A stretch of 64,000 nt of DNA from Fodinibius sp. Rm-B-1B1-1. GTDB lineage: Bacteria; Bacteroidota; Rhodothermia; Balneolales; Balneolaceae. The notes under the pieces were generated by a model. That model worked only from the letters and a program-made list of their open reading frames with translations, was not told where the DNA came from and searched no databases. Numbering within the stretch: the stretch's first letter is position 1; each line of letters starts with the position of its first letter. Where the stretch lies: the NCBI RefSeq assembly GCF_038594945.1, contig NZ_JBCFYD010000001.1, positions 372,001 to 436,000 of the forward strand, in the 5' to 3' direction. Positions 1-64,000 of the stretch are shown here, one piece after another. A program made the translations under genes and the position numbers.

Positions 1-385
1 CGATTCGAAATCAAATATTATTCAAGAACTTAGAAGATTTGGCCGCATTGCGATGGTTGGGGACGGCAGTAATGATGCCCCTGCACTGGCCCAGGCTGAC
101 CTTGGTATAGCATTTGGCGACCTTACAGCTATCGCTGCAGAATCAGCACATGTAATTATTCCAAGTGATAGGTTAGAGTTGATTCCCGCCACCTTTAAAG
201 TAATTAAACTGACCAAACATCGGATTCGCCAAAACCTGGGATGGGCTTTTCTCTATAATATTATTACGATTCCCCTGGCTATTGCCGGCACCATCAACCC
301 TCTTTTTGCTGCCGTTGCGATGGCCACAAGTAGCCTATTGGTTGTAAGCAACTCATCACGAGATATGGCAATCACAAATACATAA
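1..385 (+). CDS. Copper-translocating P1B-type ATPase, C-terminal fragment
   Basis: Only the last ~127 codons are present; the gene begins before the window. The open frame starts with the end of the HAD phosphorylation domain, including the ATP/Mg hinge motif GDGSNDAPAL, followed by two membrane helices. The penultimate helix fits N-x6-YN-x4-P (N..YNIITIP) and the last fits M-x2-SS-x5-N (MATSSLLVVSN). In this family that pair marks the P1B-1 Cu+/Ag+ subgroup. Such pumps either detoxify copper or, as CcoI/FixI/CtpA types, supply it to haem-copper oxidases. The convergent ba3 oxidase operon next door fits the supply role, but the N-terminal metal-binding domains needed to decide are outside the window. 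Its stop lies 1 base from the stop of the opposing gene. Confidence 0.93.
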   Translation, partial: DSKSNIIQELRRFGRIAMVGDGSNDAPALAQADLGIAFGDLTAIAAESAHVIIPSDRLELIPATFKVIKLTKHRIRQNLGWAFLYNIITIPLAIAGTINPLFAAVAMATSSLLVVSNSSRDMAITNT

Positions 386-386
386 G

Positions 387-941
387 TTACTGTTGGTTAT
401 ATCGAACAGGAATTTTATCCAAGGGCACAACCTCATGGCGCCGACCATTCTCTCCATTTACCTGAACTGCACTTATAAACAACTTTTGAGGAATATCTCC
501 ATTCGGCAATTCCCACTCAGCCAAAATATTGAGTGGCCGTTGGTTTTGTATTTGCCAAAAACGATTCTGATCGCCCAATAGCATTTCTTCACTCTGCAAC
601 TGTAAACTATCCACTTTTACTTGTAACTCATCTTGCGTTAAGCTGTCTAATGCGCGGAGACCAATCTCAAATCGCCAATCCTGAGCATCTACCTTTATTC
701 GAAGTCTATCAATAATAATAGGTGTCGGCTGACCCTTAAAAAGAGTGTCGCCTTCACTAACACCACGTACCTCCTCTACCTTAGCAGACGCTTGTTCATC
801 TGATTTTTCATCATCAAAAATCTGCACATTTATAAGATTAAATAAGGTCATAAGTTCGACCAGCACCGGAATGCCAATCCCTACAATCACTAAAATTTTG
901 ACCAGCCTTTTGGTCGAGTTATTGGAAGTTTCTTCTGCCAT
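387..941 (-). CDS. Unknown single-pass membrane protein behind the ba3 oxidase operon
   Basis: About 184 residues. I do not recognise the family. A hydrophilic N-terminus leads into one membrane helix (LVKILVIVGIGIPVLVELM), then an acidic linker and a ~120-residue soluble domain that would be periplasmic. There is no cysteine, no haem motif and no obvious metal site. I chose the ATG at 941; the frame stays open to a TTG at 971, which would add ten residues. The gene follows the oxidase subunit I gene on the same strand, but a strong hairpin terminator lies between them, so it may depend on read-through or its own promoter. A role in oxidase assembly is a guess from position only. Confidence 0.75.
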   Translation of the reverse strand: MAEETSNNSTKRLVKILVIVGIGIPVLVELMTLFNLINVQIFDDEKSDEQASAKVEEVRGVSEGDTLFKGQPTPIIIDRLRIKVDAQDWRFEIGLRALDSLTQDELQVKVDSLQLQSEEMLLGDQNRFWQIQNQRPLNILAEWELPNGDIPQKLFISAVQVNGENGRRHEVVPLDKIPVRYNQQ

Positions 942-984
942 AGTTGTATGTGTCGTAGACTTTGCAAACAAATGCTAACTAAAA

Positions 985-1030
985 TTAAAAAGTCCCTGTC
1001 CGTTTCCCACTTAGAACAGACAAGGACTTT
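985..1030 (-). terminator. Rho-independent terminator of the ba3 oxidase operon
   Basis: Arms at 989-1000 (AAAGTCCCTGTC) and 1019-1030 (GACAAGGACTTT) pair over 11 of 12 positions. On the minus strand the second arm runs into TTTTTAATTTT. It sits just downstream of the subunit I stop codon. Confidence 0.85.
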
Positions 1031-1055
1031 ATTCATCTAACAATAGTACTATCGA

Positions 1056-2732
1056 TTATGAGGGTCGAGGAAGAGCTCCAGGTTCAAAGATGCCATCGGC
1101 AACCATCTCCAACAATGGGAAAGCGTAGGCCAGAATTACTAATATCAACGCTAATGTAAACCAGAGCTTCATGTTGTCCAGAATAGCCGGCGTATGTTCT
1201 ACCCCAGACAGCGGCTCGGGAATATGATCATCCACAGGCTTATCGGATTTTTGCCCAGCCATCCATGATGCTATAACAACCCATAAGAACAGGATTAGCG
1301 AAATCGTTAAAATGGTTCCCCCAATAGCTATCTGCCAGTCCATCTCGGCCATTGTTCCAAAAATAGGTTCAAATTCAAACCCACTGTATTGCGGTTCGGC
1401 CGTACGACGGGGCACACCGGCAAGTCCAGCTCGGTGCATGGCATTCGACATCAACGTCATACCCAGGAACCAAGCATAGGGCTGAATCAGCGCCAGAGTT
1501 TTAAATTTAAGCTTTCTGCCCGTCAATTGCGGTAACAACCAATAGGTTATAGCCATAAACGTAAGTGCTACGGCCGTACCAACAGTTAAGTGAAAATGAC
1601 CAGGCACCCAAATAGTATTATGAATAAGGATATTAATATTCATTCCGGCGTTAATCATACCGCTAAAACCACCGGCAGCAAACATAATACCGGCCAGTGC
1701 ACATCCTACAAAAGCAGGTTTGTCCCATGGAAGCTTTCCTATCCATTTGAGATATCCTTTTCCACCACGCTGACGGGCGCCGTGCTCCATACTGGCTACT
1801 ACCGTAAAAAGCGTTATCAAACTGGGGAGTAACAGCAACATAGTTGTTGCCATTGCATAGAATTTAAAGCCCACGGAAATACCTGCATCGGCATACTGGT
1901 GGTGATATCCCACAGGTGTTGAAAGTAACAAGAATATGATGAAGACGATGCGTGTCATCGAATCGCTAAACAGTCGTCCACCGGAAAGTTTGGGAAGAAT
2001 TGCATACCATACGTAGTAGGCTGGTAGCAACCAAAAGTATACCACTGCATGACCAAAGAACCAGAAAAGCGTTCGCGGTAATAACGGCTCAATTTCAGTA
2101 ACCCAACCAAGAGACCAAGGTATCAGCAAGCCGACCACTTCTAACGCTAATCCAATAGTACAAACATACCACATTAGCATCGTAAATAATGCCATAAAGG
2201 TAAGAATGGGAACTCTCTCATCAGGGCTACCTTTCCGCCATTTACGGTACGACCAAAACCAGTCGGCTCCAGCCATCCATGATCCTACCAATACTAACGC
2301 CAACCCTATATAAAACAGCGGATGAGCCTGCAGGGGCGGGTAAAAGGTATAGAGCACCGCAGCTCGTATCGAACTATCCGGAACAAGTCCGCCCAAAATA
2401 GCCACTGTCGCCATAACAGTCCCAATTGTCATTAACCAAAACCATGACCATGTATAGGACATGTTTTCGGGCTCGCGGTCAAGACTTCGGGTCACTCCCC
2501 ATACAAATAGCCCAGCAATAAAAAAGGTGGTAAATATAAGCGCCAGCAATACACCGTGGCCTGTTAACAGCGTATAATATTCGCCGGAATTAAAGAATCC
2601 TCGAAATACATCGGTCCGGTGCAACGCTTGTACAAAGCCAAAAAATCCCCCGATAGCAAGCGCTATAAACGCGACAACGAAATTAGCCTTAGCAACTTTT
2701 GCAGCTTTTGGATATTTATGTATAAATGTCAT
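1056..2732 (-). CDS. cbaA: ba3-type cytochrome c oxidase subunit I
   Basis: Catalytic haem-copper subunit of a B-family oxidase in the inner membrane, reducing O2 to water. At 558 residues it has the length of ba3 subunit I. Expected ligands are visible: the low-spin haem His in LLTGHG (H59), the CuB His of the cross-linked His-Tyr pair in FGHAVVYFW (H228), the CuB pair in GYHHQYADAG (H277, H278), and the two haem ligands in VPGHFHLT (H379, H381). Many membrane helices span the protein. The ATG overlaps the subunit II stop as ATGA, so the two are translationally coupled. Gene order IIa-II-I is typical of ba3 operons. These enzymes are usually high-affinity and work at low oxygen; that is family knowledge. 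Confidence 0.95.
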   Translation of the reverse strand: MTFIHKYPKAAKVAKANFVVAFIALAIGGFFGFVQALHRTDVFRGFFNSGEYYTLLTGHGVLLALIFTTFFIAGLFVWGVTRSLDREPENMSYTWSWFWLMTIGTVMATVAILGGLVPDSSIRAAVLYTFYPPLQAHPLFYIGLALVLVGSWMAGADWFWSYRKWRKGSPDERVPILTFMALFTMLMWYVCTIGLALEVVGLLIPWSLGWVTEIEPLLPRTLFWFFGHAVVYFWLLPAYYVWYAILPKLSGGRLFSDSMTRIVFIIFLLLSTPVGYHHQYADAGISVGFKFYAMATTMLLLLPSLITLFTVVASMEHGARQRGGKGYLKWIGKLPWDKPAFVGCALAGIMFAAGGFSGMINAGMNINILIHNTIWVPGHFHLTVGTAVALTFMAITYWLLPQLTGRKLKFKTLALIQPYAWFLGMTLMSNAMHRAGLAGVPRRTAEPQYSGFEFEPIFGTMAEMDWQIAIGGTILTISLILFLWVVIASWMAGQKSDKPVDDHIPEPLSGVEHTPAILDNMKLWFTLALILVILAYAFPLLEMVADGIFEPGALPRPS

Positions 2733-3247
2733 TCTACCAGATTACTTTTATCAAACTCAGATTTAGGTACTACCTTAATTATCCCCTCCATAATATGGTG
2801 GGCTGGTCCGCAATATTCATTACAAACAATACCGTATTCCCTTGATTCAGGAAAAATGGTAGTCATTTTTGCTACTTGACCCGGTATTGCCATCGTATTT
2901 AAATTTGTGCCAGCTACATCAAAACCGTGTAATACATCTGGACTAGTGATATAAAATGTTACACGAGTATTGGCAGGAACTACAATCGGTTCAGCCGTCC
3001 CTGGACTATACGCGAACTGAATTGTTTGGACATACACCTCATATTCGGTTTGCCCGTTTTTCGTCACCTCACGCACACCCGGATTTCCGAACTTGGTTTC
3101 CTGCAAATTTTGCGGATCGATGGTGGCATGATCTCCAATTACTTTTAGATCCATTGCTACAAACCCATACACCACGGTAGCAATGAAAAAAGCAATCAGT
3201 ACAAAGGATAACTTTATCCAAAATTGTTCAAACTTATGTATATGCAT
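2729..3247 (-). CDS. cbaB: ba3-type cytochrome c oxidase subunit II (CuA)
   Basis: 172 residues: one N-terminal membrane helix (about residues 13-32) and a periplasmic cupredoxin domain that carries the binuclear CuA centre and takes electrons from cytochrome c or a cupredoxin. The complete CuA ligand set is present: H107 in DVLHGF and C142-x3-C146-x3-H150-x2-M153 in VCNEYCGPAHHIM. The short form with one membrane helix is characteristic of ba3 rather than aa3 enzymes. It starts 16 bases after the small subunit gene and its last bases overlap the subunit I start. Confidence 0.95.
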   Translation of the reverse strand: MHIHKFEQFWIKLSFVLIAFFIATVVYGFVAMDLKVIGDHATIDPQNLQETKFGNPGVREVTKNGQTEYEVYVQTIQFAYSPGTAEPIVVPANTRVTFYITSPDVLHGFDVAGTNLNTMAIPGQVAKMTTIFPESREYGIVCNEYCGPAHHIMEGIIKVVPKSEFDKSNLVE

Positions 3248-3263
3248 AATTTTCGCTTGTTAA

Positions 3264-3479
3264 CTATTCTATAATGGAAGGTGCATTGCCGCCGAACTCA
3301 ATGAAATACATAAAGACCCACATAAGGGCCACAATCAAAAAATAGAGAAGAGTAAGTGTCAATGTGCCATAAGGTTGGAATTCATCAATTGTTATTTCAC
3401 GCTCGATGTCCGGATTATGCTCCTCCCAATTTTTCCCAGATTCGTTACTTTCGGGTGGTTGGCTTAAATCTTCGGGCAT
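3264..3479 (-). CDS. ba3 oxidase small subunit IIa-like protein
   Basis: 71 residues with a charged soluble N-terminus and a single C-terminal membrane helix (LTLLYFLIVALMWVFMYFIE), preceded by PYG. Size, topology and position at the head of the operon match the subunit IIa family (CoxIIa), which supplies the helix missing from the short subunit II in ba3 oxidases. The sequence is too short to be certain on its own; context decides. The ATG is at 3479. Confidence 0.8.
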   Translation of the reverse strand: MPEDLSQPPESNESGKNWEEHNPDIEREITIDEFQPYGTLTLTLLYFLIVALMWVFMYFIEFGGNAPSIIE

Positions 3480-3566
3480 AGTGATAAGTATTTTTTTTAT
3501 TAATTTTTATGCCTCAATTGTTTAGGACAATTAAGTACTAAATAGCTATAACTTCAACCAGAATTT

Positions 3567-3574
3567 CAAATTTA
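3567..3574 (-). promoter_or_regulatory. Possible -7 box for the oxidase operon
   Basis: On the minus strand this reads TAAATTTG, a full match to the Bacteroidota -7 consensus TAnnTTTG, about 90 bases before the IIa start codon. I see no TTG at the -33 distance, so support is partial. The rest of the divergent gap 3480-3682 is AT-rich with no other clear signal. Confidence 0.35.
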
Positions 3575-3682
3575 GATTCATTTTTTAATGCTGATATACT
3601 TCCACTTATAACAACCATTTCTGTGGTTCTTCACTACAATTACTTTTCAATATTTCACAACTTATAAAAAGATTGAACTTCC

Positions 3683-4354
3683 ATGGAATGGATTTTTGCC
3701 GGACTCGCATTTGGTTTTCTGGGTAGCTTTCACTGCATTGGCATGTGCGGCCCATTAGCACTTTCATTGCCTCAAAAATCGGCAGAAAAGCTTTATTTTT
3801 TAGGATCGCGAGCCGCCTATAATATTGGCCGTGTGATCACCTATACTCTATTAGGAGGCGCAGTAGGCTTACTCAGTACCATGATCTCAATCAGCGGTTA
3901 CCAACAGGGGCTTTCGATCGGTGTAGGTATTTTACTTTTACTCACTTTAGCTTGGAAAAATATTCGAGTAATCCTTACCAAATTAGAGTCTTACTCTTTT
4001 TCATTAATTGGTAAGATCACCGGCAACATGAAAAATCTTTTCGGAAATGGAAATATCGAATCTCTTTTTTTGATTGGCATCCTCAACGGATTTCTCCCTT
4101 GCGGATTCGTTTACCTGGCCCTCACATCAGCCCTTACTTTGGGAACAGTTAGTGATAGTATGTTTTTTATGGCTGGATTTGGATTTGGAACCATACCCGC
4201 GATGTTAGCAGTAAGCTTGGCAGGTGGCCTTATTTCTGCGGTATGGCGGCAGCGACTCAAAAATCTCTCTCCTTACTTTATTGCTCTCGTAGGTATCATA
4301 CTTATTCTCCGCGGATTAAACCTTGGCATCCCATTTCTTAGTCCTGCTCTATAG
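3683..4354 (+). CDS. SafE/TauE-type membrane protein (DsbD-like, UreH family)
   Basis: 223 residues with six or more membrane helices. The first helix carries G-S-F-H-C-I-G-M-C-G-P (H17, C18, C22) and a later one L-N-G-F-L-P-C-G-F (C140). That arrangement is typical of the small DsbD-like/UreH-type family often named sulfite exporter TauE/SafE. Members sit beside cbb3 and other oxidase clusters and are proposed to move copper or reductant for oxidase assembly. Here it diverges from the ba3 operon and lies close to a Cu+ ATPase gene, which fits such a role. The substrate is unproven; real sulfite export is not indicated. Confidence 0.82.
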   Translation: MEWIFAGLAFGFLGSFHCIGMCGPLALSLPQKSAEKLYFLGSRAAYNIGRVITYTLLGGAVGLLSTMISISGYQQGLSIGVGILLLLTLAWKNIRVILTKLESYSFSLIGKITGNMKNLFGNGNIESLFLIGILNGFLPCGFVYLALTSALTLGTVSDSMFFMAGFGFGTIPAMLAVSLAGGLISAVWRQRLKNLSPYFIALVGIILILRGLNLGIPFLSPAL

Positions 4355-4394
4355 GCTAACCAGTTCTGGCATATAGCCACAACCTACAGCATTA

Positions 4395-5360
4395 TTAATT
4401 CAAATGCGGTGCATCAACTAATTTATCCTCTTTAGAATTACGAACGGCAAAACTAAATCCCTCTTGGATGCTATAACCTCCATAGGCTCCTTCTTTATTA
4501 ACTGCAATAAATCCAACCTGAATACCATCCACTGAATCATTTTTACTAACAATGCGCTCCACCGCATGTTTACAAGCCATCTCGGGCGAATCGCCGCGGC
4601 GCATATTTTCGACAACCAGGTGACTTCCATTCACACGAATAATTTCTTCGCCCAATCCTGTTGCGGCAGCTGCACCAACATCGTTATCAACAAATAATCC
4701 AGATCCAATGAGAGGCGAATCGCCCACACGTCCATGCATTTTCCATGCCATACCGCTGGTAGTACAAGCCCCCGAAAGATTGCCCTTACTATCAATCGCT
4801 ACCATCCCAATGGTATCGTGATTTTCGATATTTATTTCGGGACTATAATCCGCATCCTCCTTCCATGCTTCCCAGTCTTTTCGTGACTCTTCGGTTAACA
4901 GATCTTCCTTTTCAAATCCCTGCGAAACAGCAAAGTCAAGAGCACCATCTGCTACCAACATCACATGCGGCGATTCTTCCTTCACTTTTCGCGCTACCGA
5001 AATAGGATGCTTTATATGCTGCAGAGCTGCCACCGATCCGCACTGATCATTTTGATCCATAATACAGGCATCGAGCGTAACAAAACCATCACGATCGGGC
5101 CGACCGCCATACCCTACTGTCCGTATATCGGGATTCCCTTCCGGCACTCGGGCTCCGGCTTCTACGGCATCCAACGCCGAACCATTGCCAGATAAAATAT
5201 TCCATGCCGCCTTATTAGCCTCTTTACCAAAATTCCATGTTGATACTACAACGGGCTTATTGCCTTTAGGTGGTTGGGCATTACTTTCTTGCGACCATTT
5301 GTTAAAAGGTAAGAATCCGCCAAGGGCACTCATCTTCAAAAATTTTTTCCGGCTTATCAT
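4395..5360 (-). CDS. Exported N4-(beta-N-acetylglucosaminyl)-L-asparaginase
   Basis: Ntn-hydrolase that cleaves the GlcNAc-asparagine bond of glycoprotein fragments; related members act as asparaginases. The autocleavage and nucleophile motif H-D-T-I-G-M is present with T183 as the predicted nucleophile, and the substrate-binding H-G-R-V-G-D-S-P follows. The N-terminus has a Tat-like signal (S-R-K-K-F-L-K then a short hydrophobic stretch), a lysine variant of the twin-arginine motif, so export of a folded precursor to the periplasm is likely. I start at the ATG at 5360; a TTG 15 bases upstream is in frame but would push the Tat motif inwards. It diverges from a Na+ symporter operon, which suggests a scavenging role. 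Confidence 0.92.
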   Translation of the reverse strand: MISRKKFLKMSALGGFLPFNKWSQESNAQPPKGNKPVVVSTWNFGKEANKAAWNILSGNGSALDAVEAGARVPEGNPDIRTVGYGGRPDRDGFVTLDACIMDQNDQCGSVAALQHIKHPISVARKVKEESPHVMLVADGALDFAVSQGFEKEDLLTEESRKDWEAWKEDADYSPEINIENHDTIGMVAIDSKGNLSGACTTSGMAWKMHGRVGDSPLIGSGLFVDNDVGAAAATGLGEEIIRVNGSHLVVENMRRGDSPEMACKHAVERIVSKNDSVDGIQVGFIAVNKEGAYGGYSIQEGFSFAVRNSKEDKLVDAPHLN

Positions 5361-5550
5361 AGGTATGGTCTCCAAGACTATTAAAAACAGTATGTTTCAA
5401 AGGGTACAAAAAATGTATACAAATCACATTCCTTTATTCCAGTTAACATAGATAGGGCTAATCAACCAATTTTTTATACTCACCACATTTTTATATGATT
5501 GTAGAAATGAAAAACAGGGGACATTAATATCAACCGGGATCAATAGTGTG

Positions 5551-5916
5551 ATGGAACAGTCAAAACGATCAGATACCAATAATTCGGTTAACTACCTGGA
5601 ATCTAAAGTTAATATTTTTGCTCCATCTACTCCTTTTATGCGGGAGCATCTCAAAGTAATCTGGTGGCTATTTGCAGCTTGGGTAGCTATTGTCTTTGGT
5701 CCCGTAACGGTAACTTTTTTTATCCCAGAAATCATGGCAAATATTACCTTCCTGGGATTTCCCCTCCACTATTTTCTAACGGCTATAGGTGGACCGCTGG
5801 GTGCCTTAATCCTCTCCTTTATTTATGCTCGGAAACGAGATCAGATGGATGAGAGATATGATATCCAACACACGGCCGGGCCTGAATCAATCGCAACCAA
5901 AAAGGGAACTGAATGA
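5551..5916 (+). CDS. DUF4212 small subunit of a sodium:solute symporter
   Basis: About 121 residues. Two membrane helices (roughly residues 31-58 and 65-88) follow a hydrophilic N-terminus; the F-A-x-W-V-A-I-V-F-G-P stretch and the tail Y-A-R-K-R-D are typical of DUF4212. This family is nearly always encoded directly before an SSS-family permease and is taken to be its partner. That is so here: the ATGA overlap at 5913-5916 couples the genes. The preceding GTG at 5548 is an alternative start. A TATGATTG sequence at 5494-5501 resembles the -7 box with one mismatch. Confidence 0.93.
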   Translation: MEQSKRSDTNNSVNYLESKVNIFAPSTPFMREHLKVIWWLFAAWVAIVFGPVTVTFFIPEIMANITFLGFPLHYFLTAIGGPLGALILSFIYARKRDQMDERYDIQHTAGPESIATKKGTE

Positions 5917-7571
5917 TTTTTTCACTCCTTCAACTCCTTCCCGAAGCACTCGACTCTTCCTTTAAGCTGGTACCGGCATTGATTAGTATTGCCATGCTGG
6001 TGTTGTTTTTGGTGATCGGGTATTTGTACCGCATTGCTGATACGGATAACCTCTGGGTGGCCGGACGTTCTATTGGAATCGTCGAAAACGGTATGGCTAT
6101 TGGCGCTAACTGGATGTCGGCCGCCTCGTATCTGGGCATGGCCGCTCTTATTGCACTTTCGGGTTTTTATGGATTGGCCTTCGTTATCGGTTGGTCAACC
6201 GGCTATTTTATTCTGCTTATTTTTCTCTCGTCCCAAATGCGTCGCTTTGGCAAGTATACTGCCCCCGATTTTGTCGGCGATCGCTTTAATTCCGATACTG
6301 CCCGTGCCATTGCTGCCCTGACGACCATGCTCATCGGATTTGTTTACGCAGTAGGGCAGGCTCGCGGCATGGGGTTAGTTGGAATGTATATTTTTGGAGG
6401 AGACTATACGGTGATGGTTCTTCTTTTAATGGGGATCACCGTCGGGTATGTAGCTTTATCAGGTATGCTTGGTGCCACCAAAAATATGGCTGTCCAGTAT
6501 ATCATCCTCATTGTTGCATTTTTGGCTGGCCTTTACGCCGTTGGATATACGCAAGGCTATTCCGTTTTTCTTCCGCAAATTGAATACGGCGCGCTTTTCA
6601 GCAAACTCGGCTCAGAATTTTCTGAACCTTTCGTCAACGGCAGTTACTACTTGTGGATTGCAACTGCTTTCTCACTTATCATAGGTACCTGTGGACTTCC
6701 CCACGTGTTAGTACGATTTTATACCGTAGAAAATGAACGGATTGCTCGTTGGTCAACAGTCTGGGGATTATTTTTCATTTGTCTGCTCTATTTAAGCGCA
6801 CCCGCTTTTGCAGCTTTTGGAACCGACCTATACAATGAAACAGTTGGTAACGTCTATGGCGCTAATGGCATGAGTGGTGCCGAAGGGGACGTCATTGTCG
6901 TCCTTGCAGCCCAGCTCGCAAATCTCCCGTCGTGGTTTGTTGGCTTTGTAGCAGCAGGAGGAATTGCCGCTGCCATCGCAACCACGGCCGGATTATTTAT
7001 TGCCTCGTCATCGGCCGCCGCCCACGATATTTATACCAACATCATCAACCCCGAAGCAAGTCAGCGCCAGCAAGTATTTGTAGGACGCGCTGTTATTGTA
7101 ATTCTCGGAGCTTTTGTCACGGTTACGGCCCTCAACCCACCAGCTCTTGTCGGCGAACTTGTTGCCTATGCTTTCTCACTGGCCGGGCTTGTTTTATTCC
7201 CGATGTTCTTTTTGGGGATGTGGTGGGAGCGCACGAATCGTCAGGGAGCACTTGCCGGTATGATTACCGGACTTGTAATTTGGTTTAGTGCCATCTTCAA
7301 CGAAGTGATGCCCAGCTACATCAGTTTCTTAGAAGACCTTACCGGTGAAGGCGGAGTGATACTCCCTGTTTTCGGGGATATATTTCCCGCCATTGGAGCA
7401 GCATTAGCAGGTGTTGTCATTGTATTTTTGGTTACCATTATCGTTTCACTACTCACCGAAGAACCATCGGATCGTATTAAACAAATTGTTCGGCAGTGCC
7501 ACAGTCCAGAACCTATGGGACAACAACAAACAGCCGAAGATGTGGTTGATGCCAAAAGAAATCAGACCTAA
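5913..7571 (+). CDS. Sodium:solute symporter, SSS family (DUF4212-associated type)
   Basis: 552 residues and about 13 membrane helices, the usual SSS size. It begins with a hydrophobic region and then G-R-S-I-G-I-V-E-N-G-M-A-I-G-A-N-W-M-S-A-A, the family's conserved first-helix region. It belongs to the subfamily that pairs with DUF4212 and resembles acetate/monocarboxylate permeases (ActP). It should drive Na+-coupled uptake across the inner membrane. The substrate cannot be read from the sequence; organic acids or amino acids are both reasonable given the amino-acid catabolic genes around it. It converges with the FAD oxidoreductase gene over a 32-base gap. Confidence 0.93.
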   Translation: MIFSLLQLLPEALDSSFKLVPALISIAMLVLFLVIGYLYRIADTDNLWVAGRSIGIVENGMAIGANWMSAASYLGMAALIALSGFYGLAFVIGWSTGYFILLIFLSSQMRRFGKYTAPDFVGDRFNSDTARAIAALTTMLIGFVYAVGQARGMGLVGMYIFGGDYTVMVLLLMGITVGYVALSGMLGATKNMAVQYIILIVAFLAGLYAVGYTQGYSVFLPQIEYGALFSKLGSEFSEPFVNGSYYLWIATAFSLIIGTCGLPHVLVRFYTVENERIARWSTVWGLFFICLLYLSAPAFAAFGTDLYNETVGNVYGANGMSGAEGDVIVVLAAQLANLPSWFVGFVAAGGIAAAIATTAGLFIASSSAAAHDIYTNIINPEASQRQQVFVGRAVIVILGAFVTVTALNPPALVGELVAYAFSLAGLVLFPMFFLGMWWERTNRQGALAGMITGLVIWFSAIFNEVMPSYISFLEDLTGEGGVILPVFGDIFPAIGAALAGVVIVFLVTIIVSLLTEEPSDRIKQIVRQCHSPEPMGQQQTAEDVVDAKRNQT

Positions 7572-7603
7572 CGAACTGTTCCCATACAGCCTACAAAGTT
7601 AAT

Positions 7604-8698
7604 TCAGGTAATCATTTTCGCAGTGCCCTGCCCCACTTCCATCCCAATGGCGATCCCCATACCGCTTAATCCTGCTGCAAGATAACGGCGTTCATCCAGC
7701 TGTTTTATAATGGGCGTTTTCGTTGGGGTAAACCCCATAATCCCAGACCATTGATAATCAACCTTCCAATCCGTACCAAACTTAAGCACCTCTGAAACAA
7801 ACGATTCTAAATGAGATTTAATCGTCATATTAGTCCCAAACTGATCGGTCTCCTCTCCTTCAATATCCAGGTTTCGTGCCCCTCCAATAAGTAATCGACC
7901 TCCTACATTCCTGAAGTAAATATATCCTTTATCATGATGAAAAATACCTTTCCATGGTAAATTCTTTTGCTCGCTTGTTACCATTATCAGTCCGCGTGCC
8001 GGCTTAATATCTACATTGGGAAGCAAGCGGCGCACAAATCCATTAGCAGCAAACAGCACTTTATCTGCACGCAGTTCGGGACCGCCCGCAATAGCAACAG
8101 CGCCATCCTCAGCTACTTTTTCAACCTTGCTATTCCATTTGATATCCACGCCCAACCCACTCACTTTTTGTCCCAACGCCTGCATCATTTTGCCGGGATG
8201 CAATGCCCCCTCCAATCGATTTCGAATAACCGGATAGCCTTGCAGCTCCTCGGAAGAATAAACTTCATCTTCTCCAATCAGCTCATTCATCCACTCGTTA
8301 AACCGGTCAATTTCCCCGGCCACTTTTTCGAATTCCTCCTCAGATCGAAAAAACTCATATCCCCCGCAATGCTCATAACCAATCGCCTCTTCACCGAGTG
8401 TTTTCTTCAAAAGTTGCAGCCCATCATACCGACGCTTTATTCGCTTCTTGATATTTTGTTCAGATTCTTTATCCATATCAGCCAAGTGTTCCCCAACTGA
8501 TCCCACACAGGCAAAACCGGCGTTGCGCGTACTGGCCCCCTGCGGTAAAAATCCACGTTCAAGTACTGCTACTCTTGCATCGGGATGTTCTTGCTTGTAG
8601 AAAAAAGCTGATGACAATCCCACAATGCCCGCTCCAACGATGACCAAATCATAGGACTTGAAAAAAGAATCCTGCTCCCAGAAAGAGGATTGTGACAT
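7604..8698 (-). CDS. FAD-dependent oxidoreductase, DAO (glycine/D-amino acid oxidase) family
   Basis: 364 residues. The Rossmann FAD motif V-I-V-G-A-G-I-V-G-L lies near residues 19-28 (G22, G24, G27), with an acidic residue ending the second strand (V-A-V-L-E-R). The C-terminal region has the DAO-type S-G-I-M-G-F-T and L-S-G-M-G-I-A. Family members oxidise secondary or D-amino acids such as sarcosine, glycine or D-amino acids; some are dehydrogenases. No signal peptide is visible, so it is cytosolic or peripheral. It follows the M20 amidohydrolase on the same strand, 61 bases away, with an inverted repeat between them. Substrate unknown; a link with amide and N-acyl catabolism is inferred from neighbours. 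Confidence 0.88.
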   Translation of the reverse strand: MSQSSFWEQDSFFKSYDLVIVGAGIVGLSSAFFYKQEHPDARVAVLERGFLPQGASTRNAGFACVGSVGEHLADMDKESEQNIKKRIKRRYDGLQLLKKTLGEEAIGYEHCGGYEFFRSEEEFEKVAGEIDRFNEWMNELIGEDEVYSSEELQGYPVIRNRLEGALHPGKMMQALGQKVSGLGVDIKWNSKVEKVAEDGAVAIAGGPELRADKVLFAANGFVRRLLPNVDIKPARGLIMVTSEQKNLPWKGIFHHDKGYIYFRNVGGRLLIGGARNLDIEGEETDQFGTNMTIKSHLESFVSEVLKFGTDWKVDYQWSGIMGFTPTKTPIIKQLDERRYLAAGLSGMGIAIGMEVGQGTAKMIT

Positions 8699-8717
8699 AA
8701 TCTTGTTATTAGTTGAC

Positions 8718-8761
8718 AGTTATTTGTTGATAGCAAAACAATTAACCAGTAACAAATAACT
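8718..8761. repeat. Intergenic inverted repeat, 11-bp perfect arms
   Basis: AGTTATTTGTT at 8718-8728 is exactly complementary to AACAAATAACT at 8751-8761, with a 22-base spacer. It lies between the M20 and DAO genes and reaches into the last bases of the M20 stop codon. No T-run follows on the minus strand, so it is not a standard terminator; it could be a weak attenuator or mRNA-stability hairpin. Confidence 0.7.
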
Positions 8762-9956
8762 AATTCCCGGTAACTGGCTTAAAAACAAGCGATGCCATTA
8801 ATGCGGCACCTGTTGTAAGGCAGTCCTCATCAATATTGTATTTGGGATGGTGCCAACTGTAAGTGGCATTTGCCTTTTCACCGCCACTTCCCAAAAAGAA
8901 AAACGTGCCTGGAAATTCCTGCTGATAAAAAGCGAAATCTTCACCCGCCATGATTGGATCATCTAACAATTGGATATTATCTTTTCCAATTAACTTCCCA
9001 GCCGCATCAATCACATTTTGGGTTGACCAGTCCGTATTTATAACCGCCGGATACCCATAATCAAAATCAAACTCATATCCACCACCCGCAGCTTCTGTAA
9101 CACCTTTAACAATTCCCTCAATACGATCTTTAATCATATCCGCGTTACTCTGCGAAAAGGTTCGCACCGTACCCAGCATCTCTACTTTTTCCGGGATAAT
9201 ATTGTGTGCTGACCCACCGCTTATTTTTCCAACCGTTACTACTGCGGGGTCGGTTGGATTCACATTGCGGCTCACAATAGTTTGCAGCTGATTGACAATT
9301 TGTGAAGCCATCACAACCGGGTCTACGGCCTGATGTGGTGCTGCAGCATGCCCGCCCTGACCAATAACTTCAATTTTAAATTCATCGGGTCGTGCCATCA
9401 ACGGCCCTTCCTTTACCGCAATCTGGCCCGGCTCCAGGCCCGGATAAGAATGCAATCCGTAAATAACATCTACCCCTTTATTTTGCAGGTAACCCGTCTC
9501 ACAAAGCAGGCGTCCGCCGCCCGGCAGCTTTTCTTCACCCGGCTGAAATACAAGCAGCACGGTGCCTTCAATATCTTCCTGCATATCCGATAAAATATGA
9601 GCAGCACCCAATAAATTCGCGGTATGTGCATCATGTCCGCAACAATGCGCAACCCCATCATTCTGCGATATAAATTCTTTTTTATGATCTCCTTCCTCCG
9701 TAATAGGTAAGGCGTCAATATCGGCCCGCAGGGCAACCACTCTATCAGAAGACTTCCCACCTTCAAGAATCCCCACACATCCTGTATCCAATGGACAATC
9801 AACCGAAATACTAAGCCCTTTGAGTTGCTCGATAATAAATTCAGTCGTCTTGTGTTCTTCGTAACTCAATTCGGGATGACGATGCAAATGGCGTCGGATC
9901 TCCACCATTTTATCATGATACGCACCTGCCCTTTCCTTTATATTAGCAAAATCCAT
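8760..9956 (-). CDS. M20 family amidohydrolase (N-acyl-amino-acid / hippurate hydrolase type)
   Basis: 398 residues, the standard length of the M20D group. The metal site is readable: C-C-G-H-D-A-H (C106, H108, H111), the catalytic and ligand glutamates in F-Q-P-G-E-E (E141, E142), and G-E-D-F-A-F-Y near the C-terminus. The family removes acyl groups from N-acyl amino acids or hydrolyses related amides such as hippurate and indole-acetyl amino acids. There is no signal peptide, so it is cytosolic. It heads a minus-strand pair with the DAO-family oxidase. The exact acyl substrate cannot be told. Confidence 0.93.
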   Translation of the reverse strand: MDFANIKERAGAYHDKMVEIRRHLHRHPELSYEEHKTTEFIIEQLKGLSISVDCPLDTGCVGILEGGKSSDRVVALRADIDALPITEEGDHKKEFISQNDGVAHCCGHDAHTANLLGAAHILSDMQEDIEGTVLLVFQPGEEKLPGGGRLLCETGYLQNKGVDVIYGLHSYPGLEPGQIAVKEGPLMARPDEFKIEVIGQGGHAAAPHQAVDPVVMASQIVNQLQTIVSRNVNPTDPAVVTVGKISGGSAHNIIPEKVEMLGTVRTFSQSNADMIKDRIEGIVKGVTEAAGGGYEFDFDYGYPAVINTDWSTQNVIDAAGKLIGKDNIQLLDDPIMAGEDFAFYQQEFPGTFFFLGSGGEKANATYSWHHPKYNIDEDCLTTGAALMASLVFKPVTGN

Positions 9957-10099
9957 TCGTTTTATTTTCTTTAGATAAATTTCATTAAATAATAGAAATT
10001 TTATCGTAAGGATATTAGTATAATCTGCAACTTATGTCCTTTCCAATTCGTACTACAAATAGTAAAAAAGATATCGACCATTAGATTTAGTGAAAAATT

Positions 10100-11407
10100 A
10101 TGACCAAGCGTAATATATCCTGGGAAATTATCATTGCAGGTCTGGCCTTTGTGGGCATCGGCATTTATGTGATGCAACATATGGAATCATCAGACTCCCA
10201 CAATAGGGCAACTGCTTTGCAATCCCATCCCGAAGCTCCTACGCCTCCCACCCCACCATCGCTGCCTGGGGCCATTGTTATCGATTTAACTGATCTTGAA
10301 TCCCTCGAAAACCTAAAAGAGCTCCGAAAATTAAAGGATCTCAAAAATCTCGAACATCTGGAATTCGAGATTAAAAACATTGACAAGCTCGTTCAACAGC
10401 ATAGCCAAAATGAACTCCAAAAAGAGAGTTTAAATATTGAATTGCAGGAGCTTGAAAAAGAGCTTCAAAAATTAGAGCAAAGTGATTTTAATGTACGGTT
10501 ACGGGATAAAAAGCTATATATCAATAAAAAATATAGCATCCATGAAAACGAATGGTCCGAAGTAAATTCGGGCGTTTTTGTCTATAGAGATTCTTTTTCA
10601 GTTGAAGAAATTTCAGCACTGAATTTTAATGTCCCATTTGGAAATATAAATATTGTTGGCAACGAGTCTGCAAACGGAGAAATTACTCTCCGCGCCACTG
10701 GTGATATTGATAGCCCAAAAGAAATTGCAAACCAGCTAAGCATCCAAAAAAATATCATAAATGATAATGCTGATTTTAATATTAGTACAACCACTGGCAG
10801 TTCACTATCACAAAGAATAAACCTGGAAGCTACACTTGAGATCCCAAAAGATATTGCTCTAAAAGTAAATACATCCGGCGGACATATTACTGCTTCGCAG
10901 CTAAATAATATCGAAGAAATTATTACGGCAGGGGGACACATCACCTTAACCGATATTAAAGGAGATGCAACGGTCAAAACATCCGGCGGACATATTACCG
11001 GTAATAATATCACCGGAGATATATCCATAAAAACGGGCGGAGGTCATATTAAAGTTGAACAAACAAACGGTACTATTGAGGCCCAAACCGGGGGCGGCCA
11101 TATAGAAATTCAGGATGTCAGTGGCAGTATTTCAGCCAAAACATCTGGTGGTAACATCTCTTCAACAATCCGCTCAGCCAACAATCAGCTGCGGTTTTCC
11201 ACTTCGGCCGGTAATGTCTCGTTAACCCTTCCCTCCGATATTGCTGCCAATTTAGAAATTCAAGCAACCTCGATAGATTTGGATGAAACCTTTACCTTTG
11301 ATGGTGAAAAGAGCCGTAAAAATATCACTGGCACCCTTAACGGCGGCGGAGTGCCTATTGTTATCAGCTGCGGCTATGGAAATGTAACGATCAACACCAG
11401 CAATTGA
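10100..11407 (+). CDS. DUF4097-type beta-helix protein with membrane anchor and coiled coil
   Basis: 435 residues. One N-terminal membrane helix (about residues 10-25) leads to a Pro-rich stretch (P-T-P-P-T-P-P), then a Leu/Lys/Glu coiled coil (about 65-130), then a DUF4097-like right-handed beta-helix from about 165. The helix has repeating rungs with the word S/T/G-G-G-H-I, seen six times between residues 268 and 342 and decaying to SGGNI. DUF4097 proteins are probably cell-surface or periplasmic; their function is unknown. The stop codon overlaps the mnmD start (TGATG at 11405-11409), so the two are translationally coupled although functionally unrelated at first sight. Confidence 0.8.
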   Translation: MTKRNISWEIIIAGLAFVGIGIYVMQHMESSDSHNRATALQSHPEAPTPPTPPSLPGAIVIDLTDLESLENLKELRKLKDLKNLEHLEFEIKNIDKLVQQHSQNELQKESLNIELQELEKELQKLEQSDFNVRLRDKKLYINKKYSIHENEWSEVNSGVFVYRDSFSVEEISALNFNVPFGNINIVGNESANGEITLRATGDIDSPKEIANQLSIQKNIINDNADFNISTTTGSSLSQRINLEATLEIPKDIALKVNTSGGHITASQLNNIEEIITAGGHITLTDIKGDATVKTSGGHITGNNITGDISIKTGGGHIKVEQTNGTIEAQTGGGHIEIQDVSGSISAKTSGGNISSTIRSANNQLRFSTSAGNVSLTLPSDIAANLEIQATSIDLDETFTFDGEKSRKNITGTLNGGGVPIVISCGYGNVTINTSN

Positions 11408-12186
11408 TGTCAGATCCTTCCAACGAGAAACCCAAAATTGAAGAAACGCGCGACGGTTCTCACACATTATACTCCCCACAATTCGACCAACACTACCACA
11501 ACCCCAATGGGGCTGTAGCAGAAAGCAAACACGTTTTTTTCGAACAATCAGGTTTGCTGGGTGCGCTTACGAACCGTGATCATATTACCATCTTGGAAAT
11601 TGGGTTCGGTACCGGGCTTAACTTTCTCCTGCTTATGGATTACTGGCAGGAGTTAGATACTGAGGTTCGCATCGACTACTATTCCATAGAAGCTTTCCCT
11701 ATTGATACAGAAACAGCCCAAAACCTAAATTTTGAACAACATCTTAATCATCCCAACTTGGCCAAGCACCTGCCCAAAATTTTTGCCAATTTATCCGATG
11801 GGATGAATCAGGTTTCTTTTGCTGATAGTATTAATCTTCATTTGTTTAAAGGGCTATTTGAGGATTTTAATCCCGAAAAAATTCAGACGGATTACATTTT
11901 TCAGGATGCCTTTTCGCCGGATGTAAATCCAGAATTATGGACCGGAAAAACCTTTAAAAAATTAGCTTCGCTGAGTAGAAAAAACGTTATTCTATCAACA
12001 TACTGTGCTGCTTCCAAAGTACAAGGCGCAATGGCGTCGGCCGGATGGCATGTCGCTAAAACACAAGGAGCATTGGGCAAACGCGAAATGATTGTGGCTT
12101 CGTTAAGCGAAGAGCCACTTTCTGATTTCAAACGCATCAATAAAAAACGATATGCACGTCGCTACGAAGAAGGTGATTTTGATTAA
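11407..12186 (+). CDS. mnmD: tRNA 5-methylaminomethyl-2-thiouridine methyltransferase, MnmD type
   Basis: 259 residues. It matches the methyltransferase half of E. coli MnmC, here as a stand-alone MnmD: the N-terminal T-R-D-G-S-H-T-L-Y-S, the SAM loop E-I-G-F-G-T-G-L-N-F-L-L, the D-A-F-S-P-D motif before the helix, and the late K-R-E-M. It methylates the wobble uridine 34 to finish mnm5s2U in the cytosol. The FAD-dependent MnmC oxidase half is absent, as is common outside gamma-proteobacteria. The start is the ATG sharing bases with the upstream TGA. Confidence 0.93.
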   Translation: MSDPSNEKPKIEETRDGSHTLYSPQFDQHYHNPNGAVAESKHVFFEQSGLLGALTNRDHITILEIGFGTGLNFLLLMDYWQELDTEVRIDYYSIEAFPIDTETAQNLNFEQHLNHPNLAKHLPKIFANLSDGMNQVSFADSINLHLFKGLFEDFNPEKIQTDYIFQDAFSPDVNPELWTGKTFKKLASLSRKNVILSTYCAASKVQGAMASAGWHVAKTQGALGKREMIVASLSEEPLSDFKRINKKRYARRYEEGDFD

Positions 12187-12232
12187 CACCGGGCACTTGC
12201 TGGCTGGGCTCACCATCGGTCAGACGAACAAT

Positions 12233-14209
12233 TTATTTTTCCTGTTCTTGAAATCGCCGCAGTAGCCGCCCCAAGAACTTATCCGCATATACTTTATTGA
12301 TATGGCTCATATCAGCCAGTAGCACCAGCCGTTCCTTACTTCGCGAAAAAGCTACATTTAGCAAGCGGGGCACCGCCAGACCATTTTTCTCCTCATCAAA
12401 CGGACGTACCGAATAATGTCGGCGCCGACCATACTGTTGCTCCCCGCTCATGACCGTATCAAAAATAATCACATCTTTTTCCCGTCCCTGAAAGGTATGT
12501 ATCGTTCCGACCTCAATCATCCCAAAATCATTCTCATACAACTCATTCCGGATATCATAAACCGTACTCCTGAACGGAACGATAATTCCAATTTCTTCTA
12601 CCGGCACATGATTTTTCAGCACCAGTCGTTTTACAATCTTAATCAAGATGTGAACATGCACCTCATTCACCGGACTAAATCCACGTCCCTCATCGTTTTG
12701 AGTAAGCACCGGACCATATTTCTGACTGTCGATCACATTGACGGTGGGCGTACTGCTTTCTTGCGGGGTGATAGCGGGATCGAGCGGCTCCTCAGCATCA
12801 GCTGTTTTCAATCGGCCTTCATAAAATACCGTACTGAGCACCTCGGCCAAGTCCTCATTTAAGCGATATTGCGTGTCATAAAACGTAGTAAGCGGACGAT
12901 TTTTATCATGCCAGGCAAAAAGATCTTCCGTCGTATCCGCATTGGATGCAAAGGTAAAAATATCATCCTCCAAAAATTTACGGGCATGGGCATCATCGGT
13001 CAACGCAATGGGTGGCAACTGCATGGGATCGCCCACTACCACAATATGCGACTTAGCCTTTGCTGCCAGCACCATCAGGTAAGGCAAATTGGCCATTGAC
13101 GCCTCATCAATAACCACCGCCTCAAACGTTTGTCCATCAAACAAATCCGAAGTACAAACCTTGGCCAGTGTTGTTGCGACCAACTGCATTTTCTCCAGCT
13201 CAACACGCTCGTTAACCGTAACTAATCGGTCAATTTTCTCCTCCAGCGCCGCCTCACCACCATGCTCATCAACACGATCTCCCAGCATGTTGATACGTTC
13301 ATCGAGCTCCTCCGGAACCGATTCGCCATGCTCCATCAAGTTGTCAATTTCCTTCTGTAATTTCTGATATTCACCCAGCAAATTATCCAAATTTCCAGCC
13401 TTCTCCTTGCCCTCCCGCTCTTTCTTATCCACATGTTGATCAAATAACACCTGAGCCAGTCGATCACTATCCAGCGCCATCTCACCAAACCGGGTTACGT
13501 TTTCCTCCAGATGCTCTTTCTCAATAGATGTAAGAGCCTGCAATGCGCTCAGCAAACCTACATCCACCGCTCGATTGGTATTAGCCGCAAACAGCACACG
13601 CTTTCCCTTAATCAGGTAATTGGCAATCATAAATCCCAGCGTGGAAGTCTTTCCCGTACCCGGCGGCCCCCAGACATACAACACCTCATTTTGCAACGCT
13701 TTAATCAGCGACTCATGCTGCGACTCATTCCGCTTGCTGTCATCTAATACCCGCGTATTTTCATCCGGTTGATGATGCTTCTCCGGATCGGGATAAAACA
13801 AACGTCCCATCCGTTTTCGGGCCTCTTTATCTTTTGATTCAAGCAGGTTCTCCAATTCCATACGCAGCCGTTGAAGCACAAAATCGTTCTCCCACTCCAG
13901 CTGTACTTTCGGCAATGTAGATCCAAAGTTATGGGGAAAATCGAGCACTACTTTTTCGTCTTCTACTGTCACCGGATACAACTCCAGCTCGTCATCATAA
14001 TCCTCCATCTCTCCTTTGATAACTTCGGCAAAACGGAGAGAGGTATTACGCGACTCAAATTCATAATAAAAAGCGTTCGGCGGATGATCTTCGCGCCGCT
14101 TGCCATCAAACAACACATCACGAGCCGGTTTTTCACGCACGGTCTCAATCTCCGAAGAAACGGCCTCAATTGCGCGATTTATTAACTTTTTAATCTTCTT
14201 CTCAGACAT
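12233..14209 (-). CDS. Superfamily 1 DNA/RNA helicase (AAA_11/AAA_12, UPF1/IGHMBP2-like)
   Basis: 658 residues. Motif I is G-P-P-G-T-G-K-T (181-188), motif II D-E-A-S (368-371), motif III V-G-D-P-M-Q-L-P-P, and the C-terminal half has I-V-P-F-R-S (motif IV), G-T-I-H-T-F-Q-G-R-E (motif V) and N-V-A-F-S-R-S (motif VI). The order and the DEAS box place it in the SF1B UPF1/DNA2-like group. Between motifs Ia and II is a charged coiled-coil insertion (about 255-345), where this group carries regulatory domains. The first ~150 residues have no domain I can name. It appears to be a single-gene unit. Substrate (DNA or RNA) cannot be inferred. Confidence 0.9.
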   Translation of the reverse strand: MSEKKIKKLINRAIEAVSSEIETVREKPARDVLFDGKRREDHPPNAFYYEFESRNTSLRFAEVIKGEMEDYDDELELYPVTVEDEKVVLDFPHNFGSTLPKVQLEWENDFVLQRLRMELENLLESKDKEARKRMGRLFYPDPEKHHQPDENTRVLDDSKRNESQHESLIKALQNEVLYVWGPPGTGKTSTLGFMIANYLIKGKRVLFAANTNRAVDVGLLSALQALTSIEKEHLEENVTRFGEMALDSDRLAQVLFDQHVDKKEREGKEKAGNLDNLLGEYQKLQKEIDNLMEHGESVPEELDERINMLGDRVDEHGGEAALEEKIDRLVTVNERVELEKMQLVATTLAKVCTSDLFDGQTFEAVVIDEASMANLPYLMVLAAKAKSHIVVVGDPMQLPPIALTDDAHARKFLEDDIFTFASNADTTEDLFAWHDKNRPLTTFYDTQYRLNEDLAEVLSTVFYEGRLKTADAEEPLDPAITPQESSTPTVNVIDSQKYGPVLTQNDEGRGFSPVNEVHVHILIKIVKRLVLKNHVPVEEIGIIVPFRSTVYDIRNELYENDFGMIEVGTIHTFQGREKDVIIFDTVMSGEQQYGRRRHYSVRPFDEEKNGLAVPRLLNVAFSRSKERLVLLADMSHINKVYADKFLGRLLRRFQEQEK

Positions 14210-14320
14210 CTACTATTTATCTAAAATCTTACCAATTATATTAAAACGACCCGGGCAAACATGAGAGGAGACACAATGCATCCGATACAATACATCTGCC
14301 GTCTCACATTTTCCACCTGT

Positions 14321-15085
14321 CTATTCGTATAAATCATTTAGATCAGCCTCAGCCATTTCTACAAACAAAGTGCTCACTTTTTGCACAACTGCCTCAAAAT
14401 AGGCTTTCCCCTTCTCGGCAGTCGCCTTTTTAGGATTTCCAACCCCTGTATCCTCCGTCACCTCCGACCAACGGCGCTCGGCCCAGGCCCAGTCTTCTCG
14501 AAGTGCCTTAATACGGTACTCTTTCGCTTTTCCTTCGCCTGCCTGCTTTAAGGGTCGCACTAACTCTGGACGCAAATACATCACCATACTGGTTTCCATC
14601 TCATCGGCGTGATCGCCATCAGGATGATCAAAAAATTCACTTTTATCCACAGCCTGAAACCAATTGCAAAAGCTGATAAACATATCGGGATACTTTACCC
14701 CTAACTCCCGAATAATCGGTTTAAAATTGTTACCTCCGTGCCCATTCAAAACAAGCAATTTTTTTATCCCTTGTCGATCCAGCACTTCAATAACATCATT
14801 CAAAATAGCTGCCTGTGTGCTGGGATGCATATTAATATCCAGCTTTATATCTGTTTGACCCGTATTAACGCCGAAGGGAATACAAGGCAAAACCATGATT
14901 TTAGCCCCCTGTTCCCAAGCTCTTTTCCCGGCCTCTTCTGCAACACCCTCGCTTTCAATAATATCAGTAGCATAAGGCAAGTGATAGTTGTGAGCCTCCG
15001 TGGCTCCCCAGGGCAACACAGCCAATTCAACTTCCTGATCTTTGATTGCTTTCCAGTTGTTCTCAGCTAAAATATAAGGCCGCAT
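14321..15085 (-). CDS. Creatininase-family amidohydrolase
   Basis: 254 residues. Metal-binding motifs of the family are intact: W-G-A-T-E-A-H (E30, H32), the following Y-A-T-D (D41), N-G-H-G-G-N (H116), and H-A-D-E-M-E-T-S, where the usual form is HAGExETS. The family includes creatininase, the FAPy deformylase and the mycofactocin protease MftE, all zinc amidohydrolases or peptidases of the cytosol. There are no mycofactocin or riboflavin genes nearby. A GntR-family regulator gene lies directly upstream on the same strand with a hairpin-bearing gap. A small cyclic amide or peptide substrate is likely but not determined. Confidence 0.9.
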   Translation of the reverse strand: MRPYILAENNWKAIKDQEVELAVLPWGATEAHNYHLPYATDIIESEGVAEEAGKRAWEQGAKIMVLPCIPFGVNTGQTDIKLDINMHPSTQAAILNDVIEVLDRQGIKKLLVLNGHGGNNFKPIIRELGVKYPDMFISFCNWFQAVDKSEFFDHPDGDHADEMETSMVMYLRPELVRPLKQAGEGKAKEYRIKALREDWAWAERRWSEVTEDTGVGNPKKATAEKGKAYFEAVVQKVSTLFVEMAEADLNDLYE

Positions 15086-15103
15086 AATTATTACTAATTA
15101 TTG

Positions 15104-15147
15104 GGAATTGAAGGTAAGCGATAAAAATAAAACGCTACTACAATTCC
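15104..15147. repeat. Intergenic nested hairpin
   Basis: Outer arms GGAATTG (15104-15110) and CAATTCC (15141-15147) enclose inner arms AGCG and CGCT. The DNA just beyond (15148-15172) repeats the word TAATT. It lies between the GntR and creatininase-family genes, transcribed on the minus strand, with no T-run. Confidence 0.5.
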
Positions 15148-15175
15148 TAATTCTTTATTTCTAATTGTTAATTGC

Positions 15176-16069
15176 CTATTGATCCCACAACTCCGCCCGA
15201 ATGGTATCAGCACTCTGTTTCGATATCGTGTACTCCAATTTAATACGGCGACGCTCCGGAATTTTTTTCTCAACCAGCTTGGCGCTTTCTGTTGTATAGA
15301 GAATCAGATCCGTTTCACGAACAAACAACGGAAGCGACTCCCCATAGGTTGCCCCTGCCACAAATGATCCGCCAAATCCTACACTCGATTTCAGCTGATC
15401 AATGATGTTGGGAATTGACTGATCATCAGCGGTAACCAAACCGATAGTATCTATAGCGGCACGATCAACAATCGATAGTAACGTATTGGGATTAATACTA
15501 TACACAATGGGCAACAAACGACCTTTTTCGCCAAAATCGCGAAACTTGTTCACCAATTGTACCGGTACAAAAAGGGCATCAAATTTTACGGTCTCATTGT
15601 ACTGAGTATCGTTAAGTACTTGACTGCGTACCCCTACCTCAGACTTTATAGCACTGGCAAGCATAGCCCCCAGTTCATCCGTTTCTCCAATGCTGGCACA
15701 AGTTTCAATACGGTCAGGCCAATCCATAAAGCTCAGCTGCTCCTGAAATAATTCATCAATTTCTGATTCATCCAGACCATAGCCGATAAGCTCTTCCAGA
15801 AGCTTGCGCATCTTTTCGGCCCCAATTTCCAGCCGGTCAGCTTTATCAAGATTCGTATTCTGTCGCTCCACGATAAAACCCTTGCCGCGCTCACCGCGAA
15901 TAAGACCCTCATCAGCTAAAATATGATACGCCTTGCGTACGGTATGAAAACTCGATTCCAGCTGCTGACCAAGCTCACGTGTTGACGGCAACGTTTCGCC
16001 CACCTGAAACTGCTTGGTGGCAATCATCAGTCGGATACGATCAGCAATATATTTGGCAGAGGTTTTCAC
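15176..16069 (-). CDS. GntR-family transcriptional regulator
   Basis: 297 residues. An N-terminal winged helix-turn-helix covers about residues 5-68, with the family words L-P-S-T-R-E-L-G and V-R-K-A-Y-x-x-L-x-x-E-G-L-I-x-G-x-R-G-K-G. The ~220-residue C-terminal part is not an aminotransferase domain and I do not recognise its fold; alternating strands and helices suggest an effector-binding domain. The start codon is GTG at 16069; no ATG is available before the HTH. It is the upstream neighbour of the creatininase-family gene and may regulate it and itself. The minus strand has TATCTTTT at 16102-16109, one mismatch from the -7 box. Confidence 0.88.
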   Translation of the reverse strand: MKTSAKYIADRIRLMIATKQFQVGETLPSTRELGQQLESSFHTVRKAYHILADEGLIRGERGKGFIVERQNTNLDKADRLEIGAEKMRKLLEELIGYGLDESEIDELFQEQLSFMDWPDRIETCASIGETDELGAMLASAIKSEVGVRSQVLNDTQYNETVKFDALFVPVQLVNKFRDFGEKGRLLPIVYSINPNTLLSIVDRAAIDTIGLVTADDQSIPNIIDQLKSSVGFGGSFVAGATYGESLPLFVRETDLILYTTESAKLVEKKIPERRRIKLEYTISKQSADTIRAELWDQ

Positions 16070-16283
16070 AAATAATCAGAACTTAAAAAATTGCAATGCA
16101 CAAAAGATAGGTGTTTCAACGCTCTTTCTCATTGATGAATTAAAAAATAAAAACGTCTCCCTTGCCAATATAATTCAATACTGATTGGCCAAAAACGACT
16201 CCTCAGTTGCAATTTCCTTTTTTCTTTTCAACATTAATCAGAAATAAATACAAGGGGTACATCTTTTTTACTAATCACAAACG

Positions 16284-16298
16284 AGGGGGATCACTATC
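16284..16298 (+). promoter_or_regulatory. Strong ribosome-binding site before a non-standard start
   Basis: AGGGGG at 16284-16289 followed at ideal spacing by ATC AAA GTC. In a window where most genes lack a clear Shine-Dalgarno sequence, this marks initiation at or very near 16296 although no ATG, GTG or TTG is there in frame. Confidence 0.5.
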
Positions 16299-18461
16299 AA
16301 AGTCGATAAAAACGTAAGCTTATCGCTCTTAGCTCTTGCCTTTTTTTTAATAGGGGTAATTAGTATTTACACCGGAGTCTTTAATGGCATTGACCGCATG
16401 ATCCTGGATTATAAATTCCGGTATCTGCAACAAGAAGATCCCAATGACAAAATTGTCTTGGTTTCTATCGATGAAAAGAGCCTCTCTTACTTTAATCGGA
16501 ATGGGATGTATTGGCCCTGGCCGAGAGAGTTCTATCAAATTGTTACCGATTATTTCCGAGATTCAGGGGCTGAACTGGTTATTTATGACATCCTGTTTGA
16601 CACTCCCGATTTCGATCGTCGGAATATATCCGGGCGAATGAGCGATCAACGTTTCTTGCAATCTCTGGATAAAACTAATAATGCGATATTAGCTTTTAAA
16701 TCAACAGCCAATGAAGACTCGGCCGTTGATCTTTCGATGAATAACGAGCCACTCATCGAGGATTTTGATATCGAAAATGATCCTCCATACACCCAACCGC
16801 ACATCTTAACGTCAAAGCCACTCGATAAATTTTCAGAAGCAGCTACCGCTTTGGGCAATACGGTGATGAGTCCCGATGAAGATGGACTCATTCGCTCAGT
16901 ACACCTTTTTGACAGCCTGGCTCACAAGGGCTACGTGCCCACTCTCGCTATGTCAGCCTACCTGGAGCTTCAACCTGATTCTGTTTCACTGGCATGGACC
17001 AACGATGGACTGCGTATCGGGGAACAGGAGATTCCACTTCAAGATAACGGCGATTACCTGATAAACTGGTATAAAAAAGGAGGGGTTCAAAATGGAACCT
17101 TTCCGTATTACTCCTTTCAGGCTATCGTGAAAAGTGCGATTCAACAGTTGCGAAACCCCGATACAGAAGTAGAAGTACCGGTACCGCATTCCGCTTTTCA
17201 AGATAAGATTGTCATCCTTGGCGCCTCGGCAGCGGGATTGGGGGACATCAAAAGCACGCCTATGAGTTCATTCGAGGCCTTCCCAGGCATGGAAATTCAA
17301 GCCACGCTTTTGAATAATTTGATTAGCGAAAATCATGTTACTGAGCTTCCTTTATGGATGAGCATTTTCATTCTACTTTTGATTACCGGGGCTATCCCCT
17401 ATACCATTGCCTACTTGCGCCCGGCAAAGGGAGCCATCACTATGGTTGCTATCTTAGCTGTAATTATCGCAGCAGGATTATCCCTTTTTGCATTCAACCG
17501 GATCTGGTTTTCGACCGGGTTTTACCTAATCATCGGCACAATAACGTATAGTGGTTCTGCCGCCCACAAATATTTTGCCGAAGAAAAACAGAAGAAAGAA
17601 ATCCGATCTGCATTTGGACAGTACGTACAACCCGAATTTGTAGAACAGCTTATTGCACAACCCGACCTGCTGCAACTGGGCGGACAAAAGAAGCGCCTGA
17701 CGGTTCTCTTTAGTGATATCGCAGGTTTTACAACCATATCAGAACAAAAAGAACCTGAAGAACTCGTTTCATTTCTCAATGAATACCTGGGAGCCATGAC
17801 CGATATCATATTCGAGCACTCCGGCACCGTTGATAAATATATCGGCGATGCCGTGATGGCATTCTGGGGCGCTCCCATCGGGCAAGCTAATCATGCTGAA
17901 CTGGCATGCCGCAGCACCTTAAAAATGATGAAAAAAGTAAATGAGTTGGCTCCACAGGATACGAATATTCACTCACGATTTGGTATTGCCACCGGTGATA
18001 TGATTGTCGGAAATATTGGCTCGTACAATCGTTTTAATTACACCGTTTTGGGAGACAAAGTTAATTTGGCTGCACGTCTTGAAGCAGCAAACAAAAAGTT
18101 TGGCAGCAGTACCATGATTGCCGAACAAACCTATGAGGATGTCAAAGACCAGTTCTATTGCCGCCAGCTCGATTTGCTGGTGGTCAAGGGTAAAACCAAA
18201 CCCGTTCGGGTCTATGAATTAATGGCTGATAAATCAGATCCAGAGGCTAAACAAACCGAAAAAATTATTTCCATTTATCAAAAAGGATTAGAGTATTATC
18301 TTAGCAAAAACTGGGATGAAGCCATTGAACAATTTAACCAAGTTCTTTCGCTGAAACCGGAAGACGGCCCCTCCCAGACCTATATCGAGAGATGCCACGA
18401 ATTCAAGAAAGATCCGCCACCTAAAGATTGGGATGGAGTGTTTCATCTAAAAACTAAATAG
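16296..18461 (+). CDS. CHASE2-domain class III adenylate cyclase, start codon uncertain (AUC?)
   Basis: Membrane sensor making cAMP. Order: membrane helix (S-L-L-A-L-A-F-F-L-I-G-V), CHASE2 periplasmic sensor with V-S-I-D-E-K-S-L, three membrane helices (about 17350-17560), then a class III cyclase domain. Metal-binding aspartates lie in F-S-D-I-A-G-F-T and Y-I-G-D-A-V. The Lys of D-K-Y-I-G-D and Thr of N-Y-T-V-L-G-D fit ATP rather than GTP. A single TPR-like repeat ends the protein. The first ATG (16398) would cut off the first membrane helix. The frame stays open upstream to a stop at 16272, and a strong ribosome-binding sequence AGGGGG (16284-16289) is 6 bases before an ATC codon at 16296. 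I take that as the start, giving 721 residues. Confidence 0.85.
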   Translation: MKVDKNVSLSLLALAFFLIGVISIYTGVFNGIDRMILDYKFRYLQQEDPNDKIVLVSIDEKSLSYFNRNGMYWPWPREFYQIVTDYFRDSGAELVIYDILFDTPDFDRRNISGRMSDQRFLQSLDKTNNAILAFKSTANEDSAVDLSMNNEPLIEDFDIENDPPYTQPHILTSKPLDKFSEAATALGNTVMSPDEDGLIRSVHLFDSLAHKGYVPTLAMSAYLELQPDSVSLAWTNDGLRIGEQEIPLQDNGDYLINWYKKGGVQNGTFPYYSFQAIVKSAIQQLRNPDTEVEVPVPHSAFQDKIVILGASAAGLGDIKSTPMSSFEAFPGMEIQATLLNNLISENHVTELPLWMSIFILLLITGAIPYTIAYLRPAKGAITMVAILAVIIAAGLSLFAFNRIWFSTGFYLIIGTITYSGSAAHKYFAEEKQKKEIRSAFGQYVQPEFVEQLIAQPDLLQLGGQKKRLTVLFSDIAGFTTISEQKEPEELVSFLNEYLGAMTDIIFEHSGTVDKYIGDAVMAFWGAPIGQANHAELACRSTLKMMKKVNELAPQDTNIHSRFGIATGDMIVGNIGSYNRFNYTVLGDKVNLAARLEAANKKFGSSTMIAEQTYEDVKDQFYCRQLDLLVVKGKTKPVRVYELMADKSDPEAKQTEKIISIYQKGLEYYLSKNWDEAIEQFNQVLSLKPEDGPSQTYIERCHEFKKDPPPKDWDGVFHLKTK

Positions 18462-18470
18462 GGAAATATT

Positions 18471-19781
18471 ATGACACGTAAAGGGATATTAGTTTCACTG
18501 CTGATACTATTTATCACCGTGATTACTGCCTTCATCAAATATGCCGAGACACTAACCATCAAGAATACAGTAGATATGCGCAATGGGCCCGGATCATATT
18601 ATGAGCTCATTTTGCGACTCAATTCGGGAGCCGAGGTTTCGGAGATCAGCAAAAAACAACAGTGGCTTAAAGTAAAAGCTAATGATAAGGAGGGATGGAT
18701 CCCCCAACGTGCCGCTTATATTGAACAGACAGATCGAAATACCAAACCCGATCAAGACGAGGTTGTGCCCGACGCCCAGGCTGCATTTGATGAGTTGGCT
18801 GATGATAAAGCTGACAGCACTCAGGACCCTTACGCTTCTCCCGCCCAGGTGGCAGCGGCTGTGAAAGGATTTGCTGAGGATTTCACCTCTTCACAAACCG
18901 GTAAAGAGGATGATGTTTTACTTGATGATTTTAACACTTTCGTAAATCCCCGTAACTATCAGCAATTTCGCAATACGAGGCTTCAGAACTGGAGTTGGGA
19001 AAAAGCGCAAGGACGAGTTGAAATCAATCCGGATGAAATTGCTGAATTAAATCCTATGCAAGAGCAGGCGGGATGGGGAATTGCCAATGTTATTGCTCAG
19101 CGTGGATTAATCAAAAATCCGGAGCTTCAACAATACCTTACAAATATTGCTCTCGTTTTGGCCGAAAACTCTCACCGCTACGAAACACCAGTCCATGTAT
19201 ACATTTTGGATAGTAACGAAATTAGTGGCTATGCAGCGCCCAATGGCTCTATTTTTGTTTCCAAAGGCGCCCTGCAAATCATGCGATCCGAAACGGAGTT
19301 GGCCTTCTTTCTTGCCCACGAATTATCCCATATCGTACAAAATCATGGCCTTAAAGAATCAAAACAGCGTGAGGCTAAGATTCAGGCAGATGAGCGTTTT
19401 CAAGAACTTGAACGAGAAGTAGATAAACAAGGAAAGTATGAAGAGGTAGAAAAAAATCTGAATCAGCTGGCAAATGAGATGTACGAATATACCATCAAAG
19501 ATCGGCTGGAAGAATACGAATTCTCGGCCGATTACTGGGGCATTATCTACATGTATCGCGCCGGCTACCATCCACAGGACGGACTTGACCTACTAAAACG
19601 CATTCGCAGTAACCACGGAGAGTTCGAAGATCAAATCGGCCACGCCAAATGGGAGGGAACCTCTTTACGTGATCGTATTATCCGCATCGACAGCCAGAAG
19701 GATCAATTTAACATCCCTCAAAACTTTGGCCATAATTTCAAAAACACCTTCCAGCAAAAAATGAATACCCTCGAAAACTAA
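18471..19781 (+). CDS. SH3b-domain M48-family zinc metalloprotease
   Basis: 436 residues. An N-terminal hydrophobic segment (about residues 7-23) is a signal or anchor. A bacterial SH3 domain follows (about 27-85: V-D-M-R-N-G-P-G-S-Y-Y, then G-W-I-P). A long acidic linker leads to an M48 peptidase domain with H283-E-L-S-H287 and the third ligand E350 in E-F-S-A-D. Between them is a charged helical insert (about 298-345). This layout resembles periplasmic quality-control proteases of the BepA/LoiP type with an added SH3b domain. It starts 10 bases after the adenylate cyclase gene, so the two form an operon; a functional link between cAMP signalling and envelope proteolysis is inference. Confidence 0.9.
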   Translation: MTRKGILVSLLILFITVITAFIKYAETLTIKNTVDMRNGPGSYYELILRLNSGAEVSEISKKQQWLKVKANDKEGWIPQRAAYIEQTDRNTKPDQDEVVPDAQAAFDELADDKADSTQDPYASPAQVAAAVKGFAEDFTSSQTGKEDDVLLDDFNTFVNPRNYQQFRNTRLQNWSWEKAQGRVEINPDEIAELNPMQEQAGWGIANVIAQRGLIKNPELQQYLTNIALVLAENSHRYETPVHVYILDSNEISGYAAPNGSIFVSKGALQIMRSETELAFFLAHELSHIVQNHGLKESKQREAKIQADERFQELEREVDKQGKYEEVEKNLNQLANEMYEYTIKDRLEEYEFSADYWGIIYMYRAGYHPQDGLDLLKRIRSNHGEFEDQIGHAKWEGTSLRDRIIRIDSQKDQFNIPQNFGHNFKNTFQQKMNTLEN

Positions 19782-19980
19782 TTCACAAAAGATCCACAAC
19801 TATAGACGGCGATATTTAGCGAATGTTTTTAAAAGCATATTAACTTAGTTGTGACTCATGCTCAGGATAAGTGAGTTAACGTAGACTCTTATTCCACAAT
19901 TTAAAATCAGGGTCTTCTATTTTGCTTTTCAAGCTATGGAATACTATATAGATAGTACCTTCTAAAAAAATGTACTCGCA

Positions 19981-21615
19981 ATGAGAATTTTTGTGTTTCT
20001 TATTCTGGCAATCACAATAAATTCAACCATTACGTTAGCTCAACAATCTATACCGGACAGCGTTAGCATAACCTTCAAAGTCATTATCCCAGAATCTACC
20101 CCAGAAGATGCCACTATTTTTTGGGCGGGATCTTTAAACCACTGGGATCCTGGTACCCACGGAGCCGGATTCGGCCAAAAAGAATATGCTCGTCCGCTAA
20201 CATACCCCGACGGTAACTGGACGATCACTATTAAAGCTCCCAAAAACAGTGAAGAATCTTATAAATATACGCGTGGATCGATTTACAGTGCCGAGGAACA
20301 AGCTGATTACACCTATCGCCCCACACGAAATGTAATTTTTGATGAATCTAAAACGATTGTAGATACCGTGGAGGCATGGCATGACCTTCCGCCGAAGTCC
20401 CTGACGGAATATTGGCCGCTTCTCAAACTTAAGGAAGCGGATATAACTATTATGAATAACAAGTATATAATGGACGGCACCCATACAATTCTATATGATC
20501 AATCTACTGGTGCTCAATTTTATGATTTCAAAGAAAGTGCTACAAAGGTTAAAAAAATCCCCGAAAACTTTTATGATGTCGTCTATTACTATCAGAAAAT
20601 TTCTGCTACAACCAATGACCTTCAACTAATTACTGCCGCAAAAACAGCTCCTGAAGGCCCTTGGACTATCTTTGTTGATCAAAATGGAGATAAAAAAATT
20701 TCAACAAGTGAAAAAGCATTCAAAATCCATGATGATAAAGAGAAATACGATTGGTCGGAAAAAGTTCCGGTTCGGGAAATTAGGAATGATCAAGTAATCA
20801 TCGATTCTGTCAGATTTTCCATTCAGCACGCTCATGATTTGCCCTCAAAATATTCTTCCAGTCCTAACACCAATGCACCTGACCTTACATTCAAACTACC
20901 ATACAAAAACCGGCAGGCAACTTTAAATGGGCAGCAGTTTTATATTTCTGCAATCTATTTTATGCCCTTCAACAGCTATCATCAGTTGCTCATTGACCAC
21001 AACCAAAATGATACTCTGGAAGTTGGCTCTGGCTCTAATGAAGTGTACAGCACTGATTTTTCGCAGATGCGTAAAACGCAAAAGTATTTTACGTATCCCA
21101 CCTTCAAACTCGGAGACAAAAACTGGCAAATTGCCAACATTGATCCACACGGAAAATGGGTTCGCTTGCGTCCGGCAACCAACAAAAGTACAAATGAACG
21201 GATTACAATAGGGAAACCAGCTCCCAATTGGCAGGCGACCACCGTCAACGGAGACGAAATAGGTTCGGAAAAGCTGGAAGGAAGTTATGTGCTCCTCGAC
21301 TTCTGGGGCAGCTGGTGCGGACCGTGTATTGAAGAAATCCCACTTCTTCAAAAAGTTTATCATCAATTCAAGAATCAAAACTTACAGCTGGTCGGGTTTG
21401 CCTATGAGAGTGAAACTTCATTGGACAAAGCCTTAAAAGAATACCAATTATCCTGGCCACAAATCTTAGATCAAAGTGGTAAATATAGTGCTAAATTTTT
21501 AGTTCATGGGTATCCCACTCATTTCCTTATTGGGCCTAATGGAAAAATTTTAGAAAAAGGCAGTAGCCTGCGCGGGGAGCAACTCATCCCCACACTCGAA
21601 AAGTATTTGAAGTAA
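19981..21615 (+). CDS. Secreted fusion of starch-binding-like domain and TlpA-type thioredoxin
   Basis: 544 residues. A signal peptide (residues 1-21, ending L-A-Q) precedes a beta-sandwich resembling CBM20/alpha-amylase-type starch-binding folds (F-W-A-G-S-L-N-H-W-D-P, then Y-P-D-G-N-W and Y-K-Y-T-R-G-S). The middle ~270 residues are not recognisable. The C-terminus is a TlpA/redoxin domain with the active site W-C446-G-P-C449 and the cis-Pro region G-Y-P-T-H-F-L-I. It should be a periplasmic thiol-disulfide protein tied to the envelope. The pairing with a carbohydrate-binding-like module is odd. It is a single-gene unit after a 199-base gap; TATTTTGC near 19918 is a poor -7 match. Confidence 0.85.
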   Translation: MRIFVFLILAITINSTITLAQQSIPDSVSITFKVIIPESTPEDATIFWAGSLNHWDPGTHGAGFGQKEYARPLTYPDGNWTITIKAPKNSEESYKYTRGSIYSAEEQADYTYRPTRNVIFDESKTIVDTVEAWHDLPPKSLTEYWPLLKLKEADITIMNNKYIMDGTHTILYDQSTGAQFYDFKESATKVKKIPENFYDVVYYYQKISATTNDLQLITAAKTAPEGPWTIFVDQNGDKKISTSEKAFKIHDDKEKYDWSEKVPVREIRNDQVIIDSVRFSIQHAHDLPSKYSSSPNTNAPDLTFKLPYKNRQATLNGQQFYISAIYFMPFNSYHQLLIDHNQNDTLEVGSGSNEVYSTDFSQMRKTQKYFTYPTFKLGDKNWQIANIDPHGKWVRLRPATNKSTNERITIGKPAPNWQATTVNGDEIGSEKLEGSYVLLDFWGSWCGPCIEEIPLLQKVYHQFKNQNLQLVGFAYESETSLDKALKEYQLSWPQILDQSGKYSAKFLVHGYPTHFLIGPNGKILEKGSSLRGEQLIPTLEKYLK

Positions 21616-21625
21616 ATTTTTCAGA

Positions 21626-24310
21626 TCACCCTCGCTTCTCGACCAGCTTTTTTAGTTCGGAAACCAACATCAACGATTCAATGGGCGTCATACGGTTGGG
21701 GTCACACGCCTCCAGCTTATCAATCAATTGTTCAGTATTGGGATCCAACTGTGCCTGAAAAAGGGACGGCTGTGTAATTTCGCCCTGCTTCTCCATCTCT
21801 TTGGCAGCTTTTTTAACGGCTGCTTTCTTTTTCTTCGCGCCCTCTTCAAGTGTACCATTACTGTCGGTTAGATCCAGGCTGTGACTTTCAAGATTCGAAA
21901 GGATTTCCTTGGCGCGCTCAATCACAATCGAAGGCAAGCCCGCCATATCAGCCACCTGAATGCCGTAGCTGTGGTCGGCACCACCACGCACCAACTTCCG
22001 GAGGAAAATCACCTTGTCGTCATGCTCTTTAACTGACACATTGTAGTTTACAATATGATCATACATGTTTTCGAGCTCATTCAGCTCGTGGTAGTGCGTG
22101 GCAAAGAGTGTTTTTGCTGCTACCGATGGCTGATTGTGCAGGTATTCGGCCAGCGCCCAGGCAATACTGAGTCCGTCAAAGGTACTGGTTCCCCGTCCAA
22201 CTTCATCCAACAGGATTAAGGAATTTCGCGTAGCATTATTCAGGATATTTGCCGCTTCATTCATCTCCACCAGAAATGTACTTTCCCCGGCTGCCAAATT
22301 ATCCGACGCTCCAACACGCGTAAAAATCTTATCCACTAAGCCGATGTGTGCCTCTTCGGCCGGAACAAAACAGCCAATCTGTGCCAGCAATACAATCAAT
22401 CCCGTTTGACGCAGGATGATACTTTTACCTGCCATATTGGGCCCAGTAATAATCAGGATTTGTTCATCCTCATTTTCGGTATGGATATCATTTGGAATAA
22501 ATGGATCTCCGGGCGGCAACGTCTTTTCTACCACCGGGTGACGTCCTTTTTTAATATCAATTTTTTGATCGTCAGCAATAGCCGGCTTACAATAATTATT
22601 GTGATAGGCTACCTCTGCAAAACTCTGCAGGCAATCCAACTCGGCTATAGCTTGTGCCACCTGCTGCACCTCCTCGGCAAATCCCGCAATCTCAATGCGC
22701 AGCTCTTCAAACAGATCGTATTCCAAGCCCTTGCTTTGCTCCTCAGAAGATAAAATACGCTCCTCGACTTCTTTGAGCTCAGGGGTGATATATCGTTCTG
22801 AATTTACCAGCGTTTGCTTACGAATAAAGTGCTCGGGCACCTTATCGGCATGCGTGTTCGTCACCTCAATGTAATAACCGTATACTTTGTTATAGCCAAT
22901 CTTCAGTGAATCGATTCCCGTTTCTTCGGCCAGCTCATTCTTAATATCGGCAATATAATCCTTGCCATTACGGGCAATATTTCGAAGCTCATCAAGCTCC
23001 TCATTATAACCATCCTTGAAAATATCCCCATCGCGAATACTCGTGGGAGGATCTTCTACAATGGCATCTTCAACCTTTTCCTGCACTTCGATCAGCAGTT
23101 TCAGCCGTTCCAGGATATCATTGAGCAGGTACTCATCAAGATGGTTAAATTGCGATTTTAGAATCGGAATTTGAGCCAGGGAATCCTTCAGCTTCACCAA
23201 ATCACGCGGATTAGCTCTACCCACGCAAATGCGCGAAATCAAACGCTCCAAGTCCCCTATTTTATCCAACTCTTCACGTATCTTTTCCCGCACATCGTGA
23301 TTTACATTCAGCGATTCTACGGCATTCAAACGAGCCCGTATCGGCTTCATCCGTTTCAGTGGACGCATAATCCACTTGCGAAGCATGCGTCCGCCCATAG
23401 CCGTACAGGTATCATCCAAAATAGAAATCAAGGTTCCTTCGCTATTCCCGGTATTCTGGATCGTCGTCGTCAGCTCCAGATTTCGTTTCGTCGATCCATC
23501 CAGCGACATAAAATCATTACTCTCAAACTTTTGTATGCGCTTAATATGGCCCAGCGAGGCTTTCTGCGTTTCCTGGATGTAATGCATCAATGCACCAGCT
23601 GCAATATGAGCAACTTCAAGACCTTCTATTCCAAATCCTTTAAGTGAATGGGTCTCAAAATGATCAGTCAGCAAGTTATATCCATAGTCGCCCTCATATA
23701 CCCAATCCTCAATAAAGGTCATATTGTAGTCGAGCAGAAACTCTGGAACATTGTTCTTTAAATTTTGCGGCAACAGTAGCTCGGCCGGGGCAATGGATTG
23801 CAGCAAATCATCCAACCGATCCTTTTCAACCTGACTTACCGAGAACTCACCCGTCGATACATCGGCAAAAGCCGCGCCGGCTGTTTTACCGTCCCAATAT
23901 ACCGCCGCTGCATAATTATTGCGCTTGTGCTCCAACAGTTTTTCTGACATCGTGACCCCGGGTGTCGTAATCTCAGTTACCTCCCGATTTACAATTTTTC
24001 GGCCTGCTTCTTTAGCTTCAGATGGGTTTTCAACCTGTTCACAAACCGCTACCCGATGTCCCTTCTTTACCAACTTGGGCAAATAGGTATCCAGTGCATG
24101 ATGGGGAAAGCCAGCCATTGGGGTTTGGTCGCCGCCGTTGTTTCGTTTCGTAAGTGTGATTCCTAATTCTTTGCTCACCAACTCGGCATCATCAGCAAAA
24201 CATTCATAAAAATCTCCCACTCTAAAAAGCAAGATAGCGCCCTCATGTTCTTCCTTAATGTGATGGTACTGGCGCATCAATGGGGTTAAAGACTTGGACT
24301 TGGTACTCAT
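21626..24310 (-). CDS. mutS: DNA mismatch repair protein MutS
   Basis: 894 residues, slightly longer than the usual ~855-880. The mismatch-recognition motif G-D-F-Y-E-C-F is at 32-38 and the MutS1-specific connector and clamp regions follow. Near residue 620 is the Walker A G-P-N-M-A-G-K-S, and later D-E-V-G-R-G-T-S-T-F-D-G and the A-T-H-Y-H-E-L composite site. The basic linker E-E-G-A-K-K-K-K-A-A-V-K-K-A-A-K and a short C-terminal dimer tail end the protein. It recognises mispairs in the cytosol and recruits MutL. It converges with the TlpA-fusion gene over an 11-base gap. Confidence 0.98.
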   Translation of the reverse strand: MSTKSKSLTPLMRQYHHIKEEHEGAILLFRVGDFYECFADDAELVSKELGITLTKRNNGGDQTPMAGFPHHALDTYLPKLVKKGHRVAVCEQVENPSEAKEAGRKIVNREVTEITTPGVTMSEKLLEHKRNNYAAAVYWDGKTAGAAFADVSTGEFSVSQVEKDRLDDLLQSIAPAELLLPQNLKNNVPEFLLDYNMTFIEDWVYEGDYGYNLLTDHFETHSLKGFGIEGLEVAHIAAGALMHYIQETQKASLGHIKRIQKFESNDFMSLDGSTKRNLELTTTIQNTGNSEGTLISILDDTCTAMGGRMLRKWIMRPLKRMKPIRARLNAVESLNVNHDVREKIREELDKIGDLERLISRICVGRANPRDLVKLKDSLAQIPILKSQFNHLDEYLLNDILERLKLLIEVQEKVEDAIVEDPPTSIRDGDIFKDGYNEELDELRNIARNGKDYIADIKNELAEETGIDSLKIGYNKVYGYYIEVTNTHADKVPEHFIRKQTLVNSERYITPELKEVEERILSSEEQSKGLEYDLFEELRIEIAGFAEEVQQVAQAIAELDCLQSFAEVAYHNNYCKPAIADDQKIDIKKGRHPVVEKTLPPGDPFIPNDIHTENEDEQILIITGPNMAGKSIILRQTGLIVLLAQIGCFVPAEEAHIGLVDKIFTRVGASDNLAAGESTFLVEMNEAANILNNATRNSLILLDEVGRGTSTFDGLSIAWALAEYLHNQPSVAAKTLFATHYHELNELENMYDHIVNYNVSVKEHDDKVIFLRKLVRGGADHSYGIQVADMAGLPSIVIERAKEILSNLESHSLDLTDSNGTLEEGAKKKKAAVKKAAKEMEKQGEITQPSLFQAQLDPNTEQLIDKLEACDPNRMTPIESLMLVSELKKLVEKRG

Positions 24311-24439
24311 TAACGGCAGATATTTTTGTGCTTAACGGTTAATTTCGTAACGTACGATTTGTGTGATCAAATTAGATTAGCAAAACAAGGGCGAAGCCTG
24401 TAACTTTCGCCATCTTCTTAATTTAGTACTCATTGATCA

Positions 24440-25345
24440 GTGCAGAAGTATAAGGATTTCTGGCGGCTCATCGTAAAATTGGTTAAAAAGAAAGATGTCT
24501 TTTTTAATGCCTCCGCCATCACTTTTAATCTTTTCATTTGTGCCATTCCATTTATCCTGCTGATGATCTCTATCATCGGTTATATTCTGTCTTATGAAAA
24601 GGCTTTTGCCGAAATCCTGCGCTATGGACGCGAGCTTTTTCCCAGCTTTACTTATGAATCCCAATCCGGCGACGTTTACCGGGGCGCCATCACCCTTGAA
24701 ACACTGTTAGAACCGTTAATTGGTGCCCGTCGACTGTTCGGGATAATCGGAACTGTCATCCTTGTGTTCTTTTCACAGGGATTTTTTCACACTCTTAAGC
24801 ACGTCGTGTTCGATATTTTTGAAATTGAGGATCGGCGCCACCCCATCCTCGAAATGGTCTATAACTTTTTCACTTTCGGGTTAGTGGGAGGAGTGTTTTT
24901 ATTTTTCAGCCTTGGCATATCCCTGGTGTCACTGGTATCTATCGATACATTGACACTGCCCTATACCAACCTTCAATTTGAAGTTAGTTGGGTTTACGAA
25001 TTTCTGAACCTATTGATCCCGGTTCTGTTCACCCTCATCCTGTTTTATATTATCTTTCGATATATCAGCGAAAAGAGAATGCAACCAAGGGTAGCACTTC
25101 TGGCAACAGTCGTATATACCACGCTTTTTGAACTTGCCAAATTGGGAGTCGGGGCATATTTAAATTACGCTTTTACCTCATATCGTTACTTTTATCAGGG
25201 GTATACCGTTTTGGTTATCATTGGTATTTGGGCCTTTTATTCTGCAATTCTTTTTGTGTTTTCCACCATTGTAGCCCGTTCATATCAAGACGCATTTTTG
25301 GAGGATCAAAACGCTGATGAAAATCCCTATACGATGATTTCGTAA
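24440..25345 (+). CDS. YihY/BrkB-family inner-membrane protein
   Basis: 301 residues with six predicted membrane helices and the family words D-V-F-F-N-A-S-A-I-T-F-N near the N-terminus and Y-R-Y-F-Y-Q-G-Y-T-V-L-V-I-I-G-I-W near the C-terminus. The family was once called ribonuclease BN by mistake; its true function is unknown, possibly transport. The start is GTG at 24440; no earlier ATG fits. The glycosylase gene follows after 4 bases, so the two are co-transcribed, which is unrelated to the membrane role as far as I can tell. Confidence 0.9.
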   Translation: MQKYKDFWRLIVKLVKKKDVFFNASAITFNLFICAIPFILLMISIIGYILSYEKAFAEILRYGRELFPSFTYESQSGDVYRGAITLETLLEPLIGARRLFGIIGTVILVFFSQGFFHTLKHVVFDIFEIEDRRHPILEMVYNFFTFGLVGGVFLFFSLGISLVSLVSIDTLTLPYTNLQFEVSWVYEFLNLLIPVLFTLILFYIIFRYISEKRMQPRVALLATVVYTTLFELAKLGVGAYLNYAFTSYRYFYQGYTVLVIIGIWAFYSAILFVFSTIVARSYQDAFLEDQNADENPYTMIS

Positions 25346-25349
25346 ACCT

Positions 25350-25958
25350 ATGGCAACACAAAAGCTCTCACAATCTTTTTATCAACATTCGGATGTTGTA
25401 GAAGTAGCCCGTCTTCTGATCGGTAAAGTTTTATGTACACATATTAATGGCCGCCCGCTAACCAGTGGTATCATCACCGAAACCGAAGCGTACTACGGCC
25501 GCGGCGATAAAGCTTGTCATGCTAATAATGGTACACGAACTGATCGCACAGAAACGATGTATCAACCCGGGGGCGTGGGATATATCTACCTTTGTTATGG
25601 CATTCATCATCTGTTTAATGTGGTTACCAATGTGCAAGACAAAGCTGATGCCGTGTTGATCCGTGCTATAAAACCACTTGAGGGAGAACAAGAAATGCTC
25701 CGTCGCCGCAATGCAGAAAAAGTAACCCCTTCATTAACAGCAGGCCCCGGCCGACTTACGCAAGCACTGGGTATTACCACTGATTTGGATGGCATCAATC
25801 TTACTGAAAATACAGTATGGATTGAAGATCGTGGCTATCAGTTTTCTAAGGATGAACTGACTGCCACACAACGAGTGGGAGTAGCATACGCAGGTGAAGA
25901 TGCCAACCTTCCCTGGCGATTTTATCCGCAAGAAAGTAAGTGGGTAAGCAAAAAATAA
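25350..25958 (+). CDS. DNA-3-methyladenine glycosylase (AAG/MPG family)
   Basis: 202 residues, the size of bacterial AAG enzymes. Family signatures are I-T-E-T-E-A-Y-Y-G with the catalytic Glu, the intercalating-Tyr region Y-I-Y-L-C-Y-G, and A-G-P-G-R-L-T-Q-A-L-G near the C-terminus. It excises alkylated purines such as 3-methyladenine and hypoxanthine from DNA in base-excision repair. Proximity to mutS, divergent by one gene, makes a small DNA-repair neighbourhood. Confidence 0.96.
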   Translation: MATQKLSQSFYQHSDVVEVARLLIGKVLCTHINGRPLTSGIITETEAYYGRGDKACHANNGTRTDRTETMYQPGGVGYIYLCYGIHHLFNVVTNVQDKADAVLIRAIKPLEGEQEMLRRRNAEKVTPSLTAGPGRLTQALGITTDLDGINLTENTVWIEDRGYQFSKDELTATQRVGVAYAGEDANLPWRFYPQESKWVSKK

Positions 25959-25960
25959 AA

Positions 25961-25985
25961 GCCCATCTCGGAAACCGAGATAGGC
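25961..25985. terminator. Bidirectional hairpin terminator
   Basis: GCCCATCTCGG (25961-25971), AAA loop, CCGAGATAGGC (25975-25985): 10 of 11 pairs. On the minus strand it is followed by TTTTATTTTTT, so it mainly ends the DUF4168 gene; on the plus strand the tail is weak. Confidence 0.88.
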
Positions 25986-26009
25986 TCTAAAACGTCAAAA
26001 GTTATCAGA

Positions 26010-26489
26010 TCAGTTTTGGCCCTGACCCTGTTGCGCACCTACAATCTTGCGGTAACGCTTCCCTACTTCAGGATTTGTTTGCAGCGCCTGAACAATGGCC
26101 TGAAACCGTTGTGGTTGTAATCCATTAGCCTTAATTGCACCCATAAGCTCCTTCTGTTGGGTCTGCATCAACTTGGGCTGTACCTCATCGATTGTTTTCT
26201 GCTCTTGGTCTGTTACATCTGCAGAATCCTGAGGATTGCGCTGACTCATCATAATTTCCTGAAAACGTTCAGGATTCATCTCTTTATCAGCCAGTAAAGA
26301 ATCTACTGCTTCATTTACCTTTTGATTTACATCTTGCGTTACAGCCGCAAACTTTTCCAATTCTTCATCAGTGATGCTATCGGGTTGTGTCTGCTGCATC
26401 TGCTGTTGCATATTACCTTGCGCAAAAGCTGAACCAGCCATTAACACAAATCCAAGTAACAAAGCTGCGGATTTTTTAAAAAACGTCAT
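26010..26489 (-). CDS. Secreted DUF4168-type protein
   Basis: 159 residues with a clear signal peptide cleaved after A-F-A (residues 1-23), a Gln/Met-rich stretch, then a helical domain. It has two copies of a DUF4168-like pattern: E-x-F-A-x-V-x-x-x-V, then I-x-A-N-G-L-Q-P-Q-R-F-Q-A-I and L-Q-T-N-P-E-V-G-K-R-Y. The DUF4168 function is unknown. The mature protein is Gln-rich and ends G-Q-G-Q-N. A strong terminator follows. It stands alone between a glycosylase gene and an antiporter gene. Confidence 0.8.
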   Translation of the reverse strand: MTFFKKSAALLLGFVLMAGSAFAQGNMQQQMQQTQPDSITDEELEKFAAVTQDVNQKVNEAVDSLLADKEMNPERFQEIMMSQRNPQDSADVTDQEQKTIDEVQPKLMQTQQKELMGAIKANGLQPQRFQAIVQALQTNPEVGKRYRKIVGAQQGQGQN

Positions 26490-26711
26490 AAAATATGTTT
26501 GTGAATTAAATTTAAGAGTTATGCCTTACAATAAGCTCCACTAAAATAGAGATTATTTATTCCGATAAAAAATAGCCGTCTATAGGCTATTAGTTAAGAT
26601 TCTCATTTATCAACAAAGCCTAACGAGCTATTTGATATTATATTCTAACTAAATTAACCACCCTTTTCCCTTGATCTAATATTCTTATTTAAATAGCCTC
26701 TAACCACATTG

Positions 26712-28025
26712 TTAAGAGGTTTTGAAAGTATTACCAAGAATGATTATTCCGATTGTAACTGCTAACAGAATGCCCCCAAAATAATTATGGATTACAGCCT
26801 CCCATGGAGAAATAGCAAAGGTTCCGCTAAGCAACAAAGCCTGATTTCCATAAGGCAAAAATCCCTGAGCTACGCAGGAAAACGTATCTAATACAGTAGC
26901 ACTTCGCTTGGGGGAAATATCGTGCTTCTGAGCCAAATTTCGACTTATATCGCCGGTCACCACAATAGAAACCACATTATTGGCAATACAGAAATCCGTA
27001 ATAAAAACAAGAACCCCAATAGCCATCTGCTGGGCACGGTTCCCCGTTCTTGATACTTTCTCTGCCAACCGATTAACGTGTTCAGAAATCCACTGCAACC
27101 CACCCTGCTGCTTGATAAACTCCCCCAGCGATCCCACAAACATAGCCAGTATAAAAATACCCTGCATATTGGCAAATCCAGCGGCAATATCGGTACCAAG
27201 TGCAGAAAGCTCATAGCCGGTAAAAATAACTCCCTGCAAGGCTGCCATCACAATCCCGATAAGTAGTACTACAAACACATTCATGCCAGCAACGGCCAAA
27301 ACAAGAATAGCCAGATAGGGCAGCGTAGCTGCCCAGCTAAAAGCTTCGGGAGTTATCGGGGCCGAATCGGTAGCTAAAAAGACAAAAAGGAGTGTTGTTA
27401 CTACCACAGCCGGGAGGGCAAACTTCATATTCTCCCAAAACTTTTCCTTCATTCCCACTTCCTGCGTACGGGTAGAGGCAATGGTGGTATCAGAAATAAT
27501 AGAAAGGTTATCCCCAAACATAGCGCCACCTAACAGCGCTCCGGCAATAAGCGACTCACTGGCACCGATCTGCCCGGCAAAACCCAGGGCAATAGGAGCC
27601 AGTGCTGCTATGGTTCCCACAGATGTACCCATAGCCAGTGAAATAAGGGCAGCAATAATAAATAATCCCGGCAATATATATCCCGAAGGAACTAACATCA
27701 GGCCCGCATTAACCACCGCCTCCACACCACCGGTAGCTGTAGCAACACTGGAAAAAGCTCCGGCCAGTAAGAAAATGAAACACATAGTAATAATATTACT
27801 GTTGCCAGCTCCTTTAACCAGCACAGCAATGGATTCGCCCAGTGGTTGGGGGTTTAACATCACCGCTAACATCAGGGCGGGGACAATGGCAACCTGTCCA
27901 GGAAGCTGCTGAAATGGTCGATCAACACCCATAATTTGAAGGGTCAATCCAGTGCCTAAGAACAAGCCAATGAAAAGTAAAATAGGAAAGAGGGAACGTT
28001 TTGCAGCGTTATAATCAGGAATCAT
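26712..28025 (-). CDS. NhaC-family Na+/H+ antiporter
   Basis: 437 residues with about 11-12 membrane helices. NhaC-type words are visible: M-G-T-S-V-G-T-I-A-A-L-A-P-I-A and G-A-M-F-G-D-N-L-S-I-I-S-D-T-T-I-A. The family exchanges sodium for protons or, in some members, transports organic acids such as malate/lactate. Together with the SSS permease it hints at a sodium-rich habitat, though that is weak evidence. It is a single gene; the flanking gaps (26490-26711 and 28026-28293) show no small gene, only short palindromes such as AGCAT-GGGG-ATGCT near 28178. Confidence 0.9.
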   Translation of the reverse strand: MIPDYNAAKRSLFPILLFIGLFLGTGLTLQIMGVDRPFQQLPGQVAIVPALMLAVMLNPQPLGESIAVLVKGAGNSNIITMCFIFLLAGAFSSVATATGGVEAVVNAGLMLVPSGYILPGLFIIAALISLAMGTSVGTIAALAPIALGFAGQIGASESLIAGALLGGAMFGDNLSIISDTTIASTRTQEVGMKEKFWENMKFALPAVVVTTLLFVFLATDSAPITPEAFSWAATLPYLAILVLAVAGMNVFVVLLIGIVMAALQGVIFTGYELSALGTDIAAGFANMQGIFILAMFVGSLGEFIKQQGGLQWISEHVNRLAEKVSRTGNRAQQMAIGVLVFITDFCIANNVVSIVVTGDISRNLAQKHDISPKRSATVLDTFSCVAQGFLPYGNQALLLSGTFAISPWEAVIHNYFGGILLAVTIGIIILGNTFKTS

Positions 28026-28293
28026 GTTAAACAGATTGCTAAGCTCTAAGTAAAATCAGTTAGACTAACATCTTCAGTTTTAATGTCAGATAATACAGTT
28101 TTTTTAACATAGCCACATACTTTCCTCTTCGAACTGCAAGTCAGCACTCAAAGTGAAGCCACTCTCTCAATTCCAGCATGGGGATGCTCACTGCCAGTGA
28201 AATCCAAATATTCACTTTTTAACATTCCGGGCTAACTGTTTATGATGATTCTGATGCTCTTCGTAAGCATGTACCTTAATTCTATTTTATAAA

Positions 28294-29592
28294 TTACTTC
28301 TCCCTGGTCGGTTTACCTTCGGCGGGATTCTTATTCATCATACTGGCTTTTCCTGCCAACTGTGCAGCACTGTCAATTTTGAAATTGCCGTTGGTAACCA
28401 CCTTTTCTCCGGCCTTCACTCCGGATCTAATAACATACCGATCGCCCACGCGTGGACCTAACTCAATTTCACGAAACTCAAACGTTGGCCGGTCAGCATC
28501 AGGTTTTTGTACATAAACTACCGATCGCTCTCCGGTCCACAGTACCGCAGATTTTGGAATTAACGTTTGCTCTCTGCCCTCGGCTATTACCGAAGAAATC
28601 ACGCCTTCGGCCAACATCTGTGGTTTCAAGCGTCCATTCTTGTTTTGAACCTCAGATCGTACTTTAACGGTACGAGACTGTGAATCAAGGGTAGGATCGA
28701 TGTAGGTAACCTTGGCTTCAAACGTTTCGCCTGAATAGGATTCAACGGTAAAACGAATATCATCCCCAGTATTCAGGACTGCCAGATCTTTTTCGTATGC
28801 ATTAAATACCACCCACACTGTCGATAGGTCAGCCATTTGATACATCACGGTACCTATTTCAACATGATCTCCAACCGCAATATTTCTCGTTATAATATAT
28901 CCCCCCATGTGTGAGGTAATATCAAACTGTGTATTCACTTCCCCGGTACGTTCTATCTCCTGGATTTGGCTTTCCGATATTTTCCAATTAAGCAACTTGG
29001 CCCTGGCTGCTTTGTACAATGACGAGCTTTGTTCTTTATGCTTCATGGCTTCAAGCAGTTCTTTTTGTGCCGAAACCAGTGCCGGAGAATAGATGGAAGC
29101 TACTTTTTGACCTTTCTCAATATATTCCCCGGTAAAATTGACGTAAAGTTGTTCAATCCGTCCCGGAAAATGAGACGGCAGACTTCGAATCCTCCGTTCA
29201 TCCACCATCACTTTACCCGGCATTCGAACTTCTACTCTGGCTACTTCCCTGGTCACCTCGGTCGTCTGAATTTGGGCTAACTTTTTTGCCTCTTCTGTCA
29301 TTGTTAGCTGATAGGGATTTTCTTCATTAAGATCACTGTCTTCCTGATTTACAGGAATCAACTCCATCCCGCAAATGGGACAATTCCCCGGTTCCGACTC
29401 TCGCACGCTGGGATGCATGCTACAGGTATACACTACTTCGCCCTGCTCATTGGTATGAGCTTCTTCAACATGTTCATTCATACTTTGCGGCTCATCGGAT
29501 GATGATCCACCAAAAAACAGCCACCCCAACAAGAGCCCAATGACTAATATTCCTGCTGACTTTCCAATTTGGTTGATATTAAGTGATTTCAT
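28294..29592 (-). CDS. cusB: CusB-like periplasmic adaptor of a Cu/Ag RND efflux system
   Basis: 432 residues. An N-terminal hydrophobic anchor (about 12-27) is followed by a heavy-metal-binding domain: Y-T-C-S-M-H-P-S-V then G-N-C-P-I-C-G-M-E-L, a Cys/Met/His set fitting Cu+ or Ag+. The rest is a membrane-fusion protein with barrel-sandwich, helical hairpin and beta-barrel parts. It links the RND pump to the outer-membrane channel and passes metal to the pump. It is last in the operon CusA-TolC-CusB, the reverse of the E. coli order. A nested inverted repeat sits in the 69-base gap after the channel gene. Confidence 0.92.
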   Translation of the reverse strand: MKSLNINQIGKSAGILVIGLLLGWLFFGGSSSDEPQSMNEHVEEAHTNEQGEVVYTCSMHPSVRESEPGNCPICGMELIPVNQEDSDLNEENPYQLTMTEEAKKLAQIQTTEVTREVARVEVRMPGKVMVDERRIRSLPSHFPGRIEQLYVNFTGEYIEKGQKVASIYSPALVSAQKELLEAMKHKEQSSSLYKAARAKLLNWKISESQIQEIERTGEVNTQFDITSHMGGYIITRNIAVGDHVEIGTVMYQMADLSTVWVVFNAYEKDLAVLNTGDDIRFTVESYSGETFEAKVTYIDPTLDSQSRTVKVRSEVQNKNGRLKPQMLAEGVISSVIAEGREQTLIPKSAVLWTGERSVVYVQKPDADRPTFEFREIELGPRVGDRYVIRSGVKAGEKVVTNGNFKIDSAAQLAGKASMMNKNPAEGKPTREK

Positions 29593-29627
29593 GATTTCAA
29601 ATTTTAATATTAAGTAATAAGTATTGT

Positions 29628-29665
29628 GTAGTGAGAAATATTTCGGATTATTTGCTACTCACTAC
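29628..29665. repeat. Intergenic nested inverted repeat
   Basis: GTAGTGAG (29628-29635) pairs perfectly with CTCACTAC (29658-29665); inside, AAATA (29636-29640) pairs with TATTT (29649-29653). The right arm belongs to a reiterated word CTACTCACTACTC and overlaps the stop of the TolC-like gene. No T-run. Confidence 0.65.
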
Positions 29666-30945
29666 TCTAATTCAATTGCTTCAGGATTTGCATTGTGCTT
29701 CCCGTACAGATACTCGATGCGAGTCACCGCCGTATTCTGATCAACAAGCGCCTGTTCACGAGCCAGCTCGTAATCCAACAGCTTGCGCTGCAACCGAAGC
29801 AGCTCCTCCAAGTCGATTGACGAGGTGGTATACTGCTCGGTTAAAATATCGATGGTCTGCTGGGTACGCTGGATCTGAATCTCCTTGTACAAATTTAACC
29901 TTCGCTGTCCATCATGATAATCACGCAGTGCCTGATTGAGCTCCGTTTGTAAGCTGTTCTCCATAACCCTCTGCTGATCCTGGACTGTCCGCAACTGAAT
30001 CTCCGCCTGTTTTTCCCTGGCACGATATTTTTTCCGGTACAGCGGGATCTGAATGCCACCGCGCGCAACAATAGCGTCTTTGCCGTTATCGGTAAGTGCC
30101 ATATCACGTTCACCGGTGATCATATAATCGATACCAAGATTAAATTTGGGCATTCCTTCTTTACGGGCGGCTTCAATACTGCTACGGGCCGAGGACGCCT
30201 CAAAATCCATTTTCATCAGCCGTGGATTTTGCTGCCTGACCAACTGCTCTAATTCTTCTGTAGAAATCCGCAGTGTTTTCTGATTCAACGAATCCGGGAT
30301 AACAACATCTTGCTCTACCGGACGATTGAGCAGTTCATTAAATTCCTGTATAGCCACTTGCTTGTTATCTTTCTGTAATTCCAGCCGTGTTTTAAGATCT
30401 TCCTTTTCAATCTGTACACGCAGCACATCAACCTGTCCTACCTGATCGGTTTCATACTGTTGGGTAACCAACGACTCAAACATATCCAGGATATCAATAT
30501 TTTCTCGCAGGATGTAAATCGTCTGTTCAATCTTATACAATTTATACCATTGCTCCTGCACCTTGAAAAACAGTTGATTGCGAGCATCTTGAAACGTTCT
30601 AAATTTGGCCTTTGCCATTTGCGAAGCTGCCTCACCACGCGCATTCAGCGTCCCAAACCACGGGAACATTTGTGTGAGGCCAAACCGGGTCTGTTGTGGA
30701 CCAACCCTGGTTTCAATGGGATTGATAAAATATCCGAAAGATAATTCAGGGTCAGGCAACGTGCTTACCTGTGGGGCTTGTTGTAAGGCCCCCAAATATT
30801 GGCGGTATTTTACTTTTAATTCGGGATTATTCTGTGCCGCTTCCTGCAGATAGCTATGTATTGGGGATTGGCCCCTGTCTGGTTGTTGAGAAAAAGCCAG
30901 TATTGGGAACAACGCTATAAATGATACAAGGATTATCTTCCTCAT
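29662..30945 (-). CDS. TolC-family outer-membrane channel of the Cu efflux system
   Basis: About 427 residues. The signal peptide M-R-K-I-I-L-V-S-F-I-A-L-F-P-I-L-A-F-S-Q is followed by two outer-membrane-efflux-protein repeats, rich in long amphipathic helices (T-Q-M-F-P-W-F-G-T-L and L-R-L-Q-R-K-L-L-D-Y-E-L). It forms the exit duct for CusBA. I chose the ATG at 30945 because it begins directly with a signal peptide and has GGAGG just upstream. The frame is open for another 87 codons into the CusA gene, with a second ATG at 31035, but that leader includes translated repeat-like DNA (K-S-P-F-G-G-G). Confidence 0.88.
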   Translation of the reverse strand: MRKIILVSFIALFPILAFSQQPDRGQSPIHSYLQEAAQNNPELKVKYRQYLGALQQAPQVSTLPDPELSFGYFINPIETRVGPQQTRFGLTQMFPWFGTLNARGEAASQMAKAKFRTFQDARNQLFFKVQEQWYKLYKIEQTIYILRENIDILDMFESLVTQQYETDQVGQVDVLRVQIEKEDLKTRLELQKDNKQVAIQEFNELLNRPVEQDVVIPDSLNQKTLRISTEELEQLVRQQNPRLMKMDFEASSARSSIEAARKEGMPKFNLGIDYMITGERDMALTDNGKDAIVARGGIQIPLYRKKYRAREKQAEIQLRTVQDQQRVMENSLQTELNQALRDYHDGQRRLNLYKEIQIQRTQQTIDILTEQYTTSSIDLEELLRLQRKLLDYELAREQALVDQNTAVTRIEYLYGKHNANPEAIELE

Positions 30946-30970
30946 CCCCCCTCCAAAGGGAGACTTGGGG
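30946..30970. repeat. GC-rich hairpin element overlapping the TolC-like ribosome-binding site
   Basis: CCCCC-CTCC-AAAG-GGAG-ACTT-GGGG in plus-strand order: inner arms CTCC/GGAG and outer C/G runs. On the minus strand it lies immediately before the ATG at 30945 and contains the only Shine-Dalgarno-like sequence, so folding would hide it. Its look differs sharply from the surrounding AT-rich DNA. From memory, similar C-rich/G-rich short elements are scattered in Bacteroidota genomes; not verified here. Confidence 0.5.
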
Positions 30971-31051
30971 ATAGCTTGCTTTGTAGTTTTATCTCGGAAC
31001 CAACTCGAGAATATTCTATTCTTCACATATTTCATAATTTTAAATCTCTTC

Positions 31052-34000
31052 TCAATTAACATTCTGGATCTGCGTATCACTGCTAAGGCGTTCAAGCTTC
31101 CACTCTTTCCACATGCCGTAAAGCACCGGCACCACAAACAGCGTAATAATCTGTAAGAACATCCCGCCGACGCTGGGAATAGCCATCGGCACCATAATAT
31201 CCGCACCGCGCCCGGTGGAGGTTAGTACCGGGACCAGTGCCAGAATCGTCGTGGCTGTCGTCATCATTGTGGGGCGAATACGTCGGCCAGCCGCCTCTTC
31301 TACCGCCGATTTGATCTGTTGCAGCGTTTGGGGCTTGTCACGGTCGAATATCTGATCGAGATATGTAGCCATCACCACACCACCTTCAGCGGCAATTCCA
31401 AATAGGGCAATAAAACCAACCCACACTGCAATACTCAGGTTTACCGTCCCCATCTGGAAGAGCTCTCGCATGTTGGTGCCAAACATGCTGAAATCCATAA
31501 ACCACGGCTGACCGTAAAGCCATACGAGGATAAATCCACCGGCCCAGGCCACAAAAATACTGCTGAAAATCATCATGGATGTGGCAACCGACCTGAACTG
31601 GAGGTAGATGATGAGGAAAATCAACAGCAGAGCAATGGGCAAAATAACAGAAAGTCGTTTTGAGGCACGCACTTGGTTTTCGTAATTACCGGCAAAGGCA
31701 TAGCTGACACCCGGGGGTACCGTCAAATCACCCGCCCCGATCTGCTCATTAAGATAATTCTGGGCATTCTCAACGGCATCCACCTCGGCAACATCATCCT
31801 GACTGTCAAAAATTACGTATCCAACCAAAAAGGTATCCTCACTTTTGATGGCCTGCGGTCCCTGCCGGTACCGAATTTCAGCAAGTTGTCCCAATGGCAC
31901 TTGCGTTCCTGTCCCGGTCGGAACCAGCATATTCCTAATCTTTTCGGGATCATCACGCTGCTCCCGGGCATAGCGCACCCGCACCGGGTACCGTTCACGT
32001 CCCTCTACGGTATTGGTCAGCGTAATTCCGCCCAGTGCTACCTCCAAATAGTGCTGCACCTGTTGCATAGAAATTCCGTACCGCGCAATATTTTCTCTGT
32101 TTACATCGATCTCGAGGTACGGCTTACCTACTATGCGATCCGCAAAAACAGACGACGGCTTAATACCCGACACCTGCTTGAGCTCCTCTTCGAGGCGAAG
32201 TCCAAAATCTTCGATGGTTTGCAGATCCGGCCCCTTCACCTTGATCCCCATCGGTGCACGCATCCCCGACTGCAACATAATCTGCCTTGTCTGGATAGGC
32301 TGCAATTTCGGGGCAGAAGTCGTTCCCGGGATATCCGCTGCTTTTATGATCTCATCCCAAATATCATCCGGCGATTCAATATGGTCCCGCCACTGCCGGT
32401 AATACTGTCCGTTAGGATCAGGAATAAGCTCTCCATTATCATTGCGCACAAAATCCCCTGCCGAATCTGTGCGGAATCGGATTCGATGGCCATCCCCATC
32501 CGTTTTATATTCTGTTTTATAGGTGATGATATTTTCATACATCGAGATAGGGGCCGGGTCCAGCGCTGATTCCGTACGTCCCATTTTGCCAACCACGTTT
32601 TCGACTTCCGGAATAGAGGCCACTCGCATATCCAGCTTCTGCATAACATCCTTGGCCTCCTCAATACCCGCATGGGGCATCGTCGTTGGCATCAGCAAAA
32701 AAGAGCCCTCATCCAACGGCGGCATAAATTCTTCACCCAGTCCGGGGAAAGCCGCTTCGGCTGTCTGCCAGGGAGCACTTCTTTTTATATCAACTCCCAC
32801 AGAATCAAATCCGGTAGCTACAAACCCAAAAATCCCCGAAAAGCCGAACCAGATCATCATGGAGAGCACAATCAACGATGTAGGTATCGACAGAAATAGC
32901 TTTTTGTGTGTCAGACACCAATCCAAAATGGGACGATAGTAGTAGATTACCAGCCAGAAACTACCCATAATAACAGTAAGTAACAGGGCCACAGTTATAA
33001 AGTTACCGGCAAAGGTCACGCCGGGCCCCATTGGTAGCCATTCGCGCGTAAGCAACCATGCTACAGCCAGCACGATTAGTCCCATATTTAACCTGGGCAA
33101 CCATCGCTGATACCGATCATCGTTGAGGAACAGGGCAGTACCATTAATCACCCCAAAACCTATCAGCACCAATCCGGCCCACGTCATCACACTAAAAGCG
33201 ATCAGCGATCCTCCCACCACTAACAAACTATTCCAGGCCAAACGAATGGGACGTTGTTTAACTTTGATGGAAAAGAACCAGTGAGCAAATGGAGGGATGA
33301 GCGTAATCACAATAATGATAGCCGCTATTAGCGCAAACGTCTTGGTAAAGGCCAGCGGACGAAAGAGCTTACCCTCGGCGGCAATCATTGTAAAAACGGG
33401 CAAAAAGCTAACAATCGTCATCGTAATTGCCGTGATAATAGCATGAGCCACCTCACTGGATGCCCGGTAAATAACTTCGAGCAAAGATTCACTGGGGGCC
33501 GCACGCTCCATGTGCTGCAACATATTCTCCGAAAGCACGATCCCCATATCCACGATGGTACCAATGGCAATAGCGATACCCGAAAGTGATACGATATTGG
33601 CATCTACCCCAGCCAGCTTCATGGCAATAAAGGTCATCAACACGGCTATGGGAAGCATTGCCGAAATAAGGATAGAGGTGCGCAGGTTCAACACCATTAC
33701 CACAATCACAATAATGGTAATCAGCACCTCCAGCGATAGTGCTTCTTCAAGCGTGCCAAGCGTTTCTTGAATAAGCGTACTTCGATCATAAAAAGGAACG
33801 ATTGACACCTGAGACTCCGTACCGTCATCCAGTGTTTTGGTGGGCAAACCGGGCTCGATTTCCTTAATCTTTGCTTTCACATTTTGGATCACCTGCATGG
33901 GATTGGCACCTTCACGTGCAGTAACAACCGCTCCTACGACTTCTGCTCCACCTTTGTCAAGCGCACCACGGCGCAGCGACGGGCCGCGACTCACCTGGGC

Positions 34001-34837
34001 AATCTCCTGAATACGAATCGGGGTATTCTCCGCCACTTTGACCACCGCCTGCTCAATATCTTCCATATTTTTGATGTAGCCCAGCCCCCGCACCAGGTAC
34101 TCCACGTTATTCATCTCGATAGTTCGAGCTCCCACTTCGGCGTTACTTTCTTTCACGGCTTTAAAGACCTCAGTCATGCTAATGCCATATTCCCTCATTT
34201 TTTCGGGATCGACATCTACCTGGTATTCACTTACATATCCGCCGATGGGTGCCACTTCGGCCACCCCCTCCGTTGAAGAAAGCGCATACCCCACATAATA
34301 ATCCTGAATACTGCGAAGTTCTTGCAGATCCCAGCCACCAGTGGCATTACCATTATTATCACGCCCCTCAAGGGTGTACCAAAAAATTTGTCCAAGTCCG
34401 GTAGCATCGGGACCCAATGAAGGCTGCACACCCTGTGGCAAAGTCCCTGCGGGGAGTGAGTTCAACTTTTCAAGGATACGGGAGCGACTCCAATAAAAAT
34501 CCACATCTTCTTCAAAAATTACGTAGATACTGGAGGCACCTATCATAGAGCTACTGCGCACCGTTTTAACACCGGGCACCGTAAGCAGTTGAGCAGTCAG
34601 CGGATAGGTAATTTGATCCTCTACATCCTGCGGTGATCGTCCCGGCCATGAGGTATATACTATTTGCTGGTTTTGTCCCAGATTTGGAATGGCGTCTACA
34701 GCCACCGGATCTTGGGGCAGCAGATCGATATCCCATGAAAACGGTGCTACAGCCACACCCCAAACCACCATTGTGAGCAGTAGTAATACGGCAATTAATT
34801 TGTTTTCCAGAAAAAAGCGTATGGTTTTGTCAAGCAT
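31052..34837 (-). CDS. cusA: CusA/CzcA-type heavy-metal RND efflux permease
   Basis: 1261 residues, about 200 more than E. coli CusA. It has the HAE-2/HME features: a first membrane helix, the porter loops (Y-T-S-W-P-G-R-S-P-Q-D-V-E-D-Q), the helix-4 region with G-I-A-I-A-I-G-T-I-V-D-M-G-I-V, and E-E-F-M-P-P-L-D-E-G-S-F-L-L-M-P-T-T-M-P with the methionine-rich funnel; G-M-R-A-P-M-G-I-K-V follows. The excess length is mainly an insertion of about four extra membrane helices near residues 525-660. It pumps Cu+/Ag+ out by proton motive force with the adjacent CusB and TolC-like proteins. Metal choice is inferred from the CusB domain. Confidence 0.95.
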   Translation of the reverse strand: MLDKTIRFFLENKLIAVLLLLTMVVWGVAVAPFSWDIDLLPQDPVAVDAIPNLGQNQQIVYTSWPGRSPQDVEDQITYPLTAQLLTVPGVKTVRSSSMIGASSIYVIFEEDVDFYWSRSRILEKLNSLPAGTLPQGVQPSLGPDATGLGQIFWYTLEGRDNNGNATGGWDLQELRSIQDYYVGYALSSTEGVAEVAPIGGYVSEYQVDVDPEKMREYGISMTEVFKAVKESNAEVGARTIEMNNVEYLVRGLGYIKNMEDIEQAVVKVAENTPIRIQEIAQVSRGPSLRRGALDKGGAEVVGAVVTAREGANPMQVIQNVKAKIKEIEPGLPTKTLDDGTESQVSIVPFYDRSTLIQETLGTLEEALSLEVLITIIVIVVMVLNLRTSILISAMLPIAVLMTFIAMKLAGVDANIVSLSGIAIAIGTIVDMGIVLSENMLQHMERAAPSESLLEVIYRASSEVAHAIITAITMTIVSFLPVFTMIAAEGKLFRPLAFTKTFALIAAIIIVITLIPPFAHWFFSIKVKQRPIRLAWNSLLVVGGSLIAFSVMTWAGLVLIGFGVINGTALFLNDDRYQRWLPRLNMGLIVLAVAWLLTREWLPMGPGVTFAGNFITVALLLTVIMGSFWLVIYYYRPILDWCLTHKKLFLSIPTSLIVLSMMIWFGFSGIFGFVATGFDSVGVDIKRSAPWQTAEAAFPGLGEEFMPPLDEGSFLLMPTTMPHAGIEEAKDVMQKLDMRVASIPEVENVVGKMGRTESALDPAPISMYENIITYKTEYKTDGDGHRIRFRTDSAGDFVRNDNGELIPDPNGQYYRQWRDHIESPDDIWDEIIKAADIPGTTSAPKLQPIQTRQIMLQSGMRAPMGIKVKGPDLQTIEDFGLRLEEELKQVSGIKPSSVFADRIVGKPYLEIDVNRENIARYGISMQQVQHYLEVALGGITLTNTVEGRERYPVRVRYAREQRDDPEKIRNMLVPTGTGTQVPLGQLAEIRYRQGPQAIKSEDTFLVGYVIFDSQDDVAEVDAVENAQNYLNEQIGAGDLTVPPGVSYAFAGNYENQVRASKRLSVILPIALLLIFLIIYLQFRSVATSMMIFSSIFVAWAGGFILVWLYGQPWFMDFSMFGTNMRELFQMGTVNLSIAVWVGFIALFGIAAEGGVVMATYLDQIFDRDKPQTLQQIKSAVEEAAGRRIRPTMMTTATTILALVPVLTSTGRGADIMVPMAIPSVGGMFLQIITLFVVPVLYGMWKEWKLERLSSDTQIQNVN

Positions 34838-34869
34838 ATGTATGCTGAATTAGCGATTTCGAAAAATGA

Positions 34870-34930
34870 GTGATACGCAATACGAAAAATGTGTCTACTC
34901 AATGGGTAACATGCGTATTACGTGATACGT
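34870..34930. repeat. Intergenic direct and inverted word repeats (GTGATACG / ATACGCA)
   Basis: GTGATACG occurs directly at 34870-34877 and 34923-34930. ATACGCA (34873-34879) is perfectly complementary to TGCGTAT (34912-34918), and AATACG to CGTATT. It lies in the 138-base gap before cusA on the minus strand. Confidence 0.5.
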
Positions 34931-34975
34931 AGCGTCAGCCCAAACAACATTCAGGCTTTAACACGAAAGGACTCG

Positions 34976-35389
34976 CTAATTCAGAAAAACGCTATTCAGC
35001 AGAAATAAAGGAGGGGATTGATTATGATCAACTACTTGATCACGGACTGGGTGGGGATAATTCGGCTTATTATTTAACAGTTCAACTTCACCCGAAAGAT
35101 CAGCTGCAATAACAACATTAACATGCTGGATTACAGCTGGAACATCCGCTTGTTCAGTCGTAACTGTTTGTTCACAAAATGTTACGAGTATACACTCATC
35201 AACATTGTTCGACTGGTATTGGCGATTCATTTCTGAACCCTCACAGCAATTTTGCGTGCTGTGTATCGACATATCCATATCACAATGCAAAGTAAACGCA
35301 GCTGTTCCCGCAGGAATCACCAGGTTACCTATAAACAACAGTACGGTAATTGCTGCAGCAAATCGATATGTCTTTTTCAATGTCGTCAA
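34976..35389 (-). CDS. Small Cys-rich secreted protein at the head of the Cu efflux operon
   Basis: About 137 residues. A signal peptide (about 1-30, ending A-A-F) precedes L-H-C-D-M-D-M, then N-C-C-E-G, two further single cysteines and a C-terminal S-P-P-L-F-L-L. The layout H-C ... C-C ... P-P is like the small HYC_CC_PP-type proteins I recall beside metal RND systems in Bacteroidota; that match is from memory. Cys, Met and His near the N-terminus fit a periplasmic Cu/Ag-binding protein. There is no ATG near the start: only TTG codons at 35389 and 35380. It is upstream of cusA on the same strand, 138 bases away. Confidence 0.7.
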   Translation of the reverse strand: MTTLKKTYRFAAAITVLLFIGNLVIPAGTAAFTLHCDMDMSIHSTQNCCEGSEMNRQYQSNNVDECILVTFCEQTVTTEQADVPAVIQHVNVVIAADLSGEVELLNNKPNYPHPVRDQVVDHNQSPPLFLLNSVFLN

Positions 35390-35571
35390 CCGGTGAGAAT
35401 ATATTTTTAAATAACTGAAATTAATATAGCGAATTTATCTGATCCAGGTCAACAAACATTATCAATGCCTGTATTTTTAATAACAATTTCAGAAAGAGTA
35501 GATTTTCCCTTTTCTTCTTTGCTGTTATTTAGCAACATTATCCTCACGCAATAAATTAGTCTGATATAACC

Positions 35572-36516
35572 ATGCGCATCGTTTCTCTTTTACCGAGTAC
35601 CACCGAAATTGTAGCCGCGCTGGGTAAAGCGGATCAACTTGTGGGGTGCTCTCACGAGTGTAATTATCCGCAAGAAATAACGGAACTGCCTGCCTGTACC
35701 GAACCCAAGTTTCAGCCAGATGGCAGCAGCTACCAGATCGATCAACGGGTGAAAGCACTATTGCAGGAAGGGCTCTCGGTGTATCGTGTGGATGAGGAAA
35801 AGTTAAAATCCCTGAAGCCAGATATCATCCTAACACAAGATCACTGCGAAGTTTGTGCAGCTTCTCTGGATGATGTAGAGAACGCTGTTCGACAAACGTT
35901 AGGTGATCATGTAACAGTGGTTTCCGTCTCTCCTACCGACCTCGGTTCCGTGGTTCAATCTATCCGAACTATTGCTGATGCTATTGATGCCGAAAAGGAA
36001 GCTGAGCAGTTGATGGCAAAGATGAAATCTCGACTACAGGAAATACAGAACCAAACCATCGACTTAACTCCGCCTGACGTACTCTCTATCGAGTGGATGG
36101 CCCCGCTGATGACAGCTGGCAACTGGATCCCCGAACTGGTGCAAATTGCAGGTGGTATTTCCGTAGCCGCTGAGACGGGAGCCCATTCTCCAGAGATACC
36201 TTGGAGAAAAGTTCAGCAACTCAATCCCGATATCATCACGATTATCCCCTGCGGATATTCTATTGAACAAACACTTTCCGAAATTTCAACGCTTACTTCT
36301 CTTGAGGGATGGGATCAACTTCGCGCCATCAAAAACAAGCAGGTTTATATTGCTGACGGTGATCACTACTTCAACCGACCGGGTCCGCGGCTGGTCAATT
36401 CCGCTCGTATCCTGGCAGAAATAATTCATCCATCGCTATTCCGCAAAGAAAACCATCCCGAGTGGATCAACCTGGCTACTTATCAATTCCAACAAACCAT
36501 TAGCTCATTAGGATGA
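35572..36516 (+). CDS. BtuF-like cobalamin/metallophore-binding domain protein without signal peptide
   Basis: 314 residues with the periplasmic-binding-protein fold for vitamin B12 or siderophores: R-I-V-S-L-L-P-S-T-T-E-I-V-A-A-L-G at the N-terminus, G-C-S-H-E-C-N-Y-P, then L-K-P-D-I-I-L-T-Q and later W-R-K-V-Q-Q-L-N-P-D-I-I. The family's usual signal peptide or lipobox is missing; the domain starts at residue 2, so the protein is probably cytosolic unless the start is wrong. No BtuC/BtuD transporter genes are adjacent. It overlaps the following SDR gene by an ATGA. Role: perhaps cytosolic corrinoid binding; not certain. Confidence 0.85.
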   Translation: MRIVSLLPSTTEIVAALGKADQLVGCSHECNYPQEITELPACTEPKFQPDGSSYQIDQRVKALLQEGLSVYRVDEEKLKSLKPDIILTQDHCEVCAASLDDVENAVRQTLGDHVTVVSVSPTDLGSVVQSIRTIADAIDAEKEAEQLMAKMKSRLQEIQNQTIDLTPPDVLSIEWMAPLMTAGNWIPELVQIAGGISVAAETGAHSPEIPWRKVQQLNPDIITIIPCGYSIEQTLSEISTLTSLEGWDQLRAIKNKQVYIADGDHYFNRPGPRLVNSARILAEIIHPSLFRKENHPEWINLATYQFQQTISSLG

Positions 36517-37238
36517 AGAAAAAAGTTGCCATCATTGGAGCCACTTCGGGTATTGGCCGGGCGCTGGCGATAGAGCTGCACACCCGGGGATATACAGTTG
36601 GAGCAACCGGACGTCGAATAGAACGACTGCAAGAGCTGCAACAACAACTCAATACCCGAATACATACGCAATTTATGGATGTGGCAGAACTGGATGATGC
36701 TATTGATCAACTCAATCAGCTTAAAAAAGATATGGGGGGACTTGATATTATTGTACTCAATGCGGGAGTTTCAAACTATCAAAAAGAATCGGTAAGCCGT
36801 CAGGCTGATCTACATGTGATCGATATTAACATCCGCGGCTTTGCCAACTTAGCCAGCTATAGCTTCGACATGTTTGAGGAACAGGGACAGGGTCATATGG
36901 TAGGTATCTCATCTATTGCTTCCCTATTTGGCTGGGGATTGAATGTGCCCTATAATGCATCCAAGGCATTTGTAAATACTTACCTGCAAGGCTATCGGCA
37001 AAAAGCCAACCACTCTGATGCTGATATTTCGATTTCCACTATTTTACCTGGTTTTATAGAGTCTGAGATGACCAAAGAGAAAAAGGGGATGTTCTGGGTT
37101 GCAGATACCCAAAAAGGGGCCCGCCAAATTGCTGATGCCATAGAACAAAAAAAGAATGTATCCTATATCACGAAGCGTTGGCGGTTGGTGGCCTGGCTAA
37201 TCAAACTAATCCCCAACTGGGTCTGGAACCGAATGTAA
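36513..37238 (+). CDS. Short-chain dehydrogenase/reductase
   Basis: 241 residues of the classical SDR type. The nucleotide motif is G-A-T-S-G-I-G (residues 9-15), followed by A-T-G-R-R, whose Arg pair suggests NADP(H). N-A-G comes near residue 86 and the catalytic Ser in G-I-S-S-I-A precedes Y-N-A-S-K (Tyr, Lys). The C-terminus is basic and hydrophobic (W-R-L-V-A-W-L-I-K-L-I-P) and may touch the membrane. Substrate unknown. It overlaps the BtuF-like gene (ATGA), and the Nudix gene follows, making a three-gene unit. Confidence 0.93.
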   Translation: MKKKVAIIGATSGIGRALAIELHTRGYTVGATGRRIERLQELQQQLNTRIHTQFMDVAELDDAIDQLNQLKKDMGGLDIIVLNAGVSNYQKESVSRQADLHVIDINIRGFANLASYSFDMFEEQGQGHMVGISSIASLFGWGLNVPYNASKAFVNTYLQGYRQKANHSDADISISTILPGFIESEMTKEKKGMFWVADTQKGARQIADAIEQKKNVSYITKRWRLVAWLIKLIPNWVWNRM

Positions 37239-37267
37239 TCGTTAATATTCAAAAACCTTTTTGGGAA

Positions 37268-37732
37268 GTGTCAAACCTTAGTGCGGGCATTTTACTTTTT
37301 AATCGGAAACCCAGCTTAGAATTGCTGTTAGCTCACCCGGGGGGACCCTATTGGTGGGATAAGGATGAAGGGGCATGGTCGATTCCCAAGGGTGAAGTTG
37401 AAGAACAAGAAAACCTGCTGGATGCTGCCAAAAGAGAATTTAAAGAAGAACTGGGATTTATTCCCGAGGGCCCATTCATTAATCTTGGATCTGTCACACA
37501 GAAAAGCGGAAAAACAGTGTATTGCTGGGGCGTGGAATACCAAATTCCAGATGATTTTATTTTTGCTCCTAACGAGTTCGAGATTGAATGGCCACCCAAC
37601 TCGGGCAAAACAGAATTCTTTCCTGAAATCGATCGCATCGAATACTTCGGCCCTTTCGAAGCACGCAAGAAAATAAATCCTGCCCAACAAGCATTTATCA
37701 ATCGACTTATTGACCATTGCAGCCATAATTAA
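37268..37732 (+). CDS. Nudix hydrolase
   Basis: The Nudix box is complete: G-E-V-E-E-Q-E then R-E-F-K-E-E-L-G-F, matching GX5EX7REUXEEXGU. Before it are the usual N-terminal strand S-A-G-I-L-L-F and W-S-I-P-K-G. The later words resemble the group of ~150-residue Nudix proteins of unknown nucleotide substrate (N-E-F-E-I-E-W-P-P). I start at the GTG at 37268 (154 residues), which places the first strand right at the N-terminus; the frame is open upstream to a TTG inside the SDR gene, but that extension has no domain content. Confidence 0.88.
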   Translation: MSNLSAGILLFNRKPSLELLLAHPGGPYWWDKDEGAWSIPKGEVEEQENLLDAAKREFKEELGFIPEGPFINLGSVTQKSGKTVYCWGVEYQIPDDFIFAPNEFEIEWPPNSGKTEFFPEIDRIEYFGPFEARKKINPAQQAFINRLIDHCSHN

Positions 37733-37849
37733 TAAATACTCGTATCTTAAACACCGTCAATAGAGAACGCTTTCCCTTCATATATAGTTATTACAATAGC
37801 GATTTAAGAATAACCAAACAGCATTAACATTAATTAAATATAGATTATT

Positions 37850-38449
37850 ATGGCTGGTAAAAAACTATTGATGCTTGTAGGAGATTTTGGTGAGGATTAC
37901 GAAATTATGGTGCCTTTTCAGGCCCTTCAGATGGTAGGTCATACCGTACACGCGGTTTGTCCAGGCAAAAAGAAAGGGGATTCTGTAAAAACCGCTATAC
38001 ATGATTTTGAAGGCGATCAAACATATACCGAAAAGCCAGGTCACAATTTTGCACTCAATGCCACTTTCGACAAAATTGAGCCGGCCGACTACGACGGACT
38101 CGTTGTAGCTGGCGGACGTGCCCCGGAATATCTACGCCGCGAAGATGGTGTATTAGATATGGTTAGTCACTTTTTTGACGAGAATAAACCAGTAGCTGCT
38201 ATCTGCCATGGACTTCAAATACTTTCTGCAGCTGATGTTATTAACGGCAGAACATTAACTGCCTACCCTGCATGCGGTCCAGAAATGGAAGCTGCCGGGG
38301 CTCATTATAAAGATGTGGAACCAACCGAAGTTGTTAAGGATGGTAACCTCGTTACATCACCGGCATGGCCTGGACATCCCAAATGGTTAAGTGCGTTCTT
38401 AGATGTACTTGGCACCGAAGTTACGCATCGCAAAAAAGAAACGGCTTAA
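37850..38449 (+). CDS. DJ-1/PfpI-family protein
   Basis: 199 residues. It has the conserved acidic residue after the first strand (G-D-F-G-E-D-Y-E) and the nucleophile elbow A-I-C-H-G, with Cys and His as in PfpI. The late region includes T-S-P-A-W-P-G-H-P. Family members include intracellular proteases, deglycases and stress chaperones; which of these applies cannot be told. It is a monocistron closed by a strong hairpin terminator. Confidence 0.9.
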
Positions 38450-38462
38450 CATACTTCAACAA

Positions 38463-38498
38463 AAAAGCGAGGCCCCCAAAAGGAGGCGCCTCGCTTTT
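38463..38498. terminator. Bidirectional rho-independent terminator
   Basis: AAAAGCGAGGC (38463-38473) and GCCTCGCTTTT (38488-38498) pair perfectly over 11 bp, with T-runs on both strands. It separates the convergent DJ-1 and fasciclin genes. Confidence 0.93.
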
Positions 38499-38541
38499 AT
38501 AATTGTAACTCTGCAATCCTATCTATTGCCGATTGCTCTCC

Positions 38542-39099
38542 TTAATTATTATTAGCTGCTCCCATTACTTCCATATCGGCAGGCATAACAATACTATCTA
38601 TAACATGAATTATACCATTTGATGCCATAATATCGGTTTCAGTTACAGCTGCATTATTAACCATAACTCTGTTCATTGCTTCGGCTTCTTCACCCATGTA
38701 TTCACCTGATGTGCTCTGAGCCGTGAGTTTCAACTGAGTACCCTCTAAGGTTTCAACCATTGTTTCTGCTCCAATATCACTTGCGTGAATTTTGTCAGCA
38801 ACAACATGATATTTGAGGATTTTAATAAGCTCTTCCTTATTCTCGGCTTTCAACAGATTATCAAGCTTACCTTCAGGTAAATTTTCAAATGCTTTATTTG
38901 TAGGCGCAAATACCGTATAAGGCCCTTCTCCTTTTAATACCTCAACTAAATCAGCCGCTTCCAAAGCAGTTAACAAAGTTGATAGGTCTTCCTTCTCGGC
39001 CACTTTTTCTGATATTGTTTTTTCGGGATTTATATTGGAGGTCAATGCTAATACAGCCAGAGATATCACCAATAACAGTACAATTTTTAAAGCTTTCAT
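38542..39099 (-). CDS. Secreted fasciclin (FAS1) domain protein
   Basis: 185 residues. A signal peptide or anchor (about 4-22) is followed by one FAS1 domain: L-S-T-L-L-T-A-L-E-A-A-D-L, then G-P-Y-T-V-F-A-P-T-N-K-A-F, L-K-Y-H-V-V, and near the end N-G-I-I-H-V-I-D-S-I-V-M-P. FAS1 domains mediate adhesion at the cell surface. No cysteine lies near the signal cleavage site, so it is secreted rather than a lipoprotein. It stands alone. Confidence 0.93.
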   Translation of the reverse strand: MKALKIVLLLVISLAVLALTSNINPEKTISEKVAEKEDLSTLLTALEAADLVEVLKGEGPYTVFAPTNKAFENLPEGKLDNLLKAENKEELIKILKYHVVADKIHASDIGAETMVETLEGTQLKLTAQSTSGEYMGEEAEAMNRVMVNNAAVTETDIMASNGIIHVIDSIVMPADMEVMGAANNN

Positions 39100-39576
39100 A
39101 GTGTTAAACCATAAGTTTATTATTCGTTATCGATACCATCGACACTGATCGTGATAGCCAGCGGACAATGGTTACATTATCGTTTAACCAATTGTTAATT
39201 ATACAGTTCCCGCAACCTATACAGATTATGGTTTCCCCGTCAACCTTAAAAGAGATTACATTACATCCTCCCGTACTTATCCCCTCATCCGAATATATCC
39301 ACCATACCAATATACCATTGTTACCCCGTATCAATATTTACAACTATTTAAACAACAAAAACTGCAACCGTTCGATATTATTAGAAAAGGATTGTATAAT
39401 ATTCATCTCTTACAATGAAAGTGATTGATATCAAATAAGCAGAATCTTTTTAAACCTGTTGCGAAGTCAGAAAAACAGGAACTTTAACCATAGAAATGGG
39501 GTATTTCTTCAACTACCTATACTTCCTAAACTATTTGCGCACACACACCTAACTCGCTTAAAACGAATTTTTACTG
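39100..39576. other. Long gene-free gap (477 bases)
   Basis: AT-rich DNA between the divergent fasciclin and DoxX genes. A 76-codon open frame on the minus strand (39104-39334) has only a TTG start and no family likeness, so I do not call it. No hairpin or -7 box stands out. Confidence 0.5.
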
Positions 39577-40011
39577 ATGACCCCAAATTATAAGAAGAGT
39601 AATTATCACAATATTGGATTATTAATTATTCGTATCGGCCTTGGTATTATGTTTATCCTGCATGGATATCCTAAGATGTTTGGCGGTCCGGAGACCTGGG
39701 TGGAAGTTGGTTCAGCCACGCAGTATTTGGGAATAAATTTCGCCCCCATGTTTTTTGGTTTCATGGCGGGGGTCACCGAGTTTTTCGGAGGAATCTTTTT
39801 ATTACTTGGGCTTTTCTTTACTCCCAGCGTAAGTTTTTTATTGATTGTCATGTTAGTGGCTACCATCAAACACCTTGGAGCTGGAGACGGATTTGCAAGC
39901 TATTCACACAGTATTGAGATGGCCATTATATTTGTCGCACTCTTACTTTTGGGACCAGGTAAATACAGCTTAGATAAGAAATTACAAAAACGAAATCGAC
40001 GGCGATATTGA
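39577..40011 (+). CDS. DoxX-family membrane protein
   Basis: 144 residues with four membrane helices. The family pattern L-L-I-I-R-I-G-L-G-I-M-F-I-L-H-G-Y-P-K lies in the first helix, followed by helices ending L-L-L-G-P-G-K-Y-S-L-D. DoxX/SURF4-like proteins are small inner-membrane proteins linked to oxidative stress or thiosulfate metabolism; function here is unknown. The alcohol dehydrogenase gene follows after 12 bases, so they are likely co-transcribed. Confidence 0.92.
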   Translation: MTPNYKKSNYHNIGLLIIRIGLGIMFILHGYPKMFGGPETWVEVGSATQYLGINFAPMFFGFMAGVTEFFGGIFLLLGLFFTPSVSFLLIVMLVATIKHLGAGDGFASYSHSIEMAIIFVALLLLGPGKYSLDKKLQKRNRRRY

Positions 40012-40023
40012 CGTTTATATATT

Positions 40024-41013
40024 ATGAAAGCCATGATATTGGAAGAGCCAAAAGAGGCTCTTATTTCCAAAGAAATCCCAACGCCAACACCTGATGATAA
40101 CCAGCTATTAATTAATATTGAAGCCTGTGGCGTTTGTCGAACTGATCTACATATTGTCGATAATGAACTTACTGCCCCCAACCTACCGTTAGTGCCCGGC
40201 CATCAAATTGTAGGTACGGTACAGCAAATAGGAAAAAGTGTTTCGGGATTTAGTATCGGAGATAAAGTTGGAATTCCGTGGCTGGGAAAAACCTGCGGAT
40301 ATTGTGAATTTTGCCAAAATGACCAGGAAAACCTCTGCGATAATGCTGATTTTACAGGCTATACTATTGACGGCGGCTTTGCTGAATATACGGTAGCAGA
40401 TTCCAGATTCTGTTTTTCCATCCCCGAAACATACCCGGCCAGCCAAGCTGCCCCTTTGCTTTGTGCCGGACTTATTGGCTACCGTGCACTCCGCAAAGCC
40501 AGCGATGCACAACGGTTGGGACTTTATGGATTTGGCTCTGCAGCCCATATTCTAACACAAGTCGCTTTACATCAGGGCCGAGAAGTCTATGCTTTTACTC
40601 GTCCGGGCGACACCAAAGGCCAACAATTTGCCAAAGATTTAGGTGCAACATGGGCGGGTGGTTCTAAAACGCTCCCACCAAAAAAATTAGACGCGGCCAT
40701 CATTTTTGCCCCCGTCGGCCCACTTGTACCCCAAGCATTAAAGGCCATAAAAAAAGGTAAAAAAGTAATCTGCGCGGGCATCCACATGAGTGATATTCCA
40801 AGCTTCCCGTACAGCAATCTCTGGGAAGAACGCTCTATTGAATCCGTTGCCAACCTTACCCGGCAAGATGGCTTCGAGTTTATGGAGCTGGCTCCAAAAA
40901 TTCCAATAACATCGCAAGTAACCACCTATCCGCTTGACAAAGCCAATAAAGCGCTTAATGATTTACGCGCCGGAAATTTTGAGGGATCAGCGGTACTTCG
41001 CATCGATAAATAG
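40024..41013 (+). CDS. Zinc-dependent alcohol dehydrogenase (MDR family)
   Basis: 329 residues, a standard medium-chain dehydrogenase. The catalytic zinc ligands are in A-C-G-V-C-R-T-D-L-H and P-G-H-Q. The structural zinc site C-G-Y-C-E-F-C-Q-N-D-Q-E-N-L-C is complete (four Cys). The Rossmann loop is G-L-Y-G-F-G-S-A-A-H-I. The family group commonly oxidises or reduces primary alcohols with NAD(P). Partner of DoxX in a short operon. Confidence 0.93.
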   Translation: MKAMILEEPKEALISKEIPTPTPDDNQLLINIEACGVCRTDLHIVDNELTAPNLPLVPGHQIVGTVQQIGKSVSGFSIGDKVGIPWLGKTCGYCEFCQNDQENLCDNADFTGYTIDGGFAEYTVADSRFCFSIPETYPASQAAPLLCAGLIGYRALRKASDAQRLGLYGFGSAAHILTQVALHQGREVYAFTRPGDTKGQQFAKDLGATWAGGSKTLPPKKLDAAIIFAPVGPLVPQALKAIKKGKKVICAGIHMSDIPSFPYSNLWEERSIESVANLTRQDGFEFMELAPKIPITSQVTTYPLDKANKALNDLRAGNFEGSAVLRIDK

Positions 41014-41035
41014 TTCTCTTCAGCTCGCAGATAAG

Positions 41036-41069
41036 TTATGACATAAAGTACTATTATTTGTATCTTTGC
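41036..41069 (+). promoter_or_regulatory. Bacteroidota-type promoter before the isocitrate dehydrogenase gene
   Basis: The -7 box TATCTTTGC at 41061-41069 matches TAnnTTTG exactly. About 22 bases upstream is only a weak -33 element (TTATGA at 41036-41041). The distance to the ATG is about 55 bases. Confidence 0.6.
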
Positions 41070-41122
41070 GGGCTAATTGAGCAGATAAATTAAATTCCGA
41101 GTTTTTACAAACACATATTCTC

Positions 41123-42127
41123 ATGCACGATATCGTACTTATTCCCGGCGACGGAATTGGCCCAGAAATCACAAAGTCAGTAACAACCATTTTAGATGCA
41201 GCAGGTGCAGACATCAACTGGATTGAATGCACCGCCGGATTAGCTGCACAGGAAGAGCTCGGAAATCCTCTGCCTGATGAAACGATAGATGCGATCAACG
41301 AACACCGTCTTGCTCTAAAAGGTCCACTAACAACACCTATTGGAGCCGGTTTTCGTTCGGTAAATGTTGCTATGCGCAAGAAGTTTGAGCTATATAGCAA
41401 TATCCGACCCGCGAAAACTCTTCCCCACATTGACAGCAAATTTGATAATGTTGACTTGGTCATGTTCCGTGAAAATACCGAAGGACTTTATATCGGCAAG
41501 GAACAGTGGGTTAAAGAAGACAGTCATGCCGAAAGCATTGCCGTTGTTACGCGTGATGCCAGCGAAAAGGTTATTCGATCAGCGTTTGAATACGCCAAAA
41601 AGAAAGGGCGCAAAAAAGTTACACTGGTCCATAAAGCTAATATTCTTAAGTTTACCTGCGGACTGTTTATGGAAGTTGGGGAAGAAATTGCTGAAGACTA
41701 TCCCGGTATTGAGTACGAAGATCTTATTGTGGATAATATGGCCATGCAGATGGTACTTCGTCCCGAACAATTTGATGTAATTGTAACAACCAACTTATTT
41801 GGCGACATCCTTTCTGACTTGGCTTCTGGATTGGTTGGCGGACTTGGACTTACCGGTGCTGCCAATATTGGAGACAATGCTGCAATGTTTGAAGCCGTTC
41901 ATGGTTCTGCACCTGATATCGCCGGACAAAACAAGGCTAACCCCATTGCCTTTTTGCTTTCCGCCTTGATGATGCTGGAACACATTGATGAAAACGACTT
42001 AGCCGATCGCATCCGACAGGCGGTTTACCTTACATTGGAAGACAAGTCTGTTTGCACGCCTGATATCGGTGGCAGTGGATCAACAACATCATTTACTGAA
42101 GCCGTCGTTAACAATCTCAACAAATAG
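41123..42127 (+). CDS. Isocitrate/isopropylmalate dehydrogenase family, probably NAD-isocitrate dehydrogenase
   Basis: 334 residues. The NAD-binding and metal regions fit the family: I-P-G-D-G-I-G-P-E-I at the N-terminus, G-A-G-F-R-S-V-N-V-A-M-R-K-K-F with the isocitrate-phosphate Ser, Asn and Arg, F-R-E-N-T-E-G-L-Y, the catalytic D-x-x-x-D pair in G-D-I-L-S-D-L-A-S, and E-A-V-H-G-S-A-P-D-I-A-G. The Ser/Asn/Arg loop favours isocitrate over isopropylmalate. It converts isocitrate to 2-oxoglutarate in the TCA cycle. It has its own promoter and a strong terminator. Confidence 0.9.
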   Translation: MHDIVLIPGDGIGPEITKSVTTILDAAGADINWIECTAGLAAQEELGNPLPDETIDAINEHRLALKGPLTTPIGAGFRSVNVAMRKKFELYSNIRPAKTLPHIDSKFDNVDLVMFRENTEGLYIGKEQWVKEDSHAESIAVVTRDASEKVIRSAFEYAKKKGRKKVTLVHKANILKFTCGLFMEVGEEIAEDYPGIEYEDLIVDNMAMQMVLRPEQFDVIVTTNLFGDILSDLASGLVGGLGLTGAANIGDNAAMFEAVHGSAPDIAGQNKANPIAFLLSALMMLEHIDENDLADRIRQAVYLTLEDKSVCTPDIGGSGSTTSFTEAVVNNLNK

Positions 42128-42144
42128 TATAACTAAGAATTTTA

Positions 42145-42179
42145 GGTATCCTCACAACTTATTTGAGGATACCTTTTTT
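42145..42179 (+). terminator. Rho-independent terminator after the isocitrate dehydrogenase gene
   Basis: GGTATCCTCA (42145-42154) pairs perfectly with TGAGGATACC (42164-42173) and runs into TTTTTT. The T-run overlaps the last codon of the convergent gene. Confidence 0.95.
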
Positions 42180-42669
42180 ATTTATTGAGCTTTATAAATT
42201 GCACATCCATAGCTTCTGTATCCAATAATGCAATAGTTGCCTCCCCCTCAAATCCGTGTGCAGTCCCTGGGTTAACCGCTAAGGTTTTACCCACAAACTC
42301 CACTTTTTTTTGATGAGTATGTCCTGATACAACCACATCATAATTCCCCGACTGTTCGAGGGCTGCTGTGATAGGAGTATCGGTACCATGATAGAGAGCC
42401 AGTTTTTTGCCGTCTATCTCAAACTCTCCAAAGCTACCCCAGTGATCAAGACCAATGTCATTGCCTTTTTGCAATAACAAATAGTGATCTCCATCATTAT
42501 TCCCGAATACTGCTTTTAGGGATAAGCCATCAAAGAGAGGTATCGTAAACGGACTGCAAAAATCCCCTCCATGCAAAACTAATCCAACATTTCTGTTTTT
42601 AAATATTTCTACCGCCTTTTTAATATGCGGTACATGATCGTGAGAATCCGAAATTAATCCTATGATCAT
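42178..42669 (-). CDS. YfcE/MJ0936-type metallophosphoesterase
   Basis: 163 residues with all calcineurin-like motifs: S-D-S-H-D-H, H-G-G-D-F, G-N-N-D-G, Y-H-G-T-D and S-G-H-T-H. The small size is typical of the YfcE/MJ0936 phosphodiesterase group, which acts on phosphodiesters such as 2'-3' cyclic or p-nitrophenyl esters. The natural substrate is not known. A single gene, convergent with the dehydrogenase. Confidence 0.95.
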   Translation of the reverse strand: MIIGLISDSHDHVPHIKKAVEIFKNRNVGLVLHGGDFCSPFTIPLFDGLSLKAVFGNNDGDHYLLLQKGNDIGLDHWGSFGEFEIDGKKLALYHGTDTPITAALEQSGNYDVVVSGHTHQKKVEFVGKTLAVNPGTAHGFEGEATIALLDTEAMDVQFIKLNK

Positions 42670-42795
42670 AGTTTTATGTTTTGTTAACGTCCTGAGTCTT
42701 GAACAAGATCAGCAGTTTAAATTTATTAGATTTACCATAAACTAATGTCTATTATAATAGATATAAGTTAATTTTCACTTAATGGGGACGCAAAT

Positions 42796-43467
42796 ATGCT
42801 AAAAAGAATATCATTATCACTTCTGACTGCATTATTTATTGCCGGAACTTTTTCGCTAACAACACAAGCGCAGGACTTTGAGGGAGTCATTCATTTTGAA
42901 ATTCCTGAAATGGCTGAACAAGGAATGGGTGAAATGCCATATATGGTGAAGGGTAATAAAGGACGTATGGAGATAAACCATATGGGGCAAAAAAATGCAA
43001 TGCTGATGTTGCCTGATGAATCAAAAATGGTCATGATCATTGAAAAGATGCAGGGCTATATCGAAATGGATACAAATAAAGAAACCAGTAAATCAGATCT
43101 GGAAGAGACCCCTGATACAGAAATGACTAATACGGGACAGACCAAAACTATTGCTGGCAGAACCTGTGAAGTATGGCGCATGGAATCAGAAGACGGTACA
43201 TTTGAAACGTGTATGGCCAACGGGATGGGCACGTTTATGATGCCTCAAAATAAAATGCAGAAAAATCAAGCTCCCGAATGGGCCAAAACTTTTGCTGAAA
43301 AGGGCGCTATGCCATTGGAAATTGTTGAAATCCAGAATGGCAGTAAATCCATCAAAATGAAAGCAACAAAAATCGAAGAAAAGTCACTTTCTGATGATCT
43401 GTTTAAAATCCCCGAAGGCTACCGTGACATGAGCGGTATGATGCGAGGGATGCAAAACAGGAATTAA
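42796..43467 (+). CDS. Secreted DUF4412-type protein
   Basis: 223 residues. The signal peptide is residues 1-24 (ending T-Q-A). The remainder is a beta-rich DUF4412-like domain with G-V-I-H-F-E-I, K-G-N-K-G-R-M-E-I-N-H, then the pair of strands around T-I-A-G-R-T-C-E-V-W-R. Two cysteines at C144 and C157 could form a disulfide. It is rich in Met (about 25 residues). The family function is unknown; it is expected in the periplasm or outer membrane. Closed by a strong terminator. Confidence 0.85.
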   Translation: MLKRISLSLLTALFIAGTFSLTTQAQDFEGVIHFEIPEMAEQGMGEMPYMVKGNKGRMEINHMGQKNAMLMLPDESKMVMIIEKMQGYIEMDTNKETSKSDLEETPDTEMTNTGQTKTIAGRTCEVWRMESEDGTFETCMANGMGTFMMPQNKMQKNQAPEWAKTFAEKGAMPLEIVEIQNGSKSIKMKATKIEEKSLSDDLFKIPEGYRDMSGMMRGMQNRN

Positions 43468-43500
43468 TCCTTTAACTAAAAAAGTCTTACAGAAAAGAAA

Positions 43501-43534
43501 AAGGCACCATCATAACTGATGGTGCCTTTTTTTT
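43501..43534 (+). terminator. Rho-independent terminator after the DUF4412 gene
   Basis: AAGGCACCATCA (43501-43512) pairs perfectly with TGATGGTGCCTT (43517-43528); eight T follow. It could also serve the convergent SusD gene on the minus strand, where A/T-rich DNA follows. Confidence 0.95.
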
Positions 43535-43559
43535 CGTTAATATTTAATATGCAACTATC

Positions 43560-44948
43560 TTAAGAACCGTATCCCTCATTTTGTTCGAGTTCACCACCAC
43601 TTGCATCAATTTCACGCTGTGGTATAGGGAAAATTAAACTCGGATCATTCCAGGGAATACCACTGGCCGATCGTTCGAAACGCTTAGTATCATGTAACAC
43701 ATGACCTTCAAACGCCAACTCGATATAACGTTCAGTGAAAATATAATCTAAGTCAATATCGGTTGCATCAATATCTTCCTGACCAGCACGGCTTCTAACC
43801 ATATTAAAGTCATCTTCGGCCGGAAAGCCATTGATATCATTACCAGTTCTGAAACTGGCCTCACCACGCGTTAAATACATTTCAGCTAAACGAACAATAT
43901 TGATATTTCCATTACGGAAATTGGTCCATTTACTTGTAAGCGGTCCGCCAAATGATGCTCCGAAATGAATAAAGTCATCCCTGGTATCATCATCAGAATC
44001 AAACAAGCCGGTAAACAAATCAAAATAACCTGTCAATTCAATATCTTCCCTTCCAGAATATTGTGAACCCGCATAAAAGGTATTCATATCATTGGCTCCG
44101 TCTTGATCCGAAACCTGAACTGCGAATACATCTTCTGTAGAATTCGTGGGATTATTAAATGCCCCGGAAACGAGAGGTGTTAGTGAATAATTACCACTAT
44201 TGATAACACGACCAGCTTCTAATCCGGCATCTTCGTATTCACGCTGTTGTAAATATACACGCGATAAATAGGCCGAAGCTACATAGGTATTCCCAAGAAC
44301 GGTATTATCAATTTCGATATTTGACGGTAACAAAGCTTTCGCATCCGTCAAATCATTGATAACCTGAATATATACGTCCTCAACACTACTTCGGCTGGTT
44401 GGCGGATTATCAAAATCACGAGTAGGTTCTAATGCGATGGGCACACCAGGATTTTGTGATGGATCTCCATCACTCCAGTCTCGGCCAAACAACCGTACTA
44501 ACTCAAAGTATACAATACCTCGAATTAATTTGGCTTGGCCTTCAACTCGATTACGCATATCAGAATCCTCAATAACATCAAGTGCTGAAAGAGCATTATT
44601 GGTTGCATCGATAGTTTCATATCCCTGTAACCAAACATCTCTTACAAAACTATTATCGGTGAGGATATTTTTTGACCAGAGTTCATCAGGCTGAGAGAAC
44701 GTTCCAAACCAGGTAACACTTCCGTCATCTCCAAGTAGATCGGACCCATAAATAACCGTCCCACCTAAAAGATCAACGCTACTCAAATCATCATAAGCGC
44801 CAATAACAGCTGCTTCAACTTTTTGAGGTGTATTTAAAGCCTGATCTGCATCAATAGACTGCTTCGGTTCTACATCAAGCAAATCACTACATGATGTAAC
44901 AACCAGCATACATATTGCAAAAATGCTAAGTAATAGTTTGTTCTTCAT
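43560..44948 (-). CDS. SusD/RagB-family outer-membrane lipoprotein
   Basis: About 462 residues. A lipoprotein signal M-K-N-K-L-L-L with the lipobox V-T-S-C gives an acylated cysteine, followed by the SusD N-terminal region (D-L-L-D-V-E-P-K-Q-S-I-D) and the C-terminal R-L-A-E-M-Y-L-T-R-G-E-A and G-H-V-L-H-D-T-K-R. It is the surface ligand-binding lid of the SusC channel encoded directly upstream, 24 bases away. I use the ATG at 44948; one at 44963 would add five residues. Substrate (glycan or peptide) cannot be read: no hydrolase is adjacent. Confidence 0.95.
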   Translation of the reverse strand: MKNKLLLSIFAICMLVVTSCSDLLDVEPKQSIDADQALNTPQKVEAAVIGAYDDLSSVDLLGGTVIYGSDLLGDDGSVTWFGTFSQPDELWSKNILTDNSFVRDVWLQGYETIDATNNALSALDVIEDSDMRNRVEGQAKLIRGIVYFELVRLFGRDWSDGDPSQNPGVPIALEPTRDFDNPPTSRSSVEDVYIQVINDLTDAKALLPSNIEIDNTVLGNTYVASAYLSRVYLQQREYEDAGLEAGRVINSGNYSLTPLVSGAFNNPTNSTEDVFAVQVSDQDGANDMNTFYAGSQYSGREDIELTGYFDLFTGLFDSDDDTRDDFIHFGASFGGPLTSKWTNFRNGNINIVRLAEMYLTRGEASFRTGNDINGFPAEDDFNMVRSRAGQEDIDATDIDLDYIFTERYIELAFEGHVLHDTKRFERSASGIPWNDPSLIFPIPQREIDASGGELEQNEGYGS

Positions 44949-44972
44949 AATTGGGTAATCCATAGTTTATTT

Positions 44973-47900
44973 TTAAAATCCAACATTCAAGCCAAGTGTA
45001 ATTGTTCGAGCCTGAGGAGCAGAGTAGAAATCATTCCCTAAACTCAGGTTGCCCCCCGACAGGTAATCCGTGTTCACCTCGGGATCCCATCCTTCGTAAT
45101 CTGTGAACGTCAACAAATTCACACCGGATACATACACGCGTGCTTTGCTTAAACCAATTGTTTCAAGTGTACTGGCTGGCAAGTTATAACCAAATGTTAC
45201 TTTCTTGAGCCTCAAGTATGATCCATCCGAGAGATATCGTGAAGAGTCTCCCGTTCCATTCGCTCCAAAAAGTCGGGCTTGAGGTACATCGGTAATATCA
45301 CCGGGCTCTTGCCACCGATCGGTATATTGATCTTTGGTTTGGTTATCAAAGTAATCTGCACTGGCTGACTGAAAACGTCCACCGCCATTATAGATATCGT
45401 TGCCGTAAACAAACTGGAACAATACGTTCAGATCGAAGCCTTTATATTGGAAACGATTACTCAATCCTCCTGTAAAGTCAGGGTTGGGGTTACCAATGAC
45501 CACACGTTCAGCTGAGTTAAAACTATTTGTCACATAACGATCGCCATGCATTTCGTTTACTTGAAATACTGTACCATTATTGAGTTCTGCCTGCGTTGGC
45601 TCACGATTCAAGAAATAAATAGCATCACCATTAGCAGGATTTGCCCCAGCAAATTTTCTTGCGAAGAATACACCTATCGCTTCACCTTCAACCGCACGAT
45701 TAATATATCCACCTTCAATTACCTGACCATCAATATCGGTAACCTTATTGCGATTTATAGAAAAGTTAAAACTTGTATTCCAAGCAAATTCACCTACCGA
45801 ATTCACACTGTTTAAGACCAGCTCGAACCCTTTATTTTCTAACTTACCCAGATTTCTTGTTTGCACTTCATACCCTGTTGCACCGGGCACATTTACATTA
45901 AGAAGCAAGTCTTCGGTGTTTTTGATATAGTAGTCAACTTCACCTGTAATTCGATCTTCGAACAATCCGAAATCAACACCAAAATCTAATTGGGCTGTCT
46001 GCTCCCATTTTAAATCCTGATTTTCGATCTGAGTTGGTTGAATACCTGAAATGCGAGAATACGTGCTTGACCCAAACAATCCTTGAGATGGAAAGTTTCC
46101 AATTTCAGCATTTCCAGTAATTCCATAACTCGCTCTCAATTTTAAGAAACTGATAGTTTCGAAATTGGTTAAGAAGTCTTCATCTGAAAGCACCCAGCCT
46201 GCCGAAGCAGCAGGGAAGAATCCATAACGATTTTCGTCTGAGAAACGTGATGACCCATCAACACGAGCACTAATCGTCAATAGGTATTTCCCATTATAAT
46301 CGTAGTTGGCTCGAGAAAAATAAGACAAAAACGAATATGCCGTTTCTGTTGCCGTACCACCTGTTAGTAGTGCAGCATCAGATACCTGTTGGAAATCATC
46401 ATTGGGAAAGTTTTCGCCCTGTACCCAAGTTTCGTCTCGCTGGGTATATTGATATTCGAAACCACCAATAGCTTCCAAGTTGTGGTTTTCTGCTACAGAA
46501 GCATTAAATGTTAAATAATGGTTTGTATTATAATTTCCACGTCGAACAAAACGGTTATAACCTAATCCCAGAGGAGCCCCCGTATTGCGAGATACTTGAC
46601 TGTTATAATATTCTTCACCGTTTAATTCCAAAAGATCGATACCAAACTCGGAACGCCAAACCAAATTATCGATAACGTCATATTCTGCATATGCATTACC
46701 AACATTTCTAAAATTGGTTACCTGATACTTAGCATTATCCTTATAAAGCAAATTATTAAAATATAAGGTATTGGTATTCAGCTGATCTGTCGGCTGATAA
46801 TTAGGCAACGCATCTTCTGCTGGTTCATATATTGGGGTTATAGGAGGAAGTGCCACCAACTGTATAGGGGTAGCAAAACCATTATCATTTGAAACACGAT
46901 TATTGATTGATCGGGTTAATGATAGATTTGTTCCCAATCGTAAGTTGTCATTTACATTATGGTCTAAGTTTAAACGACCACTAATGCGCTCAAAGCTATT
47001 TCTAATCAAAATACCTTCTTCATCACTATAAGATCCAGATACATAAAAGGTTGTCTTCTCATTACCACCTGATGCACTCAAATCAAACTTATTAATTGAA
47101 GCATCTTGAAAAGCCTCACTTTGCCAATCTGAATTCACTTCTCCATTTCTCCAGTCCGTACCCGAAGAAAATGAATCAAATTGACCCTCAATATAGGCTC
47201 CTGACAGGTCCCCTCCCGGATAGTTTGCCGCTGCTTCTGTAAAAAGCTCAACATATTCTTCGGCATTTAGCCAGTCACGGGTTCGAGTAGGGTTACTAAA
47301 TCCCGTTTGATAATTTAGGGTAAACTCTGTTTGGCCAGACTGCCCACTTTTCGTAGTAATAATCACAACACCATTTGAAGCTCGTGATCCATAAATAGCT
47401 GCAGCAGAAGCATCTTTGAGGATATCGATCGATTCAATATCGTTATAATTCAAATCAGCTAATGGATTAGTAGGAGCTCCGTTGAACGATTCGTTTGAAG
47501 TCACCATTGGCACTCCATCAATTACGTAAAGCGGCTCACTACTTGCAGAAATTGAAGAGGATCCACGAATCTGCATTTGAATGCCTTGGCCAAGCTTACC
47601 ATTGCTTGAATTTACAAAGACACCAGCTGCCTGTCCTTGAATAGTAGACTCTACACTGTTTACCGGCATCTGTGATATTTCCTCACTTGATACCGATGAT
47701 ATATTTCCGGTTACTTCTTCTTTAATCCGAGAGCCGTATCCTACAACAACCACATCTTCAAGTTGCTGTACATCTTCCTGAAGCTGTACATTAATTTCAG
47801 TTTGATCTCCAATGGTAATCTCTTGGCTAACAAAGCCTACATAAGAGAATACTAAAACATCGTACTGCTCCGGAACGTCGAGAGAATAATTTCCCTGTGC

Positions 47901-48083
47901 ATTTGTTGCGGTTCCAATTCCCTGTGAACCTTGTACAAGAATAGTTACACCCGGAAGGGGTTCACCGCTGCTTGCTGATGTTACTGTTCCTGATATTTCA
48001 CGTTCCTGCGCCTGTGCTTCAGACGTCAGTCCGTATATCAGAAAAGCAGACAGCATAAGCATTACTGTAGCTTTGATCTTCAT
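44973..48083 (-). CDS. SusC/RagA-family TonB-dependent outer-membrane transporter
   Basis: 1036 residues. Signal peptide (1-25), then a carboxypeptidase-D-like domain (about 29-105: I-S-G-T-V-T, G-V-T-I-L-V-Q-G). Next come the TonB-box-like V-V-V-G-Y-G, the plug (S-S-I-S-A-S-S-E-P-L-Y-V-I-D-G-V-P) with the SusC signature Y-G-S-R-A-S-N-G-V-V-I, and a 22-strand barrel ending in L-G-L-N-V-G-F. With the SusD lipoprotein it imports oligomers under TonB control. The 5' leader has a small hairpin near 48126-48147. No sigma/anti-sigma pair or hybrid sensor is next to it. Confidence 0.96.
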   Translation of the reverse strand: MKIKATVMLMLSAFLIYGLTSEAQAQEREISGTVTSASSGEPLPGVTILVQGSQGIGTATNAQGNYSLDVPEQYDVLVFSYVGFVSQEITIGDQTEINVQLQEDVQQLEDVVVVGYGSRIKEEVTGNISSVSSEEISQMPVNSVESTIQGQAAGVFVNSSNGKLGQGIQMQIRGSSSISASSEPLYVIDGVPMVTSNESFNGAPTNPLADLNYNDIESIDILKDASAAAIYGSRASNGVVIITTKSGQSGQTEFTLNYQTGFSNPTRTRDWLNAEEYVELFTEAAANYPGGDLSGAYIEGQFDSFSSGTDWRNGEVNSDWQSEAFQDASINKFDLSASGGNEKTTFYVSGSYSDEEGILIRNSFERISGRLNLDHNVNDNLRLGTNLSLTRSINNRVSNDNGFATPIQLVALPPITPIYEPAEDALPNYQPTDQLNTNTLYFNNLLYKDNAKYQVTNFRNVGNAYAEYDVIDNLVWRSEFGIDLLELNGEEYYNSQVSRNTGAPLGLGYNRFVRRGNYNTNHYLTFNASVAENHNLEAIGGFEYQYTQRDETWVQGENFPNDDFQQVSDAALLTGGTATETAYSFLSYFSRANYDYNGKYLLTISARVDGSSRFSDENRYGFFPAASAGWVLSDEDFLTNFETISFLKLRASYGITGNAEIGNFPSQGLFGSSTYSRISGIQPTQIENQDLKWEQTAQLDFGVDFGLFEDRITGEVDYYIKNTEDLLLNVNVPGATGYEVQTRNLGKLENKGFELVLNSVNSVGEFAWNTSFNFSINRNKVTDIDGQVIEGGYINRAVEGEAIGVFFARKFAGANPANGDAIYFLNREPTQAELNNGTVFQVNEMHGDRYVTNSFNSAERVVIGNPNPDFTGGLSNRFQYKGFDLNVLFQFVYGNDIYNGGGRFQSASADYFDNQTKDQYTDRWQEPGDITDVPQARLFGANGTGDSSRYLSDGSYLRLKKVTFGYNLPASTLETIGLSKARVYVSGVNLLTFTDYEGWDPEVNTDYLSGGNLSLGNDFYSAPQARTITLGLNVGF

Positions 48084-48125
48084 AATAACCTCATATGTGT
48101 TAGGTAATGGTTGAATGGAAGGTGC

Positions 48126-48147
48126 TGGTCCTGCAACCTCGGGACCT
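48126..48147 (-). promoter_or_regulatory. Small hairpin in the SusC leader
   Basis: GGTCC (48127-48131) and GGACC (48142-48146) can pair in the transcript leader 45-65 bases before the SusC ATG; an A-rich run precedes it on the minus strand. It may be a simple structured leader; no T-run follows, so not a terminator. Confidence 0.25.
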
Positions 48148-48280
48148 GTTTTTTTACCGTATCGTATGTAGCCCTTCTTATTTACTATGACCTATAATTC
48201 AAAAACTTATAATTATAGTCAATAAATTATGATAATATTTTTCTGAGTCGGTAACTAACCTAATTTTATTAACCAATAAA

Positions 48281-49441
48281 CTATTTGATATTTTTAATCA
48301 GTTCATTAGCCTGCTCTCGATAGCTCTTTTTTACGTTCGATTGAACAACATTCTTAAGGTAGGATTTTGCCTGCTCTGTGCTTCCCTCTTCATGTAGTAA
48401 TTTACCGGCATAATATCCTGACACTACATAAAAAGGTCTACTCTGGGTATTTGGCAGTTTTTTTGATATCTCGAATGCTTTCTTAAAACAAGTCAGTGCC
48501 TCGTTTTTATTTCCCTCTTGTTCCAAAATACGCCCCTTCCACGTCAACAGTTCTTCTTTTAAAATACCTTTATGAGGTAATTCTTTCTTCTCCCATCGAT
48601 TAACACTTTCCTCAATTACTTGTAATGCATTCGCAAACTGCTGCTGGCGATAATAGCTTTTAACTAAAATACGAACGTAATAATTATTATGTGGATATTG
48701 TTCATATAACTCCTCAAAATGACGAACAGCTATATCAAATTCTTTCTCATAATTGTAATTAATATTACCCAAAAAATAGGTGGCCTCAGCACGGGCAAAC
48801 ACTCCCTCTTTCGAAGCCCTCCTTATAAATTGCAACCCCTTCTCCTGATTGCCATTTGGCATCGCCCAAGACACCGTCTTTACAGCCGGATACCTATCCG
48901 GAATGTAATCCAGATAGTACAATTTAAGCCCCTCGGCAAGTTTCAAATCTTTGAGGTTGGGCTGAACATCTAACAAGTAATTATACGCCTTTATCGCTTC
49001 GCGGCCATAATTTATACTCGATATCCACTTTTCGCGATTTGCATATTGACGTGCCGTGTAGCCATTACTGATCGCTTTAATCAACAACCCATCAACATGT
49101 TTAGATTGATCATGCAACAATTTACTTGCCACATAATCAGTCTTTTTCATTTGCTTAATGAACTCCCTATCGTGCGAATGATCATTCAGATCCGACAGTA
49201 CAGTCCACCACAATTGCATGCCCTCAAAAAGTGACCACAAGGGATGATCAGGATACTGCTCTTTCCATGGCTGCAGCTTTTGTTCGGCACTCTCGAAATT
49301 AAAGTTATAGACAGAATCTACTGCTACCTTAGCATCTTCTCGAAATGCCGGGTCATTTATCAGTTCAGGAACCTGAGCAGTAGCAGAAAGAGCAAAAAAC
49401 AAGAAACCTGTAGCAAGAACTATAATACGAATACTATTCAC
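48281..49441 (-). CDS. Secreted TPR-repeat protein
   Basis: 386 residues. A signal peptide (about 1-22, ending A-T-A-Q) leads into a helical protein with several tetratricopeptide-like repeats: A-I-K-A-Y-N-Y-L-L-D-V-Q-P, A-V-R-H-F-E-E-L-Y-E-Q-Y-P-H-N, A-L-T-C-F-K-K-A-F-E. Such proteins are scaffolds in the periplasm. The start is GTG at 49441. It ends 198 bases before the SusC start and is not obviously co-transcribed with it. The alpha/beta hydrolase gene is upstream on the same strand. Confidence 0.82.
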   Translation of the reverse strand: MNSIRIIVLATGFLFFALSATAQVPELINDPAFREDAKVAVDSVYNFNFESAEQKLQPWKEQYPDHPLWSLFEGMQLWWTVLSDLNDHSHDREFIKQMKKTDYVASKLLHDQSKHVDGLLIKAISNGYTARQYANREKWISSINYGREAIKAYNYLLDVQPNLKDLKLAEGLKLYYLDYIPDRYPAVKTVSWAMPNGNQEKGLQFIRRASKEGVFARAEATYFLGNINYNYEKEFDIAVRHFEELYEQYPHNNYYVRILVKSYYRQQQFANALQVIEESVNRWEKKELPHKGILKEELLTWKGRILEQEGNKNEALTCFKKAFEISKKLPNTQSRPFYVVSGYYAGKLLHEEGSTEQAKSYLKNVVQSNVKKSYREQANELIKNIK

Positions 49442-49476
49442 CGGCTTTTTACTTTTACAACTGATAAAATCGGGAC

Positions 49477-50340
49477 TTATTTTAGATGGGCAAGCATCCA
49501 GCTTTCTGTTTTCTTTAAAACCGTACGAAATGCCTGTGGGAAACCATCCCCTTCATACGGATGCGCTGTATCAAAGGTATGTCCCGAACCGGGGATAAGC
49601 TTAAGCTCTTTTTTATCAGACACACAGTTATCATATAACTTTTGAGCCTCACTATACGGTACGGCCTCATCTCCTTTGGAATGAATGAACAGTGCCGGGA
49701 CCTCCAACTCCTGAGCGCGTTTTACAGCCATCAATCGATCAGCATTTTCAAGGGCATCCTTATAAACAACATCCTTAACCGGCATAATCTGACCTGTTCT
49801 GCCATTTTTAATTTCCGTAACACCTTTTTGAGTCCAATCGCTGATCATCTCATCACTCCAGCGAGCGTTATAATTTGCTACAGCCGACCACGTCACCAGA
49901 CTTTTTATCTGATTATACTCCGCGGCCGCAGCTACTGCTGTGTGTCCACCCCGAGAATGGCCAATAATTCCAATTTTATCGATATTTAACGAACAGTTGT
50001 TTCCTATTTTCTGGGATTGCAACGCCTCAATAACACTTCCCACATCATCCAAATCCTGACTCAGAGTTTCGCGGGCAAACAACTCCAGTTGATCAAATTC
50101 CGTCATACTTTCACCTACTCCATTGAGCGAAAAGTTCATAGCCAGTACTGCAAATCCAGCTTTACTCAATTCTGCACATGCATGGGGGAAAGCACCCCAA
50201 TTTTTAAATCCCTTGAAACCGTGTAGAAAAATTATGACGGGTAACGATTCTCTTATGGCATTATCAGGGATATAAAGATCATAATAAATCGGTAACTTTT
50301 CTGAAGATGGAACAGAACCTGAGATCTTTTCGACTTCCAT
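49477..50340 (-). CDS. Alpha/beta hydrolase (dienelactone-hydrolase-like)
   Basis: 287 residues from the ATG at 50340. Oxyanion-hole region F-L-H-G-F-K-G-F-K-N-W-G, nucleophile elbow G-H-S-R-G-G with the catalytic Ser, acid Asp in H-S-K-G-D-E-A-V-P and His in G-S-G-H-T-F-D form the triad. No signal peptide, so cytosolic. The open frame reaches a TTG at 50397, but the extra 19 residues lie in non-domain sequence. Substrate is probably an ester; unknown. Confidence 0.9.
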   Translation of the reverse strand: MEVEKISGSVPSSEKLPIYYDLYIPDNAIRESLPVIIFLHGFKGFKNWGAFPHACAELSKAGFAVLAMNFSLNGVGESMTEFDQLELFARETLSQDLDDVGSVIEALQSQKIGNNCSLNIDKIGIIGHSRGGHTAVAAAAEYNQIKSLVTWSAVANYNARWSDEMISDWTQKGVTEIKNGRTGQIMPVKDVVYKDALENADRLMAVKRAQELEVPALFIHSKGDEAVPYSEAQKLYDNCVSDKKELKLIPGSGHTFDTAHPYEGDGFPQAFRTVLKKTESWMLAHLK

Positions 50341-50448
50341 ATTGCTTAGAAAATATTTTGGGGAACTATTATTAACTACCTGCCAGACTGGACTCAACTT
50401 ACCGATATAAAGATGCTAAAATAAATTCAGCATGACATCTTTGGATAA

Positions 50449-51252
50449 TTAATCAAAATCCAGTGGATCGAGCTTCACTAACTTACGCAGACCATTAATC
50501 TCTTTTTTGCGCAGATATCGCCAGCGACCCATTTTTACATCTTTGAGCGTCAAACCTGCGTACTCTACACGCTTTAGCTTTGTCACTTCCGTCCCAAAAT
50601 ACTCGACCATCCGACGTACCAATCGATTTCGGCCCTCAAAAATAGACATTACAAAACCATTAGGGTTTCGGATAATATTATACCCTTGGGCTGTGCCGTC
50701 TTCGAGCTCAATTCCTTCAGCCAGCTGTTCCAGCTCATCACCACCCAGTCTGCGTTCCGTTTCCACTTCATAGGTTTTACGTACCTCATAGCTGGGATGC
50801 ATCAAGCGATTGGCAAGATCTCCGTCATTCGTCAAAATAAGCAAACCCATGGTATGCCGATCAAGCCGCCCCACAGGATATACCCGCTTGCCCGTGGCAT
50901 TTTCGATCTTATCCATTACGGTATCACGATCACGGGGATCATCAGTAGTCGTAATGGTATCCTTGGGCTTATTTAACAGAATATATACAAACTTTTCGAG
51001 GCTCAGTGTTTGCCCCTCAACCTCAACTTTATCTGTCCGCAGAACCTTTACCCCCATCTGGGTGACGACTTCATCATTAACCTTCACCTTTCCGGCTGCA
51101 ATGTAATCATCCGCCTTACGACGAGAGGTAAATCCACAGTGCGCAATATATTTATTCAGACGAATTTCCTCGTCTTTATCATAATCCTGATCCACTTGGT
51201 GATCAGGCTCTTTAATTTTTCCTCGATTACTCCTCTTCCGTTTTCGACCCAT
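50449..51252 (-). CDS. rluB: 23S rRNA pseudouridine synthase, RluB/RsuA family
   Basis: 267 residues. An N-terminal basic tail precedes an S4 RNA-binding domain (I-R-L-N-K-Y-I-A-H-C-G-F-T-S-R-R-K-A-D) and the catalytic domain with G-R-L-D-R-H-T-M-G-L-L (the Asp is the nucleophile) and N-R-L-V-R-R-M. It modifies rRNA in the cytosol; RluB targets U2605 in E. coli. It overlaps the end of scpB by 26 bases: the reading frames encode the RluB basic start and the ScpB acidic end from the same DNA. The scpB-rluB order is widespread. RluB rather than RsuA is suggested by scpB linkage. Confidence 0.92.
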   Translation of the reverse strand: MGRKRKRSNRGKIKEPDHQVDQDYDKDEEIRLNKYIAHCGFTSRRKADDYIAAGKVKVNDEVVTQMGVKVLRTDKVEVEGQTLSLEKFVYILLNKPKDTITTTDDPRDRDTVMDKIENATGKRVYPVGRLDRHTMGLLILTNDGDLANRLMHPSYEVRKTYEVETERRLGGDELEQLAEGIELEDGTAQGYNIIRNPNGFVMSIFEGRNRLVRRMVEYFGTEVTKLKRVEYAGLTLKDVKMGRWRYLRKKEINGLRKLVKLDPLDFD

Positions 51253-52072
51253 TGTCTAAGTTTTCTTCCTCATCTTCCAATTCATTTTCTAATTCCGCAT
51301 CTTCTTCATTATCCTCATCCTCGAGCTGTAATATATCAGCCGTATATTCATCCAAATCAGGAACATCCTCCTCATCAATTTTTTCCACGGCATCAATTAA
51401 CGACATCGCTGTACGAGTAGCATCTTCATCCTCGGCCGTTTCTTTTAGCTCTTCGAGCTCAAGCTGACGATCAAATAAAAACTGCCGGTGCTCGGCCATA
51501 TCATCATCTTTAAGAATTTCCTCAATCTCTCGGGGCTTTGGCAACTCATCAATAGAGTTGATACCAAAATGCTTTAAAAAGTGCTTTGTCGTTTTATAGA
51601 GCAGCGGTTTACCCGGCGCATCCAAGCGTCCCGATACTTCGATAAGCACTTTTTCTAATAGCTGGCGCAACATATAACCCGAATCCACGCCGCGAATATC
51701 ATCAACTTCGGGTTTTGTAATCGGCTGTTTATAAGCCACAATAGCCAAGGTTTCAATCGCCGACTGAGACAGCTTTCGGTAGGCACTTTCGTGCTGAAAG
51801 ATACTCAGCCAAGGTTCAAACCGCTTTTTTGTGGCAAACGTATATCCACCAGCCACTTCTTGAATCGTAAAGGCCAAACCATTTTCTTCGTACCGCTGAT
51901 TCAGCTTTTCCACAAAAAGCTCTATGGCATCTACTTCCAATCCCAGGTTTTCTTCTCCTTTGGCAATAATTTCACAAATCTTCTCCTCAGAAATAGGCTC
52001 CGGACTGGCAAAGATCAGCGCTTCTATAACTGACGACAAGCGCGTGCCGTCAACAAATTGATAATCTTGCAT
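51227..52072 (-). CDS. scpB: Segregation and condensation protein ScpB
   Basis: 281 residues: two winged-helix domains with I-E-A-L-I-F-A-S-P-E-P-I at the start and A-Y-K-Q-P-I-T-K-P-E-V-D-D-I-R-G-V-D-S, L-L-E-K-V-L-I-E-V-S-G-R in the core. It binds ScpA and SMC in chromosome condensation. The C-terminal ~80 residues form a very acidic, Glu/Asp-rich tail longer than in model ScpB. scpA is not adjacent. The 3' end overlaps rluB. Confidence 0.93.
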   Translation of the reverse strand: MQDYQFVDGTRLSSVIEALIFASPEPISEEKICEIIAKGEENLGLEVDAIELFVEKLNQRYEENGLAFTIQEVAGGYTFATKKRFEPWLSIFQHESAYRKLSQSAIETLAIVAYKQPITKPEVDDIRGVDSGYMLRQLLEKVLIEVSGRLDAPGKPLLYKTTKHFLKHFGINSIDELPKPREIEEILKDDDMAEHRQFLFDRQLELEELKETAEDEDATRTAMSLIDAVEKIDEEDVPDLDEYTADILQLEDEDNEEDAELENELEDEEENLDNGSKTEEE

Positions 52073-52141
52073 AACTCAAATAAGTAGAAATTTCTTTTAA
52101 CATCCCATAAATCACGATCGAGGGTTAAAATAACAAAAATA

Positions 52142-53092
52142 TTACCCTTCATTCTCTTTAATGATAAAAAAGCCATCATTGCCCTGATTCTGGTATAGGG
52201 GCATCAAAATATACCCATCCGTATGCGCAATAATTTTACCATCACTGTCACTGGCCAACCACTCTCCCTTTTTAATGGGTTGGAAGTTCGAATAACCCGG
52301 TCGCATTTTAAATTCATCACCTGGTTCAATAATATGTTGATACACTAACTCCGTTTCTACCGGCAGGTGTTTGGTGTGACTCCTCAAATGACGTTCAAAT
52401 TCTTTTATTTTTGCCACATACTGCTTCTCAATACATCCCACCGCATGCAGCAAAAGTAATAGTGAAGCTGTAATATTATATTCGGTGAGTTCATTTTCGT
52501 GCTGCCCCCCCTCCAGGCCAAAAGAAATAAAATCCTGCTGTTGATAGTAGCCCAAAGCCGTTCCGCGCAGGGACTTCTCAATCCCAAAAACCATAGGGAC
52601 GTGCAAGTTCGACAACAACCTACGCTGACGGGGATCGGTATTCGTAATACTAAACATATTACCCTCGGCCGAAAACGTATGAATATCAGCCAAAATAATT
52701 GGGCCGTCCGTCCCTCGTTCAATGCCATCCAGTACAGTGAGTAATTGCTTCATCTGTCGCCGTTCGCTGGACTCAATCTGAGCTTCAGGCGTATTCCGGA
52801 CCTGATCAATGATGGCCGGAAACCAAAGCCGATTCATATCCTCATCGATATACCGGACCTGGTGCTCTAATGCCGGTAAATTGGCTCGTAAAATTATGAG
52901 CCGGCCATTTATTTTGGGATAAATGCCATCCAGCATCTCAAAAATATTCTGCGCGGCATCCACTCCGGCATACTCATTGCCGTGTATGCCGGTTACTACT
53001 ATTACCGTAGGACCATCGGGATCACCTTCAATGGTTCCCAAAATCCTATTTTCTGCTTCCGTTTGTATGTTAGCTATTGTCGGACTCCTCAT
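52142..53092 (-). CDS. M14-type succinylglutamate desuccinylase/aspartoacylase-family hydrolase
   Basis: 316 residues. Zinc-site motif G-I-H-G-N-E (His and Glu ligands), the later His in A-D-I-H-T-F-S-A-E-G, and N-x-x-R-x-x-x-x-x-D-E-D-M-N-R near residue 85 fit the AstE/ASPA subfamily of M14 carboxypeptidases, which release acyl groups from acyl-amino acids. The Asp/Glu residues for catalysis are plausible but not checked. It is encoded immediately after the GCS2-CBS gene and overlaps its last 23 bases, so the pair is translationally coupled. Substrate unknown. Confidence 0.9.
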   Translation of the reverse strand: MRSPTIANIQTEAENRILGTIEGDPDGPTVIVVTGIHGNEYAGVDAAQNIFEMLDGIYPKINGRLIILRANLPALEHQVRYIDEDMNRLWFPAIIDQVRNTPEAQIESSERRQMKQLLTVLDGIERGTDGPIILADIHTFSAEGNMFSITNTDPRQRRLLSNLHVPMVFGIEKSLRGTALGYYQQQDFISFGLEGGQHENELTEYNITASLLLLLHAVGCIEKQYVAKIKEFERHLRSHTKHLPVETELVYQHIIEPGDEFKMRPGYSNFQPIKKGEWLASDSDGKIIAHTDGYILMPLYQNQGNDGFFIIKENEG

Positions 53093-55028
53093 TCGTATCG
53101 TTATTCAGATGCAAAGCTTTCAATAATCTACGAGCTATTTTCATATAATTTTGTTCCGTAATTATCCCAACGAGACGATTACTTTTAACCACCGGCAGAC
53201 ATCCTATCTTTTGGCTATCCATAATTTCCATTGCTTCTATAATAGACGCCTCCGGGTGAATAGTAATGGGGTTTTCAATCATAATATCTTCCACCGTCTC
53301 CATCACATCTTCGCTGTGATTTACAGACTTCGAATAGGCATTAAATACCATTCGCATCGTCACCAAACCCACAAGATGCTTCTTATCATCTTCCACCGGA
53401 ACATATCGGATGCGCCGCCAATCAATCAAATTAGCCGTAAACTCCAACAAATCATCTTTTTGCACAGTAAACAAATCCGTAGTCATAAACTCCTCCACAA
53501 TCAGGCTCGACGGCTCCCAGTGCTCTAAATCCTCCATACGTGCACGCCCCCATTTATGTACCGGTTCACCTTTTTTCTGATTTTTAATCATCGCCGTTGT
53601 TATCGCCGCCAACGTCTGCTCTTTGGATTTATGCTCCTTCATAAGTGCAGCGTAATTATCCAGCATCCAGTACGACGGCGTCTGCCCTTTGGTAACCCGC
53701 TGCTCAATAATTCCCAAATACTCCGTAATATCGGCGTCATCGATACCCGCTTCCTGCAATCCTTCTTTCGCAATAGGTAATAACTCCTCCGTAATTAAAT
53801 CTACCGCATTAATACGCTGATCATCGAACCAACGGAACTTGGTATCGAGTCCCATTTTTGAAGCCGCCACAAAATTCATGCGCGCATCATCAAAATCCAT
53901 CTCATCCGCCACATTGGGATGGTAATCCCCCATTTTATTCATCAACCCCAGCCAAAAAGCTGAATTAGCAACCTCATCGGTAACCGTTGGTCCCGATGGG
54001 CAAACCCTATTTTCGATACGCAGATGGGCCTTCCCATCAGTCACGCCATAGCAGGGACGATTCCAGCGATATACCGTACCATTATGCACTTGGAGAGCAC
54101 GCAACGCCGGCGGCGTACCCTCATCCAAAAGCTCCTCAACATCTTCAGTCACCTCAGAGCTAAGCATCACACGATATCGCGCCGTATCTTCCTGGAAAAT
54201 TTCCAAGATACTTTCATCGACCCACTCATTTCCAAAGGTTACACGCGGGCTACTTTCCCGCAGATGATCACCCACCGTACGTGTATCCACCGACTGCTGG
54301 AACAATGCTATCCGCGTTTCATTCCACAGCCGTTTCCCAAAAAGAATGGGTGATCCTACTGTTGAAGCCAGTACCGGTGCCGTAACAAGCTGCGCAATGT
54401 TGTACTTAGATACAAACTCACCGGGGCCTACCTGCAAGTGCACCTGAAAGCCAGTATTGCAAGCTTCCAAAAGGGGCGAATCAAACTTCATGAGCAGTTC
54501 ATCCATGCCCTGGATACGCAAATCATAATCTCCGCCACGCAGCTTCGTAATCGCCTGGCATAACGCCCGATAGCGCTGCAGAGGCGTCATATTTTTTAAA
54601 TCCACATCAACCTTTCGAATGGTTGGCAGTATCCCCGTCAGCAGTACCTCGGCTCCAAGCTCCTCTGTAACCGACCGTACCCTGTCCAGCTTCTGCTGTA
54701 GATCTTCTTCCATCAGGGATAAACAATTGCCCGTAAACTCAAGGGGCGCCATGTTAATCTCAAGATTAAACTTCGCAAATTCGGTCGTATAGGAACCGCT
54801 TTCCGCCTCCTGCAGTTTTTCAAGCACCTCCATATTATGCGGCCAGGCTTTGGCCTGCTGATTAACCAGGCAAAGTTCTTGTTCAGCACCAATACGAATA
54901 GGATCTGTTTCGAACCAATCCCCCTCATTTAACATGCGATCCAGCGCTCGTAAATCTTTAAGCACATACTTCATAAAGCGCTGTACTTCTTCCTGACTGT
55001 CAGCCAATTTTACCCTGGATTCACCCAT
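53070..55028 (-). CDS. GCS2-type glutamate-cysteine-ligase-like carboxylate-amine ligase fused to a CBS pair
   Basis: 652 residues. The first ~480 residues are a GCS2-like ATP-dependent amide ligase (I-G-A-E-Q-E-L-C-L, F-N-L-E-I-N-M-A-P-L, R-Y-R-A-L-C-Q-A, H-L-R-I-E-N-R-V-C-P). The last ~130 residues hold two CBS domains (F-M-T-T-D-L-F-T-V, I-M-I-E-N-P-I-T-I-H-P-E-A-S-I-I-E-A), which usually sense adenosine nucleotides. So a gamma-glutamyl-type ligase may be energy-gated. I use the ATG at 55028: AGAGGT is 5 bases upstream on the minus strand; a GTG two codons earlier is the alternative. The desuccinylase-like gene follows with 23 bases of overlap. Confidence 0.9.
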   Translation of the reverse strand: MGESRVKLADSQEEVQRFMKYVLKDLRALDRMLNEGDWFETDPIRIGAEQELCLVNQQAKAWPHNMEVLEKLQEAESGSYTTEFAKFNLEINMAPLEFTGNCLSLMEEDLQQKLDRVRSVTEELGAEVLLTGILPTIRKVDVDLKNMTPLQRYRALCQAITKLRGGDYDLRIQGMDELLMKFDSPLLEACNTGFQVHLQVGPGEFVSKYNIAQLVTAPVLASTVGSPILFGKRLWNETRIALFQQSVDTRTVGDHLRESSPRVTFGNEWVDESILEIFQEDTARYRVMLSSEVTEDVEELLDEGTPPALRALQVHNGTVYRWNRPCYGVTDGKAHLRIENRVCPSGPTVTDEVANSAFWLGLMNKMGDYHPNVADEMDFDDARMNFVAASKMGLDTKFRWFDDQRINAVDLITEELLPIAKEGLQEAGIDDADITEYLGIIEQRVTKGQTPSYWMLDNYAALMKEHKSKEQTLAAITTAMIKNQKKGEPVHKWGRARMEDLEHWEPSSLIVEEFMTTDLFTVQKDDLLEFTANLIDWRRIRYVPVEDDKKHLVGLVTMRMVFNAYSKSVNHSEDVMETVEDIMIENPITIHPEASIIEAMEIMDSQKIGCLPVVKSNRLVGIITEQNYMKIARRLLKALHLNNDTNEESDNS

Positions 55029-55236
55029 AGGCACCTCTGCATTAATTTATAGGTCTTGATCGTTTAAATAATCGAATTTATTGCACAGAATGCAAGCGTT
55101 CTTTACCTGTATCGCCTAACACATTTTGGATCCAAATAATTTTTAATATGAGTTTTTCTCTTGGTGAGACTTACTCTTTAACCCAGCTCTCCTTTTCCTA
55201 AATAGTTTACTGCCCTTTCAAACTTGAAGCCAATAA

Positions 55237-55270
55237 AAAAGGATGGCCAAAACAAATCAGCCATCCTTTT
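55237..55270. terminator. Bidirectional terminator below the GLUG lipoprotein gene
   Basis: AAAAGGATGGC (55237-55247) pairs perfectly with GCCATCCTTTT (55260-55270). On the minus strand TTTTTTATTG follows. It closes the lipoprotein gene at 55296. The rest of the 55029-55295 gap shows no gene. Confidence 0.9.
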
Positions 55271-55295
55271 ATTTGCTCCAAAACTTTGAATTACA

Positions 55296-57077
55296 TCATT
55301 CCCAGAAAAGGGTCGGGTAGTCACTATCTACTGACTGCCAAATACTTACAAAATCAAATTCTGACATGTTAGTTTTAGCATTGCTACCAGTCATCTCTGA
55401 GGTAGTCAACCCATAATTGTATGAACTAAGACTGGTATTACCACCGGCTCCCTCTGCTTGTCCGGTACTTTCGGTATCCCAATAACAGTTCTGTACAACA
55501 CTATTCGTGTCATAATAAACCCCAATTAATCCTCCCAATGATGTGTTTCCTGCTGTTGAAGGTATTACCTCCCCGCTTGCATAGGAATAGGTTATACGTG
55601 TATCTGAACTATTGCTTCCAACCAAGCCTCCAACACGGTCCTTACCGGTCACTGTTCCCTTGGCATAAGATTTCTTCACGTGTCCGATATAGGAATCATT
55701 ATTATTGGTCATTTTACCTACCAGACCGCCAACATTATAAATCCCGGATACATTACCTATAGCATAACTATACTCGATGCTGCCCCAGTTGAGCCCAACA
55801 AGTCCACCGACATAATCCTCAATAGAAGTTACCGTAACATCGGCAAATGAGTTTTCAATACTTCCATAGTTATCACCAACCAATCCACCACATCTCCCGT
55901 CTGTACAATGAACCTTACCCGTTACCGATGAATTAGACACTTTTCCATTCTGATTAACCATACCGGCTAATCCCCCAGTTCCTCGGCCGCTTCCAGTTAT
56001 ATCTACATTTTCAAGTTTTATATTTCTTACCTCTACACCATCACCTATACTCACAAACATTCCTACGTTGTCATCACGATCAATAGTTAAGTCCGATATT
56101 ATATATCCCTGTCCGTCATACACACCACCAGATAAATATAGTGGCTTAAAACCCTTCCCAAGATTCCAACTTGCCGTTTCAGATCCGTCGATATCATCAA
56201 TTTGTACAAAATAATCTGAATTATATTCAGGGTTATCTATCGCCTGCAACTGCTCGATAGTCGAAATCTGAAAAGGATCTGCTTCTGTTCCCGTCCCCCC
56301 AGCGAATGGACTATCAAACACCGCGGTAATCATTTTTGCCGTATCTACCGTAATAGTAATAAGAGTATCAGTTCCAGAAATATCACCTTGCCATTCCATC
56401 AAAGACCACCCGTGAGCAGGATTAGCCTCAATCTCAACCGTTGAATTATAGAGGTACTCTTGCTGATCGGGATTCAATACTACTGCACCTGAACCGTCAG
56501 TAATGACATTAATTCCAAAAGACTTTTTCTCAAACAAGGCTGTTACTTCCTGAGGGTTTTCTACGGTAATTTGCACCGGATTTTCGGAGCCTGTTACATC
56601 ACCGGTCCATTCCACAAACTTATATCCTTTTGCCGGACTTGCAGTCAACTCGACAACGGTACCATGTTCGTACTCTTTGGATTGCTGCTCTACTATTTTC
56701 TCATTAACCGTACCCTCTCCTTCGGTATTGACCACCAGCTTATAGTTTTTCAGCTCAAAATTTGCGGTAATCGAATAGTCCTGATCTATCGTTAGCGAAA
56801 GTGGATTATCTGAACTTTCTATATCTCCCGTCCACCCAATAAATAAATACTCATCGTTGGCGTCAGCCTGCAGCTCTATCTGCTCCCCATCTTCATAGCT
56901 GTCGCTGGCAGAAGGAGAAATGGAACCACCTTCAGAAGGGGTTACCGTTACATCTAAATTATAGGTACTGGTTTCTTCATTATTTCCGGCCTCAGAATCT
57001 GGTCCCGTACCGTTACTACTGCAAGATATAACGGCAAGAGTAAAAAGTATGATGAATGTTTGTAACAGATATCTCAT
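55296..57077 (-). CDS. InlB-repeat/GLUG-motif surface lipoprotein
   Basis: About 593 residues. A lipoprotein signal ends in the lipobox V-I-S-C. Three divergent InlB B-repeats follow (about residues 40-275 of the mature protein), each with the pattern V-x-P-x-x-G..Y..G..V-x-L-x-A..G..F..W-x-G-D-x..N-P..I-x-V, three times W-T-G-D or W-Q-G-D. A loose region (F-A-G-G-T-G-T-E-A-D-P-F) leads to GLUG-type repeats (G-G-L-V-G, repeated at least six times). Such proteins sit on the cell surface as beta-solenoid adhesins. I take the ATG at 57077 because it starts the signal directly; an ATG at 57131 adds 18 residues. Confidence 0.87.
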   Translation of the reverse strand: MRYLLQTFIILFTLAVISCSSNGTGPDSEAGNNEETSTYNLDVTVTPSEGGSISPSASDSYEDGEQIELQADANDEYLFIGWTGDIESSDNPLSLTIDQDYSITANFELKNYKLVVNTEGEGTVNEKIVEQQSKEYEHGTVVELTASPAKGYKFVEWTGDVTGSENPVQITVENPQEVTALFEKKSFGINVITDGSGAVVLNPDQQEYLYNSTVEIEANPAHGWSLMEWQGDISGTDTLITITVDTAKMITAVFDSPFAGGTGTEADPFQISTIEQLQAIDNPEYNSDYFVQIDDIDGSETASWNLGKGFKPLYLSGGVYDGQGYIISDLTIDRDDNVGMFVSIGDGVEVRNIKLENVDITGSGRGTGGLAGMVNQNGKVSNSSVTGKVHCTDGRCGGLVGDNYGSIENSFADVTVTSIEDYVGGLVGLNWGSIEYSYAIGNVSGIYNVGGLVGKMTNNNDSYIGHVKKSYAKGTVTGKDRVGGLVGSNSSDTRITYSYASGEVIPSTAGNTSLGGLIGVYYDTNSVVQNCYWDTESTGQAEGAGGNTSLSSYNYGLTTSEMTGSNAKTNMSEFDFVSIWQSVDSDYPTLFWE

Positions 57078-57295
57078 AATTATTTTGCTTACGTTAATAG
57101 ATTTGTGAGGCATTAATCGCCTCTCATTCATTAATACGTAAAAGCCGAATTAAAAGGGTCAATTCTTGCTATTCAGATTTGCTCTCTGATATCCAAGAAG
57201 AGAAAAAGAGTTGTTGTAACTTTTTATAAAATTGCCCTTACTGAGATAGGATTAGAAAAACCGCTAAAAAAACTAAGCCCTGACTTTTTAAGCTT

Positions 57296-59731
57296 CTATT
57301 CCAGTGCATCTACATTTACGTTAATACGAACAGAGCTGGCCCCCTTGGGTTTTTGCTCATCAAATAAATCAAAGGTTTTGTCTAGCATACGTTCAATAGC
57401 TGCTGCCCCATTTGATGGATCAATCTTGATAAATGTTTCCCATCGATAAAAGTTCTGCATCTTTGCAATAGCTGCCGGTGATGGCCCCAGCACGGCCTCC
57501 ATACTACCCAATACATCAGCTAAACACTCTGTGAAAATAGTGGCTACGCGCTGTACATTATTTTCCTTTTTACCCTTAAATATGAATCGAATAATTCGAG
57601 AATACGGTGGATACTGCAACATTTTCCGATAGGCCAACTCTTGACGGGCAAACGATTTATAATCGTGTTCCTTGGCTTTTTGTATGGCGGGATGATCGGG
57701 CTGCCACGTCTGAAAAAACACCTTTCCTTCTTTGTCTGCACGCCCCGAACGTCCGGCCACCTGGCTCAACAGCTGATACATGCGTTCGCCCGATCGAAAT
57801 GAAGGAAAGGCAAGTTCGGTATCCGCATCAATAACCCCAACCACCGTCACATCAGGAAAATCAAGTCCCTTACCGACTATTTGCGTCCCAACCAAAATAT
57901 CAGCTTCTTTCCGACCAAATGCTTTTAGAATTTGGGAGTGCGCATCTTTGCCCGACGTCGTATCAAAATCCATGCGCAGCGTTTCTGCCTCTGGATATAG
58001 CTCAGTAATCTCTTGCTCCAGCTTTTGAGTGCCACTGCCACGTGGCGCCACGGTATTATTACCGCATTCCTTACAACGACGCGGCTCTCGCTCAGAATAT
58101 CCACAATAGTGACACCGCAACTGTTTTTTGGATTTGTGATAGGTTAGGCTCACTGAACAGTTTGGACACTCAGGAATTTCACCACAAGTACTACACTGCA
58201 GATACGATGAAAAACCTCTTCTGTTATACAATAAGATAGCTTGCTCCCCATTCTCTTTCGCAGTTTTAATAGCCTCATAAAGGGGTATTGCTATCGGTCC
58301 CTTCATCGCCGAACGGTACTGTTTTAAGTCCAGCACATTCACTTGGGGCAACTTCGCTTCAAACGGTCGTTTTGTGAGCTCTAAGTATGTACTTTTGTCT
58401 TTTTTTGCCCCATACAACGACGACATACTGGGTGTTGCCGAGCCCATTACCACGGTTGAATTAGTGATACGTCCCCTCATAACTGCCACATCACGTCCAT
58501 TATAGCGTGGGGCTGGATCTTCCTGCTTATACGACATATCGTGTTCTTCATCTACAACAATGAGTCCAAGGTTTTGCACGGGAGCAAACACTGCTGAACG
58601 CGCGCCGATGGCGATACGTTTTTCCCCCTTCTGCAACGCCCGCCACGCATCATAGCGCTCCCGATTGGTAAGCCGACTGTGGAGTACGGCAATATCATCC
58701 CCAAAAATAAGATGAAACCGTTTTACAATTTGAGGTGTCAAGCCAATTTCGGGCACTAATACCAACCCTCCCTTACCTTGCTCAAGGGCTTTTTTCAGGG
58801 CATGAATATACACTTCCGTTTTGCCACTGCCCGTAATGCCATACAACAAAAAACTACTAAAAGTATTTTCATCCAAAGATGCGCTTATCTGAGAAAATGC
58901 GCCCTGTTGTTCTTTATTTAAGCTATTAAGTTGTGTGGGATCATAATCGAGCTTTTTACTTAAGTTCGTCGTTTCAACCTCTTCTGTTACTATCAATCCT
59001 TCATCTGCAATTCGGCTTAAGGTATAGTGCTCCAGTAAATCGTAGTCTGTTAACTGTTTTTGAAATTCTGGCAGATCTAATTCAGTTAGTAATGTTAGTG
59101 CTTTAATCCATTTATAATTATTATTCTGCTCTCTATATTCTTCGATAAGCTGTAAAGCATTTTCTCTTGACTCATCCTCTTTCCATTGCCATAAATTATC
59201 AGTGCTGGGCTTCATTTTTGAAGCCGGTTCTTCACGAACTTCAAGAATCTTTTGTCCAACCAATTGATCAATTACTTTGGCATTCCATCGTTTTTCGGCT
59301 TCTTTAAGCTGATAGGAACCTTTCTCCAACACTTCTTCAACAATCTGTTTGGAATCATCATCAAGATAGGTGGGTATTTCACCGCTCACAGGCTTCAACC
59401 ACTTTTCGGCGTAAAAGTTTAGGCCCAGTGGTAATGCTGCCTGGATCACCTCCCCCCATCCGCAATAGTAAAATCGATGTATCCAGTTGGTAAGCTTTAG
59501 TAACTCCTGCGAAATGACCGGCTCCTCATCCAATATTTTTTGGACATTCCGGGTATTGAAATCGGGTTCATCACCATGAATATTAACAATGACACCAATC
59601 TTTTTATGTCTTTGTAGTGGAACCCAAACTCTTTTCCCAACCTCTGCCACTTCCTTAAAGTTCTTTGGCAAGCTATAGGTAAACGGTTGACGAACAGCAG
59701 TTGGAAAAATGATATCTGCGTATAGAGACAA
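57296..59731 (-). CDS. priA: Primosomal protein N' (replication restart helicase PriA)
   Basis: 811 residues. The N-terminal DNA-binding domain begins Y-A-D-I-I-F-P. Walker A is Y-G-I-T-G-S-G-K-T (near 293), D-E-E-H is present (V-V-D-E-E-H-D-M-S-Y), and the zinc-binding cysteines lie around residues 510-550 (C-S-T-C, C-P-N-C, C-H-Y-C, C-K-E-C). The helicase C-terminal half has Q-V-A-G-R-S-G-R. It restarts stalled forks and loads the primosome. The start is TTG at 59731, with the family N-terminus starting a few residues later; no ATG exists upstream in frame. Confidence 0.96.
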   Translation of the reverse strand: MSLYADIIFPTAVRQPFTYSLPKNFKEVAEVGKRVWVPLQRHKKIGVIVNIHGDEPDFNTRNVQKILDEEPVISQELLKLTNWIHRFYYCGWGEVIQAALPLGLNFYAEKWLKPVSGEIPTYLDDDSKQIVEEVLEKGSYQLKEAEKRWNAKVIDQLVGQKILEVREEPASKMKPSTDNLWQWKEDESRENALQLIEEYREQNNNYKWIKALTLLTELDLPEFQKQLTDYDLLEHYTLSRIADEGLIVTEEVETTNLSKKLDYDPTQLNSLNKEQQGAFSQISASLDENTFSSFLLYGITGSGKTEVYIHALKKALEQGKGGLVLVPEIGLTPQIVKRFHLIFGDDIAVLHSRLTNRERYDAWRALQKGEKRIAIGARSAVFAPVQNLGLIVVDEEHDMSYKQEDPAPRYNGRDVAVMRGRITNSTVVMGSATPSMSSLYGAKKDKSTYLELTKRPFEAKLPQVNVLDLKQYRSAMKGPIAIPLYEAIKTAKENGEQAILLYNRRGFSSYLQCSTCGEIPECPNCSVSLTYHKSKKQLRCHYCGYSEREPRRCKECGNNTVAPRGSGTQKLEQEITELYPEAETLRMDFDTTSGKDAHSQILKAFGRKEADILVGTQIVGKGLDFPDVTVVGVIDADTELAFPSFRSGERMYQLLSQVAGRSGRADKEGKVFFQTWQPDHPAIQKAKEHDYKSFARQELAYRKMLQYPPYSRIIRFIFKGKKENNVQRVATIFTECLADVLGSMEAVLGPSPAAIAKMQNFYRWETFIKIDPSNGAAAIERMLDKTFDLFDEQKPKGASSVRINVNVDALE

Positions 59732-59819
59732 AAGCGCAATTATTAAACATTACAAATACAAGGTGCTGCTAAGCATATTCATTATGCTTCATTGAATCAA
59801 TAAAATAACAGCAAATAAA

Positions 59820-59847
59820 AAAGGGCCCCGATTGCTCGGAGCCCTTT
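59820..59847 (-). terminator. Rho-independent terminator of the second SusC/SusD operon
   Basis: AAAGGGCCCCGA (59820-59831) and TCGGAGCCCTTT (59836-59847) pair over 11 of 12 positions. On the minus strand TTTTTTATTTG follows, as expected for an operon reading leftwards. Confidence 0.88.
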
Positions 59848-59887
59848 AGAATGAATACTTACCGTAAATCGATAAGCTTAAGTTATA

Positions 59888-61438
59888 TTATCTGCTACTC
59901 GCGTACTCCACATCCCAGAATAGAAGTGTGGTTTGCTCGTCACCTCCAATTGCCGAAGCAGCATCACTCCAGTTAGACTGGTTCAAGTTCTGCTCGTCAA
60001 CAGGATAAGTGAAGCGCGTAGGAATATCATCCTCTTCATCTGCATTTGGATTTTCATCAGCAACAAACCATGTTGGATGATCCAGTCGTCGCCAGTCAGT
60101 CCATGCCTGAAGGTTGTCATTCATATATTGACCTAACCACTTCTGTTGGGCGATAGCTTCGATTTGCTCTCGCTCAGTACCAGTAGCAGGATACGCAGCG
60201 GGACCGCTTAAAGGATCGAGATAATCATCAATCTCAGATTGAGTAATCTCTTCATCACTTGAAGCATCGCTCCAGTATTGCATATCAGCAGTAACCGCAT
60301 TCTCGTAGTGATCTTGAGCTGCAGCTGCAGTACCGGTCAACCATCCACGAACATTCGCTTCAGCTCGGATGAACTCAACTTCAGCATACTCAAGGAGAAT
60401 CCCTTCGAAATCAGACTCAATCAATGGCCCTTTAACATGGGAATAGTCGATGTAGTCATTAGACTCACCATATATTCCTCCCACATAAGCCATCTCAGCA
60501 GGATCGCCTTCTACGGTATTTGTATCAACCTGCGTAAATTGAATTTGACGACGTGGGTCTTCCAAGTCATTCATCATATCAATTAGCGTATTGGCTGCTA
60601 CAAAGTCATTACGACCTGTATTGATCACATCTTCCCACACCGGATTTCTGTTAGGTGGGGTGTTTGTGAATTCCAGCGCTAAATTATCGTCATTAGACTG
60701 AAATGCAGCAGGAGATGCCTCTTCAATAGCAGTTTGTGGGTCAAAATTAACCGCACCTGGTGTTTCTGCTACCTGAATGGCCATACGCATTTTTAGCGAG
60801 TTGGCAAACATTAACCATGCTTCCATGCTTCCTGCATAGAAAACATCAGCAGAGCTGCCAAAACCGGGAGTCCCTGCATTAACTGCAGTCTCCAAGCCAC
60901 TAATAGCTGAATTTAGGCGACTCATCAGATTGGAATAAATCTCCGCCTGATTATCGTACGCCGGCGATACATTATCAGCATCCAAGGCGTCAGAATACGG
61001 AATATCACCAAAGATGGTTACCAACTGGTGGTAGGCCATAACATTGATAACTTCTATCTGAGCCTGCATCGCTGCCTTCTCTTCAGCAGGCGTAAATTCC
61101 TCTTCCTCAACAAGGCTCGATGCCCTTTTCAAGTTATTTAGAACGTCGCGATAAACTTCGCTCCAGTAACTGTCAGGAATCGATCGACCTGTCAAATTGT
61201 ACTGGGATTCATCAGCATAAGTTGTTGCTGCCCAATACTGAGACATAAACATAAACATGTTAATGTTGTAATCAACGCTTGTTTTTAACGTTCCCAGACT
61301 AACGAGAGAGTTAGAAAACAAGGGATCTGCTGTTACTTCAGACGCGGCTTTAGGATCATCATTCAAGCTGGTTAAATCATCCTCGCACGAACTGAGTACC
61401 AGTGCAAATACTAATAAAGGTAATAGTAGTTTTCTCAT
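59888..61438 (-). CDS. SusD-like lipoprotein, second subfamily
   Basis: 516 residues. The signal ends in the lipobox L-S-S-C. The body resembles the SusD/RagB nutrient-binding lipoproteins of the SusD-like_2 group: L-N-D-D-P-K-A-A near the N-terminus, Y-W-S-E-V-Y-R-D-V-L-N-N-L, A-M-Q-A-Q-I-E-V-I-N-V-M-A-Y-H and G-D-I-P-Y-S-D-A-L. It differs from the first SusD at 43560, so the two systems take different ligands. I start at the ATG at 61438; the TTG at 61447 adds three residues. It follows its SusC partner by 11 bases. Confidence 0.93.
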   Translation of the reverse strand: MRKLLLPLLVFALVLSSCEDDLTSLNDDPKAASEVTADPLFSNSLVSLGTLKTSVDYNINMFMFMSQYWAATTYADESQYNLTGRSIPDSYWSEVYRDVLNNLKRASSLVEEEEFTPAEEKAAMQAQIEVINVMAYHQLVTIFGDIPYSDALDADNVSPAYDNQAEIYSNLMSRLNSAISGLETAVNAGTPGFGSSADVFYAGSMEAWLMFANSLKMRMAIQVAETPGAVNFDPQTAIEEASPAAFQSNDDNLALEFTNTPPNRNPVWEDVINTGRNDFVAANTLIDMMNDLEDPRRQIQFTQVDTNTVEGDPAEMAYVGGIYGESNDYIDYSHVKGPLIESDFEGILLEYAEVEFIRAEANVRGWLTGTAAAAQDHYENAVTADMQYWSDASSDEEITQSEIDDYLDPLSGPAAYPATGTEREQIEAIAQQKWLGQYMNDNLQAWTDWRRLDHPTWFVADENPNADEEDDIPTRFTYPVDEQNLNQSNWSDAASAIGGDEQTTLLFWDVEYASSR

Positions 61439-61449
61439 GGTATTCAATC

Positions 61450-64000
61450 CTAAAATTCAAGTTTCAAGTTAAACGTGAAGTTACGTGTGGATGGATAAGC
61501 ACCACCTTGATAACCCCGCACGTTACCCGCAACAATTCCCTGTTCAGGATCAGCATGCGGCAAGTTTTTGTGGATGATCCACAAGTTACGGCCAATAGCA
61601 GAAACGGATGCACCCTTAATTGGACCTACTTTATCAAGAAGGTTCTGCGGTAAGTTATACGTTAAACCTACTTCTCGAAGCTTCACATAACTGGCGTCAT
61701 AAATAAACGCAGCTGCGGGGTTTGTAACCCATCCGTAAGCTCCGTAATAGAGATCAGCACGGGCACGTACATCGTTTTTACTACCATCAGCTTTATAACC
61801 GTCGAGGATTACTCCACCACTGTCATCTCCACTGGTTAAAGGATCACGTTTAGGATTGCCTAAGTCATTCAACCCTGCAGTAAGTGGTGTTTGACCTGTT
61901 CCCTGACCATAGTATTGGTCGAGTGAGAAAATATCTCCACCCCATTGAACATCAACTAAGACATTCAACGACCAATTTTGATAATTCAAGCGGTTTGAAA
62001 CACCACCCGTCCAGTCAGGATTCTGGTTTCCAATAATATTATTGGAGTTTGAGGTTATAGCATAGTAACCACCTTCAGTCAAACGTTTTCCACCGTTTTC
62101 ACTCCAGGATTCTCCGTCAAGATTGACAAAGTCAGTACCACGGATTGCTCCAAAAGGTTCACCCTTAGCAGCACTAATAGAAACAGAGCCCTGCGGGTTA
62201 GCCAACTGGTAATTAGTTACCCCTGGGGCAAGTTCTTTTACTTCGTTGAAGTTTTTGCTCCAGTTCACATTCATTGTCCACGTAAAGTCTCGTGATACAA
62301 CAGGCCGTAGTGTCGAAGAAACTTCCCAACCACGGTTTTCTACATTACCGGCATTAACAAACTTCGTTGCATAACCGGATGCACGAGAAACCTCAGTAGC
62401 AAGAATCTGATCGATAGTATTGAGGTCGTAATAGTTTACGTCCAACGTAGCACGATCATTCAATACACCCAACTGTACTCCAACTTCCCAACTCTTTGTA
62501 CGTTCAGGTTTCAAGTCAGGATTATTCTTGGTATTAGGAAGGGTATATAGACCTGTAGGACCAAAGTTATTAGGACGATCATAGGTATCATTCAAACTAT
62601 GGGGTGGTGCCGTATTACCAACTTCAGACCAGTTACCACGAATCTTACCGAACGATAACCAATCAGCATCAATAAACTCGCTGAAAGTAAATCCAGCCGA
62701 GACTGATGGATAGTAATATACGTTTTCACCATCAGGCAAACTGGATGCTTTGTCACGTCGGCCTGTGGCCTCTATGTTTAAGAATCCACCATAATTTACT
62801 TTCAAGCTGGCAAAATAACCATTTACTGCCAACTGCTCATCGGTTTCATCCGGGAATTGAATGGGACTTGCCGAATTGTTTAGTGAATATACACCAGGCA
62901 CAAGCAACCCACCATTGGTTTCAGCAGTAGTGCTTTGTCTGTGATTGCGACGCAAGTTCATACCAACCACACCACTAATACGGACATCTTCGTTCAGCTG
63001 CTTATTATAGTTGGCAAGAAGGTCATAGTTAAACTCCGAAAAGTCTTCCACCCTCTTGTGATAACCAGTCCAATCGGAACCGTGACCAATACTACTAACA
63101 TTGTTACGCTCCTCAATAAGCTGACTATAACTATCAATACTTACTCGACCTGTTACATTCAGCCAATCAGTGAATTCGTAGTTTGCTTCCACGTTACCGA
63201 AATAACGGTCACGTTCATCAGTAGAAAAGTTTTCGTAACGAGTCCAATAGGGATTATCCCAGTAAATAGGACTTCCACCAAGATCACCTTGCGACCAATT
63301 CCACGTCTCGTTCGTACGATTTCGGAAATAAGCACGGCGTTGATCTTCAATATCTACTGAAGTATTCCACCATTGGCGAAACATACTCATCATGGTACTG
63401 TAACCACGAGCCGGTCGCGCACGACCTTCAGTCTTAGAATACTGAATTTTACCAGATACCGTAAACTTGTCACTTACATCATACCCGGCAGAGAAATTTA
63501 GCTTATTCTTGTCAAGCTTAGCATTGGGAAGGATACCAGTCGTATTGGTTTGGTTGTATCCCATATTATAGTATCCACCTTCAAAGCCACCATTAATCTG
63601 GAAGCTATTGGTAAAATCTGTACCGGTATCAAAGAAGTCCATTGGTGTATTTTCAGGAGCTTCCCATGGAGTTGCCGTCATAAAGTTAGGCCCTCCTTCT
63701 ACAAAAGCATCCCATTGATACACTTGCTGGCCTTCAAATTTAGGTCCATAAGAACCGTCATCCCATGGATTACCAATGGTTTCGTCAGTGCCGTCTCCAT
63801 CAATATCTATTGCACCAAAAGAAGGCACATATCCACCACCATATTCCATCTGGTGATCAATAAATGTATTGGGATTAATTTTCTGGATAGTAGCACTGGA
63901 GTTAAAGGTAACTTCTACCGGTCGGCTTCCAGACTTACCACCTTTGGTTTCAATTACAATAGCTCCGTTAGATGCACGAGAACCATACAGCGCTGCCGCA
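61450..64000 (-). CDS. SusC-family TonB-dependent transporter (5' part outside window)
   Basis: About 850 codons are present; the N-terminus lies beyond the right edge. The first residues visible are the SusC plug signature A-A-A-L-Y-G-S-R-A-S-N-G-A-I-V-I, so the signal, carboxypeptidase-D-like domain and first part of the plug are missing. The barrel ends S-T-R-N-F-T-F-N-L-K-L-E-F, a typical terminal strand with aromatic C-end. Sequence is clearly different from the first SusC beyond the plug motif. The SusD gene follows. Substrate unknown. Confidence 0.95.
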   Translation of the reverse strand, partial: AAALYGSRASNGAIVIETKGGKSGSRPVEVTFNSSATIQKINPNTFIDHQMEYGGGYVPSFGAIDIDGDGTDETIGNPWDDGSYGPKFEGQQVYQWDAFVEGGPNFMTATPWEAPENTPMDFFDTGTDFTNSFQINGGFEGGYYNMGYNQTNTTGILPNAKLDKNKLNFSAGYDVSDKFTVSGKIQYSKTEGRARPARGYSTMMSMFRQWWNTSVDIEDQRRAYFRNRTNETWNWSQGDLGGSPIYWDNPYWTRYENFSTDERDRYFGNVEANYEFTDWLNVTGRVSIDSYSQLIEERNNVSSIGHGSDWTGYHKRVEDFSEFNYDLLANYNKQLNEDVRISGVVGMNLRRNHRQSTTAETNGGLLVPGVYSLNNSASPIQFPDETDEQLAVNGYFASLKVNYGGFLNIEATGRRDKASSLPDGENVYYYPSVSAGFTFSEFIDADWLSFGKIRGNWSEVGNTAPPHSLNDTYDRPNNFGPTGLYTLPNTKNNPDLKPERTKSWEVGVQLGVLNDRATLDVNYYDLNTIDQILATEVSRASGYATKFVNAGNVENRGWEVSSTLRPVVSRDFTWTMNVNWSKNFNEVKELAPGVTNYQLANPQGSVSISAAKGEPFGAIRGTDFVNLDGESWSENGGKRLTEGGYYAITSNSNNIIGNQNPDWTGGVSNRLNYQNWSLNVLVDVQWGGDIFSLDQYYGQGTGQTPLTAGLNDLGNPKRDPLTSGDDSGGVILDGYKADGSKNDVRARADLYYGAYGWVTNPAAAFIYDASYVKLREVGLTYNLPQNLLDKVGPIKGASVSAIGRNLWIIHKNLPHADPEQGIVAGNVRGYQGGAYPSTRNFTFNLKLEF

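Follow-up and report, generated by a model that had tools for sequence, protein, structure and literature searches.

Do an amide ligase and an amide hydrolase encoded by overlapping genes act on a common product, and is that product something other than glutathione? This question is raised by two genes in the window, that is, the whole 64,000 nt stretch of Fodinibius sp. Rm-B-1B1-1 that was analyzed. The first gene (53070..55028, minus strand) is a single ORF of 652 aa from its ATG, coding for a GCS2-superfamily carboxylate-amine ligase followed by a pair of CBS domains; an alternative GTG start lies at 55034 (53070..55034, minus strand), and the start MG..., with the ATG at 55028, is the one shared by most relatives in the alignment. 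The second (52142..53092, minus strand) codes for an AstE/ASPA-type zinc hydrolase of 316 aa, assigned from Pfam and from a structural model with pLDDT 88.9. The 3′ end of the ligase gene, stop codon included, overlaps the 5′ end of the hydrolase gene by 23 bases (53070..53092, minus strand). An earlier note on this DNA had described a GCS2-type ligase with two C-terminal CBS domains, an AstE/ASPA-like hydrolase and a 23-base overlap, and the Pfam matches and coordinates bear out these three points.

The overlap was discarded as a special feature, because the junction differs from locus to locus: with ORF starts set mechanically, it spans −77 to +272 bases in 36 adjacent loci, including that of the window, and falls between −4 and +10 in 17 of them. 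By eye, the pair is flanked on one side by genes resembling scpB, rluB and an alpha/beta-hydrolase gene, and on its other side by one for a lipoprotein-like product and one similar to priA.

The ligase domain comprises approximately 498 residues (53535..55028, minus strand), as delimited from Pfam, hhalign and an alignment of 34 ligase sequences (A3), its 3′ limit being our choice. The Pfam GCS2 profile gave a partial match restricted to residues 49–164 (29.7 bits, cut-off 21), while hhalign of A3 against a profile of nine YbdK-type sequences (A4) extended the homology to 334 columns (probability 98.9, E 1e-17). The sequence GAEQE (residues 47–51 in ATG numbering; 54876..54890, minus strand) corresponds to the GhExE (GxExE) motif given for the ligase superfamily in a passage of PMC7947786. 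Its residues G47, E49 and E51 occur in 34/34 sequences, and so do E83, E90, R152, H197, E339 and R341. The score above the Pfam cut-off, the homology along the full domain and the conserved superfamily residues all place the domain in the GCS2 superfamily. Matches to single sequences were uneven: hhalign of A3 gave 3.7% for Escherichia coli YbdK and 0.8% for GshA, and, for two streptomycete frames, 95% over 289 columns and 0.1%. In the PDB, hmmsearch with the GCS2 profile A3 found no chain at E 1, and a search with the single ligase sequence retrieved chains matching the CBS region and, elsewhere in the protein, a single stray match (7eet, E 0.99). An AlphaFold2 model of the whole fusion, built with 22 sequences, was poor (mean pLDDT 52.8).

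Glutamate-cysteine ligases belong to the GCS2 enzymes, and the Pfam match together with weak NCBIfam matches could indicate a thiol enzyme, with gamma-glutamylcysteine either as its final product or as a precursor of glutathione. Against this, the whole ligase reached at best 34.8 bits with an NCBIfam glutamate-cysteine ligase equivalog whose cut-off is 409, and 24.3 bits with another (cut-off 463.15). With scores this far under the cut-offs, it represents a divergent GCS2 subfamily. The earlier note had remarked that gshB is not adjacent, and the absence extends further: no gene in the genome, which is 97.72% complete, exceeds the TIGR01380 cut-off, the best place (73.1 bits, cut-off 299.05) falling within a rimK gene. 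A BshC match is present in this genome and, across the phylum, in 291/296 genomes, and none of the five genomes without it is among the 72 that carry the GCS2-CBS ligase, so bacillithiol is presumably the thiol of these bacteria. Glutathione synthesis as the main role, which the earlier note had also doubted, is rejected on the ligase scores, the lack of a gshB above cut-off and the presence of bshC. We consider a thiol enzyme of either kind highly improbable; gamma-Glu-Cys could still be a minor product.

The Pfam CBS profile matched two stretches downstream of the ligase domain (85.2 bits), as in a two-repeat CBS (Bateman) module. The first domain occupies approximately 53337..53498 and the second 53139..53294, both on the minus strand. 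The [ST]xx[DN] motif is the nucleotide motif of CBS domains. Across 41 sequences it is kept in the second domain, with T/S at position 624 in 40 and D/N at 627 in 38 (ATG numbering), whereas the first, with T/S at 557 in 38 sequences and D at 560 in five, does not have the canonical acidic residue. This pattern only suggests nucleotide control of the ligase through the CBS pair, and some CBS transporters respond to ionic state. The pair is dispensable for catalysis, since it is absent from the ligase relatives of family f23 and of actinobacteria.

The downstream gene product scored 66.9 bits with the Pfam profile AstE_AspA_cat (cut-off 25), which places it in the AstE/ASPA family. Its model retrieved AstE, DoeB, ASPA and CphZ chains at the top of a fold search (Z 20–24), the best match being 3cdx (Z 23.8, rmsd 3.7, 278 aligned residues), with human ASPA (2o4h) and CphZ (8eip) both at Z 20.4; M14 carboxypeptidases ranked lower, at Z about 15–16. 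The residues expected at the active site are identical in 21/21 sequences: H37 and E40 of H37-x-x-E40 as the first two zinc ligands (52973..52984), H138 of D136-x-H138 as the third (52679..52687) and E194 as the catalytic glutamate (52511..52513), all on the minus strand. These roles are assumed by analogy with the M14/AstE family. The expected catalytic residues are intact in both ligase and hydrolase. R80, D85, N87 and R88 are also identical in 21/21, and their counterparts in human ASPA lie in the RY..DLNR stretch, which in M14-like enzymes binds the alpha-carboxylate that the departing amino acid has free. By analogy, a gamma-Glu-amino-acid would fit as substrate, much as succinyl-Glu suits AstE. 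The hydrolase remained far under the equivalog cut-offs for both AstE (TIGR03242; 43.7 vs. 305.65 bits) and aspartoacylase (NF002601; 49.1 vs. 180 bits).

Comparison across the 296 genomes of the phylum, which from named records would be Bacteroidota in GTDB's sense, identified the GCS2-CBS ligase in 72, this hydrolase in 49 and both in 47; the two genes are adjacent in 42 of these 47 genomes and apart in five. Genome counts (72, 49, 47 and 42, as well as the 16 given below for f23) were made by hand from the search tables. For the ligase, 201/296 genomes matched at E 0.001, many through the CBS part alone, and only matches under 1e-60 were counted; for the hydrolase, the first match below the counted 49 had an E of 1.2e-10. 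Adjacency was taken from 40 stretches around GCS2 places, from 26 named-record loci that contain the ligase, and otherwise from coordinates. Outside family f1, which the named records suggest to be Balneolaceae, GCS2-CBS accompanies the hydrolase in 11/13 against 36/260 by genome (Fisher p 5e-9, uncorrected for kinship) and 4/4 against 14/50 by family (p 0.004). The search for such pairs among relatives that the earlier note had proposed was positive, with GCS2-CBS in 47/49 hydrolase genomes. Its idea of a write/erase pair is partly supported: the two genes form a conserved ligase-hydrolase module, but a strict couple is disfavored, since they lie apart in some genomes and no strong match to this hydrolase family was found in 25 of the 72 genomes with GCS2-CBS. 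The ligase can therefore function without the hydrolase.

Among ORFs of at least 80 aa, the order priA - ligase - hydrolase - scpB - rluB (gene names assigned by eye) is conserved in f1, and conserved chromosome structure could by itself keep two functionally unrelated genes together. We regard this explanation as improbable, because the pair recurs among other neighbors in families f26 and f34, and because f29 genomes retain both genes although they are unlinked. In the phylogenies, the short-form hydrolases of f1 cluster with four unlinked hydrolases of f29 (97/93; L114, a fifth f29 hydrolase, was left out of this tree), and the type A ligases of f1 likewise cluster with f29 (99/97). In part of f1 the place of the hydrolase is taken by a distant, long-form one, whether or not a second GCS2-CBS gene is there, which again points to a functional link. 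Finally, a diverged pair of its own is found in the CBS-less GCS2 lineage of f23. There the ligase adjoins an AstE-type gene or match in 11 of 16 genomes, these being the 11 examined, and the hydrolase forms a very long branch of the tree, with an uncertain tie to the window's hydrolase family. These results indicate a conserved, uncharacterized ligase-hydrolase module that extends beyond one lineage.

Outside the phylum the distribution was barely sampled, through one contig scan and plasmid records. The scan produced 30 loci, 26 with the ligase, in named records mostly of Balneolaceae, and four flavobacterial ones with the CBS part only. Of 16 matching plasmid records, three actinobacterial and one haloarchaeal contain a CBS-less ligase domain and 12 the CBS part alone. 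No AstE gene appeared in the annotated neighborhoods of two actinobacterial and one haloarchaeal ligase relatives, the third actinobacterial record being unannotated at that place, and BLAST with the window's hydrolase found nothing at 1e-5 among ORFs of at least 250 aa in the actinobacterial and haloarchaeal ligase loci. EgtA gave no match over cut-off in two plasmid records.

Characterized GCS2 enzymes activate the gamma-carboxyl of glutamate. By analogy, the ligase would spend ATP on activating a carboxylate, with this gamma-carboxyl as the likeliest and glutamate as the presumed donor, and would couple it to an amine, for instance an amino acid, whose own carboxylate is free. Ligase activity may be tuned, in either direction, by an adenine nucleotide or a different small ligand acting through the CBS pair. 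The zinc hydrolase would cleave what the ligase has made, or something closely derived from it, and the two enzymes together would set the level of an amide of gamma-glutamyl type. We give about an even chance to such a two-gene module, in which the ligase forms the amide bond, the CBS domains modulate it and the hydrolase cuts the same or a related amide. More tentatively, and with doubt prevailing, it might be a ligand-gated write/erase cycle for a previously undescribed gamma-glutamyl metabolite, in which the CBS pair switches the ligase by nucleotide or ionic state and the AstE-type enzyme erases; AstE-type hydrolases would then be general erasers for GCS2-CBS, CBS-less GCS2, RimK and GshB-like ATP-grasp ligases.

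Alternatively, the ligase could gamma-glutamylate an amine as a protecting group and the hydrolase later strip the glutamyl from a different, processed intermediate. Two enzymes in one unit with an optional hydrolase would be compatible with a pathway that can end in different ways; nevertheless, no oxidase-, dehydrogenase- or aminotransferase-like gene was seen by eye between or beside the pair, and we deem this salvage role unlikely.

AstE-type genes also occur beside other amide ligases, which speaks for the two-gene module and also bears on a further alternative: the ligase could attach glutamate to the terminus or a side chain of a protein or peptide, to be trimmed by the hydrolase, as in glutamylation by RimK or of tubulin. 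The GCS2 enzymes known so far have small-molecule substrates, and this argues against tagging. In its favor, a second AstE-type gene in the window's genome overlaps a rimK gene by 8 bases and is preceded by a Zn_protease gene; at the window itself the AstE-type gene adjoins a GCS2-type, not an ATP-grasp, ligase. Also, the two genomes with the hydrolase but without GCS2-CBS carry it beside genes for a GshB-like ATP-grasp protein and for MATCAP, a family named after a tubulin carboxypeptidase. MATCAP was found in 15 genomes, of which 14 loci were taken (G234 was left out), and had no match in the window's own genome; the hydrolase is on the opposite strand in L118, one of those two loci, and a gene of N-formylglutamate-amidohydrolase type is found in another MATCAP locus, L122. 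Moreover, PafA and Dop, members of the ligase superfamily according to a passage of PMC7947786, act on proteins. Taken together, we consider tagging very unlikely.

Neither a fusion of GCS2 with CBS domains nor a GCS2/AstE pair was described among the literature matches listed, and the module may, to this limited extent, be new; the amidoligase survey of Iyer et al. (2009, Mol Biosyst), cited in a part of PMC4431377, may cover such operons. The analysis draws attention to a conserved ligase-hydrolase module that spans more than one class, in a phylum whose genomes nearly all have a bacillithiol gene, and the module's product should be findable through metabolomics of knock-outs. If one hydrolase family does erase what several unrelated amide ligases make, orphan ligases and hydrolases could be paired by that rule, and a CBS-regulated GCS2 enzyme would become directly testable.

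Among known systems, the YbdK-type GCS2 proteins (PF04107; E. coli YbdK and haloarchaeal and actinobacterial records named 'glutamate--cysteine ligase') are homologous to the ligase over the 334 profile columns, with GxExE, E90/E60, R152/R115, H197/H138, E339/E237 and R341/R239 aligned. The window's ligase differs in its longer domain (ca. 498 residues vs. 372 in E. coli YbdK), in a QxHxQ stretch that corresponds to HxHV in the nine YbdK-type sequences, in its C-terminal CBS pair and in scoring under the curated equivalog cut-offs. The hydrolase shares its predicted fold and zinc-site residues with the AstE/aspartoacylase family (PF24827), including CphZ, but falls far under the AstE and aspartoacylase equivalogs. 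The putrescine pathway of PuuA and PuuD, where a gamma-glutamyl group is added and later removed from a processed intermediate, likewise has a ligase forming a gamma-glutamyl amide and a hydrolase removing it in a single operon; however, its ligase is of the GS type, its hydrolase resembles class I amidotransferases and catabolic genes adjoin. AstE-annotated enzymes of cyanophycin synthetase clusters are dipeptide hydrolases, according to a part of PMC10206079, which offers a precedent for an AstE-type enzyme degrading the product of an amide ligase. The MATCAP - GshB-like ATP-grasp - FGase group has another ligase fold and the extra MATCAP gene, yet also combines a ligase with an amidohydrolase, which in two genomes is of the window's family. 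Lastly, the RimK - AstE - Zn_protease group, whose ligase is an ATP-grasp protein without a CBS match instead of a GCS2 enzyme, shares with the window the arrangement of an amide ligase and an overlapping AstE-type gene, and does so within the same genome.

Both genes are encoded on the minus strand and have 23 bases in common: first comes the ORF for the ligase (53070-55034 from a GTG, or from an ATG at 55028), then that for the hydrolase (52142-53092). In Pfam searches, the former matched CBS in two stretches (85.2 bits) and, partially, GCS2 (29.7 bits, cut-off 21), and the latter matched AstE_AspA_cat (66.9 bits, cut-off 25). Searches of the window's own genome located a single place for GCS2 and two for AstE-type genes. 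Between a priA-like gene and the ligase there is an ORF for a lipoprotein-like product of 611 aa (55296-57131), with GGLVG-type repeated segments seen by eye; a relative occupies the same place in the loci L036 and L041, and is absent there in L032 and L033.

The ligase domain spans ca. 498 residues. An alignment of 34 ligase relatives, among them sequences without CBS from f23, from three actinobacteria and from a haloarchaeon, was compared with a profile of nine YbdK-type enzymes, giving a probability of 98.9 (E 1e-17) over 334 columns; the ligase GAEQE was aligned with GIELE, and the ENR within its RIENR with EVR of YbdK. Residues G47, E49, E51, E83, E90, R152, H197, E237, R239, E339 and R341 are invariant in all 34 sequences, and NCBIfam matches to glutamate-cysteine ligase, YbdK and EgtA were all far under cut-off. 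Because of this homology, the invariant residues and the subthreshold matches, the ligase looks, from its sequence, catalytically intact yet seems to be a separate subfamily. Sequence searches retrieved no solved structure related to this domain, and the structural model made here was poor.

The two CBS repeats form one module, missing in the f23 and actinobacterial relatives. The [ST]xx[DN] motif of the second repeat has T/S in 40 of 41 sequences and D/N in 38, and the first repeat has T/S in 38/41, yet just 5/41 have D as its fourth residue, a pattern that fits one putative nucleotide-type site. The hydrolase model was confident (pLDDT 88.9, pTM 0.87), its best structural matches being chains of AstE, DoeB, aspartoacylase and CphZ (Z 20-24). 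All 21 hydrolases compared keep the expected zinc ligands (H37, E40, H138) and catalytic residue (E194), as well as R80, D85, N87 and R88. The protein scored under the AstE and aspartoacylase equivalog cut-offs.

The window pair was also considered as a glutathione locus, which is unlikely as its main role in view of the gshB search and the BshC matches: no gshB scored above cut-off in the window's own genome, and BshC was matched there and in 291 of the 296 phylum genomes. None of the five BshC-less genomes (G109, G156, G230, G237 and G238) is among those with GCS2-CBS.

Counting ligases only at E <1e-60, a GCS2-CBS gene occurs in 72 of the 296 genomes and a CBS-less relative in 16, all from f23; the hydrolase profile has a strong match in 49. 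Both genes of the pair occur together in 47 genomes, adjacent in 42 (all 36 from f1, which named records suggest to be Balneolaceae, five from f26 and one from f34) and unlinked in five, all f29. Fisher tests by genome, uncorrected for kinship, gave p 1e-33 overall and 5e-9 outside f1; counted by family, p was 0.004. The couple is not obligatory, because 25 of the 72 GCS2-CBS genomes have no strong hydrolase match; 22 of these belong to the window's own class (f2, f5, f6, f8-f11, f13, f14).

In midpoint-rooted trees, type A ligases of f1 cluster with those of f29 (support 99/97), and short-form hydrolases of f1 with four unlinked f29 hydrolases (97/93); this agreement indicates that the unlinked genes have a common history. 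Six loci (L043, L077, L081, L083, L084 and L088) carry in tandem a second GCS2-CBS gene, designated type B, which shares 43-45% identity with the ligase domain of the window, and then a long-form hydrolase, which in four further loci stands behind a type A ligase alone. The ten long-form hydrolases of f1 cluster apart from the short forms (96/100), and we infer an in-place exchange of the hydrolase within f1. The type A copy of genome G171 lacks an internal stretch, type B being whole; in L088 an internal stretch is missing from the first tandem copy. Long forms, e.g. L054 9901-11070, have a C-terminal extension of ca. 65-90 residues, for which Pfam gave no match in L054. The CBS-less ligase of f23 has an AstE-type neighbor (PF24827, 39.2 bits, locus L096), with a very long branch in the tree.

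The hydrolase occurs without GCS2-CBS in two genomes, G053 and G273, where its neighbors are MATCAP and a GshB-like ATP-grasp gene; in L119 (3026-6933) it shares their strand, in L118 (2490-6358) it lies on the opposite one. In L122 the MATCAP-adjoining gene is FGase, and by eye 10 of 11 other MATCAP loci resemble L122, the exception being L123. The window's own genome has, in L110 (4286-6616; G000:C2, about 1013285-1015615), a Zn_protease gene (PF05618) upstream of a RimK ATP-grasp gene that overlaps the second AstE-type gene by 8 bases, a second ligase-hydrolase unit.

The simplest reading is a make/remove pair in which the ligase would form an amide of the gamma-glutamyl type that bears a free carboxylate, the hydrolase would take away that same amide, and the CBS module would control the ligase; the genomic association and the chemistry of both families suggest a common substrate. 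The components belong to known kinds: GCS2 ligases, AstE-type hydrolases and CBS modules have been described before, as have gene groups that unite an amide ligase with a hydrolase. Operons that bring together ATP-grasp and COOH-NH2 ligases are attributed to Iyer et al. (2009) in PMC4431377, and according to PMC10206079 cyanophycin dipeptides are cleaved by AstE-annotated enzymes, which is a precedent for a ligase paired with an AstE-type eraser.
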